From positions 5,580,001 to 5,644,000 of the forward strand of contig NZ_CP117522.1 of the NCBI RefSeq assembly GCF_031679605.1: a stretch of 64,000 bases of DNA, given 5' to 3'. Numbering within the stretch: the stretch's first letter is position 1; the number at the start of each line of letters is the position of its first letter. The translations under genes were made by a program, and so were the position numbers. Shown in pieces: positions 1-64,000 of the stretch. The notes beneath the pieces are model-generated. The model searched no databases. It saw only the letters and a program-made list of their open reading frames with translations, and was not told the origin of the DNA. This DNA comes from Streptomyces luomodiensis (GTDB lineage Bacteria > Actinomycetota > Actinomycetes > Streptomycetales > Streptomycetaceae).

Positions 1-58
1 GGTTGTGCGGCCCGAAGGGGTCACCTTCGGGCAGGTCCAGCGGGGATCGCTGCGGCAT
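1..58 (-). CDS. Fumarylacetoacetase, N-terminal 19 residues (partial)
   Basis: Reading leftward from an ATG at 58-56, an open frame runs off the window edge. Its residues include PLDLPEGDPFGPHN, which resembles the opening of actinobacterial fumarylacetoacetase, where a DPFGPHN-type stretch precedes the family's LPYGVF motif. The enzyme performs the last step of tyrosine catabolism, giving fumarate and acetoacetate. A purine-rich stretch (GAGG) lies about ten bases upstream of the ATG. Only 19 codons are visible, so the assignment rests on recognising the N-terminus. Confidence 0.6.
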   Translation of the reverse strand, partial: MPQRSPLDLPEGDPFGPHN

Positions 59-800
59 CGGGGCTGCCTCGCCTTCTCCTCGGCACGGTGGGGGCGCGGG
101 GGCGCAGGGCACACCCTAAGGTCCGGTCCGGGGCGAGCGGGGCGAGTGGGCGCCGGCTGCCCGCATCGGCCCGGGGGTATCCGGTCCGCGGGGTGCTGGG
201 GCCCCAAGGGCGCCTGGAGGCTGAGGGACCGGTGCGCCGGGCGGGTGCGGGTCACCCAGGGGCGGCGGATCGGCCGGGTCACCGTGGGGGAGGACGGCCG
301 GTGCTCACCCCGCGCGGGGACGGTCGGGCGGGTGAGCCGGCCGCCGACCATGTGCCGGCCGCCGCGGGCGACCGGAGGAGCGTCGCAGCGCTGGACTTCC
401 CCAGCTCCGGACTCCGCTCGGAGCCGGTCGTCGGCGCCGGGGGCCCTGGCTCGACGCCGGGACGGCTCCTCGGTCCTCGGGCTCCGCGTCACCGGCCTGC
501 CCGCGGCGGCGAGTTTCGGCCCGGTGGTGCGGTTCGTCCCCGGCACGGAGTACGCGTCGCCACGGCCGGCGGCGGCGGTGGTGGTCGGGCGCGGGTGATC
601 GGTCGGCGGCCGTGGCATGAATGAACTGCTGCGATCGCGGTACTGCGATGTGAAGCGGCCGGTTTCGGGAGAGAGCGGTGAGAGGCGCACAAGGCGGGAA
701 GGCGCCCACAGTGATCGATACCCGACCGGATACGCTGCCTGTTGGTGGAGGCAGCGACACATCGACATTCGCGTCATTCGTAGGCAGACAGGAGTACCCC
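59..800. other. Intergenic stretch, no gene supported
   Basis: About 740 very G+C-rich bases lie between the leftward gene at the window edge and the polyprenyl synthase. Open frames cross it on both strands, but their translations are Arg/Pro/Gly-rich with no domain and no ribosome-binding site, as expected of chance frames at this composition. Promoters for both flanking genes must lie here, but I could not pick them out with confidence. Confidence 0.5.
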
Positions 801-1811
801 GTGAGCTTCGTCGGGCCCTTGGGGCTGAGCGTGCGGGACCGGACTCTGGAAGCCGACACCCAGGCCGGGCTGACGGCGGTCGAGGAGGGCCTGCTGGAGG
901 CCACCAAGAGCGATGTCCCCTTCATCACCGAGGCCGCCCAGCATCTGGTGCGGGCCGGGGGGAAGCGTTTCCGGCCACTGCTGGTGCTGCTGGCCGCGCA
1001 GTTCGGTGACCCCCACGCACCCGGTGTGGTGCCCTCCGCCGTCGTCGTCGAACTCACCCATCTGGCGACCCTGTACCACGACGATGTGATGGACGAGGCC
1101 GAGGTGCGGCGCGGCGTCTCCAGCGCCAACGCCCGCTGGGGCAACTCGGTGGCGGTCCTCACCGGAGACTTCCTCTTCGCCCGTGCCTCGCACATCCTGG
1201 CCGATCTCGGCCCGGAGGCGGTGCGGATCCAGGCCGAGGCGTTCGAGCGGCTGGTGACCGGTCAGATCCTGGAGACGGCGGGTCCCCGCGACGGCCGGGA
1301 CCCGGTCGAGCACTACCTGGATGTGCTGGCCGGCAAGACGGGCTCGCTGATCGCCGTCTCCGGCCGGTTCGGCGCGATGATGTCGGGCGCCGACGAGACC
1401 ATCGTCAGCGTCCTCACCCAGTACGGTGAGCGGCTCGGCATGGCCTTCCAGCTCGCCGACGATGTGCTGGACATCGCCAGCGACAGCCATGAGTCCGGTA
1501 AGACCCCCGGCACCGATCTGCGCGAGGGCGTCGCCACCCTGCCCGTGCTCTATCTGCGGGCCCAGGCCGAGGCGACCGGCTCCGCCGAGGACCGCGAGCT
1601 GTGCGAGCTGCTCGCGGGCGACCTCACCGATGACGCGCGCCATGCCGAGGTGCTGCGGCGGCTGCGCGTCCATCCAGCGCTGGAGCAGGCCCGTCGGGTC
1701 ACCGTCCGCTACGCGGCGGAGGCGCGGTCGATGCTGGCACCGCTGCCCGACGGCCCGGCGAAGGCGGCCCTGGAGGGGCTGTGCGACGCGGTGGTCCACC
1801 GGGCGGGCTGA
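801..1811 (+). CDS. Long-chain polyprenyl diphosphate synthase
   Basis: A trans-isoprenyl diphosphate synthase of 336 residues that condenses isopentenyl diphosphate onto an allylic primer. The first aspartate-rich motif reads YHDDVMDEAEVRRG and the second QLADDVLD, both complete DDxxD Mg-binding sites. The GGKRFRPLL segment that binds isopentenyl diphosphate is also present. I chose the GTG at 801 because GGAG lies six bases upstream (791-794); the frame is open further upstream but without a binding site. In Streptomyces such a gene near the complex I loci most likely makes the side chain of menaquinone; that role is inferred, and chain length cannot be read from the sequence. Confidence 0.9.
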   Translation: MSFVGPLGLSVRDRTLEADTQAGLTAVEEGLLEATKSDVPFITEAAQHLVRAGGKRFRPLLVLLAAQFGDPHAPGVVPSAVVVELTHLATLYHDDVMDEAEVRRGVSSANARWGNSVAVLTGDFLFARASHILADLGPEAVRIQAEAFERLVTGQILETAGPRDGRDPVEHYLDVLAGKTGSLIAVSGRFGAMMSGADETIVSVLTQYGERLGMAFQLADDVLDIASDSHESGKTPGTDLREGVATLPVLYLRAQAEATGSAEDRELCELLAGDLTDDARHAEVLRRLRVHPALEQARRVTVRYAAEARSMLAPLPDGPAKAALEGLCDAVVHRAG

Positions 1812-1867
1812 CGCCCAGGTGCCCACTCGGCGCTTCACGGCGCCTTCGCGGTGCCGATGCCTGGGCG
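1812..1867. terminator. Imperfect inverted repeat after polyprenyl synthase
   Basis: CGCCCAGG at 1812-1819 is complementary to CCTGGGCG at 1860-1867. The stem is closed over a G+C-rich 40-base interior that can itself fold. It begins directly after the stop codon and could terminate transcription, but there is no T-run. Confidence 0.35.
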
Positions 1868-2069
1868 GTTGTGCGCCCGGTCCCGGACTTCCGGTGGGGT
1901 GGCGTCATACCCGAGCACTACGCGCGGGTGATCCTGCGGGCTGACGCGCCACGGCGGTCGATTTGATGGGATGAAAAGACCACCACATGGCGGGATCGGG
2001 TGACAATGGCCCGAGAGGTGGACGAGTGCAAGCTGACAAACCGCCGCCGACGACGGAGGTAGAGCACAT

Positions 2070-3308
2070 ATGGCACGGATCCGACCGACACAGGTCGCCG
2101 ACGACGGCTTCTGGGACGATGAGCGGCCATCCCGGGGGAAGAAGGCCGCCCGGTACGCCGCTCCGGTCGCGGTCGCGGGCATCGCGGCGGCGACCATAGG
2201 ACTGGTCCCGGCGCTCGCCAGCACCGGCGACCCCGACCTGCCGAAGATCTCGGCGCAAGAGCTCATCAGCAAGATGGCGGCATCGGACACCCAGCAGCTG
2301 TCCGGTTCGGTGAAGATCACCACCGATCTGGGCGTCCCCTCGCTCCCGGGCGGCGGTTCCCTCGCCGACCTCGGCGGCGCGCGGGGCGGCGACGCGTCCG
2401 CCTCGCCCGACTCCCGGCTGCTGGAGCTGGTGTCCGGCTCGCACACCCTGCGGGTGGCCGCCGACGGCCCCGACAAGCAGCGGGTGTCGATCGTCGAGAA
2501 CGCCGCCGAGTACAGCATGATCCACAACGGCGACGAGATCTGGGCGTACGACAGCGGGAGCAACTCCGCCTACCACGCCACCGCCCCCAAGGACGCCGAG
2601 GCCAAGGGCGACCACCGGCAGGACGTGCCGAAGGACCTGCGGGACGCCACGCCCCAGGAGATCGCCAAGAAGGTGCTCGCCGCCGTGGACGGCACCACCG
2701 ATGTGAGGGTCGACGGCACCGCCCGGGTCGCCGGACGGGACGCGTACCAGCTGCTGATCGAGCCCGAGCAGAACAGCCACTCCACGATCGGGTCGGTCCG
2801 TATCGCGGTGGACGCGGACACCGGCGTCCCGCTGAAGTTCACGCTCTCCCCGAAGAGCGGCGGCAAGGCGGCCATCGACGTCGGCTTCACCAAGGTGGAC
2901 TTCGGCAAGCCCAAGGCGAGCACCTTCGACTTCACCCCGCCCAAGGGCACCAAGGTCACCGAGGCGCCCGACGCGGGCCGGAACGGCGCCAAGGACTTCG
3001 GTGCCAAGGACCTCAAGGGCGCCCAGGACGCCCTGTCCGGGCTGAACGTCGTCGGTGAGAGCTGGGATGCGGTCGCCCGGATCGACGTCCCCGGCGCCGC
3101 GGCGTTCACGGCCCCCGGCGTCGACAGCGGCGCGGGCGCGGCGTCCGGCCTCCTCGACGGCTTCGGCAAGAAGGTCAAGGGCGACTTCGGCTCCGGCACC
3201 GTGATCAGCACCCGGCTGGTGAACGCGCTGCTGACCGACGACGGCAAGGTGTTCGTCGGCGCGGTCGACAAGGACGCCCTGGTCAAGGCGGCCGACGCGG
3301 CCAAGTGA
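2070..3308 (+). CDS. LolA/RseB-like membrane-anchored protein
   Basis: A 412-residue protein with a short cytoplasmic N-terminus, one hydrophobic segment at about residues 32-50 (signal anchor or uncleaved signal) and a large extracytoplasmic part. The extracytoplasmic part resembles the LolA/RseB-type half-barrel seen in actinobacterial proteins annotated as outer-membrane lipoprotein carrier-like or DUF2092. No lipobox cysteine is visible. GGAGG at 2055-2059 supports the ATG at 2070. It sits 51 bases before an ABC transporter gene pair and reads in the same direction, so a shared role in export or envelope homeostasis is plausible but not shown. Confidence 0.75.
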   Translation: MARIRPTQVADDGFWDDERPSRGKKAARYAAPVAVAGIAAATIGLVPALASTGDPDLPKISAQELISKMAASDTQQLSGSVKITTDLGVPSLPGGGSLADLGGARGGDASASPDSRLLELVSGSHTLRVAADGPDKQRVSIVENAAEYSMIHNGDEIWAYDSGSNSAYHATAPKDAEAKGDHRQDVPKDLRDATPQEIAKKVLAAVDGTTDVRVDGTARVAGRDAYQLLIEPEQNSHSTIGSVRIAVDADTGVPLKFTLSPKSGGKAAIDVGFTKVDFGKPKASTFDFTPPKGTKVTEAPDAGRNGAKDFGAKDLKGAQDALSGLNVVGESWDAVARIDVPGAAAFTAPGVDSGAGAASGLLDGFGKKVKGDFGSGTVISTRLVNALLTDDGKVFVGAVDKDALVKAADAAK

Positions 3309-3358
3309 GGCGCTGGGCGCACAACGTGTAGATCACGACGCACGATGAAGGGGAGCCC

Positions 3359-4325
<967 letters not shown>

Positions 4326-4339
<14 letters not shown>

Positions 4340-5273
4340 CAGGGCTGATGAACGGGACGACAGGGCGGAGGCCGCGGGCACCGGCGTACCGGACAGGGCC
4401 GACACGCCGGACCCGCGCCGCCCGAGCCTCCTGTGGTCCCTGGAGCTCTTCCGCTCCGAGCTGATCACCACCCTCCGCCGCTGGCGGACGCTGGCCCTGC
4501 TCGGAGTGCTCGCGCTGATCCCGATCCTCATCGGTATCGCGGTGAAGATCGAGACGAGCGACGGCGGAAGTCTCGGCGGCGGCCGTGGCGGAGACGGGCA
4601 GGGCCCGGCCTTCTTCTCCCAGATCACCAACAACGGCATCTTCCTGGTCTTCGCCTCGCTGGCGGCGACGCTGCCGGTCTTCCTGCCGATGGTGATCGGC
4701 GTGATCGCCGGTGACGCCGTCGCCGGTGAGGCGGGCTCCGGGACGCTGCGCTATCTGCTGGTCGCCCCCGCCGGGCGGACCCGGCTGCTGCTGGCCAAAT
4801 TCGCCACCACCATGGCCTTCTGCCTGATCTCGACCCTGGTCGTGTCCCTCTCAGGCCTGGTGACGGGGGCGCTGCTCTTCCCGCTCGGCGATGTCACGCT
4901 GATCTCGGGCATCACCGTCCCGTTCGAGGACGCGCTGCTCCGGGCCCTCGCTGTGGCGGCCGTGGTGGCCCTGTCGCTGGTGGGGATCGCGACGGCGGGG
5001 CTGTTCATCTCGACCCTGACCAACAGCGGGATCGCGGCCATGGCCACGACCGTGGGGCTGGTGGTCACCGTGCAGATCCTCGACACCATCCCGCAGCTGC
5101 ACGCGATCCACCCGTATCTCTTCCCGCACTACTGGCTCAGCTTCGCCGATCTCCTCCGTGAGCCGGTCTACTGGGACCAGATGGTCAAGAACATGGGACT
5201 GCAAGGGCTGTACGTCGCCGTGTTCGGCTCGGCGGCCTGGGCCCGGTTCACCGCGAAGGACATCACGGCCTGA
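4326..5273 (+). CDS. ABC transporter permease (ABC-2 type)
   Basis: A 315-residue integral membrane protein with a charged N-terminus followed by about six hydrophobic segments. The first is near residue 60 (LLGVLALIPILIGIAV) and the others lie around 100-130, 155-185, 200-225, 232-250 and near the end. This matches ABC-2 family permeases that pair with a separate ATPase. The start overlaps the ATPase gene by 14 bases. It probably forms the channel of a dimeric exporter with the product of 3359-4339; nothing in the sequence identifies the cargo. Confidence 0.85.
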
Positions 5274-5363
5274 GCCCTGGGTCCTGAGCGCTGAGTCCTG
5301 AGCCCTGAACCCAGAGCCGGTGTGCCGGCGGAGCCGAACACGGCGCGTCGTCCGGGACCGGGA

Positions 5364-7773
<2,410 letters not shown>

Positions 7774-7910
7774 GGCACCCTCCCCGACGGCATGGCGGAC
7801 CCTGGGTGGGCCCGTTCCGAAGGTCCGAAGGTAGCGCCGCCGAGGCCCGCCTGTCATTCCCGTCTCAGGAAACGGTGATGACAGGCGGGCCGTGGTGCGT
7901 ACGGGGCGGA

Positions 7911-8768
7911 TCAGCCCTTCAGCGCGGCCGCGACCGAGTCCGCGATGGGCGTGGTCGGGCGGCCGATGAGACGGGACAGATCGCCCGGGGTGGCGGCCAG
8001 CCGGCCGCGCTCGATGGCCGCCTCGACGTCGGAGAGGATCGCGGCGAGCGGCTCGGGCACGCCCGAGCCGGTGAGGATGGACCGGTACTCCTCCGGGGAG
8101 ACGGGGCGGTAGACGATCTTCTTACCGGTCTGGCCGGCGACCACCTCGGCGTACTCGGCGAAGCTCCAGGCGGTGTCGCCGGAGAGCTCGTACGCCTTGC
8201 CCGCATGGCCCTCGCCGGTCAGGACGGCGACGGCGGCCGCCGCGTAGTCGGCGCGCGAGGCGGAGGCGACCCGGCCCTCGCCCGCGGCGCCCACGACGGC
8301 GCCGTGCTCGAGGACGGGGGCGAGCTTCTCGGTGTAGTTCTCGTTGTACCAGCCGTTGCGCAGCAGGACGTGCGGCAGACCGGAGTCGGCGATCGCCTGT
8401 TCGGTGACCTTGTGCTCATCGGCCAGGGTGAAGTCGGCGGCGGGGCCGCCCAGCACGCTGGTGTAGGCGAGCAGGGCGACACCGGCGTCCTTGGCGGCGT
8501 CGATGACGGCCTGGTGCTGCGGAGCGCGCTGCCCGACCTCGCTGCCGGAGATCAGCAGCACCTTGTCGCCCGCGGCGAAGGCGCCGGTGAGCGTTTCGGG
8601 CCGGTTGTAGTCGGCCGCGTGCAGCCGCACGCCACGGTCGGCGAGACCGGCGGCCTTTGCGGTGTCGCGCACGACCGCGGTGATCTGGTCGGCGGGAACC
8701 TTCTCCAGCAGCCCTTCGACGACGAGGCGGCCGAGGTGACCGGTGGCGCCGGTGACGACGATGCTCAT
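7911..8768 (-). CDS. NmrA/QorB-like NAD(P)H-binding oxidoreductase
   Basis: A 285-residue atypical short-chain dehydrogenase. The nucleotide-binding glycine motif TGATGHLG is at residues 6-13, followed by a strand-helix Rossmann pattern and a SEVGQRAPQH segment typical of the quinone oxidoreductase 2 (QorB) subgroup. The Tyr-x3-Lys catalytic pair of classical members is absent, as usual for NmrA-like proteins. It may reduce quinones or act as a redox sensor. The promoter must lie in 8769-8855; no divergent HxlR-type regulator, often paired with this family, is present here. Confidence 0.8.
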   Translation of the reverse strand: MSIVVTGATGHLGRLVVEGLLEKVPADQITAVVRDTAKAAGLADRGVRLHAADYNRPETLTGAFAAGDKVLLISGSEVGQRAPQHQAVIDAAKDAGVALLAYTSVLGGPAADFTLADEHKVTEQAIADSGLPHVLLRNGWYNENYTEKLAPVLEHGAVVGAAGEGRVASASRADYAAAAVAVLTGEGHAGKAYELSGDTAWSFAEYAEVVAGQTGKKIVYRPVSPEEYRSILTGSGVPEPLAAILSDVEAAIERGRLAATPGDLSRLIGRPTTPIADSVAAALKG

Positions 8769-8855
8769 ATCCGTGACTCTCCTGTTCGGGTCGGTACGCC
8801 CACCTTAGAGGAAGCGCTAACCATTGGAAAGCTACTGCCGCTTAAGTAAGTGTGT

Positions 8856-10835
8856 TCATTCGAGGCGGGGCCGCTCCCGGGCCTCCCGCTCCCGCCCCGC
8901 CAGGCCGACGTCGAACGGCAGGATCGTCACCGCGACCCCCGGCAGCTGCTCCAGCGTCTTCGCCAGCGACTCCGCCGTGCCCCGGTGCAGCAGCTTGCCC
9001 AGCGGGGAGGCGTAGGTGCGGCGCGGCACCAGCAGGGTCAGCGCGGTCTGCCCGTCCGCGGTCGTGCGGGCCGCCAGCTCCAGCACCGCATGGCGCAGCC
9101 GCCGGTCCGGGCACTCCACGACCTCCAGCGGCACCGTCACCCCCGCCGTGGCCTCCCATCGCGCCATCAGCCGGCGGGCGTGGGCCTCGTCCACCATGAA
9201 GTGCACCGCGCGCACCTCGTCGGGGCGCAGCTCATGCGCGTACCGCAGGGCCTTGACGGTCGCGAGGTCGATGCTGTCCGCCAGCACCTGGACCACATGG
9301 CGCCGCCAGCGCGGAAGGTCGTCCCCGGGGTGCGGAACGGCCTCCAGGGCCGCCGCCTCCGCGCGGTACTCGCGGTTGATCCGGATCAGCGCCCATACGC
9401 CCACCGGGAAGACCACCACGACCAGCCAGGCGCCCTCGGTGAACTTGGTGATCGCGAAGATCAGCACCACGGCGGCGGAGACGGTCGCGGCGATGAGGTT
9501 GACCGCGATCTTCCAGGACCGGCCCGGCTCCCGGCGCCGCAGGTGGTAGGCGGTCAGCCCGGCCCCGGCCATGGTGAAGGCGGTGAACACCCCGATCGCG
9601 TACAGCGCCACCAGCCGGTCCACGCTGGCGTCCGTGACCAGCAGCAGCGCCAGCGCGATCACGGCCAGCGAGACGATCCCGTTGGAGAACGCCAGCCGGT
9701 GGCCGCGCCGGGTCAGCTGCCGGGGCAGAAAGCGGTCCTCGGCCACGAAGCTGGCCAGGAAGGGGAAGCCGGTGAAGGGCGTGTTGGCGCCCGTGAAGAG
9801 GATGAGCGCGGTCGCCAGCTGGACGAACGCCAGCCCCAGGGCGCCCAGCGGCCCGCCGCCGAAGACCAGACGGGCCTCCTGCGCGAGCACGGTCGGGGTG
9901 CCGTCCCGGTACGGGATGGCATGGGTGAAGTGGGCGAGGGCGGAGACCCCGAGGACGAGGGTACCCAGGACGCAGCTCATCGTGATCAGCGTGCGGCGGG
10001 CGTTGCGGCCCTGGGGCTCCCGGAAGACCGACACGCCGTTGGAGATCGCCTCCAGACCGGTCAGCGAGGAGCCGCCGTTGGCGAACGAGCGCAGCACGAT
10101 GAAGAGCGAGGCGCCGTAGAGCCAGCCGCTGCCCGGGGTGCCGAGCGGCACGGCGCCCGCGGCGTGCACATCGGCGTGCGGAAGCCGCCCGGTGAGCCCG
10201 CGGACCACACCGACCACCAGCATCAGGCCGACGGCGAGGACGAACAGGTAGGCGGGCACCATGAAGATCCGCCCGGCCTCGCGCAGTCCGCGCAGATTGC
10301 CGTAGGCCAGGACCAGGATCGCCAGCGCGCTGAGGGGCAGCTGGAGGTGGTCGATACCGGTCCATCCGCCGCCGATGAGATGGGCGAACGAGATGATCGC
10401 GTTGGTGCCCGCCGAGGCCTGCACCGCGACGGTGACGATGTAGTCCACCAGCAGCGCCACGGACGCGATCTGGGCGATGTCGGGGCCGAAGTTCTCCCGG
10501 GCGACCACATATGAGCCGCCCGCCCGGGTGTAGATCGTCACCACATCGCTGTAGCAGAGCGTGATCAGCAGCAGCACCAGCAGAATCGCCCCGGTCACCG
10601 GGAGGATCAGGGTGAACGCCGCGACCCCGATGACCGGCACCAGCACCCGCAGGATCTCCTCGCTGCCGTACGCCGTCGAGGAGATGCAGTCGGAGGCCAG
10701 CACGCCCAGGGCGGCCCGGTTGCTCAGCTTCTCGCGCTGGATCCGCTCGGTGACCAGGGGCGGGCCGAGCAGCAGCCGCTTGAGACGGTAGCTGGGGCGG
10801 TCCGGTGGCTGGGACGGGGCGGCGGTGTCGGCCAT
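8856..10835 (-). CDS. KimA-like APC-superfamily potassium transporter
   Basis: A 659-residue protein with about 12 membrane helices followed by a cytoplasmic domain of some 180 residues. The N-terminus (KLSNRAALGVLASDCISS, then TAYGSEEILRVL), the GGSYVVARENFG segment and GLEAISNGV line up with Bacillus subtilis KimA (YdaO), a high-affinity potassium/proton symporter controlled by c-di-AMP. The soluble C-terminal part resembles the universal-stress-like domain of that family. Annotation as an amino-acid permease would be the generic alternative. The ATG at 10835 has no evident ribosome-binding site, and a long hairpin begins only 13 bases upstream. Confidence 0.75.
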   Translation of the reverse strand: MADTAAPSQPPDRPSYRLKRLLLGPPLVTERIQREKLSNRAALGVLASDCISSTAYGSEEILRVLVPVIGVAAFTLILPVTGAILLVLLLITLCYSDVVTIYTRAGGSYVVARENFGPDIAQIASVALLVDYIVTVAVQASAGTNAIISFAHLIGGGWTGIDHLQLPLSALAILVLAYGNLRGLREAGRIFMVPAYLFVLAVGLMLVVGVVRGLTGRLPHADVHAAGAVPLGTPGSGWLYGASLFIVLRSFANGGSSLTGLEAISNGVSVFREPQGRNARRTLITMSCVLGTLVLGVSALAHFTHAIPYRDGTPTVLAQEARLVFGGGPLGALGLAFVQLATALILFTGANTPFTGFPFLASFVAEDRFLPRQLTRRGHRLAFSNGIVSLAVIALALLLVTDASVDRLVALYAIGVFTAFTMAGAGLTAYHLRRREPGRSWKIAVNLIAATVSAAVVLIFAITKFTEGAWLVVVVFPVGVWALIRINREYRAEAAALEAVPHPGDDLPRWRRHVVQVLADSIDLATVKALRYAHELRPDEVRAVHFMVDEAHARRLMARWEATAGVTVPLEVVECPDRRLRHAVLELAARTTADGQTALTLLVPRRTYASPLGKLLHRGTAESLAKTLEQLPGVAVTILPFDVGLAGREREARERPRLE

Positions 10836-10847
10836 GCGCCCATGAGA

Positions 10848-10895
10848 GCGGGTGCCCGGCCGGAGCGTGGTCAGACGCTCCGGCCGGACACCCGC
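10848..10895 (-). terminator. 21-bp stem-loop between korB and kimA-like gene
   Basis: Left arm 10848-10868 and right arm 10875-10895 pair over 21 positions with one mismatch and a six-base loop (GGTCAG). It lies 52 bases beyond the korB stop, so it can act as the korAB terminator. It also ends 13 bases before the start codon of the transporter gene transcribed in the same direction. There is no T-run, as is common in high G+C actinomycetes. Confidence 0.7.
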
Positions 10896-10946
10896 CTGTG
10901 CCCGTACGTACGAATGGGCCCGTCGGTGGCCGGGGCCGTTCGGGGA

Positions 10947-12029
10947 TCAGCCCACGACGGTCCAGGTGTCGCCCCCGGCGAGCAGCGCGCCGAGGTCGCC
11001 CTTGCCCTTCAGCTCCACGGCGTTGTCGAGCTGGTGGGACATCAGGGTGTCGTAGACCGGGCGCTGGACATCGCGCAGCACCCCGATGGGGGTGTGGTGC
11101 AGGGTGTCGGCGTCGGCGAGCCGGGTCAGCGCGAACGCCGTGGTGGGCGAGGCGGAGTGGGCGTCGTGGACCAGCACCTGGTGCTCGTTGTCCGCGGTGA
11201 CGGTGACGACTTCGAGATCGCCGGTGTTCTGGTTGCGGATGACGCCCTTGCTCTGGTCCACGCCGAAGCGGATCGGCTGCCCGTGCTCCAGCCGGATCAC
11301 GGCCTCCTGGGCCTGCTGCTTGTCCTTCAGGGCCTCGAAGGCGCCGTCGTTGAAGATGTTGCAGTTCTGGTAGATCTCCACCAGCGCGGTGCCCGGGTGG
11401 GCCGCCGCCTGCCGCAGCACCTCGGTGAGGTGCTTGCGGTCGGAGTCGATGGTGCGGGCCACGAAGCCCGCCTCGGCGCCGAGCGCGAGCGACAGCGGGT
11501 TGAACGGCGCGTCCAGGGAGCCCATCGGGGTCGACTTGGTGATCTTGCCGACCTCGGAGGTGGGGCTGTACTGACCCTTGGTCAGGCCGTAGATGCGGTT
11601 GTTGAAGAGCAGGATCTTCAGGTTCACATTGCGGCGCAGCGCGTGGATCAGGTGGTTGCCGCCGATCGAGAGCGCGTCGCCGTCACCGGTGACGACCCAC
11701 ACCGACAGATCGGGGCGCGAGGCGGCCAGACCGGTGGCGATGGCGGGGGCGCGGCCGTGGATGGAGTGCATCCCGTAGGTGTTCATGTAGTACGGGAAGC
11801 GCGAGGAGCAGCCGATGCCGGAGACGAAGACGATGTTCTCCTTCGCCAGGCCCAGTTCGGGCATGAAGCCCTGGACGGCGGCGAGAATCGCGTAGTCACC
11901 GCAGCCGGGGCACCAGCGGACCTCCTGGTCGGACTTGAAGTCCTTCATCGTCTGCTTGGTGTCGCTCTTGGGCACCAGGGAGAGCGCGCTCGGAGCCGAT
12001 GCCGCGCCCTCGGCGAGGGTCTCAGTCAT
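10947..12029 (-). CDS. korB: 2-oxoacid:ferredoxin oxidoreductase, beta subunit
   Basis: A 360-residue thiamine diphosphate-binding subunit. The WCPGCGD motif near residue 40, further conserved cysteines (GIGCSSRF) and the ThDP/Mg motif GDGDALSIGGNH identify the KorB/OorB family, which with KorA oxidatively decarboxylates 2-oxoglutarate (or pyruvate) to an acyl-CoA and passes electrons to ferredoxin. The start overlaps the korA end by eight bases, so the two are coupled. The ThDP and subunit pattern is clear; the preferred 2-oxoacid cannot be read with certainty, and 2-oxoglutarate is the usual actinobacterial assignment. Confidence 0.92.
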   Translation of the reverse strand: MTETLAEGAASAPSALSLVPKSDTKQTMKDFKSDQEVRWCPGCGDYAILAAVQGFMPELGLAKENIVFVSGIGCSSRFPYYMNTYGMHSIHGRAPAIATGLAASRPDLSVWVVTGDGDALSIGGNHLIHALRRNVNLKILLFNNRIYGLTKGQYSPTSEVGKITKSTPMGSLDAPFNPLSLALGAEAGFVARTIDSDRKHLTEVLRQAAAHPGTALVEIYQNCNIFNDGAFEALKDKQQAQEAVIRLEHGQPIRFGVDQSKGVIRNQNTGDLEVVTVTADNEHQVLVHDAHSASPTTAFALTRLADADTLHHTPIGVLRDVQRPVYDTLMSHQLDNAVELKGKGDLGALLAGGDTWTVVG

Positions 12030-13974
12030 CGATGGCCTCCTTAAGGGCGGTGGCGAGCTGTTCGGCCTTGAAGGGCAGTCCGCGGACCTGGGTGAAGGAG
12101 CGGGTGTCGACCAGGTAGCGGGCGCGCAGCAGGGTGGCCAGCTGACCCAGGTTCATCTCCGGCACCACCACCTTCTCGTAACCCTCCAGAACCTTGCCGA
12201 GGTTGGCGGGGAACGGGTTGAGGTGGCGCAGATGGGCCTGGGCGATCCGGTCGCCCGCGGCGCGGACGCGGCGCACGGCGGCGGTGATCGGGCCGTACGT
12301 GGAACCCCACCCCAGGACCAGGGTGCGGGCGTCGCCGGTCGGGTCGTCCACCTCGACGTCCGGCACGGCGATGCCGTCCACCTTGGCCTGGCGGACGCGG
12401 ACCATGTGGTCGTGGTTGGCCGGGTCGTAGGAGATGTTCCCCGTGCCGTCCTGCTTCTCGATCCCGCCGATCCGGTGCTCCAGACCGGGCGTTCCGGGCA
12501 CGGCCCAGGGGCGGGCCAGGGTCTCCGGGTCGCGCTTGTACGGCCAGAAGACCTCGGTGCCGTCGGCCAGCACATGGTTGGGGCCGGTCGCGAATTGAAC
12601 CCGCAGATCGGGCAGTTCGTCCACCTCCGGCACCCGCCAGGGCTCCGAGCCGTTGGCCAGGTAGCCGTCCGACAGCAGGAACACCGGGGTGCGGTAGGTC
12701 AGGGCGATCCGGGCGGCGTCGAGCGCGGCGTCGAAGCAGTCGGCCGGGGTCTTCGGGGCCACGATCGGCACCGGGGCCTCGCCGTTGCGCCCGTACATGG
12801 CCTGGAGCAGATCGGCCTGCTCGGTCTTGGTGGGCAGTCCGGTGGAGGGGCCGCCGCGCTGGATGTCGATCACCAGCAGCGGCAGCTCCAGCGAGACCGC
12901 GAGCCCGATGGTCTCCGACTTCAGCGCCACCCCCGGGCCGGAGGTGGTGGTCACGGCGAGGGAGCCGCCGAAGGCCGCGCCGAGGGCGGCACCGATACCG
13001 GCGATCTCGTCCTCGGCCTGGAAGCTGCGCACGCCGAAGTTCTTGTGCTTGGACAGCTCGTGCAGGATGTCCGAGGCGGGGGTGATCGGGTACGACCCCA
13101 GGAACAGCGGCAGATCCGCCTGGCGGGAGGCCGCGATCAGCCCGTACGACAGCGCCAGGTTTCCGGAGATGTTCCGGTAGGTGCCGGTGGGGAACGCGGT
13201 GGTGGCCGGCGCGACCTCGTAGGAGACGGCGAAGTCCTCGGTGGTCTCGCCGAAGTTCCAGCCCGCCCGGAAGGCGGCCACGTTCGCCTCGGCGATCTGC
13301 GGCTTCTTCGCGAACTTCTGCCGCAGGAACTTCTCGGTGCTCTCGGTCGGCCGGTGGTACATCCACGACAACAGACCGAGCGCGAACATGTTCTTGCTGC
13401 GCTCGGCCTCCTTGCGGGACAGGCCGAACTCCTTCAGCGCCTCGACGGTCAGCGTGGTCAGCGGCACCGGGTGGACCTGGTAGCCGTCCAGCGAACCGTC
13501 CTCCAGAGGGCTTTGGTCGTAGCCGACCTTGGCCATGGGGCGCTTGGTGAACTCGTCGGTGTTGACGATGATTTCCGCCCCGCGCGGCACATCGGGGAGG
13601 TTGGCCTTCAGCGCGGCCGGGTTCATCGCGACCAGGACGTTCGGCGCGTCACCGGGCGTGAGGATGTCATGATCGGCGAAGTGCAGCTGGAAGCTCGACA
13701 CTCCGGGCAGCGTGCCGGCGGGGGCGCGGATCTCCGCCGGGAAGTTGGGCAGGGTCGACAGGTCGTTTCCGAACGACGCCGTCTCCGAGGTGAATCGGTC
13801 GCCCGTGAGCTGCATACCGTCACCCGAGTCGCCCGCGAACCGGATGATCACCCGGTCCAGGCGGCGGACCTCCTTGCCGCCGTCCGCTGTTCGCGGCCCC
13901 CCGGCGGGCGTCTGCCCGCCCTGCTGATCGGCTGATTCGGCCTGCTCGGCCGGGCTGCTGACCTGGCTGGTCAC
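12022..13974 (-). CDS. korA: 2-oxoacid:ferredoxin oxidoreductase, alpha subunit
   Basis: A 650-residue fusion of the gamma domain (starting RVIIRFAGDSGDGMQLTGD) and the alpha domain (YPITPASDILHEL, then SGPGVALKSETIGLA). This is the two-subunit arrangement found in aerobic actinobacteria. I chose GTG at 13974, with GGGAGG nine bases upstream, over a longer frame starting at 14043. An N-terminal stretch of about 35 residues is Gln/Ala/Gly-rich. No ferredoxin gene follows, so the acceptor is encoded elsewhere. The neighbouring partial complex I operon makes it tempting to see this enzyme as a source of reduced ferredoxin for that complex. Confidence 0.92.
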   Translation of the reverse strand: MTSQVSSPAEQAESADQQGGQTPAGGPRTADGGKEVRRLDRVIIRFAGDSGDGMQLTGDRFTSETASFGNDLSTLPNFPAEIRAPAGTLPGVSSFQLHFADHDILTPGDAPNVLVAMNPAALKANLPDVPRGAEIIVNTDEFTKRPMAKVGYDQSPLEDGSLDGYQVHPVPLTTLTVEALKEFGLSRKEAERSKNMFALGLLSWMYHRPTESTEKFLRQKFAKKPQIAEANVAAFRAGWNFGETTEDFAVSYEVAPATTAFPTGTYRNISGNLALSYGLIAASRQADLPLFLGSYPITPASDILHELSKHKNFGVRSFQAEDEIAGIGAALGAAFGGSLAVTTTSGPGVALKSETIGLAVSLELPLLVIDIQRGGPSTGLPTKTEQADLLQAMYGRNGEAPVPIVAPKTPADCFDAALDAARIALTYRTPVFLLSDGYLANGSEPWRVPEVDELPDLRVQFATGPNHVLADGTEVFWPYKRDPETLARPWAVPGTPGLEHRIGGIEKQDGTGNISYDPANHDHMVRVRQAKVDGIAVPDVEVDDPTGDARTLVLGWGSTYGPITAAVRRVRAAGDRIAQAHLRHLNPFPANLGKVLEGYEKVVVPEMNLGQLATLLRARYLVDTRSFTQVRGLPFKAEQLATALKEAIDD

Positions 13975-14208
13975 TGCTTCGGACCTCCCTTGAGGCGGCG
14001 CTCCTGGACAGTCGGTGCCGACCGGTTGTTGTCCCATGACCATCGTACGTCGGTAAGGCTGGCCTTCCTTGGTCTGATCACATGATGGACCCGTGAAGGA
14101 GAACCATATATGTCACGGTTTGGCACGTTCTGTCCTTTCCCCCCGTACTGGCATTTCCGCTGATCCCCCGTTCAGCCTTTGGTCCCGCTTTGGCCGGGGC
14201 GGTCCCTT

Positions 14209-14880
14209 TCAGGAGTTGAGATAGGTGAGGACGGCGAGCACCCGACGGTGATCCCCGTCACTCGGCGACAGGCCGAGCTTCAGGAAGATGTTGCTCACAT
14301 GCTTCTCGACCGCGCCGTCGCTCACCACCAGTTGCCGGGCGATCGCCGAGTTGGTCCGGCCCTCGGCCATCAGCCCGAGCACCTCCCGCTCCCTCGGGGT
14401 GAGCCCGGCCAGCACATCCTGCTTGCGGCTGCGGCCCAGCAGCTGGGCGACGACCTCCGGGTCGAGCGCGGTGCCGCCCTGGGCGACCCGCACCACCGCG
14501 TCCACGAACTCGCGCACCTCGGCCACCCGGTCCTTGAGCAGATAGCCCACGCCCCGGCTGTTCCCGGCCAGCAGCTCGGTGGCGTACTGCTCCTCCACAT
14601 ACTGCGACAGGACCAGCACGCCCAGTCCCGGATGGTCGCGGCGGAGCCGGACGGCCGCCCGCACCCCCTCGTCGGTGTGCGTGGGCGGCATCCGTACGTC
14701 GGCCACCACCACATCCGGCGGAGCCCCCTCGTCGGCCAGTTCCCGCACCGACTTGATCAGCGCTTCCGCGTCCCCGACGCCCGCGACCACCTCATGGCCC
14801 CGGTCGGTCAGCAGCCGGGTCAGGCCCTCCCGCAGCAGCACCGAATCCTCGGCGATGACCACCCGTACCCTGTCCGCCAC
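14209..14880 (-). CDS. NarL/LuxR-family response regulator
   Basis: A 223-residue two-component regulator. The receiver domain begins RVRVVIAEDSVLLREGL, with the phospho-acceptor Asp in VVVADVRMP and the conserved Lys in YLLKDR. The C-terminal helix-turn-helix starts LTPREREVLGLMAEGRTN. GTG at 14880 is the first start in frame; no strong ribosome-binding site precedes it. The two histidine kinases directly upstream on the same strand are its obvious partners. Target genes are unknown; the divergent nuo operon is the nearest candidate. Confidence 0.9.
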   Translation of the reverse strand: MADRVRVVIAEDSVLLREGLTRLLTDRGHEVVAGVGDAEALIKSVRELADEGAPPDVVVADVRMPPTHTDEGVRAAVRLRRDHPGLGVLVLSQYVEEQYATELLAGNSRGVGYLLKDRVAEVREFVDAVVRVAQGGTALDPEVVAQLLGRSRKQDVLAGLTPREREVLGLMAEGRTNSAIARQLVVSDGAVEKHVSNIFLKLGLSPSDGDHRRVLAVLTYLNS

Positions 14881-15054
14881 GATGTTCGGCCCCCCGTTTC
14901 ACTCGGTTCGTGGGGACCAGCATCCCAGGGTTCGGCCGTTCGCGTCGGACATAACGGACAGGGGGTCGGGGTTCGTCGGGCCGGCCGCCGCGCGCCGGGG
15001 GCGGGCGCCGTCAGCGCCGGGGCGTGCCCTCGCCCGGAGCCGGGGCGGGCGCCG

Positions 15055-15121
15055 TCAGCGCCAGGGCGCCCTCAGCGCCAGGGCGTGCTCAGCGCCAGGG
15101 CGCCCTCAGCGCCAGGGGAGC
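15055..15121. repeat. 17-bp tandem repeat over a kinase stop codon
   Basis: Four units begin at 15055, 15072, 15089 and 15106, each starting TCAGCGCCAGGG. The fourth contains the last codons and stop of the histidine kinase at 15106-16437, so the kinase's 3' end (Trp-Arg-stop) has been copied three times downstream. A more diverged copy lies near 15011. Confidence 0.85.
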
Positions 15122-16437
15122 TCGGCGGTCACGGTGGTCGGGCCGCCCGCCGGGGAGTGGACGACGAGAACCCCGTCCACCGCGTCGATCCGCTCGGCCA
15201 GCCCGGCCAGACCCGAACCGGCCGAGGTGTCGGCCCCGCCCCGCCCGTCGTCCGTGATCTGGATCAGCAGCCGGTGCTTCGCACGCCACACATCGACCTT
15301 GGCGGTGTGGGCGCGGCTGTGCTTGCTGATGTTCTGGAGTAGTTCGGAGACGGTGAAGTAGGCGATGCCCTCGATGGCGGGTGCGGGGCGTTCGGGCAGT
15401 TCGACCGTGACGGTGACGGGGACGGTGCAGCGGGCGGCGAGGGCGGAGAGGGCGGGGCCGAGGCCGCGGTCGGTGAGGATGGCGGGGTGGATGCCGCGGG
15501 CGAGGTCGCGGAGTTCCTGGAGGGCGAGTTTCACTTCGCCGTGGGCTTCGTCGACCATCTTGGCGGCGGCTTCCGGGTCGTCCTCCAGTTTCTCCTTCGC
15601 CAGGCCCAGATCCATGGCGAGGGCGACCAGCCGGGCCTGTGCGCCGTCGTGCAGATCGCGCTCGATCCGGCGCAGGTCCGCGGCGGCGGTGTCGACCACC
15701 GTGCCCCGGTCCGACTCCAGCTCCAGCACCCGGCTCGCCAGCCGGGACGGGCCGAGCAGCCCGGTGACCATGATCCGGTCGACCGAGGTCAGCGCCCGCA
15801 TCACCCACGGGGTCAGCAGGAGGACCAGCAGGCCCGCGACGCAGGTCACGGCGGTCTCGAACGGGGTGTCCAGATAGAAGTCGTGCCCGTGGTCGTCCCC
15901 GAAGACCTGGATGCCCGGCTGATCCAGGTACCGGGGGAAGACCCAGCGCCACAGCGGATAGGTCGCGGAGGTCCAGCCGTACACGGTGAAGCTCAGCGCG
16001 AAGGTGAAGGCGAAGACCGCCCAGGGCAGATGGATCAGCGCGTAGATCACATGCCGCCAGGAGGTGCCGCTGCGGAGCAGCGCCCCCAGCCAGGCCACCG
16101 GCCCGCGCTTGCCCCTCCCACGGAGAACGGGCTCGGGCTCGGCCACCCTCAGCCCCAGCAGCGCGCGGGCGCGGGCCCGCTCGACGACCCCGAGCCCCCG
16201 GCAGCCCGCGAGGGCGGCACCGAGCACCGGGACGCCGAGGAAGGTGATCAGCAGCCCGGCACCGAGCGCGATCATCGTGACCGCGTAGACGAAGGTGAGG
16301 ACGGCCATCGGCAGGCTGATCATCAGATAGAGGAACTCGCACCAGACGCGGGCCCGGAACGGCGCACTCAGTGCCGCGGGCACCAGATGACCACGGGGCT
16401 CGGTCCCCGGTTCGTACGGTCGGTATGCGGTGGCCAT
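15106..16437 (-). CDS. Sensor histidine kinase (NarX/DesK-type HisKA_3)
   Basis: A 443-residue membrane kinase. The N-terminal half carries two pairs of hydrophobic segments (about residues 35-70, 135-165 and 205-225), the actinobacterial putative sensor domain. The dimerisation/phosphoacceptor segment reads RRIERDLHDGAQARLVAL, with His as phosphorylation site. The ATPase domain has an N-box (SELLQNISKHS) and G-boxes DDGRGG and GSGLAGLAER. It ends 225 bases before the response regulator. Its catalytic half is nearly identical in DNA to the neighbouring kinase (separate repeat entries), while the sensor halves have diverged. Confidence 0.9.
   Translation of the reverse strand: MATAYRPYEPGTEPRGHLVPAALSAPFRARVWCEFLYLMISLPMAVLTFVYAVTMIALGAGLLITFLGVPVLGAALAGCRGLGVVERARARALLGLRVAEPEPVLRGRGKRGPVAWLGALLRSGTSWRHVIYALIHLPWAVFAFTFALSFTVYGWTSATYPLWRWVFPRYLDQPGIQVFGDDHGHDFYLDTPFETAVTCVAGLLVLLLTPWVMRALTSVDRIMVTGLLGPSRLASRVLELESDRGTVVDTAAADLRRIERDLHDGAQARLVALAMDLGLAKEKLEDDPEAAAKMVDEAHGEVKLALQELRDLARGIHPAILTDRGLGPALSALAARCTVPVTVTVELPERPAPAIEGIAYFTVSELLQNISKHSRAHTAKVDVWRAKHRLLIQITDDGRGGADTSAGSGLAGLAERIDAVDGVLVVHSPAGGPTTVTAELPWR
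15259..15724 (-). repeat. 466-bp near-identical repeat, copy A (kinase core)
   Basis: This segment matches 16856-17321 in the same orientation at an offset of exactly 1597 bases. I count about nine mismatches. It covers the phosphoacceptor helix and most of the ATPase domain. Similarity drops abruptly at both edges, which suggests recent gene conversion. Confidence 0.9.
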
Positions 16438-16648
16438 CGTCTCGTCCGTCCTCCGGGAGCCTGGTCGGGGCGCGATCCGGGTCAGCGGGGCGGGTCGCGT
16501 CGTCTGCGTACCCCCAAGAGTTCCGGAGCGCGGCCGGCCGGACCATCGGGCGGGTCGGCCTCTTCACCGGGGGGTTAGCCCTACCGTCCGCGCCGGGGGG
16601 GGGGTACGTCCTGCCGTCCGCGCCCGGGGGTACGTCCTGCCGTCGCCG

Positions 16649-17950
16649 TCAGACCTTGCGCCGGCGGCGGGCCGCCGCGGCCCCCGCCGCCGCCCCGGTC
16701 CGGTGGTGCCAGGGCAGCTCGGCGGTCACCGTGGTCGGCCCACCGGCCGGTGAGTCCACGACGAACAGCCCGTCGACCGAGCCCAGCCGCTCCGCCAGGC
16801 CCGCGAGCCCCGTGCCCCCGTCGGTGGTCGCCCCGCCGCGCCCGTCGTCCCGTACCTGGATCAGCAGCCGGTGCTTCGCACGCCACACATCGACCTTGGC
16901 GGTGTGGGCGCGGCTGTGCTTGCTGATGTTCTGGAGTAGTTCGGAGACGGTGAAGTAGGCGATGCCCTCGATGGCGGGTGCGGGGCGTTCGGGGAGCTCG
17001 GCCGTGACGGTGACGGGGACGGTGCAGCGGGCGGCGAGGGCGGAGAGGGCGGGGCCGAGGCCGCGGTCGGTGAGGATGGCGGGGTGGATGCCGCGGGCGA
17101 GGTCGCGGAGTTCCTGGAGGGCGAGTTTCACTTCGCCGTGGGCCTCGTCGACCATCTTGGCGGCGGCTTCCGGGTCCTCCTCCAGTTTCTCCTTCGCCAG
17201 ACCGAGCCCCATGGCGAGGGCGACCAGCCGGGCCTGTGCGCCGTCGTGCAGATCGCGCTCGATCCGGCGCAGGTCCGCGGCGGCGGTGTCGACCACCGTG
17301 CCCCGGTCCGACTCCAGCTCCGCGATCCGCCGCTCCAGCTCATCGGAGGGGAACAGCAGCCCGCGCACCATCGCCCGGTCCACGTGCGTCAGCCCCCGGG
17401 CGATCCACGGCAGCACCGGCCAGGCGACGAACAGGGAGGTCAGGACGGTGGCGAAGGTGACCACCGACCACGGCAGCCGGATCAGGGCGTACAGCGTGGA
17501 GCGCCAGCCGACCGGGTCCCGCAGCCTCGTCCACAACCGGCCGAGGAGGCCACTGCCCGGCTGGTGCGGCAGGGGGCTGGGCTCCTCGATCCGCATCGAG
17601 AGCAGCGCCCTGGCGCGCGCCCGCTCCAGTCGGCCGAGGAACCGGCTACAACCCAGCCCCACGCCCAGCAGCGGCAGCCCGATCACCGTGACGGACAGCC
17701 CCAGGCCCACGGCCAGCCAGACCAGGGTGAAGACGAAGCAGGCGATGCCCACCGGCAGATTGGCCAGGAGATGGACGATCTCCTTCCAGGTCTGCGCGGG
17801 GAAGGCGAACGCGGGCGGGCGCGGCAGCCGCTCGTCACCGCGGTCCCGGCCGCCGCCGTCAGGGCCGCTGTGGGGGCCACCGTGGAGGCCGCGGGAGGGA
17901 CCGCCGGGGGAGCCGTCGTGGGCGCCGTCGACGGGGGAACTGGAGGTCAT
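16649..17950 (-). CDS. Sensor histidine kinase, paralogue
   Basis: A 433-residue kinase with the same architecture as the gene at 15106-16437. It has a Gly/Asp-rich N-terminal stretch of about 45 residues, four hydrophobic segments, the LHDGAQARLVAL phosphoacceptor region and an ATPase domain with DDGRGG and GTGLAGLAER. It ends in an Ala/Arg-rich tail. I chose ATG at 17950; a TTG nine bases earlier is the alternative. It is 211 bases upstream of the first kinase on the same strand. Two kinases feeding one regulator, or heterodimerising, are both possible. Confidence 0.88.
   Translation of the reverse strand: MTSSSPVDGAHDGSPGGPSRGLHGGPHSGPDGGGRDRGDERLPRPPAFAFPAQTWKEIVHLLANLPVGIACFVFTLVWLAVGLGLSVTVIGLPLLGVGLGCSRFLGRLERARARALLSMRIEEPSPLPHQPGSGLLGRLWTRLRDPVGWRSTLYALIRLPWSVVTFATVLTSLFVAWPVLPWIARGLTHVDRAMVRGLLFPSDELERRIAELESDRGTVVDTAAADLRRIERDLHDGAQARLVALAMGLGLAKEKLEEDPEAAAKMVDEAHGEVKLALQELRDLARGIHPAILTDRGLGPALSALAARCTVPVTVTAELPERPAPAIEGIAYFTVSELLQNISKHSRAHTAKVDVWRAKHRLLIQVRDDGRGGATTDGGTGLAGLAERLGSVDGLFVVDSPAGGPTTVTAELPWHHRTGAAAGAAAARRRRKV
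16856..17321 (-). repeat. 466-bp near-identical repeat, copy B (kinase core)
   Basis: Partner of 15259-15724, about 98% identical by eye. The mismatches cluster in three short patches (near 16995, 17175 and 17203). Confidence 0.9.
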
Positions 17951-18131
17951 GGCAGACAAGACTGCCCGGCCCGGTGGGGCCCCGCCATGGGGCTAGCCCC
18001 ACCGCATGGCGGACGGGCCGCCCGGCCGGGTTGCGGCAGGGCCTACACTTCCCGTCCGTACGGATCGTCGAACACATGAGATCGACGAGGAGCAGGCAAG
18101 GGCCACGAGGACCAGGGAGCGAGGGGCGGAC

Positions 18132-18563
18132 GTGCCGGAGGCGACGACCGTACGCACCGTGCCCACCACCGGCGGCACCGGTGTCCAGCTCGCGGCCGAC
18201 TATTTCCACGGCTATGCGGTGGTCGGACTGGTCGCGGCGATCGGGGTGATCTTCGTCGCCGTGGCCTTCGGGGCCGGGCGGCTGCTGCGGCCTGTCGTGC
18301 CGACCCCCGAGAAGCTGCTGACCTACGAGTGCGGTGTGGACCCCGTGGGTGAGGGATGGGCCCACACCCAGGTCCGCTACTACGTCTACGCTTTTCTTTA
18401 TGTGATTTTCGCCGTGGACTCGATTTTCCTGTTCCCGTGGGCGACGGTCTTCGCCGCGCCCGGCTTCGGGGCCGCCACGCTGGTGGAGATGTTCATCTTC
18501 CTCGGGTTCCTCGCCGTAGGTCTGCTGTACGCATGGAAGAAGGGCGTCCTGGAGTGGACGTGA
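18132..18563 (+). CDS. nuoA: NADH-quinone oxidoreductase subunit A
   Basis: A 143-residue membrane subunit, first gene of the ten-gene operon. It has three helices and the conserved loop [15 protein letters not shown], the subunit A signature whose Cys sits near the quinone channel. Conserved acidic residues follow in the third helix. I chose GTG at 18132, with GAGG about eight bases upstream; the upstream frame has no conserved content. Its last codons overlap the nuoB start (GTGA). Confidence 0.9.
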
Positions 18564-19246
18564 CACCGAACCCGACGCCGACACCGACTCCGACTCCGAC
18601 TCCGACTCCGACGTCAGCCGCCGCGCCGGTCCCCGCCCCCGCTCCGGTGGACCTGCCGGAGCCGCGCCGTCTCGGCCCGCTGGCCCGGCTGGCACCCGAG
18701 CCGATGAAGGTGGTCCTGAACTGGGGCCGCCGCTACAGCCTGTGGGTCTTCAACTTCGGGCTCGCCTGCTGCGCGATCGAGTTCATCGCGGCGTCGATGG
18801 CCCGCCATGACTTCATCCGGCTCGGCGTGATCCCCTTCGCGCCGGGCCCGCGCCAGGCCGACCTGATGGTCGTCTCCGGCACGGTCACGGACAAGATGGC
18901 GCCCGCGGTGAAGCGGCTGTACGAACAGATGCCGGAGCCGAAGTACGTGATCTCCTTCGGAGCCTGCTCGAACTGCGGCGGTCCCTACTGGGACTCCTAC
19001 GCCGTGACCAAGGGCGTCGACCAGATCATCCCCGTCGACGTCTACGTCCCCGGCTGCCCGCCCCGGCCCGAGGCGCTGCTCCAGGGCATCCTCAAGCTCC
19101 AGGAGAAGATCGCGCGCGAGTCGCTGGGCGAGCGCTACGGAAGCGCGGGCGCGGCGGGCTCGGCGGGCGCGGCCTCGGGCCGTCCGTCCGCGGCCGCGCT
19201 GCGCAGCGGGCTGGTCACACCCCCGGGGCGGGAAGAGTCGCCATGA
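18560..19246 (+). CDS. nuoB: NADH-quinone oxidoreductase subunit B
   Basis: A 228-residue subunit carrying cluster N2, the last Fe-S centre before quinone. The four ligands are visible: the tandem pair in GLACCAIEF, one in [13 protein letters not shown] and one in [15 protein letters not shown] at 18560 overlaps the nuoA stop as GTGA, with GGAG just upstream. The first 20 or so residues are an unusual Pro-Thr repeat encoded by tandem six-base units at about 18566-18611, and the C-terminus adds a Ser/Gly/Ala-rich tail; neither belongs to the family core. In complete complexes NuoB packs against NuoD, which is absent from this operon. Confidence 0.92.
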
Positions 19247-20538
19247 CCGAGCCGAACCAGCCGAACCAGCCGAACGAGCGGCACGAGCCGAACGAGCCGG
19301 TGGAGCCGAACGGGGCCGTGCGGCCCGGCGAGGCTGCGGAGACCGGCGAGGCGGCGGTGGCCGCGCCGCCCGTGGGCTGGCTGCCACGTTCCGCCCCCGA
19401 GCTGTTCGGCGAGGGCGCCACGGCGGAGGAGGCGTACGGCCTGCTGACCGTCGACGTCCCCGCCGACTCCTGGATCGCGTCCCTGGAGACGGCCCGCGAC
19501 ACCCTCGGCTGCACCTACTTCGACTGGCTGAGCGCGGTCGACGAGCCCGGCACCGGCTTCCGGGTAGCCGCGTACGTCGTCGCCCTCGGCACCCCCGGCT
19601 CCGGGCCCGGGGTGCGCGGTCTGCTGGTGCGCACCACAGTGCCGTACGACGCGGCCACGCTGCCGACCGCGACCGGCGTCTACGCCGGGGCGGCCTGGCA
19701 TGAGCGCGAGACCCACGAAATGTTCGGCATCGGCTTCACCGGTCACCCCGGTCTCGCGCCGCTGCTGCTCCCCGACGGCTTCGAGGGACATCCGCTGCGC
19801 AAGGACTTCGTCCTGGCGGCCCGGGTCGTCAAGGCGTGGCCGGGCGCGAAGGAGCCGGGGGAGTCGGGCGCCGGGCACGGCCCCAAGCGCCGCCAGATGC
19901 TGCCGCCGGGCGTCCCCGACCCCAACGAGTGGGGCCCCCTCAAGGGCCAGCTGCCCCCTGCCCCGGCCCGCCCGGCCCGCGGCGCCCGCGCCGCAGGTGC
20001 CGCAGGCGCCGCCGCGGGCGAGCGCCCCGCCCGCCGCACCCGCAGCGCGACCGCCGGCTCGGCCAGCCAGCGCGCGACGGGGGAGCCTTCGGCTCCGGCG
20101 GCTGAGAGTCCGGCGCGGCGTGCGCGTAGCGCGAGTGAGGGGTCGGCGAGCCAGCGTGCGGCGGGTCCGGAGGATTCGGCTCCGGCTCCGGCGGCTGAGC
20201 GTCCGGCGCGGCGTGCGCGTAGCGCGAGTGAGGGGTCGGCGAGTCAGCGTGCGGCGGCCGACGAGCCGACGGCGCCCGAAGCCGCGACGGCGCCCGAAGC
20301 CCCGGCGCGCCCGTCGGCCGCCCCGGCGGCCGACGGCGCCGCCGGGTCCGCGCCGCCCTCCTCGTCGCGTCCGCAGCGCCCCGCACCGCGGACCCGCTCG
20401 TCCGACGCGCCCTGGCATCACGCACGCCCCGCGCGGGACGAGGACGCCGACTCCGAGCGCGAGCCGGAGGCCCGCGACGACTCCGAGAGCCCCGACCACT
20501 CCGACCACTCCGACGACCAGCCGGGAGGCACCGCGTGA
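19243..20538 (+). CDS. nuoC: NADH-quinone oxidoreductase subunit C with long disordered tail
   Basis: A 431-residue protein whose core (about residues 45-225) is the 30-kDa subunit family, with [16 protein letters not shown] and [19 protein letters not shown] as signatures. The N-terminal 40 residues are a Pro-Asn-Glu repeat. About 200 C-terminal residues are low complexity, with three copies of a unit ending [13 protein letters not shown] and an acidic His/Asp/Ser end. Subunit C is normally about 160-220 residues, so the protein is roughly doubled by disordered sequence. ATG overlaps the nuoB stop (ATGA), and its end overlaps nuoH (GTGA). Confidence 0.88.
20091..20256. repeat. Direct repeat inside the nuoC tail
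   Basis: Two copies of about 73 bases (20091-20163 and 20184-20256, offset 93) share nearly all positions. They use codons such as CGT, AGT and GGG that are rarer in the flanking sequence. A third, older copy around 20020-20080 encodes the same peptide with typical C-ending codons. Confidence 0.85.
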
Positions 20539-21500
20539 ACGACGTCCTCGACGTCGCGCTGCGACTGCTCGCCCTCCTGATCGCCTTTCTCGTGCTGCCC
20601 CTGGTCGTGGGGCAGACCGAGCACAAGGTCATGGCCCATATGCAGGGCCGCCTCGGGCCGATGTACGCGGGTGGTTTCCACGGATGGGCCCAGCTGGTCG
20701 CGGACGGGGTGAAGTTCGCGCAGAAGGAAGACGTCGTACCGGCCGGTGCCGACCGGCGGATCTTCCAGCTCGCGCCCGCCGTCGCGCTGTTGCCGTACCT
20801 CCTCGCTCTCGTCGCGATCCCGATCGGCCCCGCCGAGGGCGCCGTCGGCCAGGTCGTGGACGCGGGGATCTTCTTCGTGCTGGCCGTGATGGGCGTCGGG
20901 GTGCTGGGTTCCCTGATGGCGGGCTGGGCCTCGGCGAACAAGTTCTCCCTCCTCGGGGGTCTGCGGACGGCCGCTCAGCTCATGGCGTACGAACTGCCGA
21001 TGCTGCTGACCGCCGCGTCCGTGGCGATGGCGGCGGGCACGGCCTCGCTGCCCGGCATCCTCGACGCGTTCGAGTGGTGGTGGGTGCCGTGGCAGATCGT
21101 CGGCGGGGTGGTGTTCTTCACCGCCGGGCTGGCCGAGCTTCAGCGCCCGCCGTTCGACGCGCCGATCGCCGACTCCGAGATCATCTTCGGTGCGTACACC
21201 GAGTACACCGGGCTGCGGTTCGCGCTCTTCCTGCTCGCCGAGTACGCGGGCATCGTCCTCCTGTGCGGGCTGACCACCGTCCTCTTCCTCGGCGGCTGGC
21301 ACGGTCCGTTCGCCGACGGCCTCGGCTGGCTGTGGACCCTGCTGAAGACCGCCGTCCTCGCCTTCGTCGTGATCTGGCTGCGGGTCAGCTATCCGCGGCT
21401 GCGCGAGGACCAGCTCCAGCGGTTCGCCTGGACCTGCCTCATTCCGCTCTCCCTGGCCCAGATCGCCCTCACCGGCGTCGTCAAGGTGGTGATCTCCTGA
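20535..21500 (+). CDS. nuoH: NADH-quinone oxidoreductase subunit H
   Basis: A 321-residue membrane subunit with about eight helices, forming the floor of the quinone cavity. Family signatures include the [11 protein letters not shown] loop and [11 protein letters not shown] followed by the SEI and TEYTG segments. In most homologues the loop after PFD reads LPE-x-E-x-E; here it is API-AD-SE, so the first Glu is Ile and the second is Asp. GTG at 20535 overlaps the nuoC stop. The changed loop, with the missing nuoD, suggests altered coupling or an altered electron acceptor. Confidence 0.9.
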
Positions 21501-22150
21501 TGGGCATCCCCGGATCCGGTCTGGCCAAGGGCCTGGCCGTCACCCTTCGCACGATGACCCGGAAGTCGCACACCGCGCAGTATCCGGACGCGCAGCCCGA
21601 GCTGCCGCCCCGCACCCGCGGGGTGATCGGGCTGTTCGAGGAGAACTGCACGGTCTGCATGCTGTGCGCCCGGGAATGCCCGGACTGGTGCATCTACATC
21701 GACTCGCACAAGGAGACCGTTCCCCCGGCCGCCCCGGGCGGACGCGAGCGCAGCCGCAATGTGCTGGACCGGTTCGCGATCGACTTCGCCCTGTGCATGT
21801 ACTGCGGTATCTGCATCGAGGTGTGTCCTTTCGACGCGCTCTTCTGGTCGCCGGAGTTCGAGTACGCGGAGGAGGACATCCGCGACCTGACCCATGAGCG
21901 GGACAAGCTCCGCGAGTGGATGTGGACGGTGCCCGCGCCGCCCGCGCTCGACCCGCGTGCGGAGGAGCCGAAGGAGATCGCCGCCGCCCGTAAGGCCGCC
22001 GACAAGCTCGCCGCCGCCGAAGCGGCACAGGCCGAAGCGGCGCAAGCCGAGACAGAGCGAGCCGAGACAAGGCGAGCCGAGGCAGCGCAGGCCGAGACGC
22101 CGCGGCCCGAGGCGGAGAGCGGCCCCGACGGGAACGGAGCCGCCTCGTGA
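21500..22150 (+). CDS. nuoI: NADH-quinone oxidoreductase subunit I (2x[4Fe-4S])
   Basis: A 216-residue ferredoxin-like subunit carrying clusters N6a and N6b. Both motifs are complete: [12 protein letters not shown] and [12 protein letters not shown]. The start shares one base with the nuoH stop (TGATG). After the core (about 150 residues), the tail is an Ala/Glu/Lys-rich, probably helical repeat ([18 protein letters not shown]) of some 55 residues. In a complex lacking NuoE, F and G, this subunit would be the surface-exposed electron entry point, as in ferredoxin-linked complexes. Confidence 0.92.
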
Positions 22151-22791
22151 GCCCCGCGGTCCAGTTGGCCGCCACCGGCCACGGGTTCCTGTCGCCCACC
22201 GGTGTCGAGATCGCCTTCGTCCTCGTCGCCGTCGCGACCTTCGGCGCGGCCATCGTCACCGTCACCACCAAGCAGCTGGTGCACGCCGCCCTGTGGCTGG
22301 TGGTGACGCTCGGCGGTCTCGCCGTGGAGTACCTCCTGCTCACCGCGGAGTTCATCGCCTGGGTGCAGGTGCTGATCTATGTCGGCTCCGTCGTCGTCCT
22401 CCTCCTCTTCGGGCTGATGCTCACCAAGGCGCCCATCGGCCGCTCCCCGGACGCCGATTCGGGCAACCGGCCGGCCGCGCTCGCGGTGGCCGTGGCCGCC
22501 GCGGGCGTCCTGGTGTGGGTGGTCGTGGACGCCTTCCGGACCACCTGGATCGAGCTCGACAAGGGCGTCCAGGGCTCCACCGCCGTCTCCGGTGAGAGCC
22601 TCTTCCGCCACTGGGTGCTGCCGTTCGAGGCGCTGTCCGTCCTCCTTCTCGCCGCGCTCGTCGGCGCGATCGTCCTGTCCCGCAAGAGTGACCACGACAG
22701 TGGCAAGAGTGACCACGGCAGTGGCAAGAGCGGCCACGACGGCGGCCGGAACCGCGCCCAAGGCGTCGGCCCAGGCAAGGAGAAGCGCTGA
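22147..22791 (+). CDS. nuoJ: NADH-quinone oxidoreductase subunit J
   Basis: A 214-residue subunit with five hydrophobic segments, including [15 protein letters not shown] and the conserved [15 protein letters not shown] stretch. The C-terminus carries three short repeats based on KSDHDSG. GTG overlaps the nuoI stop (GTGA), and the end shares one base with nuoK. Subunit J lines the half-channel between the quinone site and the antiporter modules. Confidence 0.88.
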
Positions 22792-23192
22792 TGCACCTCG
22801 CCTACCCCGCCGTGCTCGCCGTCCTCCTCTTCTGCACCGGTCTGTACGGCGTCCTCGCCCGCCGCAACGCGATCCTGGTGCTGATGTCGGTCGAGCTGAT
22901 GCTCAACGCCGTCAACCTCAACCTCGTCGCCTTCGACGTCTGGCTCCGCGACACCCTGCACGCGGGCCAGGCCCTGACCCTCTTCACCATCGCCATCGCC
23001 GCCGCCGAGATCGGCATCGGCCTCGCCATCGTCCTCCTCGTCCACCGCAATCGCGGCACCGCCGACGTCGACAAGCTCCGGGATCTCGCCGACCCCCCTC
23101 CGGCCGGCACCCCCACCCTGGACGACAGCATGGCAGCCCCCACTGACAACGACGCCGACCAGGCACGACGCGCCCGGAGGCAGACCGCGTGA
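22791..23192 (+). CDS. nuoK: NADH-quinone oxidoreductase subunit K
   Basis: A 133-residue subunit with three helices, related to MrpC. The two buried glutamates needed for proton transfer are visible: [17 protein letters not shown] in helix 2 and [10 protein letters not shown] in helix 3. The last 35 residues are a hydrophilic extension beyond the usual 100-residue length. Start and stop overlap nuoJ (TGATG) and nuoL (GTGA). Confidence 0.9.
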
Positions 23193-25207
23193 CGACCACG
23201 ACCGCCGCCGTTCTCGTCCCCCTCCTGCCCTTCCTCGGCGCCGCCGCCGGACTCCTGCTCGGCCGCCGCGCCCCCGGCTTCGTCCGCCCCCTCGCGGTGC
23301 TGCCCACCCTCGCCGCGGCCGGGCTCGCCGTGCTCGTCGCCGTACGGCAGGGCGGGGGCGCGGGCGGCGGCACGGCCCCGCTCACCGCCGCGACCCGGCT
23401 CGCCGACACCGGCGCGGTCCCCATCGATCTCGCCCTGCACATCGACGGCTTCGCCGCCCTGGTCGCGGTCCTCGTCGCCGTCGTCGCCTGCTGTGTGCAG
23501 ATCTACTCGACCGGCTATCTGCGGGACGACCCCCGCTACCCCTCCTACGCCGCGCTCGTCTCCCTCTTCACCGCCGCGATGCTCCTCGTCGTCTACTCCG
23601 ACGACCTGATCGTGCTGCTCGTCGGCTGGGAGGTCATGGGCATCTGCTCGTACTTCCTGGTGGGCCACTACTGGGAGACCGCGGCCGCGCGCTCCGCGTC
23701 CCTGAAGGCGTTCCTGGTCACCAAGCTCGGCGACGTTCCGTTCCTGATCGGCATCCTCGCGCTCGCGGACGACACCGGCACCTTCCGGATCAGCGAGATC
23801 CACAGCCGGCTGACCTCCGAGACCTCCGGGGTGCCGCTGGACCACCCCACCGTGATCGCGCTGCTGCTGCTGGCCGGGGTGGCGGGCAAGTCCGCGCAGT
23901 TCCCGCTGCACACCTGGCTGCCGGACGCGATGGCCGGCCCCACCCCGGTCTCCGCGCTGATCCACGCGGCCACCATGGTCGCCGCGGGCGTCTACTTCAT
24001 CGCCCGGCTGCTGCCCGTCTTCGCCTCCTCCGCCGCCGCGCTGGCCGTGCTCGCGGCCATGGCGGCCGTCACGATGGTCGGCTCGGCGCTCGCCGCGCTC
24101 GCCCAGGACGACATCAAACGTGTCCTCGCCTACTCGACCGTCGGCCAGCTCGGCTATATGACGGGCGCGCTGGCCGTCGACGACCGCGGCGCCGCCGTCT
24201 TCCACCTGATCGCCCACGGCGCGTTCAAGGCGCTGCTCTTCCTCTGCGCGGGCGTGGTGATCCACGCCGCCGGCACCAACTCCCTCGCCGCCATGTCCCG
24301 GATGAGCGGCCTGGCCCAGCGCATCCCCGACGCCTTCTGGACGATGACGGTCGCGCTGCTCGCGCTCGCCGCCATCCCGCCCTTCGCCGGCTTCTTCTCC
24401 AAGGAGGCCGTCCTCGGCGCGGCCGAGCACGCCGCGACCGGCCACACCTCCGGCGTGCCGACGGGCGTCGGCTGGACCGTGTTCCTCGCCGGACTCCTCA
24501 CCGCGCTCCTCACCGCCGCATACGCGGCCCGGCTGTGGCTGCTCGCCTTCCGCGGCCGGGGCGAGCCCGCCCCCGACCACGGCAGGCAGCCGGTGGTCAT
24601 GAACGTCGTCCTGTGGGTGCTGTTCCTCCCCACGGCCGCCTTCGGCCTCGCCTACGGCGCGCTGCCCGACTGGTTCGACGGCGAGTCGCTCGCCCCGACC
24701 CTCACCACCTCCGTCCTCGGCACCGGTCTGGCCCTCGTCGGCGTCCTCGTCATGTACGGCGCCTGGCGGCACACCTCGGCGCGGGCCGCCCGCGTCCCGC
24801 TCGGCGCGGTGGCCGCCCACCCCGACGCCGCCGACGCCGTCTCCGAGGCCGAGGCCATCGCCACCCACGAGGCGGCCTACGGCTCCATCGCGGGCGCCCG
24901 CGACCCCGCCGACCCCGGGCGGCTGCTTCTCGGTCCGCTGCACCGCCACGCGGCCGTCGGCTTCCACCTCGACGCCGTCTACAGCGCCCTGTTCGTGCGG
25001 CCCGTACGGGCCGCCGCCCGGCTCGTCCGCTTCCTCGACCGCGAGGTCGTCGAGACGTACGTACGCGGCGCGGGCGGCACGCCACGGCTGCTCGGCGCGG
25101 CCGTCCGCCGCGCCCAGACCGGCAATGTGCAGACCTACCTCGGCGCGCTGCTCGCGGGCTCCCTCGTCCTGGCCGTGGCCGCCGTCCTCGTCGCAGCGGG
25201 AGCCTGA
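23189..25207 (+). CDS. nuoL: NADH-quinone oxidoreductase subunit L (proton pump)
   Basis: A 672-residue antiporter-like subunit with about 16 helices. The helix-5 Glu ([13 protein letters not shown]), the helix-7 Lys ([19 protein letters not shown]) and the channel segment [15 protein letters not shown] are conserved, as is the [15 protein letters not shown] segment. The key pumping residues are therefore present. The C-terminal region, including the lateral helix, is shifted by a hydrophilic insert around residues 530-590. GTG overlaps nuoK by four bases. Confidence 0.92.
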
Positions 25208-25210
25208 CCC

Positions 25211-26800
25211 GTGAACCACACCGCCCTGCAAGCCCTCCTCGCCGCCGTGGTCGTGCTCCCCCTGCTCGGCAGCGTCGCCGCCCTGCTGCCGGCCCCGCCC
25301 GGACTGCGCGGCCGCGGGCCCGACCAGGCCGTCCTGCGCCACGGCGTGACCGTCACCGGGGCGGTGCTCGCCGCCGCCATCGCCCTGGCCGCCGGTTTCG
25401 ACCACGACCACCCGGCCCGGATGCAGGCCCAGACGGACATCGGCTGGATCCCGGCGCTGGACATCCGCATCCACCTCGGCGTGGACGGCGTCTCGCTGCC
25501 GCTGCTGGTGCTGACCGCGCTGCTGACCTTCCTCAGCGCGCTCTACGCGTACTTCAACCGGCCCTCCGGACCGTCCCCCAAGGCGTTCGTCGCGCTGCTG
25601 CTGCTCCTGGAAGCCGGCACCCTGGCCAGCTTCGCGGTGCTGGACCTGATGCTGTTCTTCCTGGCGTTCGAGATGGTCCTCATCCCGATGTACTTCCTCA
25701 TCAACCGGTGGGGAGGCGCCGAGCGGGAGCGCGCCGCCTGGCGGTTCATCCTCTACACGCTGCTCGGCTCCGTCGTCATGCTGCTTGGCCTCCTCCTCGT
25801 CGGGCTCAAGGGCGGCACCTTCGACATGGTGGCACTCGCCACCGACAAAGGCGCCGGGCTCAGCCACACCACCCAGCTGATCGCGGCCCTCGCCATCCTC
25901 GTCGGACTCGCCGTCAAGGCCCCCATGTGGCCGCTGCACAGCTGGCTGCCCGACGCCCACACCGCCGCCCCCACCGTCGGCTCGGTGCTGCTGGCGGGCG
26001 TGCTGCTGAAGATGGGCACCTACGGGCTGGTCCGCATCGTGCTGCCGATGACCCCCGAGGCGGCCCACACCTACGCGCCCTACCTCGCCGCGTTCGCCGT
26101 GGTCGGCATCATCTACGGCTCCCTCGCCTGCCTCGCCCTGGCCCGAACCGGCGCCAAGGGCGACCTCAAGCGCCTGATCGCCTACTCCTCCGTCGGCCAT
26201 ATGGGCTTCGTGCTGCTGGGCATCGCGACCCTCACCCCCACCGGCGTGAACGGCGCGCTCTTCGCCAACATCGCCCACGGCCTGATCACCGGCCTGCTCT
26301 TCTTCCTCGTCGGCGCCCTCAAGGACCGCTCCGGCACCACCGACCTCGACCAGCTCTCGGGCACCAGCGGCGCCGCCCTGTACGGCAGGGCGCCACGCCT
26401 CGGCGGGCTGCTCGCCTTCGGCGCCGTGGCCTCCCTGGGGCTGCCCGGACTCGCCGGGTTCTGGGGCGAGATGCTCGCCATGTTCGGCGCCTTCGACCCC
26501 GCCGACGGGCTCAGCCGCCCCGCGTTCCTCACCTATACGGCGCTCGCCGGCTTCGGCACCCTGCTGACCGCCGCGTACATGCTCGTCGTCGTACGGCGCG
26601 TCTGCATGGGCGACCACCCCATCGAGCCCGGTACCGGGACCGAGGCCGAGCGGCCCGCCCTGGCCGACGTCCACGGCTACGAATTCGCCGCCTGGAGCCC
26701 CCTGGTGGCCCTCACCGTCCTCGCCGGACTGTGGCCCGCGGTCCTCCTCGGCCTCACGGACCCGGCCGTGCAGCAGCTCCTCGCGGGAGGCAACCGATGA
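25211..26800 (+). CDS. nuoM: NADH-quinone oxidoreductase subunit M (proton pump)
   Basis: A 529-residue antiporter-like subunit with 13-14 helices. Conserved charged residues include Glu in LAFEMVLIPMYFLI, Lys in GLAVKAPMWPLHSWLPDAH and Lys in LLKMGTYGLVR. The start GTG at 25211 lies three bases after the nuoL stop, and the end overlaps nuoN (ATGA). It pumps protons as part of the membrane arm. Confidence 0.92.
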   Translation: MNHTALQALLAAVVVLPLLGSVAALLPAPPGLRGRGPDQAVLRHGVTVTGAVLAAAIALAAGFDHDHPARMQAQTDIGWIPALDIRIHLGVDGVSLPLLVLTALLTFLSALYAYFNRPSGPSPKAFVALLLLLEAGTLASFAVLDLMLFFLAFEMVLIPMYFLINRWGGAERERAAWRFILYTLLGSVVMLLGLLLVGLKGGTFDMVALATDKGAGLSHTTQLIAALAILVGLAVKAPMWPLHSWLPDAHTAAPTVGSVLLAGVLLKMGTYGLVRIVLPMTPEAAHTYAPYLAAFAVVGIIYGSLACLALARTGAKGDLKRLIAYSSVGHMGFVLLGIATLTPTGVNGALFANIAHGLITGLLFFLVGALKDRSGTTDLDQLSGTSGAALYGRAPRLGGLLAFGAVASLGLPGLAGFWGEMLAMFGAFDPADGLSRPAFLTYTALAGFGTLLTAAYMLVVVRRVCMGDHPIEPGTGTEAERPALADVHGYEFAAWSPLVALTVLAGLWPAVLLGLTDPAVQQLLAGGNR

Positions 26801-28356
26801 CTCCGCACGCCTCGGGCCTCGCCACGAGCCTCGTCCAGTCCGTCGACTGGCTCGCCGTCGCGCCGCCCACCATCGCGGCCCTGGCCGCCCTCGCCGTCCT
26901 CGTCGCCGACCTCTTCCTGCCCGAGCGCCGGAAGCCCCTGCTGGGCTGGGTGGCGATAGCGGGACTCGCGCTGGCCGCGCTCAGCCTGCTGCCGCTGCTG
27001 GACGGCGAACGCTCCACCTTCTGCCTGACCACCGGCGCCCACGCGTGCAGCTACACGGCCGACACCTTCGCCCTCGTCATCCAGTTCCTGGTGCTCGGCG
27101 GGGCCCTGCTCACCGCGCTGCTGTCCTTCAGCGCCTGCGACGATCTCAAACTTCCCGCCGGCGAATTCTGGTTCCTGCTACTGTCCTCCGCCGCGGGAGC
27201 GGCCCTGCTGCCCGCCTCCCGCGATCTGGCCACCCTGGTCATCGCCCTCGAAGTGGCCTCGCTCCCGGCCTTCGCCCTCGTGGGCCTGCGCCGCGGCGAC
27301 CGCCTCTCCTCCGAGGCCGCGCTGAAGTTCTTCCTCTCCTCGGTCACCGCGACCGCCGTGATGCTGCTCGGCGTCAGCTTCGTCTACGCCGCGACCGGCA
27401 GCCTCCACCTGTCCCGGATCGCCGCCGCCCTCACCCACGTCGACCCGCGCCTCGACACGCTCGCCCAGACCGGGGTCGTGCTCACCCTGGTGGGCTTCGC
27501 GTTCAAGACCGCCGCCGTGCCGTTCCACTTCTGGGTGCCCGACACCTACGTCGGCGCGCCCGTGCCCGTCGCCGCGTACCTTTCCGTCGTCGGTAAGGCG
27601 GTCGGCTTCTCCGGCCTCATCCTGGTGACCGTCCTCGCCTTCCCCTCGTACGCCGATGTGTGGGGCCCGGCCGTGGCGGTCCTGGCCGCCCTCACCATGA
27701 CCGCTGGGAACGCCGCGGCGCTGCGCCAGCGCCCGGAGCGCGCCTTCAGCGCCGTACGCCTGCTCGCCTGGTCCTCCGTCGCACAGGCGGGCTATCTGCT
27801 GGTCCCGATCGCCGCGGCCGGCTACGCCGACTCCGCCGGGGACGCCTCCCGCGCCATCGGCTCCACCGTGGCGTACGCCCTGATGTACGCGGCCGTGAAC
27901 CTCGGCGCCTTCGCCGTGGCCGCCCTGGTGGCCCGCAGCAGCCCGGCCAACCGGCTCACCGACTACCGCGGGCTGTACGCGGCCCGCCCGGCCGCCGCCC
28001 TGGCACTGGGCTTCTTCCTGCTGTGCCTGGCCGGGCTGCCCCCGGGCGTCATCGGGCTCTTCGCCAAGGTGACCGTCTTCTCGGCGGCCGTGGACGCGGG
28101 GCTCGGCTGGCTCGCGGTGGTGATGGCCCTGAACGTGGTGGTGGCGCTGTACTACTACCTCCAGTGGACGGCGGTGCTCTTCCGCGCACCCGAGCCCGCC
28201 GCCCAGGCGGAGCCCGCGCCCGCCGCCATGGCCCCCGCCCCCCGCCCGGCCGCCGTCCCCCTTACGGCCGCCATCGGCCTCACCGCGATCATCGGCATCG
28301 CCCTCTCCGGCGCCCCGCAGCTCGTTCTGCGGTTCGCTTCGGACACCCTGCTGTAG
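26797..28356 (+). CDS. nuoN: NADH-quinone oxidoreductase subunit N (proton pump)
   Basis: A 519-residue antiporter-like subunit, last of the operon. The Glu in LVIALEVASLPAFAL, Lys in VGFAFKTAAVPFHFWVPD and a second Lys in YLSVVGKAVGF are conserved. A Pro/Ala-rich loop (about residues 465-490) precedes the last helix. ATG at 26797 overlaps the nuoM stop. The operon then stops; the next gene has its own promoter. No nuoD, E, F or G occurs anywhere in the window, so those functions, if used, must come from another locus. Confidence 0.92.
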   Translation: MTPHASGLATSLVQSVDWLAVAPPTIAALAALAVLVADLFLPERRKPLLGWVAIAGLALAALSLLPLLDGERSTFCLTTGAHACSYTADTFALVIQFLVLGGALLTALLSFSACDDLKLPAGEFWFLLLSSAAGAALLPASRDLATLVIALEVASLPAFALVGLRRGDRLSSEAALKFFLSSVTATAVMLLGVSFVYAATGSLHLSRIAAALTHVDPRLDTLAQTGVVLTLVGFAFKTAAVPFHFWVPDTYVGAPVPVAAYLSVVGKAVGFSGLILVTVLAFPSYADVWGPAVAVLAALTMTAGNAAALRQRPERAFSAVRLLAWSSVAQAGYLLVPIAAAGYADSAGDASRAIGSTVAYALMYAAVNLGAFAVAALVARSSPANRLTDYRGLYAARPAAALALGFFLLCLAGLPPGVIGLFAKVTVFSAAVDAGLGWLAVVMALNVVVALYYYLQWTAVLFRAPEPAAQAEPAPAAMAPAPRPAAVPLTAAIGLTAIIGIALSGAPQLVLRFASDTLL

Positions 28357-28419
28357 CCGCCGGGCGGCCGGGCGCCCGAGGCCGAGCGCGTCCCCGCACG
28401 TCCGCACCCGTGTGCACGA

Positions 28420-28446
28420 GGGAACTGGTGCCCTTCGCCTGGCGTT
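28420..28446 (+). promoter_or_regulatory. Candidate SigR-type promoter for htpX
   Basis: GGGAAC at 28420-28425 is followed after exactly 18 bases by GTT at 28444-28446. This matches the known SigR (thiol-oxidative stress) pattern of Streptomyces, GGGAAY-N18-GTT. It would start transcription about 70 bases upstream of the htpX start codon. A small hairpin (AGGTG-GAAA-CACCT) lies in the resulting leader. Confidence 0.5.
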
Positions 28447-28523
28447 GACCTTTTCAGAAGGGTCCACTGGAAGGTGGAAACACCTGGCGAAGGGTTCCCT
28501 GCGGCACATCGGGAGGGCGCACA

Positions 28524-29390
28524 GTGCACCGCCGGCACAACGGGCTGAAAACCGCCGTACTCCTCGGGGGACTGTCCGCGCTCATCATCCTCATCGGCAG
28601 CCTCTTCGGCCGTACCGGACTGGTCATCGCGGTCGTCGTCGCACTGGGGACCAACGCGTACGCCTACTGGAACAGCGACAAGCTGGCCCTGCGCGCGATG
28701 CGCGCCCGCCCCGTCAGCGAGTTCGAGGCGCCACAGCTGTACCGCATGGTGCGCGAGCTCTCCACGGCCGCCCGCCAGCCCATGCCCCGGCTCTACATCT
28801 CCCCGACCGACGCCCCCAACGCCTTCGCGACCGGCCGCAACCCCCGTAAGGCGGCCGTCTGCTGCACCGACGGCATTCTGCGGCTGCTCGACGAGCGGGA
28901 GCTGCGCGGGGTCATCGGCCATGAGCTCAGCCATGTCTACAACCGCGACATCCTGATCTCCTCGATCGCGGGCGCGCTCGCCAGCGTCGTCATGTTCCTG
29001 GTGAACTTCGCCTGGCTGATCCCGGTGGGCCGGTCCGACGACGACGAGGGCCCCGGCTTTCTCGGCATGCTGCTGATCATGATTCTCGGCCCGCTCGCGG
29101 CCTCCATCATCCAGCTCGCCGTGAGCCGCTCCCGCGAGTACGAGGCGGACGCCTCCGGCGCCCAGCTCACCGGCGACCCCCTGGCCCTCGCCAGCGCCCT
29201 GCGCAAGCTGGAGACCGGTACCCAGCAGCTTCCGCTGCCGCCCGAGCCCCGGCTGGAGACCGCGAGCCACATGATGATCGCCAACCCTTTCCGCGCCGGT
29301 GAGGGCATGGCCAAGCTCTTCTCCACCCACCCGCCCATGCGGGAGCGCATCGCCCGCCTCGAACAGATGGCAGGAGGCCGCCGACCGTGA
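28524..29390 (+). CDS. htpX: HtpX-like membrane zinc metalloprotease (M48)
   Basis: A 288-residue quality-control protease of the cytoplasmic membrane. Two N-terminal helices (about residues 9-27 and 30-48) precede the catalytic domain. The zinc site is HELSH (near residue 133), and the third ligand Glu is in [10 protein letters not shown]. Two more hydrophobic segments lie around residues 150-170 and 178-200. GTG at 28524 has GGGAGGG seven bases upstream. It is followed, with overlap, by yccF. The preceding SigR-like promoter would fit a role in clearing oxidatively damaged membrane proteins. Confidence 0.93.
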
Positions 29391-29779
29391 AAACCCTGCT
29401 CAACCTGATCTGGCTGATCCTCTCCGGCTTCTGGCTGGCGATCCTCTACTTCCTCGCCGGGGTCCTCCTCTTCATCACGATCATCGGCATACCCTTCGGG
29501 ATCGCCTCCTGGCGCATCGCCGGCTTCACCCTCTGGCCCTTCGGCCGCATGGCCGTCCCCCGCCGCGACGCCGGAGCGGCCTCGTGCGTCGGCAACGTCC
29601 TCTGGCTCGTCCTCGCGGGCTGGTGGCTGGCGCTGGGCCACCTGATCACCGGCGTCGCCCTCTGCCTCACGATCATCGGCATCCCCCTGGGCCTGGCCAA
29701 CTTCAAGCTCATCCCGATCTCCCTGACCCCCCTCGGCCATGAGATCGTCCCCACCGACCAGCCCTTCGGCCACCGCTGA
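29387..29779 (+). CDS. yccF: YccF family inner membrane protein
   Basis: A 130-residue protein with an internal duplication. The phrase [13 protein letters not shown] in the first half recurs as [13 protein letters not shown] in the second, each after a hydrophobic segment (YccF/DUF307). About four helices. Function unknown. GTG overlaps the htpX stop by four bases (GTGA), so the pair is cotranscribed and translationally coupled. Confidence 0.88.
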
Positions 29780-29836
29780 CCGGGCCGCGCTTCCCGCCTG
29801 GGCGAGGCCGGGCGACAGACCCCCTCCACACGCGAC

Positions 29837-29858
29837 CGCCGGGGCCGGGGCCCCGGCG
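29837..29858. terminator. Hairpin between convergent yccF and yajQ
   Basis: CGCCGGGGCC at 29837-29846 pairs perfectly with GGCCCCGGCG at 29849-29858 with a two-base spacer. Placed between two convergent genes, it could terminate in both directions. Confidence 0.55.
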
Positions 29859-29879
29859 TGCCGTACTCGGCGGACCGGG

Positions 29880-30368
29880 CTACCGGTAGTTGACGAACTG
29901 CACCGCGAAGTCGAGGTCCTTGCCCTTGATCAGCGCGATCACGGACTGCAGGTCGTCCCGGCTCTTGGACGTCACCCGCAGCTCATCGCCCTGCACCTGC
30001 GCCTTGACGCCCTTGGGGCCCTCATCGCGGATGATCTTGGCGACCTTCTTCGCGTTCTCCTGCGAGATCCCCTCCTGGAGCGAGGCGAAGATCTTGTACT
30101 CCTTGCCCGAGGCCTGCGGCTCCCCCGCGTCCAGGGCCTTCAGCGAGATCCCGCGCTTGACCAGCTTGGACTGGAAGACATCGAGGATCGCCTTGACCCG
30201 CTCCTCGGAGTTGGCCCGCATCTCGATCCGCTCGCCCGACCAGGCGATCGAGGCGCCGACGTTCTTGAAGTCGTAGCGCTGGGAGATCTCGCGGCTCGCC
30301 TGGTTGAGAGCGTTGTCGACCTCCTGCCGCTCGACCTTCGAGACGATGTCGAAACTGGAGTCGGCCAT
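29880..30368 (-). CDS. yajQ: YajQ family nucleotide-binding protein
   Basis: A 162-residue protein beginning [20 protein letters not shown] and ending [12 protein letters not shown], both near-invariant in the YajQ/DUF520 family. The family folds as two ferredoxin-like domains and binds nucleic acid; some members bind cyclic di-GMP. ATG at 30368 has AGGAG upstream; a longer frame adds residues not found in the family. The tRNA-Tyr gene lies on the opposite strand beyond its promoter. Confidence 0.93.
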
Positions 30369-30557
30369 CTTGAGTTGGCTCCTCGTACGTAGATCCGGCA
30401 GTGGCACGGCCCAACGGACCGCTTCAGCCAGCCTAGCGATCTCGGTCATGATCCAGAGGCGATCAACCGGGTGGCGAAGCACCCCGGGACATCAGGTATT
30501 GTTTACGTCGTTGCCAGGGAGCAGCGCCGCGAGAGCGGGGCACCTGGCCACATCCCA

Positions 30558-30639
30558 GGCGGTGTGCCCGAGTGGCCAATGGGAGCGGACTGTAAATCCG
30601 TCGGCTTAGCCTACCCAGGTTCGAATCCTGGCGCCGCCA
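30558..30639 (+). tRNA. tRNA-Tyr (GTA)
   Basis: An 82-base class II tRNA. The acceptor stem GGCGGTG pairs with CGCCGCC (one G-T pair), discriminator A, and the T loop GGTTCGAATCC is canonical. The anticodon GTA is at 30592-30594, followed by a long variable arm as required for tRNA-Tyr. CCA is not encoded. The 3' side is flanked by a recombinase remnant. Confidence 0.95.
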
Positions 30640-30650
30640 CATCAGGGAAA

Positions 30651-30685
30651 CGGCCCCCGAGCTGCGAAAACGCGGCCGGGGGCCG
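30651..30685 (+). terminator. Terminator after tRNA-Tyr
   Basis: CGGCCCCCG at 30651-30659 pairs with CGGGGGCCG at 30677-30685. The inner GCG/CGC pairs close over an AAAA loop. Weakly T-rich sequence follows. Confidence 0.75.
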
Positions 30686-30799
30686 TTCTCGTCGGCGAGC
30701 GAGGATCGCGCCCGGAATAGGCGATCTATCCCACTGTGTCTCACCCGATCTCGCGTGCTGACCACTGCGTGTGGGGCATGCGTGGGGCACGCTCGGGGA

Positions 30800-31015
30800 T
30801 CATCCCCAGTTCTTCAGAGCCTCATCGATCCGGGCGTTCGCCATGGCTGTGGCGCCGTCCAGACACTTCGCGTACACCTTCAGCAGCACGGCGACCGTGT
30901 GACCGGCACGGCGCGCGACCTCCATGGGGTCCACCCCAGAGTTCAGCCATAGGGACACGCACGCGTGACGCAGGTCGTAGGGACGGGCGGCCAGGGGAAC
31001 CCCGGCGTCAGCCGT
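30800..31015 (-). pseudogene. Tyrosine recombinase (integrase) C-terminal remnant
   Basis: About 70 residues of a phage/ICE-type integrase end in a normal stop at 30800. Recognisable are PYDLRHACVSLWLNSGV (catalytic Arg), RRAGHTVAVLL (second His) and KVYAKCLDG (nucleophilic Tyr). Upstream of about 31015 the frame no longer resembles the family, and the first catalytic Arg region is gone, so the gene is truncated. It points away from, and ends 161 bases beyond, the tRNA-Tyr, the usual placement of an integrase at its tRNA attachment site. This looks like the scar of an integrated element. Confidence 0.8.
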
Positions 31016-31205
31016 ACAGGGTGACGCGTGGGGCGGGGCGCTCCGGAGCACACGTTCCGGGCCCGCGGGTGGTGCGGGCCCGCCCGCTCGTGCGCGCACC
31101 GGGCCTGCCGCCGTACGGGCGGCCGTCCGTCGTGGCGCACGGCGGGCACCGTAAGGCCGCTCCTAGGGTGGTGATTCCCCCGTATCAGGACAGAGAGGGC
31201 GGATC

Positions 31206-31634
31206 GTGCTCAGGGGCTTCAAGAACTTCCTCATGCGCGGTGATGTCATCGTTGTCGCCGTCGGCCTGGTCACCGCGCTGGCGTTCTCGACGCTGATCAA
31301 GGCGTTCACCGACTCCGTGATCAACCCGATCATCGCCCGGCTCCAGGGCGGCAAGTCGGTCGGGCTCGGCTGGCAGCTGGGACAACAGGGGAACAACACG
31401 ACCTACATCAACATCGGGTCGTTCATCGGCGCCCTGATCTATTTCGTCATCTTCATGGCCGTCATCTACTTCCTGATCGTCGTGCCGTACAAGTACACCC
31501 AGGCCCGCCGGGGCGTCACGGCCTTCGGGGCGCCGGGCCCGGTGAAGACCTGCCCGGAATGCCTCGCCGAGGACGTCCCCGAGGCGGCGCGCAGGTGCCG
31601 TTACTGCGGTTCGGAGCAGCCGCGCACGGCCTAG
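31206..31634 (+). CDS. mscL: Large-conductance mechanosensitive channel with zinc-ribbon tail
   Basis: A 142-residue channel subunit. The N-terminal amphipathic helix and first membrane helix (MLRGFKNFLMRGDVIVVAVG) match MscL, and the second helix lies around residues 80-100. The protein opens under membrane tension to release solutes. The C-terminus differs from the usual charged helix: it ends in CPEC, thirteen residues, then CRYC, a rubredoxin-type zinc knuckle. The GTG start has a purine-rich GAGAGGGCGG upstream. Its stop codon overlaps the convergent amidohydrolase stop within the palindrome CTAG. Confidence 0.9.
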   Translation: MLRGFKNFLMRGDVIVVAVGLVTALAFSTLIKAFTDSVINPIIARLQGGKSVGLGWQLGQQGNNTTYINIGSFIGALIYFVIFMAVIYFLIVVPYKYTQARRGVTAFGAPGPVKTCPECLAEDVPEAARRCRYCGSEQPRTA

Positions 31635-32896
31635 CCGGGCATGGACCGGCCGGGCGTGGACTGGCCGGGTATGGACCGGCCGGGCCGGTCGAGGTCCAGC
31701 TCCAGCATCCGGATCGCGTTGCCCCGCAGGATCTTGTACGTGGTCTCGGGGGAGAGCCCGGCCACGTGCTCGGCGGCGATGCGGCGGGTGTGCGGCCAGG
31801 TCGAGTCGACGTGGGGGTAGTCGGTTTCGAACGTGGCGTTGTCCACGCCGACCGTGTCCAGTGAGGCCACTCCGTGCTTGTCGCGGAAGAAGCAGCAGAA
31901 GATCTGGCGGTAGTAGTACGTGGACGGCGGCTCGGGGATGAGGTCGCGGACGCCGCCCCAGGCCCGGTGCTCCTCCCAGACGTCGTCGGCGCGCTCCAGG
32001 GCGTAGGGAATCCAGCCCATCTGGCCCTCGGCGTAGGCGAGCTTGAGGCGCGGGAAGGAGACCAGGACGCCGCTGAAGAGGAAGTCCATCATCGAGGCCA
32101 TGGCGTTGTTGAAGCTCAAGGAGGCCTGGACGGCCGGCGGGGCGTCGGGGGAGGCGGCGGGCATCTGGGAGGAGGAGCCGATGTGCATGCACACGACCGT
32201 CCCCGTGGCCTCGCACTCGGCGAAGAAGGGGTCCCAGTAGCCGCTGTGGATGCTGGGCAGCCCGAGGTAGGTGGGGATCTCGCTGAAGGTCACCGCGCGG
32301 ACGCCGCGGGCGGCGTTGCGGCGGATCTCCTGGACGGCGAGGTCGACGTCCCACAGGGGGATCAGGCACAGCGGGACGAGGCGGCCGCCGCTGTCGCCGC
32401 ACCACTCCTCCACCATCCAGTCGTTGTACGCGCGGACGCACGCCAGGCCGACCTCCTTGTCCTTCGCCTCCGCGAAGGTCTGGCCGCAGAAGCGGGGGAA
32501 GGTCGGGAAGCACAGCGATGCCTCGACGTGGTTCAGGTCCATGTCGGCGAGCCGGGCCTTGGGGTCCCAGCAGCCGCGGCGCATCTGCTCGCGGGTGATG
32601 CCGTCGAGGGTCATCTCGTCGCGGGAGAAGCCGACGGCGGCGATGATCCGCTTGTACGGGAAGAGGTCGCCCTCGTACTGCCACCAGTCGGTCAGCTGGC
32701 CGTCCGGGTCGGTGGTGAACCTGTACTTGCCGCCGATGTAGGCCAGTTCGCCGATCCCGGCCGTGAGGGGCTTGGGTCCGCGGTCCCGGTACTTGGCCGG
32801 GAGCCAGGTCCGGAAGAGGTGCGCGGGCTCGATCACATGGTCATCGACGCTGATGACCAGGGGCAGCTCGGTCGCGCCGTTCGTCTCGCCGGTCAT
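31631..32896 (-). CDS. Amidohydrolase-2 family metal-dependent hydrolase (ACMSD-like)
   Basis: A 421-residue TIM-barrel protein. The N-terminal metal-binding phrase is SVDDHVIEPAHLF (Asp/His in place of the usual HxH), CMHIGSSS carries the mid-barrel His, and ETDYPHVDSTWPHT carries the C-terminal Asp. This arrangement is typical of the PF04909 group, which includes decarboxylases and hydrolases of unknown substrate. The last residues are a short repeat (GRSIPGQSTPGRSMPG). No pathway neighbours suggest a substrate. Confidence 0.85.
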   Translation of the reverse strand: MTGETNGATELPLVISVDDHVIEPAHLFRTWLPAKYRDRGPKPLTAGIGELAYIGGKYRFTTDPDGQLTDWWQYEGDLFPYKRIIAAVGFSRDEMTLDGITREQMRRGCWDPKARLADMDLNHVEASLCFPTFPRFCGQTFAEAKDKEVGLACVRAYNDWMVEEWCGDSGGRLVPLCLIPLWDVDLAVQEIRRNAARGVRAVTFSEIPTYLGLPSIHSGYWDPFFAECEATGTVVCMHIGSSSQMPAASPDAPPAVQASLSFNNAMASMMDFLFSGVLVSFPRLKLAYAEGQMGWIPYALERADDVWEEHRAWGGVRDLIPEPPSTYYYRQIFCCFFRDKHGVASLDTVGVDNATFETDYPHVDSTWPHTRRIAAEHVAGLSPETTYKILRGNAIRMLELDLDRPGRSIPGQSTPGRSMPG

Positions 32897-33069
32897 CTCG
32901 CCATCTCCCCGGTCCCCTCGCGTCGGTCAGTTCACCTGACGGGTCATCAGATTCAGGCGGCAGAGTAGGGCGGATCGCCGCAACCAACAAGGGAAAGTCC
33001 CGTTTCCATACGCCCCGTTTCCGTATGTACGTCCAGGGCAAACGATGTGCGACAACCGGGGAGGAAACG

Positions 33070-33918
33070 GTGAACGCATCGTCGATCGCACGCGGACTGG
33101 GCTCGGCAACGCGACGCACACGCACCTCGCGTCAAGCGGGCGGCCGGGCCATCGAGGCGGCGGCCCGCTGGGGGCTGGCCACCCGGGGAGCGCTCTACCT
33201 GCTCATCGGCCTCCTGGCGCTGCGCATCGCCTTCGGCGACCGCGGTGAGCAGGCCGACCGGGGCGGGGCGCTCCAGGTCCTCGCCCAGCAGCCGTTCGGC
33301 GCGGCGCTGGTCTGGGCGGTCGGTGTCGGGCTCGTCTGCATGGCGCTGTGGCGGCTGTCCGAGGCGGCCTTCGGGGCCACGGGGCCGGGCGGGACCACGG
33401 CACGCAAGCGGCTGGCGGGAGCGGCCCTCGCGGTCTTCTACGGCGTCGTCGCCTACTCCGTGCTCTCCTTCGCCGTCGGCGAGGAGGGCAGCGGCTCCAG
33501 CGACCGGCAGTCACAGGACGTGACGGCACGGGCGCTCGACCTGCCGTACGGGCGGTGGCTGGTCGCCGCCGGCGGGACAGTGGTGGCCGTGGCCGGGGTG
33601 TGGATCGCGGTACGGGCGATCCGGCGCGGCTTCCGCAAGCACCTCAAGACGGGCGCGATGTCCCCGCGGACGCGGCGGACCGTGGAGGCGCTGGGGGTCT
33701 GCGGCGGGGTGGCCCGCGGGGCCGTGTTCGCGGTGGCGGGTGGCTTCGCGCTCTCGGCCGCCCGGCGCTACGACCCGGACAAGGCCAAGGGCATCGACGA
33801 CACCCTGCGCACCTTCGCCGCGATGGCGGCGGGCCCCTGGCTGCTGGTCGCGGTGGCGCTCGGACTCGCGCTCTTCGGAGTCTTCTCCTTCGCCATGGCC
33901 CGCTGGCGCAGGGTCTGA
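33070..33918 (+). CDS. DUF1206 family membrane protein
   Basis: A 282-residue integral membrane protein built of three repeats, each a pair of helices preceded by a phrase like RWGLATRGALYLLIG. Later copies begin near residue 115 and near GVARGAVFAVAGGFAL. This is the DUF1206 arrangement, function unknown and mainly actinobacterial. I chose GTG at 33070, preceded by GGGGAGGA; the frame is open for 45 bases further upstream without support. Confidence 0.85.
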   Translation: MNASSIARGLGSATRRTRTSRQAGGRAIEAAARWGLATRGALYLLIGLLALRIAFGDRGEQADRGGALQVLAQQPFGAALVWAVGVGLVCMALWRLSEAAFGATGPGGTTARKRLAGAALAVFYGVVAYSVLSFAVGEEGSGSSDRQSQDVTARALDLPYGRWLVAAGGTVVAVAGVWIAVRAIRRGFRKHLKTGAMSPRTRRTVEALGVCGGVARGAVFAVAGGFALSAARRYDPDKAKGIDDTLRTFAAMAAGPWLLVAVALGLALFGVFSFAMARWRRV

Positions 33919-34302
33919 CCCGATCCGCCGGAACCGATCCGCCGGAACCGGCCGCCAGACGCGACGATCGCCGAGAACGGCGGCCCGACCACCGGGCCCG
34001 ACCCGCCCGAATGGCGGAGTGGGCTTCCGGTGGCGCCGGGGCGGCGGCCGAACCAGGGACCGATGCGGACGGGGAGGCACCGGCGGCCGGACCCGGGACC
34101 GATGCGGAACCGGAGGCACCGACGGCCGAACCAGGGACCGATGCGGATCGGGAGGCACCGACGGCCGAACCCGAAACCGATGCGGGCCGGGAGGCACGGG
34201 CGGCCGAACCCGAAGCCGATGCGGATCGGGAGGCACCGGCGGCCGAACCCGGGGCCGAGGCGGAACCGGAGGCATCGGCGGCCGACGGGGGTGACGTGAG
34301 GC
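33919..34302. repeat. 39-bp minisatellite, six copies, in intergenic stretch
   Basis: Between two convergent genes lie six 39-bp units starting at 34046, 34085, 34124, 34163, 34202 and 34241, plus a partial unit at 34280. Each begins GGCCG(A/G)ACC and includes a GATGCGG segment. On the plus strand one frame (ATG at 34011 to 34358) reads a 13-residue acidic repeat such as AEPGTDADREAPT. That frame has no ribosome-binding site and runs into the opposite gene, so I do not call it a gene. Confidence 0.85.
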
Positions 34303-34968
34303 TCAGCTCTGCTCGGCGATCGTCCGCGCCGCCTCCGTCACCGGCGTGTCGCCGTTGATCAGTTCCAGCGTGCGGCGCGCCGTGCGGGGCTCGTCCAGGA
34401 GGGCGACCAGGGTCGCTGCCACGTCGTCGCGGGTGACCTCGGCCCGGCCCGTGTGTTCGGCCAGCTTCACCCGGCCCGTGCCCGGGTCGTTCGTCAGCAC
34501 GCCCGGACGCAGCACGGTCCAGTCGAGGCCGTCCCGGGCGCGGATGTCGTCATCCGCCGCGGCCTTGGCGCGCAGGTAGGCGGCGAAGACCGGGTCGGTG
34601 CCGGGGGGCGGCTCCTGGGACGTGCCCATCGAGGAGACGATCAGGAACCGCCGGGCCCCGGCCCGCTCGGCCGCGTCCGCGAAGAGCACAGCGGACCGGT
34701 GGTCGACGGTGTCCTTACGGGCGGCACCGCTGCCGGGGCCCGCGCCGGCCGCGAAGACCGCCGCGTCCGCGCCCTCCAGGTGCTTGACCACGTCCTCCAC
34801 CGAGGCGGTCTCGAGGTCGCAGACCACTGGTTCGGTGCCCGACGCCAGCAGGTCGCCCGCCTGTTCCGGCTTGCGGATGATGCCCGCGACCTCGTCTCCG
34901 CGCGCGGTGAGCAGCCGCTCCAGCCGCAGCGCGATCTGTCCATGTCCACCAGCGATGACAATACGCAT
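34303..34968 (-). CDS. NAD(P)H-binding atypical SDR
   Basis: A 221-residue Rossmann protein with the nucleotide motif AGGHGQIALRL at the N-terminus and the family phrases VFAAGAGPGSG and RRFLIVSSMG. It resembles YwnB/YwnB-like NAD(P)-binding proteins. The catalytic Tyr-Lys pair of classical dehydrogenases is not evident. Substrate and role unknown. Confidence 0.85.
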   Translation of the reverse strand: MRIVIAGGHGQIALRLERLLTARGDEVAGIIRKPEQAGDLLASGTEPVVCDLETASVEDVVKHLEGADAAVFAAGAGPGSGAARKDTVDHRSAVLFADAAERAGARRFLIVSSMGTSQEPPPGTDPVFAAYLRAKAAADDDIRARDGLDWTVLRPGVLTNDPGTGRVKLAEHTGRAEVTRDDVAATLVALLDEPRTARRTLELINGDTPVTEAARTIAEQS

Positions 34969-34992
34969 GATCCCGACCGTACGCCGTGCGCC

Positions 34993-36279
34993 CTACGGTT
35001 GCTCGCCGCCGCTCTGCGGCCGCGCCTGCCGGGGCAGGTCCAGGGCCGCCGCGCCGGCCGAGTCGCAGTACTCGCGCACCGCGCTCGTACGGGCCACCAC
35101 CCGGCCCCGGTGCACCACGACCCTGCTGTACGCGAGCGAGAGCACCCCCGCGAGGCCGTCCCCGCGCACCGCGAGCAGCTCCGCCGGGAACCCGGCCTCC
35201 ACCCGCACCTCGGCCAGCCCCATCGCGGCCCGTGCCCGCCCGCACACCGCCTCGTACGCCTCCTCCGGCCGCAGCCCGTTCCGGGACGCCAGCAGAAAGG
35301 CGGCCTCCAGGGGATCGCCCCGGCCCACCGGGTTGACCGCGTCCCGCAGCGCCCCGCTGCCCGCGGCCACCCGGACGCCCGCCGCGCGCAGCAGCCGCAC
35401 CGGCGCGCAGGGACAGCCGCGCGCTCCCCGCACGCCCTGGTGCTCCAGTCCGGCGCAGTCGCCCTGCGGGAGGCAGACAACGGTCACCCCGGCCGCCGCC
35501 AGCCGCTCCGCGATCCGCCCCGCCACATCCACGGGCAGCCGGGACAGCCCGCCGCAGGGGCCGATGGTGACGCCCGGCCGCAAGCCCCCGGCCATCGCCG
35601 CGAGCCGGGCGAGGCGGGCCGGGTCGTCACCGTCCGTGTGCAGGTCGACGGCGCAGCCGTGCCGGGCGGCGAAGTCGAGGACGGCCTCGGCGTGGCCGGT
35701 CGGGTCCGGGTCGAGGTCCGGGCAGCCGCCGATGACCGGCGCGCCCATTCCCACCGCGTCGCGCAGCACCGCCAGACCGTCCGCCCCGGCGGTGCCGGTC
35801 AGCACCCGGGGCACCGCCACCGCGCTCAGCTCCGTGAGCCCGCGCAGGGTCCGGCCGGCCTCCAGGACCGCCTCCAGGGAGCGCAGCCCGTGCACCCCGC
35901 CGACGCGGACGTGGGTACGCAGCGCCGTCGCCCCGTGGCCGAGCTGGAGCAGGGCGGCCTCGACGGCGCGGCGCTGGATGTCCTCGGGGGCGTTGGGGAC
36001 CGGGCCGGACATGTCGGCCGTAAGGGCGGTGTCGCAGTGGGCGTGGGGCTCGGCGGGGGCGGGGAGCAGCAGATAGCCGCCGAGGTCCAGCCGGGTGCCG
36101 GGGACGAGGCTGCCCGCCGTGCCCACGGCCTCGATCCGCCCGCCGCTGAGCCGGACGTCCACGGTGCGTCCGTCGGCGAGCCGGGCGCCACCGAGCACCA
36201 GGGCGGTGGGTTCGGGGTCCGCGCCGTCGTTCCTGGGCGGCTGTTGCGGTTGCTGCGGTTGCTGCTGGCTCTCGGGCAT
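34993..36279 (-). CDS. Cytosine deaminase-like amidohydrolase, active site incomplete
   Basis: A 428-residue protein with the composite fold of cytosine deaminase-type amidohydrolases. The strand-1 metal motif is present as EPHAHCDTA and a mid-barrel His as VDLHTDGDD. Two positions that normally supply a metal His and the catalytic Asp look changed: the GHDD-type motif is AAGSGALRDAVNP, and no SH motif follows strand 6 (GPCGGLSRL). I infer either altered chemistry or loss of activity. ATG at 36279 has GGAG six bases upstream. The N-terminus is Gln/Pro-rich. Confidence 0.75.
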   Translation of the reverse strand: MPESQQQPQQPQQPPRNDGADPEPTALVLGGARLADGRTVDVRLSGGRIEAVGTAGSLVPGTRLDLGGYLLLPAPAEPHAHCDTALTADMSGPVPNAPEDIQRRAVEAALLQLGHGATALRTHVRVGGVHGLRSLEAVLEAGRTLRGLTELSAVAVPRVLTGTAGADGLAVLRDAVGMGAPVIGGCPDLDPDPTGHAEAVLDFAARHGCAVDLHTDGDDPARLARLAAMAGGLRPGVTIGPCGGLSRLPVDVAGRIAERLAAAGVTVVCLPQGDCAGLEHQGVRGARGCPCAPVRLLRAAGVRVAAGSGALRDAVNPVGRGDPLEAAFLLASRNGLRPEEAYEAVCGRARAAMGLAEVRVEAGFPAELLAVRGDGLAGVLSLAYSRVVVHRGRVVARTSAVREYCDSAGAAALDLPRQARPQSGGEQP

Positions 36280-36648
36280 CGCACTCCTGGGATTCGCAGG
36301 GCGTACGCGGGGCGCACGGGCGCGCGCGACGGGTGCGTGACGAGGGCGGTGGCGGTGACGCCAGAGCGCCACGGGACACGCCAGGACGCCACGGGTCACG
36401 CCATGGCGCCACGGGTCACGCCATGGCGCCACGGGACACGCCGGGTGCCCGAACGGGCAACGCGCCGGACACGCCCGGACACGTGCGCAGCCAAGATCAC
36501 GCGGTGCGAACCGAAGCCTAGGGCGCGGTCTGGGCGGCTTCGCGGAGGAGCCGAATAGTCGTACCGGTGTGGTGCATGAGTCCAGGGTGACGGCGGCCCG
36601 ATACGGATTTCACCTTCGGCGGCCGAGCGTGTAATGTCTTCATCGCTC
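36280..36648. repeat. Intergenic stretch with four 20-bp tandem units
   Basis: About 370 bases upstream of tRNA-Thr. Four 20-bp units begin at 36367, 36387, 36407 and 36427, each starting CGCCACGGG(A/T)CACGCC. The rest holds no supported gene; the promoter of the tRNA pair must lie near 36560-36640. Confidence 0.8.
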
Positions 36649-36721
36649 GCCCCAATAGCTCAGTCGGCAGAGCGTCTCCATGGTAAGGAGAAGGTCTACG
36701 GTTCGATTCCGTATTGGGGCT
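36649..36721 (+). tRNA. tRNA-Thr (GGT)
   Basis: A 73-base cloverleaf with acceptor GCCCCAA/TTGGGGC, D arm AGCTCAGTCGGCAGAGC, and T arm around GGTTCGATTCC. The anticodon GGT is at 36682-36684. CCA is not encoded. Same location as in other actinobacteria, just before tRNA-Met and rpmG. Confidence 0.95.
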
Positions 36722-36780
36722 CTGATGTGTGAGGTTTCCCGTTCGGCTACGCTGGTCGAGCGGGGAGTCACTCGCATCAC

Positions 36781-36853
36781 AGCGGTGTAGCTCAGTCGGT
36801 AGAGCAAGCGGCTCATAATCGCTGTGTCACCGGTTCAAGTCCGGTCACCGCTA
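36781..36853 (+). tRNA. tRNA-Met (CAT), elongator type
   Basis: A 73-base cloverleaf with acceptor AGCGGTG/CACCGCT, all pairs intact, anticodon CAT at 36814-36816 and T arm GGTTCAAGTCC. The normal first base pair of the acceptor and the lack of the GGG/CCC anticodon-stem run mark it as elongator rather than initiator. Confidence 0.93.
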
Positions 36854-36940
36854 CTGACAGTAGCCGATTGTGGGGTCGGTCCTTCGATCGGCTACTCTTT
36901 CTGCGTTAATCCCCTAGTCCGTTCGTCAAGGAGCACTCAC

Positions 36941-37105
36941 GTGGCTGCCACCGACGTCCGCCCGAAGATCACGCTGGCCTGCGTGGAGTGCAAGGAGCGG
37001 AACTACATCACCAAGAAGAACCGGCGCAACGACCCGGATCGTCTTGAGATCAAGAAGCACTGCCCGCGTTGCAACGCGCACACCGCGCACCGTGAGACGC
37101 GATAG
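36941..37105 (+). CDS. rpmG: Ribosomal protein bL33, zinc-binding form
   Basis: A 54-residue large-subunit protein. The two CxxC pairs (CVEC near residue 14 and CPRC near residue 42) mark the zinc-binding version; streptomycetes usually carry a zinc-free paralogue elsewhere for zinc limitation. GTG at 36941 has AAGGAG seven bases upstream. The order rpmG, hadA, hadB, tRNA-Trp, secE, nusG is broadly kept in actinobacteria, here with murB and two leftward genes interposed. Confidence 0.95.
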
Positions 37106-37120
37106 CAATAAGCTCTGATT

Positions 37121-37153
37121 CGAGGCCGCCCCCAATCGCGGGGGGCGGCCTCG
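37121..37153 (+). terminator. Terminator after rpmG
   Basis: A perfect 13-bp stem, 37121-37133 with 37141-37153, with a seven-base loop, followed by TTTCGTT. It lies only 36 bases before the next gene. Confidence 0.88.
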
Positions 37154-37189
37154 TTTCGTTGGTCATCCAATCGCAGGAGGTGCGCGCCG

Positions 37190-37660
37190 ATGGCGCTCGA
37201 CCAGTCCTTCGTGGGACGGAGCTACCCGCCCACCGCCCCGTACGAGGTCGGCCGGGAGAAGATCCGGGAATTCGCCGAATCCCTCGGCGACACCAATCCC
37301 GTCCACACCGACCCCGAGGCGGCTCGGGCCCTGGGCTACCCCGACGTGATCGCCCCGCCGACCTTCGTTTTCACGATCACCTTCAAGGCGGCCGGGAAGC
37401 AGGTCATCGAGGACCCGCAGCTCGGGCTGGACTACAGCCGGGTGGTCCACGGCGATCAGCGGTTCGAGTACACCCGCCCGGTCCGCGCGGGGGACCGGCT
37501 GACGGTCACCTCGACCATCGACTCGATCAAGTCGCTGGCCGGCAATGACATCTTGTCCGTGCGCGGCGAGGTCCACGACGAGTCGGGTGATCATGTGGCG
37601 ACGTCGTTCACGACGCTGGTGGCCCGCGCCGCCGACGCAGAGGTGGAGGAGAGCAGATGA
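37190..37660 (+). CDS. MaoC/HadA-like dehydratase subunit
   Basis: A 156-residue hot-dog fold protein of the (3R)-hydroxyacyl dehydratase family. The hydratase-2 motif region reads SLGDTNPVHTDPEAARALG, with Asp and His in the usual D-x4-H spacing. In mycobacteria the syntenic HadA and HadB form a heterodimer in FAS-II mycolate elongation; streptomycetes make no mycolates, so the substrate here is uncertain. A strong AGGAGG (near 37175) supports the ATG at 37190. Its end overlaps the second subunit (ATGA). Confidence 0.85.
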   Translation: MALDQSFVGRSYPPTAPYEVGREKIREFAESLGDTNPVHTDPEAARALGYPDVIAPPTFVFTITFKAAGKQVIEDPQLGLDYSRVVHGDQRFEYTRPVRAGDRLTVTSTIDSIKSLAGNDILSVRGEVHDESGDHVATSFTTLVARAADAEVEESR

Positions 37661-38091
37661 CGGCCAAGATCTCGTATGACTCCGTGGAGGTCGGCACCGA
37701 GGTGCCGGTGCGCGAGTTCCGGGTGAACCGCGCCGACCTCGTGCGGTACGCGGGTGCCTCGGGCGACTTCAACCCGATCCACTGGAACGAGAAATTCGCC
37801 AAGGAGGTCGGCCTCCCCGACGTCATCGCGCACGGCGCCTACACCATGGCCGAGGCGGCCCGGGTGGTCAGCGACTGGGCCGGCGACCCCGGCGCCCTCG
37901 TCGAGTACGGCGTCCGTTTCACCAGGCCGGTCGTCGTCCCCAACGACGACAAGGGCGCGGTCGTCGAGATCGGCGCCAAGGTCGCCGCCAAGCTGGACGA
38001 CGAGGCCCGTACGGTGCGCCTCGACATCACGGCCACCAGCGCCGGCCAGAAGGTGCTGGGCCGGGCCCGCGCCGTGGTACGGCTCGCCTGA
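37657..38091 (+). CDS. MaoC/HadB-like dehydratase subunit
   Basis: A 144-residue hot-dog protein with the catalytic pair in ASGDFNPIHWNEKFAK and the following GLPDVIAHG phrase, both hallmarks of MaoC-like hydratases. In the HadAB complex of mycobacteria this subunit supplies the active site. ATG overlaps the stop of the partner gene, so a heterodimer is likely. The actual acyl substrate is not indicated by neighbours. Confidence 0.87.
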   Translation: MTAKISYDSVEVGTEVPVREFRVNRADLVRYAGASGDFNPIHWNEKFAKEVGLPDVIAHGAYTMAEAARVVSDWAGDPGALVEYGVRFTRPVVVPNDDKGAVVEIGAKVAAKLDDEARTVRLDITATSAGQKVLGRARAVVRLA

Positions 38092-38263
38092 GCCCTGGAA
38101 GGCGCCCCGGCGGCCCCAGGGCGGGCGAGAGCACGCCACCGCGGGTGAAGCCGTGTGAAGGCGTGTGAAGCCCGTCCGAGCCCCTTACGGGCCCACGCCC
38201 GCCCGCCGGCCCCGGCCCCCACACCGGGGGCGGCCACCCCCAGGACCCCAGGGGGCGCCCCCG

Positions 38264-38277
38264 TACTCTTGAGCGCG
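38264..38277 (+). promoter_or_regulatory. Possible -10 box placing murB as leaderless
   Basis: TACTCT at 38264-38269 lies seven bases before the GTG at 38277, so a transcript starting at the usual distance would begin at or beside the start codon. No ribosome-binding site is visible and no convincing -35 box was found. Confidence 0.35.
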
Positions 38278-39332
38278 TGCAGGAACTCCACGACGCCCCC
38301 CTCGCGCCCCTCACCACCTTCCGCCTCGGCGGCCCGGCCAACCGGCTGATCACGGCCACCACCGACGACGAGGTCATCGCCGCGGTCCGGGAGGCCGACG
38401 CGGCCGGCACCCCGCTGCTGGTGATCGGCGGCGGCAGCAATCTGGTCATCGCCGACAAGGGCTTCGACGGCACCGCCCTGCACATCGCGACCAGCGGCTT
38501 CACCCTCGACGGCACCCGCCTGGAGCTCGCCGCGGGCGAGAGCTGGTCGGATGCCGTGGCCCGTACGGTCCGGGCGGGGCTCGCGGGGATCGAATGCCTC
38601 GCCGGAATCCCCGGTTCCGCCGGGGCGACGCCGATACAGAACGTCGGTGCCTACGGCCAGGAGGTCGCCGCCACGATCACCGAGGTGATCGCCTACGACC
38701 GCCGCGCCGACCAGGTCGTCACGATCCCCAACGCCGACTGCGCCTTCTCCTACCGCCACAGCCGCTTCAAGGCCGACCCCGACCGCCATGTGGTGCTCCG
38801 GGTCCGCTTCGAACTGGAGGACGCCGGCGGGCTCTCCGCACCCGTCCGGTACGCCGAGACCGCGCGGGTCCTCGGCGTCGAGGTGGGGGACCGGGTGCCG
38901 GCCGCCGTCGCCCGCGAGACGGTCCTGGGCCTGCGCGCGGGCAAGGGCATGGTGCTCGACCCCGAGGACCACGACACCTGGTCCGCGGGGTCGTTCTTCA
39001 CCAACCCGGTGCTCACCGAGGACGCCTACGCCGCCTTCCTCGCCCGCGCCGCCGAACGCCTGGGCCCGGACACCGCGCCGCCCGCCTTCCCGGCGGGCGA
39101 CGGTCTGATCAAGACCTCCGCGGCCTGGCTGATCGACAAGGCGGGCTTCACCAAGGGCTACGGCACCGGCCCGGCCCGCATCTCCACCAAGCACACGCTC
39201 GCCCTCACCAACCGGGGCGAGGCCACGACCGAGGACCTGCTGGCCCTGGCCCGCGAGGTGGTGGCCGGGGTCGAGGACGCCTTTGGGGTGACCCTCGTCA
39301 ACGAGCCGGTGACGGTCGGCGTCAGCCTCTGA
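38277..39332 (+). CDS. murB: UDP-N-acetylenolpyruvoylglucosamine reductase
   Basis: A 351-residue FAD enzyme that reduces the enolpyruvyl ether to UDP-N-acetylmuramate, committing it to peptidoglycan. Visible are the N-terminal LTTFRLGGPANRL, the FAD-binding VIGGGSNLVIADKGF, PGSAGATPIQNVGAYGQEV, the active-site Ser in SAGSFFTNPV and the C-terminal Glu in LVNEPVTVG. The layout is that of type I MurB. GTG at 38277 has no ribosome-binding site. Confidence 0.95.
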   Translation: MQELHDAPLAPLTTFRLGGPANRLITATTDDEVIAAVREADAAGTPLLVIGGGSNLVIADKGFDGTALHIATSGFTLDGTRLELAAGESWSDAVARTVRAGLAGIECLAGIPGSAGATPIQNVGAYGQEVAATITEVIAYDRRADQVVTIPNADCAFSYRHSRFKADPDRHVVLRVRFELEDAGGLSAPVRYAETARVLGVEVGDRVPAAVARETVLGLRAGKGMVLDPEDHDTWSAGSFFTNPVLTEDAYAAFLARAAERLGPDTAPPAFPAGDGLIKTSAAWLIDKAGFTKGYGTGPARISTKHTLALTNRGEATTEDLLALAREVVAGVEDAFGVTLVNEPVTVGVSL

Positions 39333-39349
39333 GACACAGGGGCGAACCA

Positions 39350-40381
39350 TCACGCGACGGTTTGCCCTCCGTCCGCCAGCCAGTCGTCGATCCCCGTCAG
39401 CAGCCGCTGCCTGACCTCCTCCGGCGCGGCCGAACCACGCACCGACTGCCGCGCCAGCTCGGCCAGCTCGGCGTCGGTGAAGCCGTGGTGCTTGCGCGCC
39501 AGCTCGTACTGCGCCGCCAGCCGTGAGCCGAACAGCAGCGGGTCGTCCGCCCCGAGCGCCATCGGCACCCCCGCGTCGTACAGCGTGCGCAGCGGGACGT
39601 CCTCCGGCTTCTCGTAGACCCCGAGCGCCACGTTGGACGCCGGGCAGACCTCGCAGGTCACCTGGCGCTCGGCGAGCCGGGCGAGCAGCCGCGGGTCCTC
39701 CGCCGCGCGCACCCCGTGGCCGACCCGGACCGCGCCGAGGTCGTCCAGGCAGTCCCGCACGCTGCTGGGGCCCGACAGCTCACCGCCGTGCGGCGCCGCC
39801 AGCAGCCCGCCGTCCCGGGCGATGGCGAAGGCCCGGTCGAAGTCGCGGGCGAAGCCGCGCCGCTCGTCGTTGGACAGGCCGAAGCCGACGACCCCGCGGT
39901 CCGCGTAGCGCACCGCGAGCCGGGCGAGGGTGCGCGCCTCCAGGGGGTGCTTCATACGGTTCGCGGCGACCAGCACCCTGATCCCCAGACCGGTGTCCGC
40001 CGAGGCGCTCTCGACCGCGTCCAGGATGATCTCCATGGCCGGAATCAGCCCGCCCAGGCGCGGGGCGTACGAGGTGGGGTCGACCTGGATCTCCAGCCAC
40101 TGGGCCCCGTCCCGCACGTCCTCCTGGGCCGCCTCGCGCACCAGCCGCCGGATGTCGTCGGCGTCCCGCAGACAGGACCGCGCGATGTCGTACAGCCGCT
40201 GGAAGCGGAACCAGCCGCGCTCATCGGTGGCGCGCAGCTTCGGCGGCTCGCCGCCGCTCAGTGCCTCGGGCAGGTGGACGCCGTACTTGTCGGCGAGTTC
40301 GAGGAGGGTGCCGGGGCGCATGGAGCCGGTGAAGTGAAGATGCAGATGCGCTTTGGGGAGCAGATGTACATCGCGTGCCAT
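39350..40381 (-). CDS. add: Adenosine deaminase family protein
   Basis: A 343-residue TIM-barrel deaminase. Metal and catalytic residues are in order: LPKAHLHLHFTGSM (HxH), APHGGELSG (His, Glu), RVGHGVRA (His) and LGADDPLLFG (Asp-Asp). The enzyme hydrolyses adenosine to inosine. Some Streptomyces homologues act on aminofutalosine in menaquinone synthesis, and I cannot exclude that. ATG at 40381 gives the normal N-terminus; the longer frame adds unrelated residues. No clear ribosome-binding site. Confidence 0.85.
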   Translation of the reverse strand: MARDVHLLPKAHLHLHFTGSMRPGTLLELADKYGVHLPEALSGGEPPKLRATDERGWFRFQRLYDIARSCLRDADDIRRLVREAAQEDVRDGAQWLEIQVDPTSYAPRLGGLIPAMEIILDAVESASADTGLGIRVLVAANRMKHPLEARTLARLAVRYADRGVVGFGLSNDERRGFARDFDRAFAIARDGGLLAAPHGGELSGPSSVRDCLDDLGAVRVGHGVRAAEDPRLLARLAERQVTCEVCPASNVALGVYEKPEDVPLRTLYDAGVPMALGADDPLLFGSRLAAQYELARKHHGFTDAELAELARQSVRGSAAPEEVRQRLLTGIDDWLADGGQTVA

Positions 40382-40526
40382 CTGCAGATACTGCCGTACG
40401 ACCGGACCCGCTGGTACCGCTTTCCCCGAACGGGGGGGGTGCCCATGAGGAACGGGCCGGACCCGCCCCGCGGATTCCGGCCCGTTCCTCCGTGCGCTCT
40501 CAACCGCACGCGGCGGGGTGCGCGGC

Positions 40527-41765
40527 TTACGCGCGCGCCTCGCCCAGCAGCTTCTGCAGCCGGGAGACGCCCTCGGTGAGGTCCTCGTCGCCCAGCGCGT
40601 AGGACAGCCGCAGATAGCCCGGGGTGCCGAACGCCTCACCCGGCACCACCGCGACCTCGGCCTCCTCCAGGATCAGCTCCGCCAGCTCGACGCTGGTCCG
40701 CGGCCGCTTGCCGCGGATCTCCTTGCCGAGCAGCCCCTTGACCGACGGGTAGGCGTAGAACGCGCCCTCCGGCTCCGGGCACTCGACGCCGTCGATCTCG
40801 TTCAGCATCCGCACGATGGTGCGGCGGCGGCGGTCGAACGCCTCACGCATCGCGGCCACGGCGTCCAGGTCGCCCGACACGGCGGCCAGCGCGGCGACCT
40901 GAGCGACATTGCTCACATTCGAGGTGGCGTGCGACTGGAGGTTGGTCGCGGCCTTGATGACGTCCTTGGGGCCGATGACCCAGCCCACCCGCCAGCCGGT
41001 CATCGCGTACGTCTTGGCGACGCCGTTGACCACGATGCACTTGTCGCGCAGCTCGGGCACCACGACCGGCAGCGAGTGGAACTGGGCGTCGCCGTAGACC
41101 AGGTGCTCGTAGATCTCGTCGGTGAGCACCCACAGCCCGTGCTCGGCGGCCCAGCGGCCGATCTCCTCGATCTGGGCACGGCTGTAGACCGCGCCGGTGG
41201 GGTTCGAGGGGGAGACGAAGAGCAGCACCTTGGTGTTCTTGGTGCGGGCCGCCTCCAGCTGCTCGACGGAGACGCGGTAGCCGGTCGTCTCGTCGGCGAC
41301 GACCTCCACCGGGACACCGCCGGCCAGCCGGATCGACTCCGGGTAGGTGGTCCAGTAGGGCGCCGGGACGATGACCTCGTCGCCCGGGTCGAGGATCGCG
41401 GCGAACGCCTCGTAGATCGCCTGCTTGCCGCCGTTGGTCACCAGGACCTGGGCCGCCTCGACCTCGTACCCGCTGTCGCGCAGCGTCTTCGCGGCGATCG
41501 CCGCCTTGAGCTCGGGCAGCCCGCCGGCCGGGGTGTAGCGGTGGTACTTCGGGTCGCGGCAGGCCGCCACCGCGGCCTCGACGACGTAGTCGGGCGTGGG
41601 GAAGTCGGGCTCACCGGCGCCGAAGCCGATCACCGGACGGCCCGCGGCCTTGAGGGCCTTGGCCTTGGCGTCGACGGCGAGGGTCGCGGACTCGGAGATC
41701 GAGCCGATCCGGGCCGACACCCGCCGGTCGGTCGGGGACTGTACTGGGGGAGTAGCAGCGGTCAT
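40527..41765 (-). CDS. Pyridoxal phosphate-dependent aspartate aminotransferase
   Basis: A 412-residue class I aminotransferase of subgroup I-gamma (AspC/AspB). The PLP Lys is in [17 protein letters not shown], with the substrate-binding Arg near the C-terminus in [10 protein letters not shown]. It transfers the amino group between aspartate and 2-oxoglutarate; members often accept prephenate too. ATG at 41765 gives the family's usual start ([20 protein letters not shown] follows). Its location beside tRNA-Trp and secE is conserved in Streptomyces. Confidence 0.92.
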
Positions 41766-41946
41766 AAATGCATCGTCGCAGACGGGCGAAATGGGTGGCA
41801 CACGGGTTTGCGGAGACTTCGCGCGCTTCTCGTTCGACGCCTGGCCGTCAAGCACGTACACTCATCCGTCGTTGGCCGATCAACAGCCGCATCCGACCGC
41901 ACACTCCGTGCAGCCGGGTGTATGCGGTAGGTTGGGAGTGCCGCAA

Positions 41947-42019
41947 AGGGTCGTAGCTCAATTGGTAGAGCACTGGTCTCCAAAACCAGCGGTTGGGGGT
42001 TCAAGTCCCTCCGGCCCTG
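41947..42019 (+). tRNA. tRNA-Trp (CCA)
   Basis: A 73-base cloverleaf with acceptor AGGGTCG/CGGCCCT (one G-T pair), anticodon stem CTGGT/ACCAG, anticodon CCA at 41980-41982, discriminator G and T arm GGGGGTTCAAGTCCCTC. It immediately precedes secE, as in most actinobacteria. Confidence 0.95.
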
Positions 42020-42126
42020 CTACACGCACGTTGATCAGGGTGCGTGCATGCGTACGCAAGGACAAGCACCGCAGTGCGGCCGGGCCGGACGCGGCACGGC
42101 CACGACCCGGATTCAGGTGAGGACGA

Positions 42127-42417
42127 GTGACGGAAGCCCTTGGCTCCACCGCAACGCCTGAGAGCGGTCGTCCCGAGGACGAAGTGGCGACCAAGCGGGG
42201 TCGCCGTGGTGGTAAGCGCGCCAAGAAGGGGCCCTTCGGCCGGCTCGCGCTTTTCTACCGCCAGATCATCGCTGAGCTGCGGAAGGTCGTCTGGCCCACG
42301 CGTGGCCAGCTGTCGACGTACACCAGTGTGGTGATCGTCTTCGTCGTGATCATGATCGGCATCGTGACCGTGATTGACTATGGGTTCAACAACGCCATCA
42401 AGTACGTCTTTGGCTGA
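42127..42417 (+). CDS. secE: Preprotein translocase subunit SecE
   Basis: A 96-residue SecYEG component with one membrane helix (about residues 62-85), preceded by the amphipathic segment RLALFYRQIIAELRKVVWP, the family signature. The first 35 residues are charged and Lys/Arg-rich. GTG at 42127 follows GAGGA. It is the first gene of the secE-nusG unit. Confidence 0.95.
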   Translation: MTEALGSTATPESGRPEDEVATKRGRRGGKRAKKGPFGRLALFYRQIIAELRKVVWPTRGQLSTYTSVVIVFVVIMIGIVTVIDYGFNNAIKYVFG

Positions 42418-42500
42418 GACCCCCGCGAAAGGCGGCCGCTGTCCCGGCGTCGCCTCTTTCGCACGTTCCACCCCTTTGAAGCCAGGAAGAAGCAGCCACA

Positions 42501-43334
42501 GTGTCTGACCCGAACCTGAACGACGCCGCCGAGCCCGTCGAGTCCCGTGAGGACGAGCTCGACATCGTCGAGGCGGCGGACTCCGACCAGGCTGAAGCGG
42601 CCGACGCCGAGGCGGGCGCGCCGGCCGAGGAGGCGGCGGTCCACGTCGAGGACGAGGACACCGCCGAGGCCGATGAGGCCCCCGCGGCGGAAGCGGACGA
42701 CGCGGTCGAGGCCGAGGTCGACCCGGTCGAGGCGCTCCGCGAGGAGCTGCGCGGGCTGCCCGGCGAGTGGTACGTGATCCACACCTACGCGGGCTATGAG
42801 AAGCGCGTGAAGGCCAACCTGGAGCAGCGTGCCGTCTCGCTGAACGTCGAGGACTTCATCTACCAGGCCGAGGTCCCCGAGGAAGAGATCGTCCAGATCA
42901 AGAACGGCGAGCGCAAGAACGTCCGGCAGAACAAGCTGCCGGGCTATGTGCTCGTCCGCATGGACCTGACGAACGAGTCGTGGGGTGTGGTCCGGAACAC
43001 CCCGGGCGTCACCGGCTTCGTGGGCAACGCGTACGACCCGTACCCGCTGACCCTGGACGAGATCGTCAAGATGCTCGCCCCCGAGGCCGAGGAGAAGGCG
43101 GCCAAGGCCGCCGCCGAGGAGAGCGGCGTGCCGGCGCCGAGCCGCAAGGTCGAGGTCCAGGTGCTGGACTTCGAGGTCGGCGACTCGGTCACGGTCACCG
43201 ACGGCCCGTTCGCGACCCTTCAGGCGACGATCAACGAGATCAACGCCGACTCGAAGAAGGTCAAGGGCCTTGTGGAGATCTTCGGTCGCGAGACCCCGGT
43301 CGAGCTGAGCTTCGACCAGATCCAGAAGAACTGA
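42501..43334 (+). CDS. nusG: Transcription antitermination factor NusG
   Basis: A 277-residue elongation factor. The first 85 residues are an acidic Glu/Asp/Ala extension typical of streptomycetes. The NGN domain starts at [15 protein letters not shown] and includes the RNA-polymerase-contacting MVRMD-like phrase ([11 protein letters not shown]). The C-terminal KOW domain is [20 protein letters not shown] lies upstream of the GTG. It links RNA polymerase to Rho or the ribosome. Confidence 0.95.
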
Positions 43335-43356
43335 GACCTTCCACGAGACTTCCGAA

Positions 43357-43400
43357 CAGGTCAGACGGGCTTTCGCGGCCGGTCTGACCTGCTCGGTTTT
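43357..43400 (+). terminator. Terminator after nusG
   Basis: CAGGTCAGAC at 43357-43366 pairs with GTCTGACCTG at 43382-43391 over a 15-base interior. CTCGGTTTT follows. It separates secE-nusG from the rplKA operon. Confidence 0.85.
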
Positions 43401-43498
43401 AAGGCGCACAGCTATACCCGTTATCGTTGTGCGGTATGCCTCCATCCGGATGATCCGGTTCGGGGGCGAACAACCTCTCACTAGGACCCGGAGAGAGC

Positions 43499-43933
43499 AT
43501 GCCTCCCAAGAAGAAGAAGGTCACGGGGCTGATCAAGCTCCAGATCCAGGCCGGCGCCGCGAACCCGGCCCCGCCGGTCGGCCCCGCGCTGGGTCAGCAC
43601 GGCGTCAACATCATGGAGTTCTGCAAGGCCTACAACGCCGCGACCGAGTCGCAGCGTGGCATGGTCGTGCCGGTGGAGATCACGGTCTACGAGGACCGCT
43701 CCTTCACCTTCGTGACCAAGACCCCGCCGGCCGCCAAGCTGATCCTCAAGGCCGCGGGCGTGGAGAAGGGCTCCGGCGAGCCGCACAAGACCAAGGTCGC
43801 CAAGATCAGCCGCGACCAGGTGCGTGAGATCGCCACCACCAAGATGCCCGACCTGAACGCCAACGACCTGGACGCCGCCGAGAAGATCATCGCCGGCACC
43901 GCCCGTTCCATGGGCATCACGGTCGAGGGCTGA
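43499..43933 (+). CDS. rplK: Ribosomal protein uL11
   Basis: A 144-residue protein of the GTPase-associated centre. The N-terminal [18 protein letters not shown] and the Pro-rich [19 protein letters not shown] are diagnostic, as is the C-terminal 23S-rRNA-binding domain ending [10 protein letters not shown]. In streptomycetes this region of the ribosome is the thiostrepton target. ATG at 43499 follows CGGAGAGAG. It forms an operon with rplA. Confidence 0.96.
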
Positions 43934-44028
43934 CACCTCCACCGCGAGGGCCGTAAGCCCCCGCAGTCACGTGTGGCAGGGCCAAGCGCTGGCCCGGACC
44001 ACGAACTCCACAGACATCAGGAGCCACA

Positions 44029-44748
44029 GTGAGCAAGCGCAGCAAGACCCTCCGCGCTGCGGACGCCAAGATCGACCGGGAGCGCGCCTACGCCCCGCTC
44101 GAGGCCGTCCGTCTCGCGAAGGACACCTCCACGAGCAAGTTCGACGCGACCGTCGAGGTCGCCATGCGCCTGGGCGTCGACCCGCGCAAGGCCGACCAGA
44201 TGGTCCGCGGCACCGTGAACCTGCCGCACGGCACCGGTAAGACCGCCCGGGTCCTGGTCTTCGCGACCGGTGACCGTGCTGCGGCCGCGGAGGCCGCCGG
44301 CGCCGACATCGTCGGCTCCGACGAGCTCATCGACGAGGTGTCCAAGGGCCGTCTGGACTTCGACGCCGTCGTCGCCACCCCGGACCTCATGGGCAAGGTC
44401 GGCCGTCTGGGCCGGGTGCTCGGTCCGCGTGGTCTGATGCCGAACCCGAAGACCGGCACCGTCACCCCGGACGTGGCCAAGGCCGTCACGGACATCAAGG
44501 GCGGCAAGATCGAGTTCCGCGTCGACAAGCACGCCAACCTGCACTTCATCATCGGCAAGGTCTCGTTCGACGAGGCGCAGCTGGTGGAGAACTACGCCGC
44601 GGCGCTGGAGGAGATCAACCGTCTCAAGCCGTCCGCCGCGAAGGGCCGCTACATCAAGAAGGCGACCCTGACCACCACGATGGGCCCCGGCATCCCGCTG
44701 GACGCCAACCGCACCCGCAACCTGCTGGTCGAGGAAGAGGCCGTCTGA
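44029..44748 (+). CDS. rplA: Ribosomal protein uL1
   Basis: A 239-residue L1-stalk protein. Family phrases are [38 protein letters not shown] and [14 protein letters not shown]. In other bacteria L1 represses its own operon by binding the leader; the 43401-43498 leader here is a candidate site but I could not confirm the motif. GTG at 44029 follows CAGGAG. A strong terminator follows. Confidence 0.96.
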
Positions 44749-44783
44749 GGCCGCCCCTGACCCAGCGCACCACGGTGTGCAAC

Positions 44784-44825
44784 CGCCGGGCCCCCGGATC
44801 TCGTCGAAGATCCGGGGGCCCGGCG
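44784..44825 (+). terminator. Terminator after rplA
   Basis: A perfect 18-bp stem, 44784-44801 with 44808-44825, closed by a six-base loop (CGTCGA). It is one of the strongest hairpins in the window and separates rplKA from the lipoprotein gene. Confidence 0.92.
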
Positions 44826-44896
44826 CGTTCCGTTGTCCGCCCCCTCCGCTAAAGTTCGATCTACACGTAAAAGAGAAATAAAAACTAGGGGGAACC

Positions 44897-45784
44897 GTGC
44901 GCGGTACTCATGTCGGTGTGCGCTGGGCCATAGCTGCCGGAAGTGTCGTTCTGATGGTCGGCCTCACCGCGTGCGGGAGCGAGAAGTCCGGTGACGACAA
45001 GGCGAGCGACAAGGCGAGCGACAAGAGCGGCCAGTCCGGTATGAGCCCGCTGGCGGCGCTCAAGCTGGCCTCGCAGCAGACGGACAAGAAGAACTCGGCC
45101 AAGGTCGAGGGCACCACCAAGATGGGCGAGCAGAACTCGCAGATGTCCGGCTCGATGGACTGGGCCAACGGCATCCGGGCCAACATGTCCATCACCCAGA
45201 GCGGTGGTGCGGTCGCCTCCTCCCCGATCGAGGGCAAGCCGATGGACGCCCGCTACACGCCGGACGCGATGTACCTGAACATGGGCGACGAGTTCGCCGC
45301 GCAGGCGGGCGGCGGCAAGCACTGGGTGAAGTACGACTACGACGTGCTGGCCGAGAAGGCGGGCCCCTCGGGCGCCTTCCTGAAGGACCAGATGCAGAAC
45401 AACAACCCGTCGCGCTCGGTGGAGCTGCTGCTGGCCACCGGCAAGGTCAAGAGCGTGGGCACCGAGGACGTGAAGGGCGTCAAGGCCACGCACTACACGG
45501 GCACGGTCAACGTCTCCGAGATCGCCAAGATGCAGTCCAAGGAGCTGAGCCAGTCGGACCTGGACGCCCTGCAGAAGCAGCTGGAGTCCTCCGGTATGGA
45601 CACCGAGACCATCGACCTGTGGGTCGACGACCAGAACCTGCTGGTCAAGAAGCGTGAGCAGGCGGAGAGCAACAACGGCGCCTATGACTCCACGGTCTAC
45701 TACACGGACTACGGCACCTCCGTGACGGTCGAGGAGCCGTCCTCCTCGGACACCGTGGACTTCCAGGACATGCTCCAGCAGTAG
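44897..45784 (+). CDS. Lipoprotein, LppX/LprAFG-like (DUF1396)
   Basis: A 295-residue exported lipoprotein. The signal peptide runs from the Arg-containing N-terminus through VVLMVGLTAC, whose LTAC is a good lipobox with the modified Cys near residue 26. A Lys/Asp/Ser-rich linker follows, then a beta-rich domain like the mycobacterial LppX/LprG lipid-binding fold. GTG at 44897 has AGGGGGA upstream. The stretch before it (44845-44890) is unusually A+T-rich and probably carries its own promoter. It lies between rplA and rplJ but is isolated from both by terminators. Confidence 0.82.
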   Translation: MRGTHVGVRWAIAAGSVVLMVGLTACGSEKSGDDKASDKASDKSGQSGMSPLAALKLASQQTDKKNSAKVEGTTKMGEQNSQMSGSMDWANGIRANMSITQSGGAVASSPIEGKPMDARYTPDAMYLNMGDEFAAQAGGGKHWVKYDYDVLAEKAGPSGAFLKDQMQNNNPSRSVELLLATGKVKSVGTEDVKGVKATHYTGTVNVSEIAKMQSKELSQSDLDALQKQLESSGMDTETIDLWVDDQNLLVKKREQAESNNGAYDSTVYYTDYGTSVTVEEPSSSDTVDFQDMLQQ

Positions 45785-46061
45785 CGCCGATTTGCCTGGC
45801 CGCGGCTCGTTCGCGTACGCTTCTACAGAAGCCAAAGACCGCTGGTTGTCGCCGCATTCCCGAACGGGGATCCGGTGGCTGAAGGATCCGCTAGCTGCGG
45901 GCGACCTGCGTAGGTGACTGTGGTTGCACTCCCGAACGGGCCGTGGGTCCGTGCCGGTCGAGTTACGCCCCGAGCGCCTGCGCCGGGGCGTTTTCGCGTT
46001 GTCTCAGTCTCCTTCCTTCAGGCCGAAGCGGTCCTCATCACCCGGAAGGAGGCCGAGGCTC
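45785..46061 (+). ncRNA. Candidate L10 leader and attenuator upstream of rplJ
   Basis: The 277 bases before rplJ contain stem-forming segments (for example around 45845-45960) and an intrinsic-terminator-like hairpin: CGCCCCG at 45966-45972 with CGGGGCG at 45984-45990, followed by TTTT. In other bacteria the L10(L12)4 complex binds such a leader to repress rplJL. The position and attenuator-like end fit; the kink-turn details were not verified. Confidence 0.55.
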
Positions 46062-46625
46062 ATGGCGAGTCCTGACAAGGTCGCAGCCGTCGACGAGATG
46101 CGGGAGAAGTTCCGCAGCTCCAACGCGGCTGTCGTGACCGCGTACACCGGTCTCACCGTGGCGCAGCTCAAGGAGCTGCGCCGTTCGCTCGGTGAGAACG
46201 CTCAGTACCGTGTGGTGAAGAACACGCTGACCAAGATCGCGGCCAACGAGGCCGGGATCAACCAGCTCGACGACCTGTTCTCGGGTTCGTCGGCCGTCGC
46301 CTTCGTGACCGGTGACCCGGTCGAGGCGGCGAAGGGTCTCCGTGACTTCGCCAAGGAGAACCCCGCTCTCGTCATCAAGGGCGGTGTCCTTGAGGGCAAG
46401 GCGCTGTCCGCCGACGAGATCAAGAAGCTCGCGGACCTCGAGTCCCGTGAGGTGCTGCTCGCCAAGCTGGCGGGTGCGATGAAGGCCAAGCAGTCCCAGG
46501 CTGCCGCGCTCTTCCAGGCCCCGCTGTCCAAGCTCGTCCGGACCGCCGAGGCGCTCCGGCAGAAGCAGGCCGAGCAGGGCGGTGCCGAATCCCCGGCTCC
46601 CGCCGAGGCCGAGGCCGCCGAGTAA
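46062..46625 (+). CDS. rplJ: Ribosomal protein uL10
   Basis: A 187-residue stalk base protein. It starts [17 protein letters not shown] and includes [20 protein letters not shown] and [18 protein letters not shown], with the C-terminal helix that anchors L7/L12 dimers. I chose ATG at 46062 with AAGGAGG nine bases upstream; the longer open frame reads into the attenuator hairpin. It forms an operon with rplL. Confidence 0.96.
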
Positions 46626-46709
46626 TCAGGCCCCGGTCGCAGCGGGCCCGGAAGCCCGCCGACATGTACATCCGGCACCACCTGCCGAATTAGTGGAAGG
46701 ACCGCCATC

Positions 46710-47099
46710 ATGGCGAAGCTCAGCCAGGAAGACCTGCTCGCGCAGTTCGAGGAGATGACCCTCATCGAGCTCTCCGAGTTCGTGAAGGCGTTCGAGGAGA
46801 AGTTCGACGTCACCGCCGCCGCCCCGGCCGCCGTCGTCGCCGCCGCTCCGGGTGCCCCGGGCGCCGCTGCCCCGGCCGAGGAGGAGAAGGACGAGTTCGA
46901 CGTCATCCTCACCGGCGCCGGCGACAAGAAGATCCAGGTCATTAAGGTCGTGCGTGAGCTGACCTCCCTGGGTCTGAAGGAGGCCAAGGACCTCGTCGAC
47001 GGCACCCCGAAGCCGGTCCTCGAGAAGGTCAACAAGGAGCAGGCCGACAAGGCCGCCGAGTCCCTCAAGGGCGCCGGCGCCTCCGTCGAGGTCAAGTGA
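46710..47099 (+). CDS. rplL: Ribosomal protein bL12
   Basis: A 129-residue protein, present as dimers on the stalk. The N-terminal dimerisation part begins [20 protein letters not shown], an Ala/Pro-rich hinge spans about residues 35-55, and the C-terminal factor-binding domain includes [27 protein letters not shown] lies upstream of the ATG. Confidence 0.97.
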
Positions 47100-47155
47100 T
47101 CTCTCGGCCCGCCGTCACACGCCGATAGGGCGCGGCGGCGCGGCCGGTTCACGCC

Positions 47156-47187
47156 AAGGGCGATCACCCGTTCGGGTGGTCGCCCTT
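47156..47187 (+). terminator. Hairpin after rplL
   Basis: AAGGGCGATCACCC at 47156-47169 pairs with GGGTGGTCGCCCTT at 47174-47187 with one T-G pair and a GTTC loop. In other bacteria a partial terminator here sets the ratio of rplJL to rpoBC transcription. Confidence 0.85.
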
Positions 47188-47291
47188 CGGTGCTTCCGGG
47201 AGGGCTACATTGCCTTACGGGCTTGTGGAGGTATGGTGATCTTCGTTGCCCGTCGCCACGCCCTGTGACGATCTCGCCGGAGTGGGGGGCC

Positions 47292-47320
47292 TTGACGAAC
47301 GGCACGCAGCGCGCAATTCT
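47292..47320 (+). promoter_or_regulatory. Candidate vegetative promoter 1 for rpoBC
   Basis: TTGACG at 47292-47297 and AATTCT at 47315-47320 are separated by 17 bases, in the 586-base gap before rpoB. Confidence 0.4.
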
Positions 47321-47495
47321 CAGGACGCGACGTCACATCGATCCGGAAGTCCGAGGCATGGATCGTCGGCGAAGTGGGCAGTATCGATATGCGCATCGAG
47401 CGCGTGGACTGCCGTCAGGGCGGGTGAAGACAACGAGGGGCGCGCCCCCTCACCGGAGGGAGAGATTGGCGCTGCCGGTCTCAGAAACTCGGCGC

Positions 47496-47524
47496 TGGAC
47501 ATCAGTGTGCCAAGTGGCTACACT
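47496..47524 (+). promoter_or_regulatory. Candidate vegetative promoter 2 for rpoBC
   Basis: TGGACA at 47496-47501 and TACACT at 47519-47524 with a 17-base spacer. A transcript would have a leader of about 155 bases. This is the better of the two -10 matches in the rplL-rpoB gap; the rest of the gap holds no supported gene. Confidence 0.5.
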
Positions 47525-47685
47525 GACCCTTTGCGCTGCCTGTTAGCTGCTCCCTGCCCGTCACCAGGGGCATGCCCACCTCCGAGCACTACCGATGGAA
47601 ACACCCTGACCAGGGATTTCATCCATGAGCTCGCGGTGGGACCGGTACGCGCGTAGTGAGTCCGAGCCCTCGGAAGGACCCCCTC

Positions 47686-51168
<3,483 letters not shown>

Positions 51169-51268
51169 CGGGTCTGGCCGGGGCGGTTCGTACCGCGACT
51201 GCCCCGGCCTCTCCCCGGACCCCCAGTCAGACCCGAAGACACGACCCTGAAAGAGGGATTGACGACAA

Positions 51269-55183
<3,915 letters not shown>

Positions 55184-55232
55184 GCCCGGTAATCCGGTAG
55201 GGCCGGTAATCCGGTAGGACCGGTAACGCTCA

Positions 55233-55266
55233 CAGGGCGGTCATCCCTCGCGGGGTGGCCGCCCTG
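55233..55266 (+). terminator. Terminator after rpoC
   Basis: A 15-bp stem, 55233-55247 with 55252-55266, with two G-T pairs and the loop TCGC. It is preceded by a triple direct repeat of CCGGTA-containing sequence (55187-55226). It marks the boundary between the conserved block and the biosynthetic cluster. Confidence 0.85.
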
Positions 55267-55317
55267 CGGCGTTCTCCGGTGGTCCGCCGTGCCGAATGTG
55301 CTTCCGGGCCGGGGGAC

Positions 55318-56901
55318 TCAGTGGGAGACGGCGGCCTCCGGGGCCGCCTCGGGCCGCGGCGGGGTCGGACCCGGTGCGCCGAACCAGGTCTCCAGGGCGG
55401 CCCCCAGCCGCTCCGGCGCGGTGTCGTCGGAGGCGGTGGCCGCCCAGCACACATAGCCGTCGGGACGTACCAGGACCGCGTCGGCCGGTACGTCCGGCAG
55501 CGCGTCGGCGGTCACCACGTCGACGCGGTCCGGATAGGCGGTGGCGAGCGTGCCCCACCGCCGGGTGGTGCCGGTGGTGAGCAGCAGGCCCCGGCCGTGC
55601 CGGAGCAGCGCGCTCACCGGCCGCTCCGCCCCGTCCACCGTGAGGTCGGGGTCCGGCATGCGGGCACCGGTCAGCCCGTCGTCCGTACCGGCTCCGGGCA
55701 TCGGGTAACGGATGTCCAGTCCGGAGACCATGCCGGCGAGGAAGTGGCTGACCGGGCCCATCCCCAGCAGCCGGACGAAGATCGAGCGCAGTCCGTCGTA
55801 CTCCTCCGACGGGTTGGTCAGCACCGCCTGGGCGCGGGTGTTCTCCACGACGCTCGCCCCGATGGGGTGCCGTTCGCCGTGGTAGCTGTCCAGCAGGCCG
55901 GCCGGGGCCCAGCCGGCCACCTCGGCAGCGAGTTTCCAGCCCAGGTTCATGGCGTCCTGCACCCCGAGGTTGAGGCCCTGCCCGGCGGCGGGCAGATGCA
56001 CATGGGCGGCGTCGCCGGCCAGCAGCACCCGGTCCCGCCGGTAGTGCTCGGCCTGGTACGCGGAGTCGGTGAACCGGGAGAGCCAGCGGATCTCGTCGAC
56101 CTCCACCGCGTCGCCGTAGCGCAGCCGCACCGAGTCGTGGACCTCGGCCTCGGTCACCGGCTGGTCCGGATCGGTCTCACCGCGCCCGTAGATCCCCCAC
56201 ACCACCCGGTAGAGGCCGTTCTGCAGGGGGACCAGGGGCCAGGTCATCCGGTCCTGGTGGGCCTTGTCCACGCCCAGGAGGTCGCGGATGGACTTGGGGC
56301 GTTCGCCCAGCGCGTCGGCGCCCTTCTTCAGGGTCACATCGGCGACCACACCGGAGAACGCGGTCTTGGTGCCGGGGAAGGCCACGCCCAGCCGTTTCCG
56401 TACGGCGCTGCGGCCGCCGTCGCAGCCGACCAGATAGCGGGAGCGCAGCCGGACGGCACCGTCCGGGGTGGCCACCGTGGCGGTGACCCCGTCGGCGTCC
56501 TGTGCGAGGTCGACCAGCTCGTGGGAGCGGCGCACCTCGATGCCGTAACGGGCGGCCAGCGCCTCCTCCAGCACGCCTTCCACCCGGTCCTGCGGGATGA
56601 TCACGCCGTAGGGGTGGCGGCTGCCCCAGCCGCGGTAGTTCATCACCACCGGCAGTCCGGCGAAGTGGGCGTCGGGCACCTGGGCCAGCGAGCGCTCCAG
56701 CACGGCGTCGAGCAGGCCGCGCATGGCGAGCACCTCGACCGTGCGCGGCTGCAGGCCCAGGGCCTTGGAGTGCTCGTTGGGGTCGGCCAGTTTGTCGATC
56801 ACGATGACGCGCACACCGGCGAGGGCGAGTTCATGGGCCAGTGTGAGCCCGGTGGGGCCGCTGCCGACCACCACGACGTCCGTGGACTGTGCTGTGCTCA
56901 T
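55318..56901 (-). CDS. FAD-dependent monooxygenase, class A fold (cluster)
   Basis: A 527-residue flavoprotein of the PHBH/aromatic hydroxylase fold. Dinucleotide motif VVVGSGPTGLTLAHELALAG, DG motif YLVGCDGGRSAVRKRLG and GD motif RVLLAGDAAHVHLPAAGQGL are intact. The C-terminal 140 residues form the thioredoxin-like domain of the longer polyketide-hydroxylase members. I chose the second of two tandem ATGs (56901), six bases after GAGGAG. It is divergent from the next flavoenzyme. Likely roles are hydroxylation, epoxidation or ring cleavage of the pathway product. Some members of this fold in tetramate pathways (PyrE3 of pyrroindomycin) instead catalyse cycloaddition without redox. Confidence 0.85.
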   Translation of the reverse strand: MSTAQSTDVVVVGSGPTGLTLAHELALAGVRVIVIDKLADPNEHSKALGLQPRTVEVLAMRGLLDAVLERSLAQVPDAHFAGLPVVMNYRGWGSRHPYGVIIPQDRVEGVLEEALAARYGIEVRRSHELVDLAQDADGVTATVATPDGAVRLRSRYLVGCDGGRSAVRKRLGVAFPGTKTAFSGVVADVTLKKGADALGERPKSIRDLLGVDKAHQDRMTWPLVPLQNGLYRVVWGIYGRGETDPDQPVTEAEVHDSVRLRYGDAVEVDEIRWLSRFTDSAYQAEHYRRDRVLLAGDAAHVHLPAAGQGLNLGVQDAMNLGWKLAAEVAGWAPAGLLDSYHGERHPIGASVVENTRAQAVLTNPSEEYDGLRSIFVRLLGMGPVSHFLAGMVSGLDIRYPMPGAGTDDGLTGARMPDPDLTVDGAERPVSALLRHGRGLLLTTGTTRRWGTLATAYPDRVDVVTADALPDVPADAVLVRPDGYVCWAATASDDTAPERLGAALETWFGAPGPTPPRPEAAPEAAVSH

Positions 56902-57205
56902 CATCGGCTCCTCGACGCGTTCGCTGCGAATATCGCCAATACTGCCGAGCACTATATTTCTCCACCGGTGCGAAACGGCAAGCCAATGTCCTGCAACTCG
57001 CCCTGGTGATCGGATAGTTAGGGGTGATAAGGGCAACGGTAGGGGGTTGAACGCGGCACCGCGGGTCCATAGCGTAAGGGCCGCTCGAAGCGTCTCTCAT
57101 TCCCCCGTGAATTGCCTGACCTGGGCAGTGGAATTCACGTTGCGCGATTGATTCACCGGGGCGCCGATTCGCGGACATGCCGACTCACGAGCAGCAAGGA
57201 AGCGT
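56902..57205. promoter_or_regulatory. Divergent promoter region of two cluster flavoenzymes
   Basis: About 300 bases with lower G+C than the surroundings (for example ATATTT near 56954). It contains a 32-base interrupted palindrome at 57107-57138, GTGAATTGCC opposed by AATTCAC with an inner GCC/GGC, which could be an operator for a TetR- or MarR-type regulator. No regulator gene is visible in the window. Confidence 0.4.
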
Positions 57206-58738
57206 ATGGACACCGATGTGATCGTGGTGGGGGCGGGTGCCACCGGGCTGATGCTGGCGGCGGAACTCGCGCTGGCCGGCGTCCGCCCCGTGATCCTGGA
57301 GACCCTCGGCGCTCGCAGCACCCAGTCCCGGGCCCTCAACCTCCACCCCCGCACCTCGGAGATCCTTCAGGCCCGCGGACTCCTGGACGACCTGCTGGCA
57401 CACCAGATCGTGCTCGGCACCCCGGCCCACAGCTTCTTCGGGGCGCTGCCCGTACCGCTGGACTGCCATCCGTGGCGCACCCGGCACCCGTACCAGATCG
57501 GGGTCCTCCAGACCCGGGTCGAGGAGCGGCTGGAGCGGCGCCTGGCCGAACTGGGCGTCACGGTCTCCCGCGGCCACGAGGTGACCGCCGTGGCGCAGGA
57601 CCCCGACGGCGTCACCGCCACCGTGCGGACGGCCACGGGCGAGCACCGCCTGCGCGCCCGCTACCTGGTGGGCTGCGACGGCGGCCGGAGCCGGGTGCGG
57701 AAGGCGCTGGGCGCGGCGTTCCCCGGTACGGACGGCAGCCAGCTGTTCGTCGCCGCCGATGTGGTGCTGGCCCGTCCGCCCGAGCGGTGGCACGCCGAGC
57801 TGGACCCCGAACGGCAGCGGTATCTGAGGCTGCTGCCGGGCAACAGCATGGCCGGGGTGGTGCCGGTGCCCGGCGGCCGGCTGATGTTCTCCCTGCGGGC
57901 GCTGGAGGACGGCGTCCACCGGCTGAGCTTCTCCGGGCCTGCCGTGCAGCGGGTGCCCCGTACGGAGCCGGTCGCCGAGGCGGAGATCCGGGAGGCGATC
58001 CGTACCGCCTGCGGACTGGACAGCGAGCTGAAGGAGGTCCGCTGGGCGTCCCGGTTCAGCGACGCCTGCCGTCAGGTGGAGCAGTACCGGCACGGCCGGG
58101 TGCTGCTGGCCGGCGACGCCGCGCACATCATCGTGCCGCTGGGCGGCCAGGGGCTGAACCTCGGCCTCCAGGACGCGTTCAACCTGGGCTGGAAGCTGGC
58201 CGCCGAGGTGGCCGGGTGGGCCCCGCCCGGACTGCTGGACACCTACCACACCGAACGGCACCCCGCCGCGGCCGTCCTGCTCAGGGAGGCGCGGGCCCAG
58301 TTCTCGCTGCTGGACGGCGGGCCGGAGCTGACGCCGCTGCGGGAGGTGCTGATCGAACTGCTGGGCCTGCCCGAGACCAACCGGCACCTGGCCGGTGTCG
58401 TCTCCGGCCTCGGGCTGCGCCATCCCGCGCCCGCCGGCGCGCACCCCCTCGTCGGCCGCCGGCTGCCGGACCTGGACCTGCGCACCGCGGACGGGCCGCT
58501 CCCCGTCCACCGGCTGCTGCGCGGCGGCCGCGGGGTCTTCCTCGACCTCTCGGGCGGCGCGGCGGACGAGGAGGTCGTCGGCGCGTGGGCGCACCGGGTG
58601 GACATCCGGGCGGCGACGACGGACGACGACCTCGGCGCCCGGCAGGTGCTGGTGCGGCCGGACGGCCATGTGTGCTGGGCCGACGACCGCGACCGGCTGG
58701 CCGACGCGCTGGGCGAGTGGTTCGGCGCACCGCGGTGA
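57206..58738 (+). CDS. FAD-dependent monooxygenase, class A fold, second copy
   Basis: A 510-residue protein paralogous to the divergent neighbour. Motifs: VIVVGAGATGLMLAAELALAG, YLVGCDGGRSRVRKALG and RVLLAGDAAHIIVPLGGQGL followed by the Asp-Ala-x-Asn-Leu-Gly-Trp-Lys stretch. The C-terminal thioredoxin-like domain is shorter. AAGGA precedes ATG at 57206. Overall resemblance is to PgaE/RdmE-like polyketide hydroxylases. The stop codon lies inside a 21-base direct duplication (58717-58764). Confidence 0.87.
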   Translation: MDTDVIVVGAGATGLMLAAELALAGVRPVILETLGARSTQSRALNLHPRTSEILQARGLLDDLLAHQIVLGTPAHSFFGALPVPLDCHPWRTRHPYQIGVLQTRVEERLERRLAELGVTVSRGHEVTAVAQDPDGVTATVRTATGEHRLRARYLVGCDGGRSRVRKALGAAFPGTDGSQLFVAADVVLARPPERWHAELDPERQRYLRLLPGNSMAGVVPVPGGRLMFSLRALEDGVHRLSFSGPAVQRVPRTEPVAEAEIREAIRTACGLDSELKEVRWASRFSDACRQVEQYRHGRVLLAGDAAHIIVPLGGQGLNLGLQDAFNLGWKLAAEVAGWAPPGLLDTYHTERHPAAAVLLREARAQFSLLDGGPELTPLREVLIELLGLPETNRHLAGVVSGLGLRHPAPAGAHPLVGRRLPDLDLRTADGPLPVHRLLRGGRGVFLDLSGGAADEEVVGAWAHRVDIRAATTDDDLGARQVLVRPDGHVCWADDRDRLADALGEWFGAPR

Positions 58739-58903
58739 GCCGGCGGTTCGGCGCACCGCGGTGAGTCATGGCCAGTGGTCGGCTGGTGGCGGAATTCCCG
58801 ACCGCGATTCCCGTTCCCTGTTCCCGTTCTTCGACCCCCGTCCCCGTTCCACGATTCCACCGTATTCGAACAGCAATTCCCGACTTCCGAAGGGGCATGG
58901 AAA

Positions 58904-59497
58904 ATGACGTCCACGGTTTCCACCGAAGGGCCGGTCTACCGCGAGTACAAGGGTTTCCGGGTCAACGACAACATCGTCGCGGATTTCATCGGCGTACCGG
59001 CGGTGATCACGCCGGGTGAGACGATCGAATTCTCGGTCTTCTACACGAACCGGGGCCGTTACCACTACCCGGACACCGGGCTCAACCTGGTCATCTGGTT
59101 CTCGGACCGGGATGATCTGCGCCGGGAGGACTTCAAGCTCTTCTACAAGGTCAGCCGGGCCGAGTGGCAGGAGCAGGACCCCGAGAAGTGCTGGGACCCG
59201 CAGTTCCCCGCCGAGGGCGGCGTCCACATCGCCTGCCAGCTGAGCGGGCCCGACGGCGGCATCCTCAGCAAGCCCGACGGCACGGTCCCGCTGCCCGAGG
59301 TCGAGTCGGTCACCGCGCATGTGCGGCTGGCCTTCCGCGAAGGGATCACCTCCGAGCACGCGGGCATCTTCGCGCTGCCGGGCATGCTGGACGCCCCCGG
59401 CGACAAGTCGATCATCCCGGGTCTGTTCGGCAATGTCTTCGGCCGGCTCCAGCAGGCCAGCTTCCGGCTGGGCGAGGGCCCGACCTCCCTCTACTGA
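58904..59497 (+). CDS. Unrecognised beta-rich cluster protein
   Basis: A 197-residue protein I do not recognise. There is no signal peptide or membrane segment. From about residue 20 the pattern is alternating hydrophobic strands with turns (DFIGVPAVITPGETIEFSV, then YTNRGRYHYPDTGLNLVIWF), like an immunoglobulin-type beta-sandwich as found in CARDB-like domains. Charged and aromatic residues follow (SRAEWQEQDPEKCWDPQFP), and the end is Gly/Leu-rich. One in-frame ATG lies 43 codons earlier, but this start begins the conserved-looking part. It sits between a flavoenzyme and the cyclase-like gene, so a small accessory enzyme, for example a cyclase, is plausible. Confidence 0.7.
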   Translation: MTSTVSTEGPVYREYKGFRVNDNIVADFIGVPAVITPGETIEFSVFYTNRGRYHYPDTGLNLVIWFSDRDDLRREDFKLFYKVSRAEWQEQDPEKCWDPQFPAEGGVHIACQLSGPDGGILSKPDGTVPLPEVESVTAHVRLAFREGITSEHAGIFALPGMLDAPGDKSIIPGLFGNVFGRLQQASFRLGEGPTSLY

Positions 59498-59580
59498 TCC
59501 GGTCCGCTGGTCCGGCTCTGCTGATCCGGTCCGCTGATCCGGTCCGCGCCTTCCACTGACCTTCGGCTCGGGAGTGCCTC

Positions 59581-60393
59581 ATGGCGGCAATCAACACCTG
59601 GCGAACGCTCAAGGAGGGGGCCGACGGCCTCGTCCTGGCCATCGACTACCCCTTCACCGGCCGTCCGGAGGCCGGTTTCCCGGAGCTGGCCCCGCAGCTC
59701 GACATCGACTACGCCCTCTGGGAGTCCGTGCCCCCGAGCATGGGGAGCGAGACGGGGATGACCGCGGACGGCTATCTGGACCGGTGGCACGCGGACGTCC
59801 GCACGGGCGGCCTGCCCGTGCGGGCCGTGCTCGGCTTCTGCGCGGGCAGCGTCTACGCGGCCGCCCTCGCCGACCGGATCGCCGCCGAACAGCCACAGGC
59901 CCCGCGGGTCGTCCTGTTCGACCCCGAGGCGCCGAACGCGGTCACCGTCTACTGGCAGTTCCACAAGGTCATCGAGGGGCTGGGGGTGGTGCTGCGGCCC
60001 GAGGAGGTGACCGAGGCGCAGCAGGCCGGCCAGCGCGTCAGCGATGGCGCCACCGACCTGGACCGGCTGCGGGACCAGCTGTTGGGCGTGTTCGGCGAGT
60101 GGGCCCAGGTCGCCTTCGACCGGGCGGGGCTCGACGAGGTCCGCCGGGCGGAGTTCACCGCGACGGTCACCGCGTTCATGACCTATCTGGTGGCCGCCGC
60201 CGGGATCGACACCCGGGACGGCTGGCCCGGTGCCACGGCCATCAGCTCGGTCACCACCACCAACGGGCTGAACCTGCTGCCCGAGGCCGAGCGGCCGGCG
60301 AAGGTGGCCCGCGAGATCCGCTTCGACCTGGCCCACGCCGATCTGCTGCGGTCCGCCGACGTGGCGAAGACCGTGGCGGATCTGCTCCGTTGA
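59581..60393 (+). CDS. Cys-type alpha/beta-hydrolase, probable tetramate Dieckmann cyclase
   Basis: A 270-residue stand-alone thioesterase-fold protein. The nucleophile elbow reads GFCAGS, with Cys87 where type II thioesterases have Ser. The acid is probably Asp114 (VVLFDPEAP) and the base His252 (FDLAHADLL). A Cys-Asp-His triad in a protein of this size, beside a glycine NRPS module lacking a thioesterase, matches TrdC, SlgL and NcmC, which release an acyl-glycyl thioester by Dieckmann condensation to give a 3-acyl tetramic acid. GGAG lies seven bases before the ATG. The alternative is an editing thioesterase with a Cys nucleophile. Homology to TrdC is inferred from pattern and context, not from a search. 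Confidence 0.7.
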   Translation: MAAINTWRTLKEGADGLVLAIDYPFTGRPEAGFPELAPQLDIDYALWESVPPSMGSETGMTADGYLDRWHADVRTGGLPVRAVLGFCAGSVYAAALADRIAAEQPQAPRVVLFDPEAPNAVTVYWQFHKVIEGLGVVLRPEEVTEAQQAGQRVSDGATDLDRLRDQLLGVFGEWAQVAFDRAGLDEVRRAEFTATVTAFMTYLVAAAGIDTRDGWPGATAISSVTTTNGLNLLPEAERPAKVAREIRFDLAHADLLRSADVAKTVADLLR

Positions 60394-60406
60394 GAGGACA
60401 CACCTG

Positions 60407-63400
60407 ATGCGCACACGGACGGACCCCGGCCCCAGCGGCACCGGAAGGGTGCCGCGGCCGGAACCGGTCGGCCGGAAGGAGGAGGCGCTGTGGCTGCTGG
60501 AACGGCTGGTCCCCGGCGCCGCCGTGAACAACCTGTCCTTCACCTTCCGGGTGCGCGGCAGCGTGGACCGGTCCCTCCTGCGGGAGTCCGTGACGCTGCT
60601 CGTACGACGCCACGAGACGCTGCGCACCGTGTTCCACGCCGACGACGCCGGGCTGGCCAAGGCCGTCCTGGACGCCGACGAGGCCGGTGTGGAGGTGCTG
60701 ACCGTACCGGCCGCGCACCACACCGGGCAGGCGCTGACCTCGTTCGTGGCCACGCCGTTCACCTTCGACGGCCGGCCGCTGCTGCGCGTCGGGCACCTGC
60801 CGGGTGAGGGCGAGGACATCGTCTGCCTGGTCCTGCACCACCTCGTCTTCGACACCATCTCCGCGGGCATCCTCCTGGGCGAGCTGGTCGAGGTGTACAC
60901 CGCGCTCGCCGCGAACCGGCCGCCGGCCCCCCATCTGCTGGAACCCGTGCCGGCGTTGCGGGAGGAGGAGCCGAGCGCCGACAGCCTCGCCTACTGGCAC
61001 CAGCAGCTCCAGGGCTTCGACCCCGGAGGGCTCGAGCTGGCCTACGGCAGGCAGGAGGCCGCCGGCGCGACCCTGGGCGGTGACCAGCTGACCGTCACCG
61101 TGCCCCGGGAGGTCCGGGCCGCGGTGGACCGGCTGCGCACCGAACTGAACACCTCCGAGGCCGTCGTCCTGCTCGCCGCCTACGGCCTGCTGCTCGCCCA
61201 GCACGGGGCAGGCCCGGACCTGGCCGTGGGCACCATGGTGAACGTACGGGGCCGCTCCGCACCCAGCGCGATCGGCTACCACGTCAACGTGGTGCCCCTG
61301 CGGTTCACGGTGGACCCCGGCGACAGCTTCCGGGAGCTGGCCCTGCGGGCCGGGAGGGTCTTCCTCGACGGCATCGCGCACGCCGATGTGCCGGTGGACA
61401 GCCTCTACAACGAGGTGACCCGGGAGGGCGGCGCCTGGCGCAACAGCCTCTTCCGGCACGTCTTCAACTACGTACCGGGCCTGGGCCTGCCCGACTTCTC
61501 CATCGGCGGCCTCGCCGCGAGCCCCCTGGTCGTCGAGGTCCCGTACAGCAAGTTCGACCTGGAGTTCTTCGTCATGTCGACGGACGAGGAACTGCGGCTG
61601 CGCATCGTCTACAGCGACGACGTGTTCACCCGCGACGAGGTCGCCGCGCTGCTGCGCCGCTACGAGGTGCTGCTGTCGTCCCTGGCCGAGGACCCCGGAC
61701 TGCCCCTCGGCGGCGCCGTGGCCTGGAGCGAGCACGACCACGCCGTGATTGACGCCGCCGGCCGGCCCGCGCCGGACAAGCCCCCGCTCTCCGTGCTCGC
61801 CGACGTGCGGCGGACGGTGGCGAGGACACCGGACGCGGTGGCCGTCGAGGACGCGGACGGCCCGCGGACCTACCGGCAGCTGTGGGACTCGGCCCGCGCC
61901 ATCGCGGGCGCGCTGCGCGACCACGGCATCGGCGACGGCGATGTGGTCGCGCTGCTCGCACCGCGCTCGGCCGCACTGGCCGCGGCCGTGCTCGGCGTAT
62001 GGCTCACCGGTGCGGTGTACCTCCCCCTGGACCCCGACCACCCCGCGCACCGCCTCGCGTACCAGCTCGCGGACTCCGGGGCCAAGGCGGTGCTGGCCGG
62101 GGACGGGGCCGTGCCCGCGCGGGAGGGGGTGCCGGTGCTGCGCCTGGCCGACGTGGCGGGCCTGGCCGATGTGGCCGGCCTGGCCGACGTGGCCGCACGA
62201 TCGGTTGCGGACGCACGATCGAGTGCGGACGCCCGGTCGGTTGCGGTGGTTCCCGACGCCGGTACTGGTGACGCTTCCGATCCCGGTGCCGACCCCGGTG
62301 CCGGTCCCGACCCCGATCCGGCCGGGGCCGCCTACCTGATCTACACCTCCGGGTCGACCGGGCGGCCGAAGGGGACCCTGGTCTCCCACGGCAACCTCGG
62401 CAATGTGGTGGGGCACTTCGCCGATGAACTCCGGGCCCGGCCGGGGGAGACCACGCTGTGGCTGACCACCTTCAGCTTCGACATCTCCGCCCTGGAACTG
62501 TTCCTGCCGCTGGTCACCGGCGGACGTCTGGTGGCCGCGCCGGACACCGCGCGGTCCGACGGCCGTGTCCTGGCCGCTCTGCTGAGGGACCAGCGGGTCG
62601 ACATCGTCCAGGCCACCCCGACCACCTGGCGGCTGGTGACCGACGACTGCCGGGAGCAGCTGAACGGGCGGCGCGTGCTGTGCGGCGGCGAACCGCTCCC
62701 GTCGGCCCTGGCCGGGGAACTGGCCGCGGCCGGCTGTGAGCTGCGCAATGTCTACGGGCCGACGGAGACCACCATCTGGTCGACGTCCGGCCTGGTCGAG
62801 CCGGGTTCCGGGGGTCCGGTGCACGTCGGCCGGCCGATCCGCGACACCCGGGTGTTCATCGCCGCCCCCGACGGTGCGGAACTGCCGGTGGGGGTGCGGG
62901 GCGAGTTGTGCATCGCCGGTGGCGGAGTGGCCATCGGCTACCACGGCCGCCCGGAGCTGACCGCCGACCGGTTCCGGGACCACCCCCGCCACGGGCGCCA
63001 CTACCGCACCGGCGACCTCGCCCGGTGGCGGGGAGACGGCACGCTGGAGGTGCTCGGCCGCGTCGACCGGCAGGTGAAGCTGCGGGGCAACCGGATCGAG
63101 CTGGGCGAGGTGGAGAGCGTCCTCCTGGGCCACCCCGCCGTCCGGGCGGCGGCCGCACTGGTCGTCACGGGCGAGGCGGACGACGCCCGGCTGGTGGCGT
63201 TCCTCGTCGCCGAGGACGCCCCCGGCCTGGTCAACCAGGTCTGGGAGCATGCCCGCGGCAACCTCCCGGCCCCCGCGGTCCCCGGGGAGTTCCTCGTCGT
63301 CGACGCCCTGCCCACCACCGGAAACCACAAGGTCGACTATCTGGCGCTGGCCCGTCGGATACGGGACCGCGACCACGAACGGGCCGAGCCGTCCACGGCC

Positions 63401-63634
63401 GGGCCCGAGGACGAACTCGTAGGAAAACTCATCACGCTGTGGCAGGACGTGCTCGGCCGCACCGATCTGCACGCCCATTCCAATTTCTTCACCAGTGGCG
63501 GCCATTCCCTGCTGGCGGCGAAGCTCGCCCAGTCCGTTGAGGAACGGCTCGGCGTACGCCTTCAGCTCGCCGAAATCTTCACCAGGCCCAGCCCGGCCCA
63601 ATTGGCGGAATTCCTCCGATCCGGCGGCGAATGA
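60407..63634 (+). CDS. NRPS module C-A-PCP, predicted glycine-activating
   Basis: A 1075-residue single module. The condensation domain spans about residues 20-450, with the catalytic HHLVFDTIS at 144-152. The adenylation domain runs from about 470 to 985: IYTSGSTGRPKG at 645-656, NVYGPTETT near 781, YRTGDLARW, and NHKVD with the catalytic Lys975. The carrier domain has GGHS with Ser1034. There is no thioesterase or epimerase. Reading the ten specificity positions against GrsA gives D-I-L-Q-L-G-V-I-W-K, one change from the classic glycine code. An unusual Ala/Asp/Gly-rich insert of about 55 residues precedes the YTSGSTG loop. It would condense an upstream acyl chain with glycine. Confidence 0.88.
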   Translation: MRTRTDPGPSGTGRVPRPEPVGRKEEALWLLERLVPGAAVNNLSFTFRVRGSVDRSLLRESVTLLVRRHETLRTVFHADDAGLAKAVLDADEAGVEVLTVPAAHHTGQALTSFVATPFTFDGRPLLRVGHLPGEGEDIVCLVLHHLVFDTISAGILLGELVEVYTALAANRPPAPHLLEPVPALREEEPSADSLAYWHQQLQGFDPGGLELAYGRQEAAGATLGGDQLTVTVPREVRAAVDRLRTELNTSEAVVLLAAYGLLLAQHGAGPDLAVGTMVNVRGRSAPSAIGYHVNVVPLRFTVDPGDSFRELALRAGRVFLDGIAHADVPVDSLYNEVTREGGAWRNSLFRHVFNYVPGLGLPDFSIGGLAASPLVVEVPYSKFDLEFFVMSTDEELRLRIVYSDDVFTRDEVAALLRRYEVLLSSLAEDPGLPLGGAVAWSEHDHAVIDAAGRPAPDKPPLSVLADVRRTVARTPDAVAVEDADGPRTYRQLWDSARAIAGALRDHGIGDGDVVALLAPRSAALAAAVLGVWLTGAVYLPLDPDHPAHRLAYQLADSGAKAVLAGDGAVPAREGVPVLRLADVAGLADVAGLADVAARSVADARSSADARSVAVVPDAGTGDASDPGADPGAGPDPDPAGAAYLIYTSGSTGRPKGTLVSHGNLGNVVGHFADELRARPGETTLWLTTFSFDISALELFLPLVTGGRLVAAPDTARSDGRVLAALLRDQRVDIVQATPTTWRLVTDDCREQLNGRRVLCGGEPLPSALAGELAAAGCELRNVYGPTETTIWSTSGLVEPGSGGPVHVGRPIRDTRVFIAAPDGAELPVGVRGELCIAGGGVAIGYHGRPELTADRFRDHPRHGRHYRTGDLARWRGDGTLEVLGRVDRQVKLRGNRIELGEVESVLLGHPAVRAAAALVVTGEADDARLVAFLVAEDAPGLVNQVWEHARGNLPAPAVPGEFLVVDALPTTGNHKVDYLALARRIRDRDHERAEPSTAGPEDELVGKLITLWQDVLGRTDLHAHSNFFTSGGHSLLAAKLAQSVEERLGVRLQLAEIFTRPSPAQLAEFLRSGGE

Positions 63635-63724
63635 TCCGGCCGGACGTCTCAGCCGGACGTCTCAGCCGCGGTTCGGAATTCGCCCGCACGACGCGCCGAT
63701 TCTTCTCCCCGACGTCAGGACACC

Positions 63725-64000
63725 ATGATGAGCGAGACCGCAACGGCAGCCACCGAAGAGGAAACCTTCTCCTTTCCCCAGCCCCGCACCTGTCCCCACC
63801 GGCCGCCCGCCGGCTACGCGGCGCTGCACGCCCACGGGCCCCTGGCCGAGGTGACCCTGTACGACGGCAGCACCGCCTTGCTGGTCACCCGGCACGCGGA
63901 CGCCCGCCGCCTGCTCACCGACCCCCGGGTGTCCTCGGAACGGGCCAGCGACGGATTCCCGATCATCACGCCCCGGCTGCTGGGCGCCCGGTGGTTCCGC
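63725..64000 (+). CDS. Cytochrome P450, N-terminal part (cut by window end)
   Basis: The first 92 residues of a soluble bacterial P450. The opening pattern FPQPRTCPHRPPAGYAAL, then GPLAEVTLYDGSTALLVT and DARRLLTDPRVSSERA, is that of Streptomyces P450s of secondary metabolism. The heme-binding Cys lies beyond the window. Two adjacent ATGs (63725 and 63728) are possible starts. The gene follows the NRPS gene by 90 bases, in the same direction, and is likely a tailoring oxidase. Confidence 0.88.
   Translation, partial: MMSETATAATEEETFSFPQPRTCPHRPPAGYAALHAHGPLAEVTLYDGSTALLVTRHADARRLLTDPRVSSERASDGFPIITPRLLGARWFR

Follow-up and report, generated by a model that had tools for sequence, protein, structure and literature searches.

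The alchivemycin (avm) clusters of strain TP-A0867 and S. hygroscopicus are the closest described systems (PMC5078962, PMC9349299). Glycine specificity is published for the AvmN orthologue (PMC5078962), and deletion of avmQ is reported, with AvmQ being essential (PMC9349299). The AvmM orthologue acts on the linear acyl-tetramate, which it dehydrates before a Michael-type addition of the tetramate nitrogen closes the macrocycle (PMC9349299). The acyl-tetramate is an intermediate, which is macrocyclised and then oxidised to the 1,2-oxazine (TDO) ring, and the flavoenzyme AvmO1 inserts the oxygen (PMC9349299, PMC13244438). A variant, AvmO1-Y282R, is named in PMC13244438. Six redox enzymes are reported for the cluster (PMC9349299), and the published avm genes include an XRE regulator and a phosphotransferase. 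In addition, two RNA polymerase genes and four ribosomal-protein genes are listed with the cluster (PMC9349299).

We analyzed a window of 64,000 nucleotides of the S. luomodiensis chromosome, and positions beyond its right edge are given in extended numbering. At a probability of about 0.95, the right end of the window holds the beginning (left end) of an alchivemycin cluster that looks intact and was acquired between the hairpin of rpoC and the region upstream of rpsL. The relevant features are as follows.

47656..51168, plus strand: rpoB, housekeeping gene
51269..55183, plus strand: rpoC, housekeeping gene
55233..55266, plus strand: hairpin with arms CAGGGCGG/CCGCCCTG, 3' of rpoC, found by direct sequence reading
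55318..56901, minus strand: first class A FAD monooxygenase, AvmO1 candidate (Pfam, length and Tyr 282)
57206..58738, plus strand: second class A FAD monooxygenase (Pfam; 510 aa, equal to the published TPA0867_155_00280)
58904..59497, plus strand: avmM, predicted macrocyclase (dehydration and Michael-type addition), 197 aa (match to PDB 7FE6/7FE5/7FE0)
59581..60393, plus strand: avmQ, NcmC/TrdC-type Dieckmann cyclase (NcmC match, E = 1.7e-67)
60407..63634, plus strand: avmN, C-A-PCP nonribosomal peptide synthetase (NRPS) module with a glycine-type A domain (Pfam and motif positions)
63725..64000, plus strand: start of a cytochrome P450 gene (405 aa), continuing to extended position 64942

The identity of the cluster is based on AvmM, its published site residues and 14 matching extender motifs. 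AvmM matched PDB 7FE6/7FE5/7FE0 with E values from 5e-133 to 2e-132, and 192 of its 197 residues are identical to the crystallised protein 7FE6, as counted on the alignment. All 17 published site residues that were checked are kept. A search of 5.8 billion proteins returned only 11 protein clusters, each with at least 73% identity. No Pfam match was detected for the 197-aa protein, a longer frame had no match in Pfam and NCBIfam, and no match was found on plasmids. The first-pass annotation of this DNA had left the 197-residue protein unrecognised and found no cluster that it could name. This has to be corrected, since the protein is AvmM and the cluster is that of alchivemycin (PMC5078962, PMC9349299). 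Thus, the cluster is already described, and what is added is a copy of it in a complete genome.

The window covers just the left 8.7 kb of a cluster of about 95 kb, as expected from the earlier proposal that a partial cluster continues to the right. The proposal had named the lack of downstream polyketide synthase (PKS) genes as evidence against itself. Such genes are present, however: a 14-module PKS, AvmA-F, was found at 66.2-141.1 kb, so the proposal was not refuted. It contains 14 KS domains, and in the first of these Gln replaces Cys (KSQ loading). The AT motif is YASHS in modules 1, 4, 7, 10 and 11, RAFHS in module 2 and HAFHS elsewhere. All 14 motifs are the same as the published alchivemycin set, including the odd RAFHS of module 2, and the methylmalonyl ATs are placed at modules 1, 4, 7, 10 and 11, as published. 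The reductive domains, identified by motif or Pfam, agree with the plan published for strain N11-34. In the last module of AvmD, the DH domain was found by Pfam, although the simple HxxxGxxxxP motif is missing from it.

All genes named in the first reading were present: the pair of class A flavoenzymes, the 197-aa protein, the hydrolase with a Cys-Asp-His triad, the C-A-PCP module and the P450. In AvmQ, the triad consists of Cys 87 in the GFCAGS elbow, Asp in LFDPEA and His in LAHADL. NcmC was the sole solved relative found; AvmQ shares with the NcmC/TrdC family the Cys-Asp-His triad and the length, and aligns with NcmC over its full length. Unlike in the NcmC/TrdC systems, a long polyketide chain is released here and later macrocyclised by AvmM, as published for the orthologue. 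AvmN possesses Condensation, AMP-binding and PP-binding domains, and no thioesterase was matched in it by Pfam. A reading of its motifs against the specificity code, rather than a computed prediction, also points to glycine as the presumable substrate of the A domain. The tetramate logic proposed earlier, a glycine module without thioesterase together with a trans-acting Dieckmann cyclase, is therefore borne out by Pfam and the NcmC match.

FAD_binding_3 and Rng_hyd_C were detected in both left-end flavoenzymes (Pfam, E = 8.5e-91 and 4.2e-87). The in-frame ORF of the first flavoenzyme extends to 57036, which had been taken as its start. The start is most likely near 56901, which gives 527 aa against 526 published. 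Among the three flavoenzymes of the cluster, only this one has Tyr at position 282, and it is the best candidate for AvmO1, the enzyme predicted to convert the tetramate to the 1,2-oxazine ring. The P450, which runs beyond the window edge, was detected by Pfam (p450, E = 2.7e-28), and its length equals that of TPA0867_155_00320. In total, six redox enzymes are encoded: three class A flavoenzymes, the P450, a luciferase-like oxidoreductase and a PhyH oxygenase. In naming them one-to-one with AvmO1-O4, P and R, a candidate was assigned for AvmO1 only. Past the PKS lie the PhyH oxygenase and the third flavoenzyme, together with a block that encodes an MFS exporter, the regulators TetR and LAL, and an FG-GAP protein.

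The core order (FAD, FAD, AvmM, AvmQ, AvmN, P450, oxidoreductase, PKS A-F, PhyH, FAD) is like that of TP-A0867 and S. hygroscopicus (PMC5078962, PMC9349299), and the module plan and AT motifs equal those of TP-A0867. Several differences were observed. The first PKS protein is a single 2842-aa frame here, whereas it is split (2516 + 578) in the 2016 draft of TP-A0867. AvmN has 1075 aa against 1117 published, the third flavoenzyme 572 against 608, and PhyH 329 against 309; these differences partly reflect start-codon choice. After the third flavoenzyme, the 2016 table of TP-A0867 gives other genes in place of the MFS/TetR/LAL/FG-GAP block (PMC5078962). Since the block is missing from that table, its role in the cluster is putative. 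The copy described here comes with a linked exporter and regulators that are not in the table.

Streptomyces sp. S465 has the same layout at both cluster ends, with 97-98% DNA identity over the ends, which the comparison covered. In Streptomyces sp. MMG1121, homologues were found for all 13 proteins compared (65-87% identity). Of its PKS, the contig end that was read holds the first part only. The third FAD, PhyH, MFS, TetR, LAL and FG-GAP genes are upstream of the first FAD gene in MMG1121, and the order differs here. Thus, the exporter, TetR, LAL and FG-GAP genes remain linked to the avm genes in a changed order.

From these gene contents, the following pathway may be proposed. The KSQ-loaded, 14-module PKS chain would be handed to AvmN, which would join it to glycine, and AvmQ would release the product as a 3-acyl-tetramate. 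AvmM would then close the macrocycle and AvmO1 would turn the tetramate into the 1,2-oxazine, as shown for the orthologues. The strain is predicted to be able to make alchivemycin. The linked MFS pump and its TetR neighbour may serve export or protection, and the LAL protein may be the cluster activator. Acyl-tetramate biosynthesis, the product class first proposed for these genes, stands insofar as a tetramate is made as an intermediate; it is not the product, since it is oxidised to the 1,2-oxazine (PMC9349299, PMC13244438).

The insertion has its left edge just right of the rpoC hairpin, and a comparable hairpin is present in four empty-site relatives. The C-terminal 300 aa of RpoC matched a single place in the genome. 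As the first-pass annotation had stated, rpsL, rpsG, fusA and tuf are absent directly after rpoC; they were found 102.7 kb later. They resume at 157.8 kb, reading the chromosome rightwards, and the right end of the avm cluster is at about 150.66 kb. The rpoC-rpsL distance is 102,657 bp here, versus 333-381 bp in the four empty-site relatives. The gene list of PMC9349299 counts RNA polymerase and ribosomal-protein genes as avm members. The empty sites indicate that rpoB, rpoC and the adjoining str-operon genes belong to the core gene set of the host. In that list, rpoB is probably AvmK or AvmL, both of which are entered as "RNA polymerases". Because the list includes such genes, the published cluster is probably at the same genomic site.

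No tRNA was found in two 20-kb stretches spanning the cluster ends, and no 11-mer, direct or inverted, is common to 300 bases taken at each outer junction. One direct and one inverted 11-mer, probably belonging to terminators, are shared between the region of the rpoC hairpin and 150.56-150.86 kb. As far as tRNAs and flanking repeats at these ends go, a site-specific integrative element was thus considered and found no support.

The position beside rpoBC and the str operon could also mean that the cluster is kept there because alchivemycin targets RNA polymerase, EF-Tu or EF-G, and a neighbour gene encodes the resistant target. Streptolydigin and tirandamycin, which are related tetramates, bind RNA polymerase. 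Compared with six genomes without avmM, 12 positions in RpoB and 4 in RpoC are special to S. luomodiensis and S465. FusA has 11 positions special to S. luomodiensis, 10 of them common to S465, and EF-Tu has one, residue 396. Of the special residues, FusA 224, 312, 348, 350 and 580, RpoB 979 and 985, and Tuf 396 are common to MMG1121; these carry no weight in the argument. However, the special positions in RpoB, RpoC and FusA are scattered and may reflect drift. Across the nine genomes compared, the stretches that we take to be the bridge helix and trigger loop do not differ. In the rifampicin-region stretch, S. luomodiensis and S465 equal panel genomes G069, G154 and G008, and the other four differ. 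EF-Tu is identical to that of G069 at 396 of 397 residues, RpsL and RpsG have no special positions, and in MMG1121 the avm genes and rpoC, adjoining here, are on different contigs. The GE2270 (pbt) cluster of Planobispora rosea, with rpoC upstream and rpsL-rpsG-fusA-tuf downstream, offers a precedent, tuf being its resistance gene (PMC3943966). Like avm here, pbt lies between rpoC and rpsL-rpsG-fusA-tuf, but it encodes a thiopeptide with tuf resistance, and no such sign was seen for avm. Thus, these comparisons give no clear support for target-based self-resistance, and we consider it unlikely.

It is less likely still that the cluster is decayed or chimeric and makes nothing: two other avm strains were reportedly tested without reproducible production, but the frames of the PKS, NRPS and accessory genes are open, long and near the published lengths, and S465 retains the two ends, the parts compared, at 97-98% DNA identity. 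A cluster of the tirandamycin/streptolydigin/nocamycin type, whose product stays a plain tetramate, shares the C-A-PCP and trans Dieckmann cyclase logic, and no solved structure other than NcmC was found to be related to the cyclase, but it is highly improbable given 14 PKS modules in the alchivemycin extender order and the presence of AvmM, a protein found in only 11 protein clusters.

The rpoC-rpsL gap was also surveyed across Streptomyces. The gap exceeds 10 kb in 23 of 210 scorable genomes. In the same survey, phage-tail-like genes occupy it in 17 genomes and very large PKS/NRPS clusters in two. Panel genome G244 carries there a giant NRPS, in which 37 adenylation motifs were counted, and G155 a YcaO locus. 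In MMG1121, the gap is 8.2 kb and contains an M48/Band_7/CRP module; when this was examined as anti-phage defence, the only PADLOC match was to the cyclic-nucleotide portion of the CRP protein. A literature search on limited terms for clusters at this junction gave the GE2270 paper (PMC3943966), and others may exist.

These results moderately favor the view that, in Streptomyces, the junction between rpoC and rpsL repeatedly serves as a landing site, where whole biosynthetic clusters, phage-tail-like islands and small islands alternate, avm being without a tRNA at either end. If so, the cargo is flanked by two operons with high expression, and this position may favor its retention and expression. 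The gap is worth searching for clusters and tail-like islands: the avm cluster is ordinary, but the site may not be.

The 197-aa protein encoded to the right of rpoC matched AvmM, the macrocyclase of the alchivemycin (avm) pathway, with five differences from 7FE6 as counted on the alignment. Furthermore, the AvmM site residues taken from the paper are all kept (17/17). The first-pass annotation had read the genes after rpoC as a probable acyl-tetramate cluster with a stand-alone Cys-type hydrolase for tetramate formation, and had predicted PKS modules to the right of position 64000. This reading was correct and its reasoning sound: the hydrolase is NcmC-like, six large PKS frames contain 14 KS domains, and the 197-aa protein and the PKS identify the known avm cluster. 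In the first KS, Cys is replaced by Gln. The 14 AT motifs are the published alchivemycin motifs, including RAFHS at module 2, and the reductive domains agree with the plan of strain N11-34 (by motif, or from Pfam matches in the final modules of AvmD and AvmF). In the final module of AvmD, the DH lacks the simple HxxxGxxxxP motif. The cluster is already known, and novelty is low for the cluster itself.

Among the three class A flavoenzymes of the cluster, only the left-most possesses Tyr at position 282 in the numbering used here. PMC13244438 names an AvmO1 variant, Y282R. This one-residue fit suggests, and does not prove, that the left-most flavoenzyme is AvmO1.

For the orthologous cluster, PMC9349299 reports that avmQ, the Dieckmann cyclase gene, is essential, and that AvmM converts the linear acyl-tetramate 3 to the macrocycle 2 via elimination and a Michael-type addition. 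By homology, both steps would apply in this strain too.

The sequence read was the window (bases 5580001-5644000) and the adjoining 100 kb to the right, on a single-contig chromosome of 10.04 Mb. Gene starts to the right of 64000 were set mechanically, and some genes overlap.

Features to the right of the P450 gene (window numbering continued)
65092-65973, minus strand: luciferase-like oxidoreductase
66243-141144: PKS, six large frames
141243-142232, minus strand: PhyH oxygenase
142387-144105: third class A flavoenzyme
144170-145870, minus strand: MFS exporter
about 145730-146452: TetR regulator
146506-149343, minus strand: LAL-type regulator (AAA_16 and GerE)
149806-150657: FG-GAP repeat protein
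150693-157441 (L006:6693-13441): M48 peptidase, Band_7 protein (below cut-off), two proteins without a Pfam family, CRP-type regulator
from 157838: rpsL, rpsG, fusA, tuf

The exporter and the regulators may serve the avm cluster, judging from their linkage.

In the genus-genome search, avmM was absent from four relatives (G069, G096, G055 and G165), in which rpoC and rpsL are 337, 333, 380 and 381 bp apart, respectively. Their sequence aligns with the window on the left up to base 55279 and on the right from 157580 or 157604. Because these avmM-less relatives align on both sides of the insert, rpoB/rpoC and the str operon are assigned to the host. The C-terminal 300 aa of RpoC had one match in its own genome. 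In strain S465, which the tool assigns to the same species, both ends are arranged as in the genome of the window. In strain MMG1121, homologues of 13 of the 13 avm proteins compared were found on contig C206, and rpoC is on C197 with rpsL 8.2 kb off. Therefore, from the S465, MMG1121 and empty-site comparisons, the right end of the avm insert is probably near 150.66 kb. The segment from 150.66 to 157.58 kb is probably a separate module of the rpoC-rpsL gap; the M48/Band_7/CRP module also occurs in this gap in G006, G045, G079, G283 and MMG1121. The avm-type cluster of MMG1121 (L008, L037) lies elsewhere with a rearranged accessory block, and could help to delimit the true cluster.

AvmM was detected in 2/392 genus genomes (the window's own and S465), and at two loci in the named genome collection, from which near copies may be left out. 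Among 5.8 billion proteins, searched for relatives with short exact words in common, AvmM relatives formed 11 clusters (73-99% identical), from Streptomyces, one named Actinophytocola, and several nameless from metagenomes. P0006, the relative named Actinophytocola sp. and thus non-Streptomyces, is 74% identical.

The idea that avm was placed beside core genes as self-resistant targets is unlikely and found no clear support. No supporting change was seen at the sites inspected for resistance, although the compared target proteins do have special positions, in scattered places.

The gap alone was surveyed in 295 Streptomyces genomes, including the window's own, with the RpoC C-terminus and RpsL as queries. 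Genomes with both genes on one contig and strand, less than 1 Mb apart, were scorable (210/295; 81 and 129 in two sets), G150, G180 and G224 being retained on partial matches. The 85 left out were 11 whose two genes fall on separate contigs or opposite strands, 71 without a pair among the matches listed, G012 (3.78 Mb apart), G130 (no RpsL) and G001 (neither gene). The median gap was about 1.2 kb in each set. It exceeded 10 kb in 23/210 genomes and 50 kb in 2/210; long inserts are likely under-counted because draft assemblies break at long clusters.

Besides avm in the window's genome, the 23 long gaps include a 156-kb NRPS region with 37 adenylation motifs (G244:C1:729001-886000; L024-L031), a YcaO/JmjC/SARP-type locus in G155, a TraG/TraD-like locus in G127, and glycosyltransferase or polysaccharide genes in G014 and G182. 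The G155 locus (L059; C2:494134-509414), encoding a YcaO protein, two JmjC/cupin proteins, an MFS protein and a SARP-type regulator, is possibly a RiPP locus. The G127 locus (L061; C9:36852-53906), with a TraG/TraD-like coupling protein, possibly serves conjugation or secretion.

Phage-tail-like genes were detected by tblastn in 17 of the 23 long gaps (17/210 scorable genomes): G025, G076, G291, G219 and 13 other Streptomyces (L019-L023, L058, L060, L062-L072). They are genes for a major tail protein, a tail chaperone, a tape-measure-like protein, Dit, a minor tail protein and an endolysin. Six proteins served as queries, with PHROGs matches to tail, tape measure, Dit, minor tail and endolysin; G291 and G076 were the query sources. 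G231 and G079 matched only 4/6 and 3/6 queries, respectively, and 20 kb of the longer gap was tested in G068, G170, G079 and G219.

A thiopeptide precedent for the gap, GE2270 in P. rosea, is described in PMC3943966. We regard the rpoC-rpsL site as being of moderate interest.
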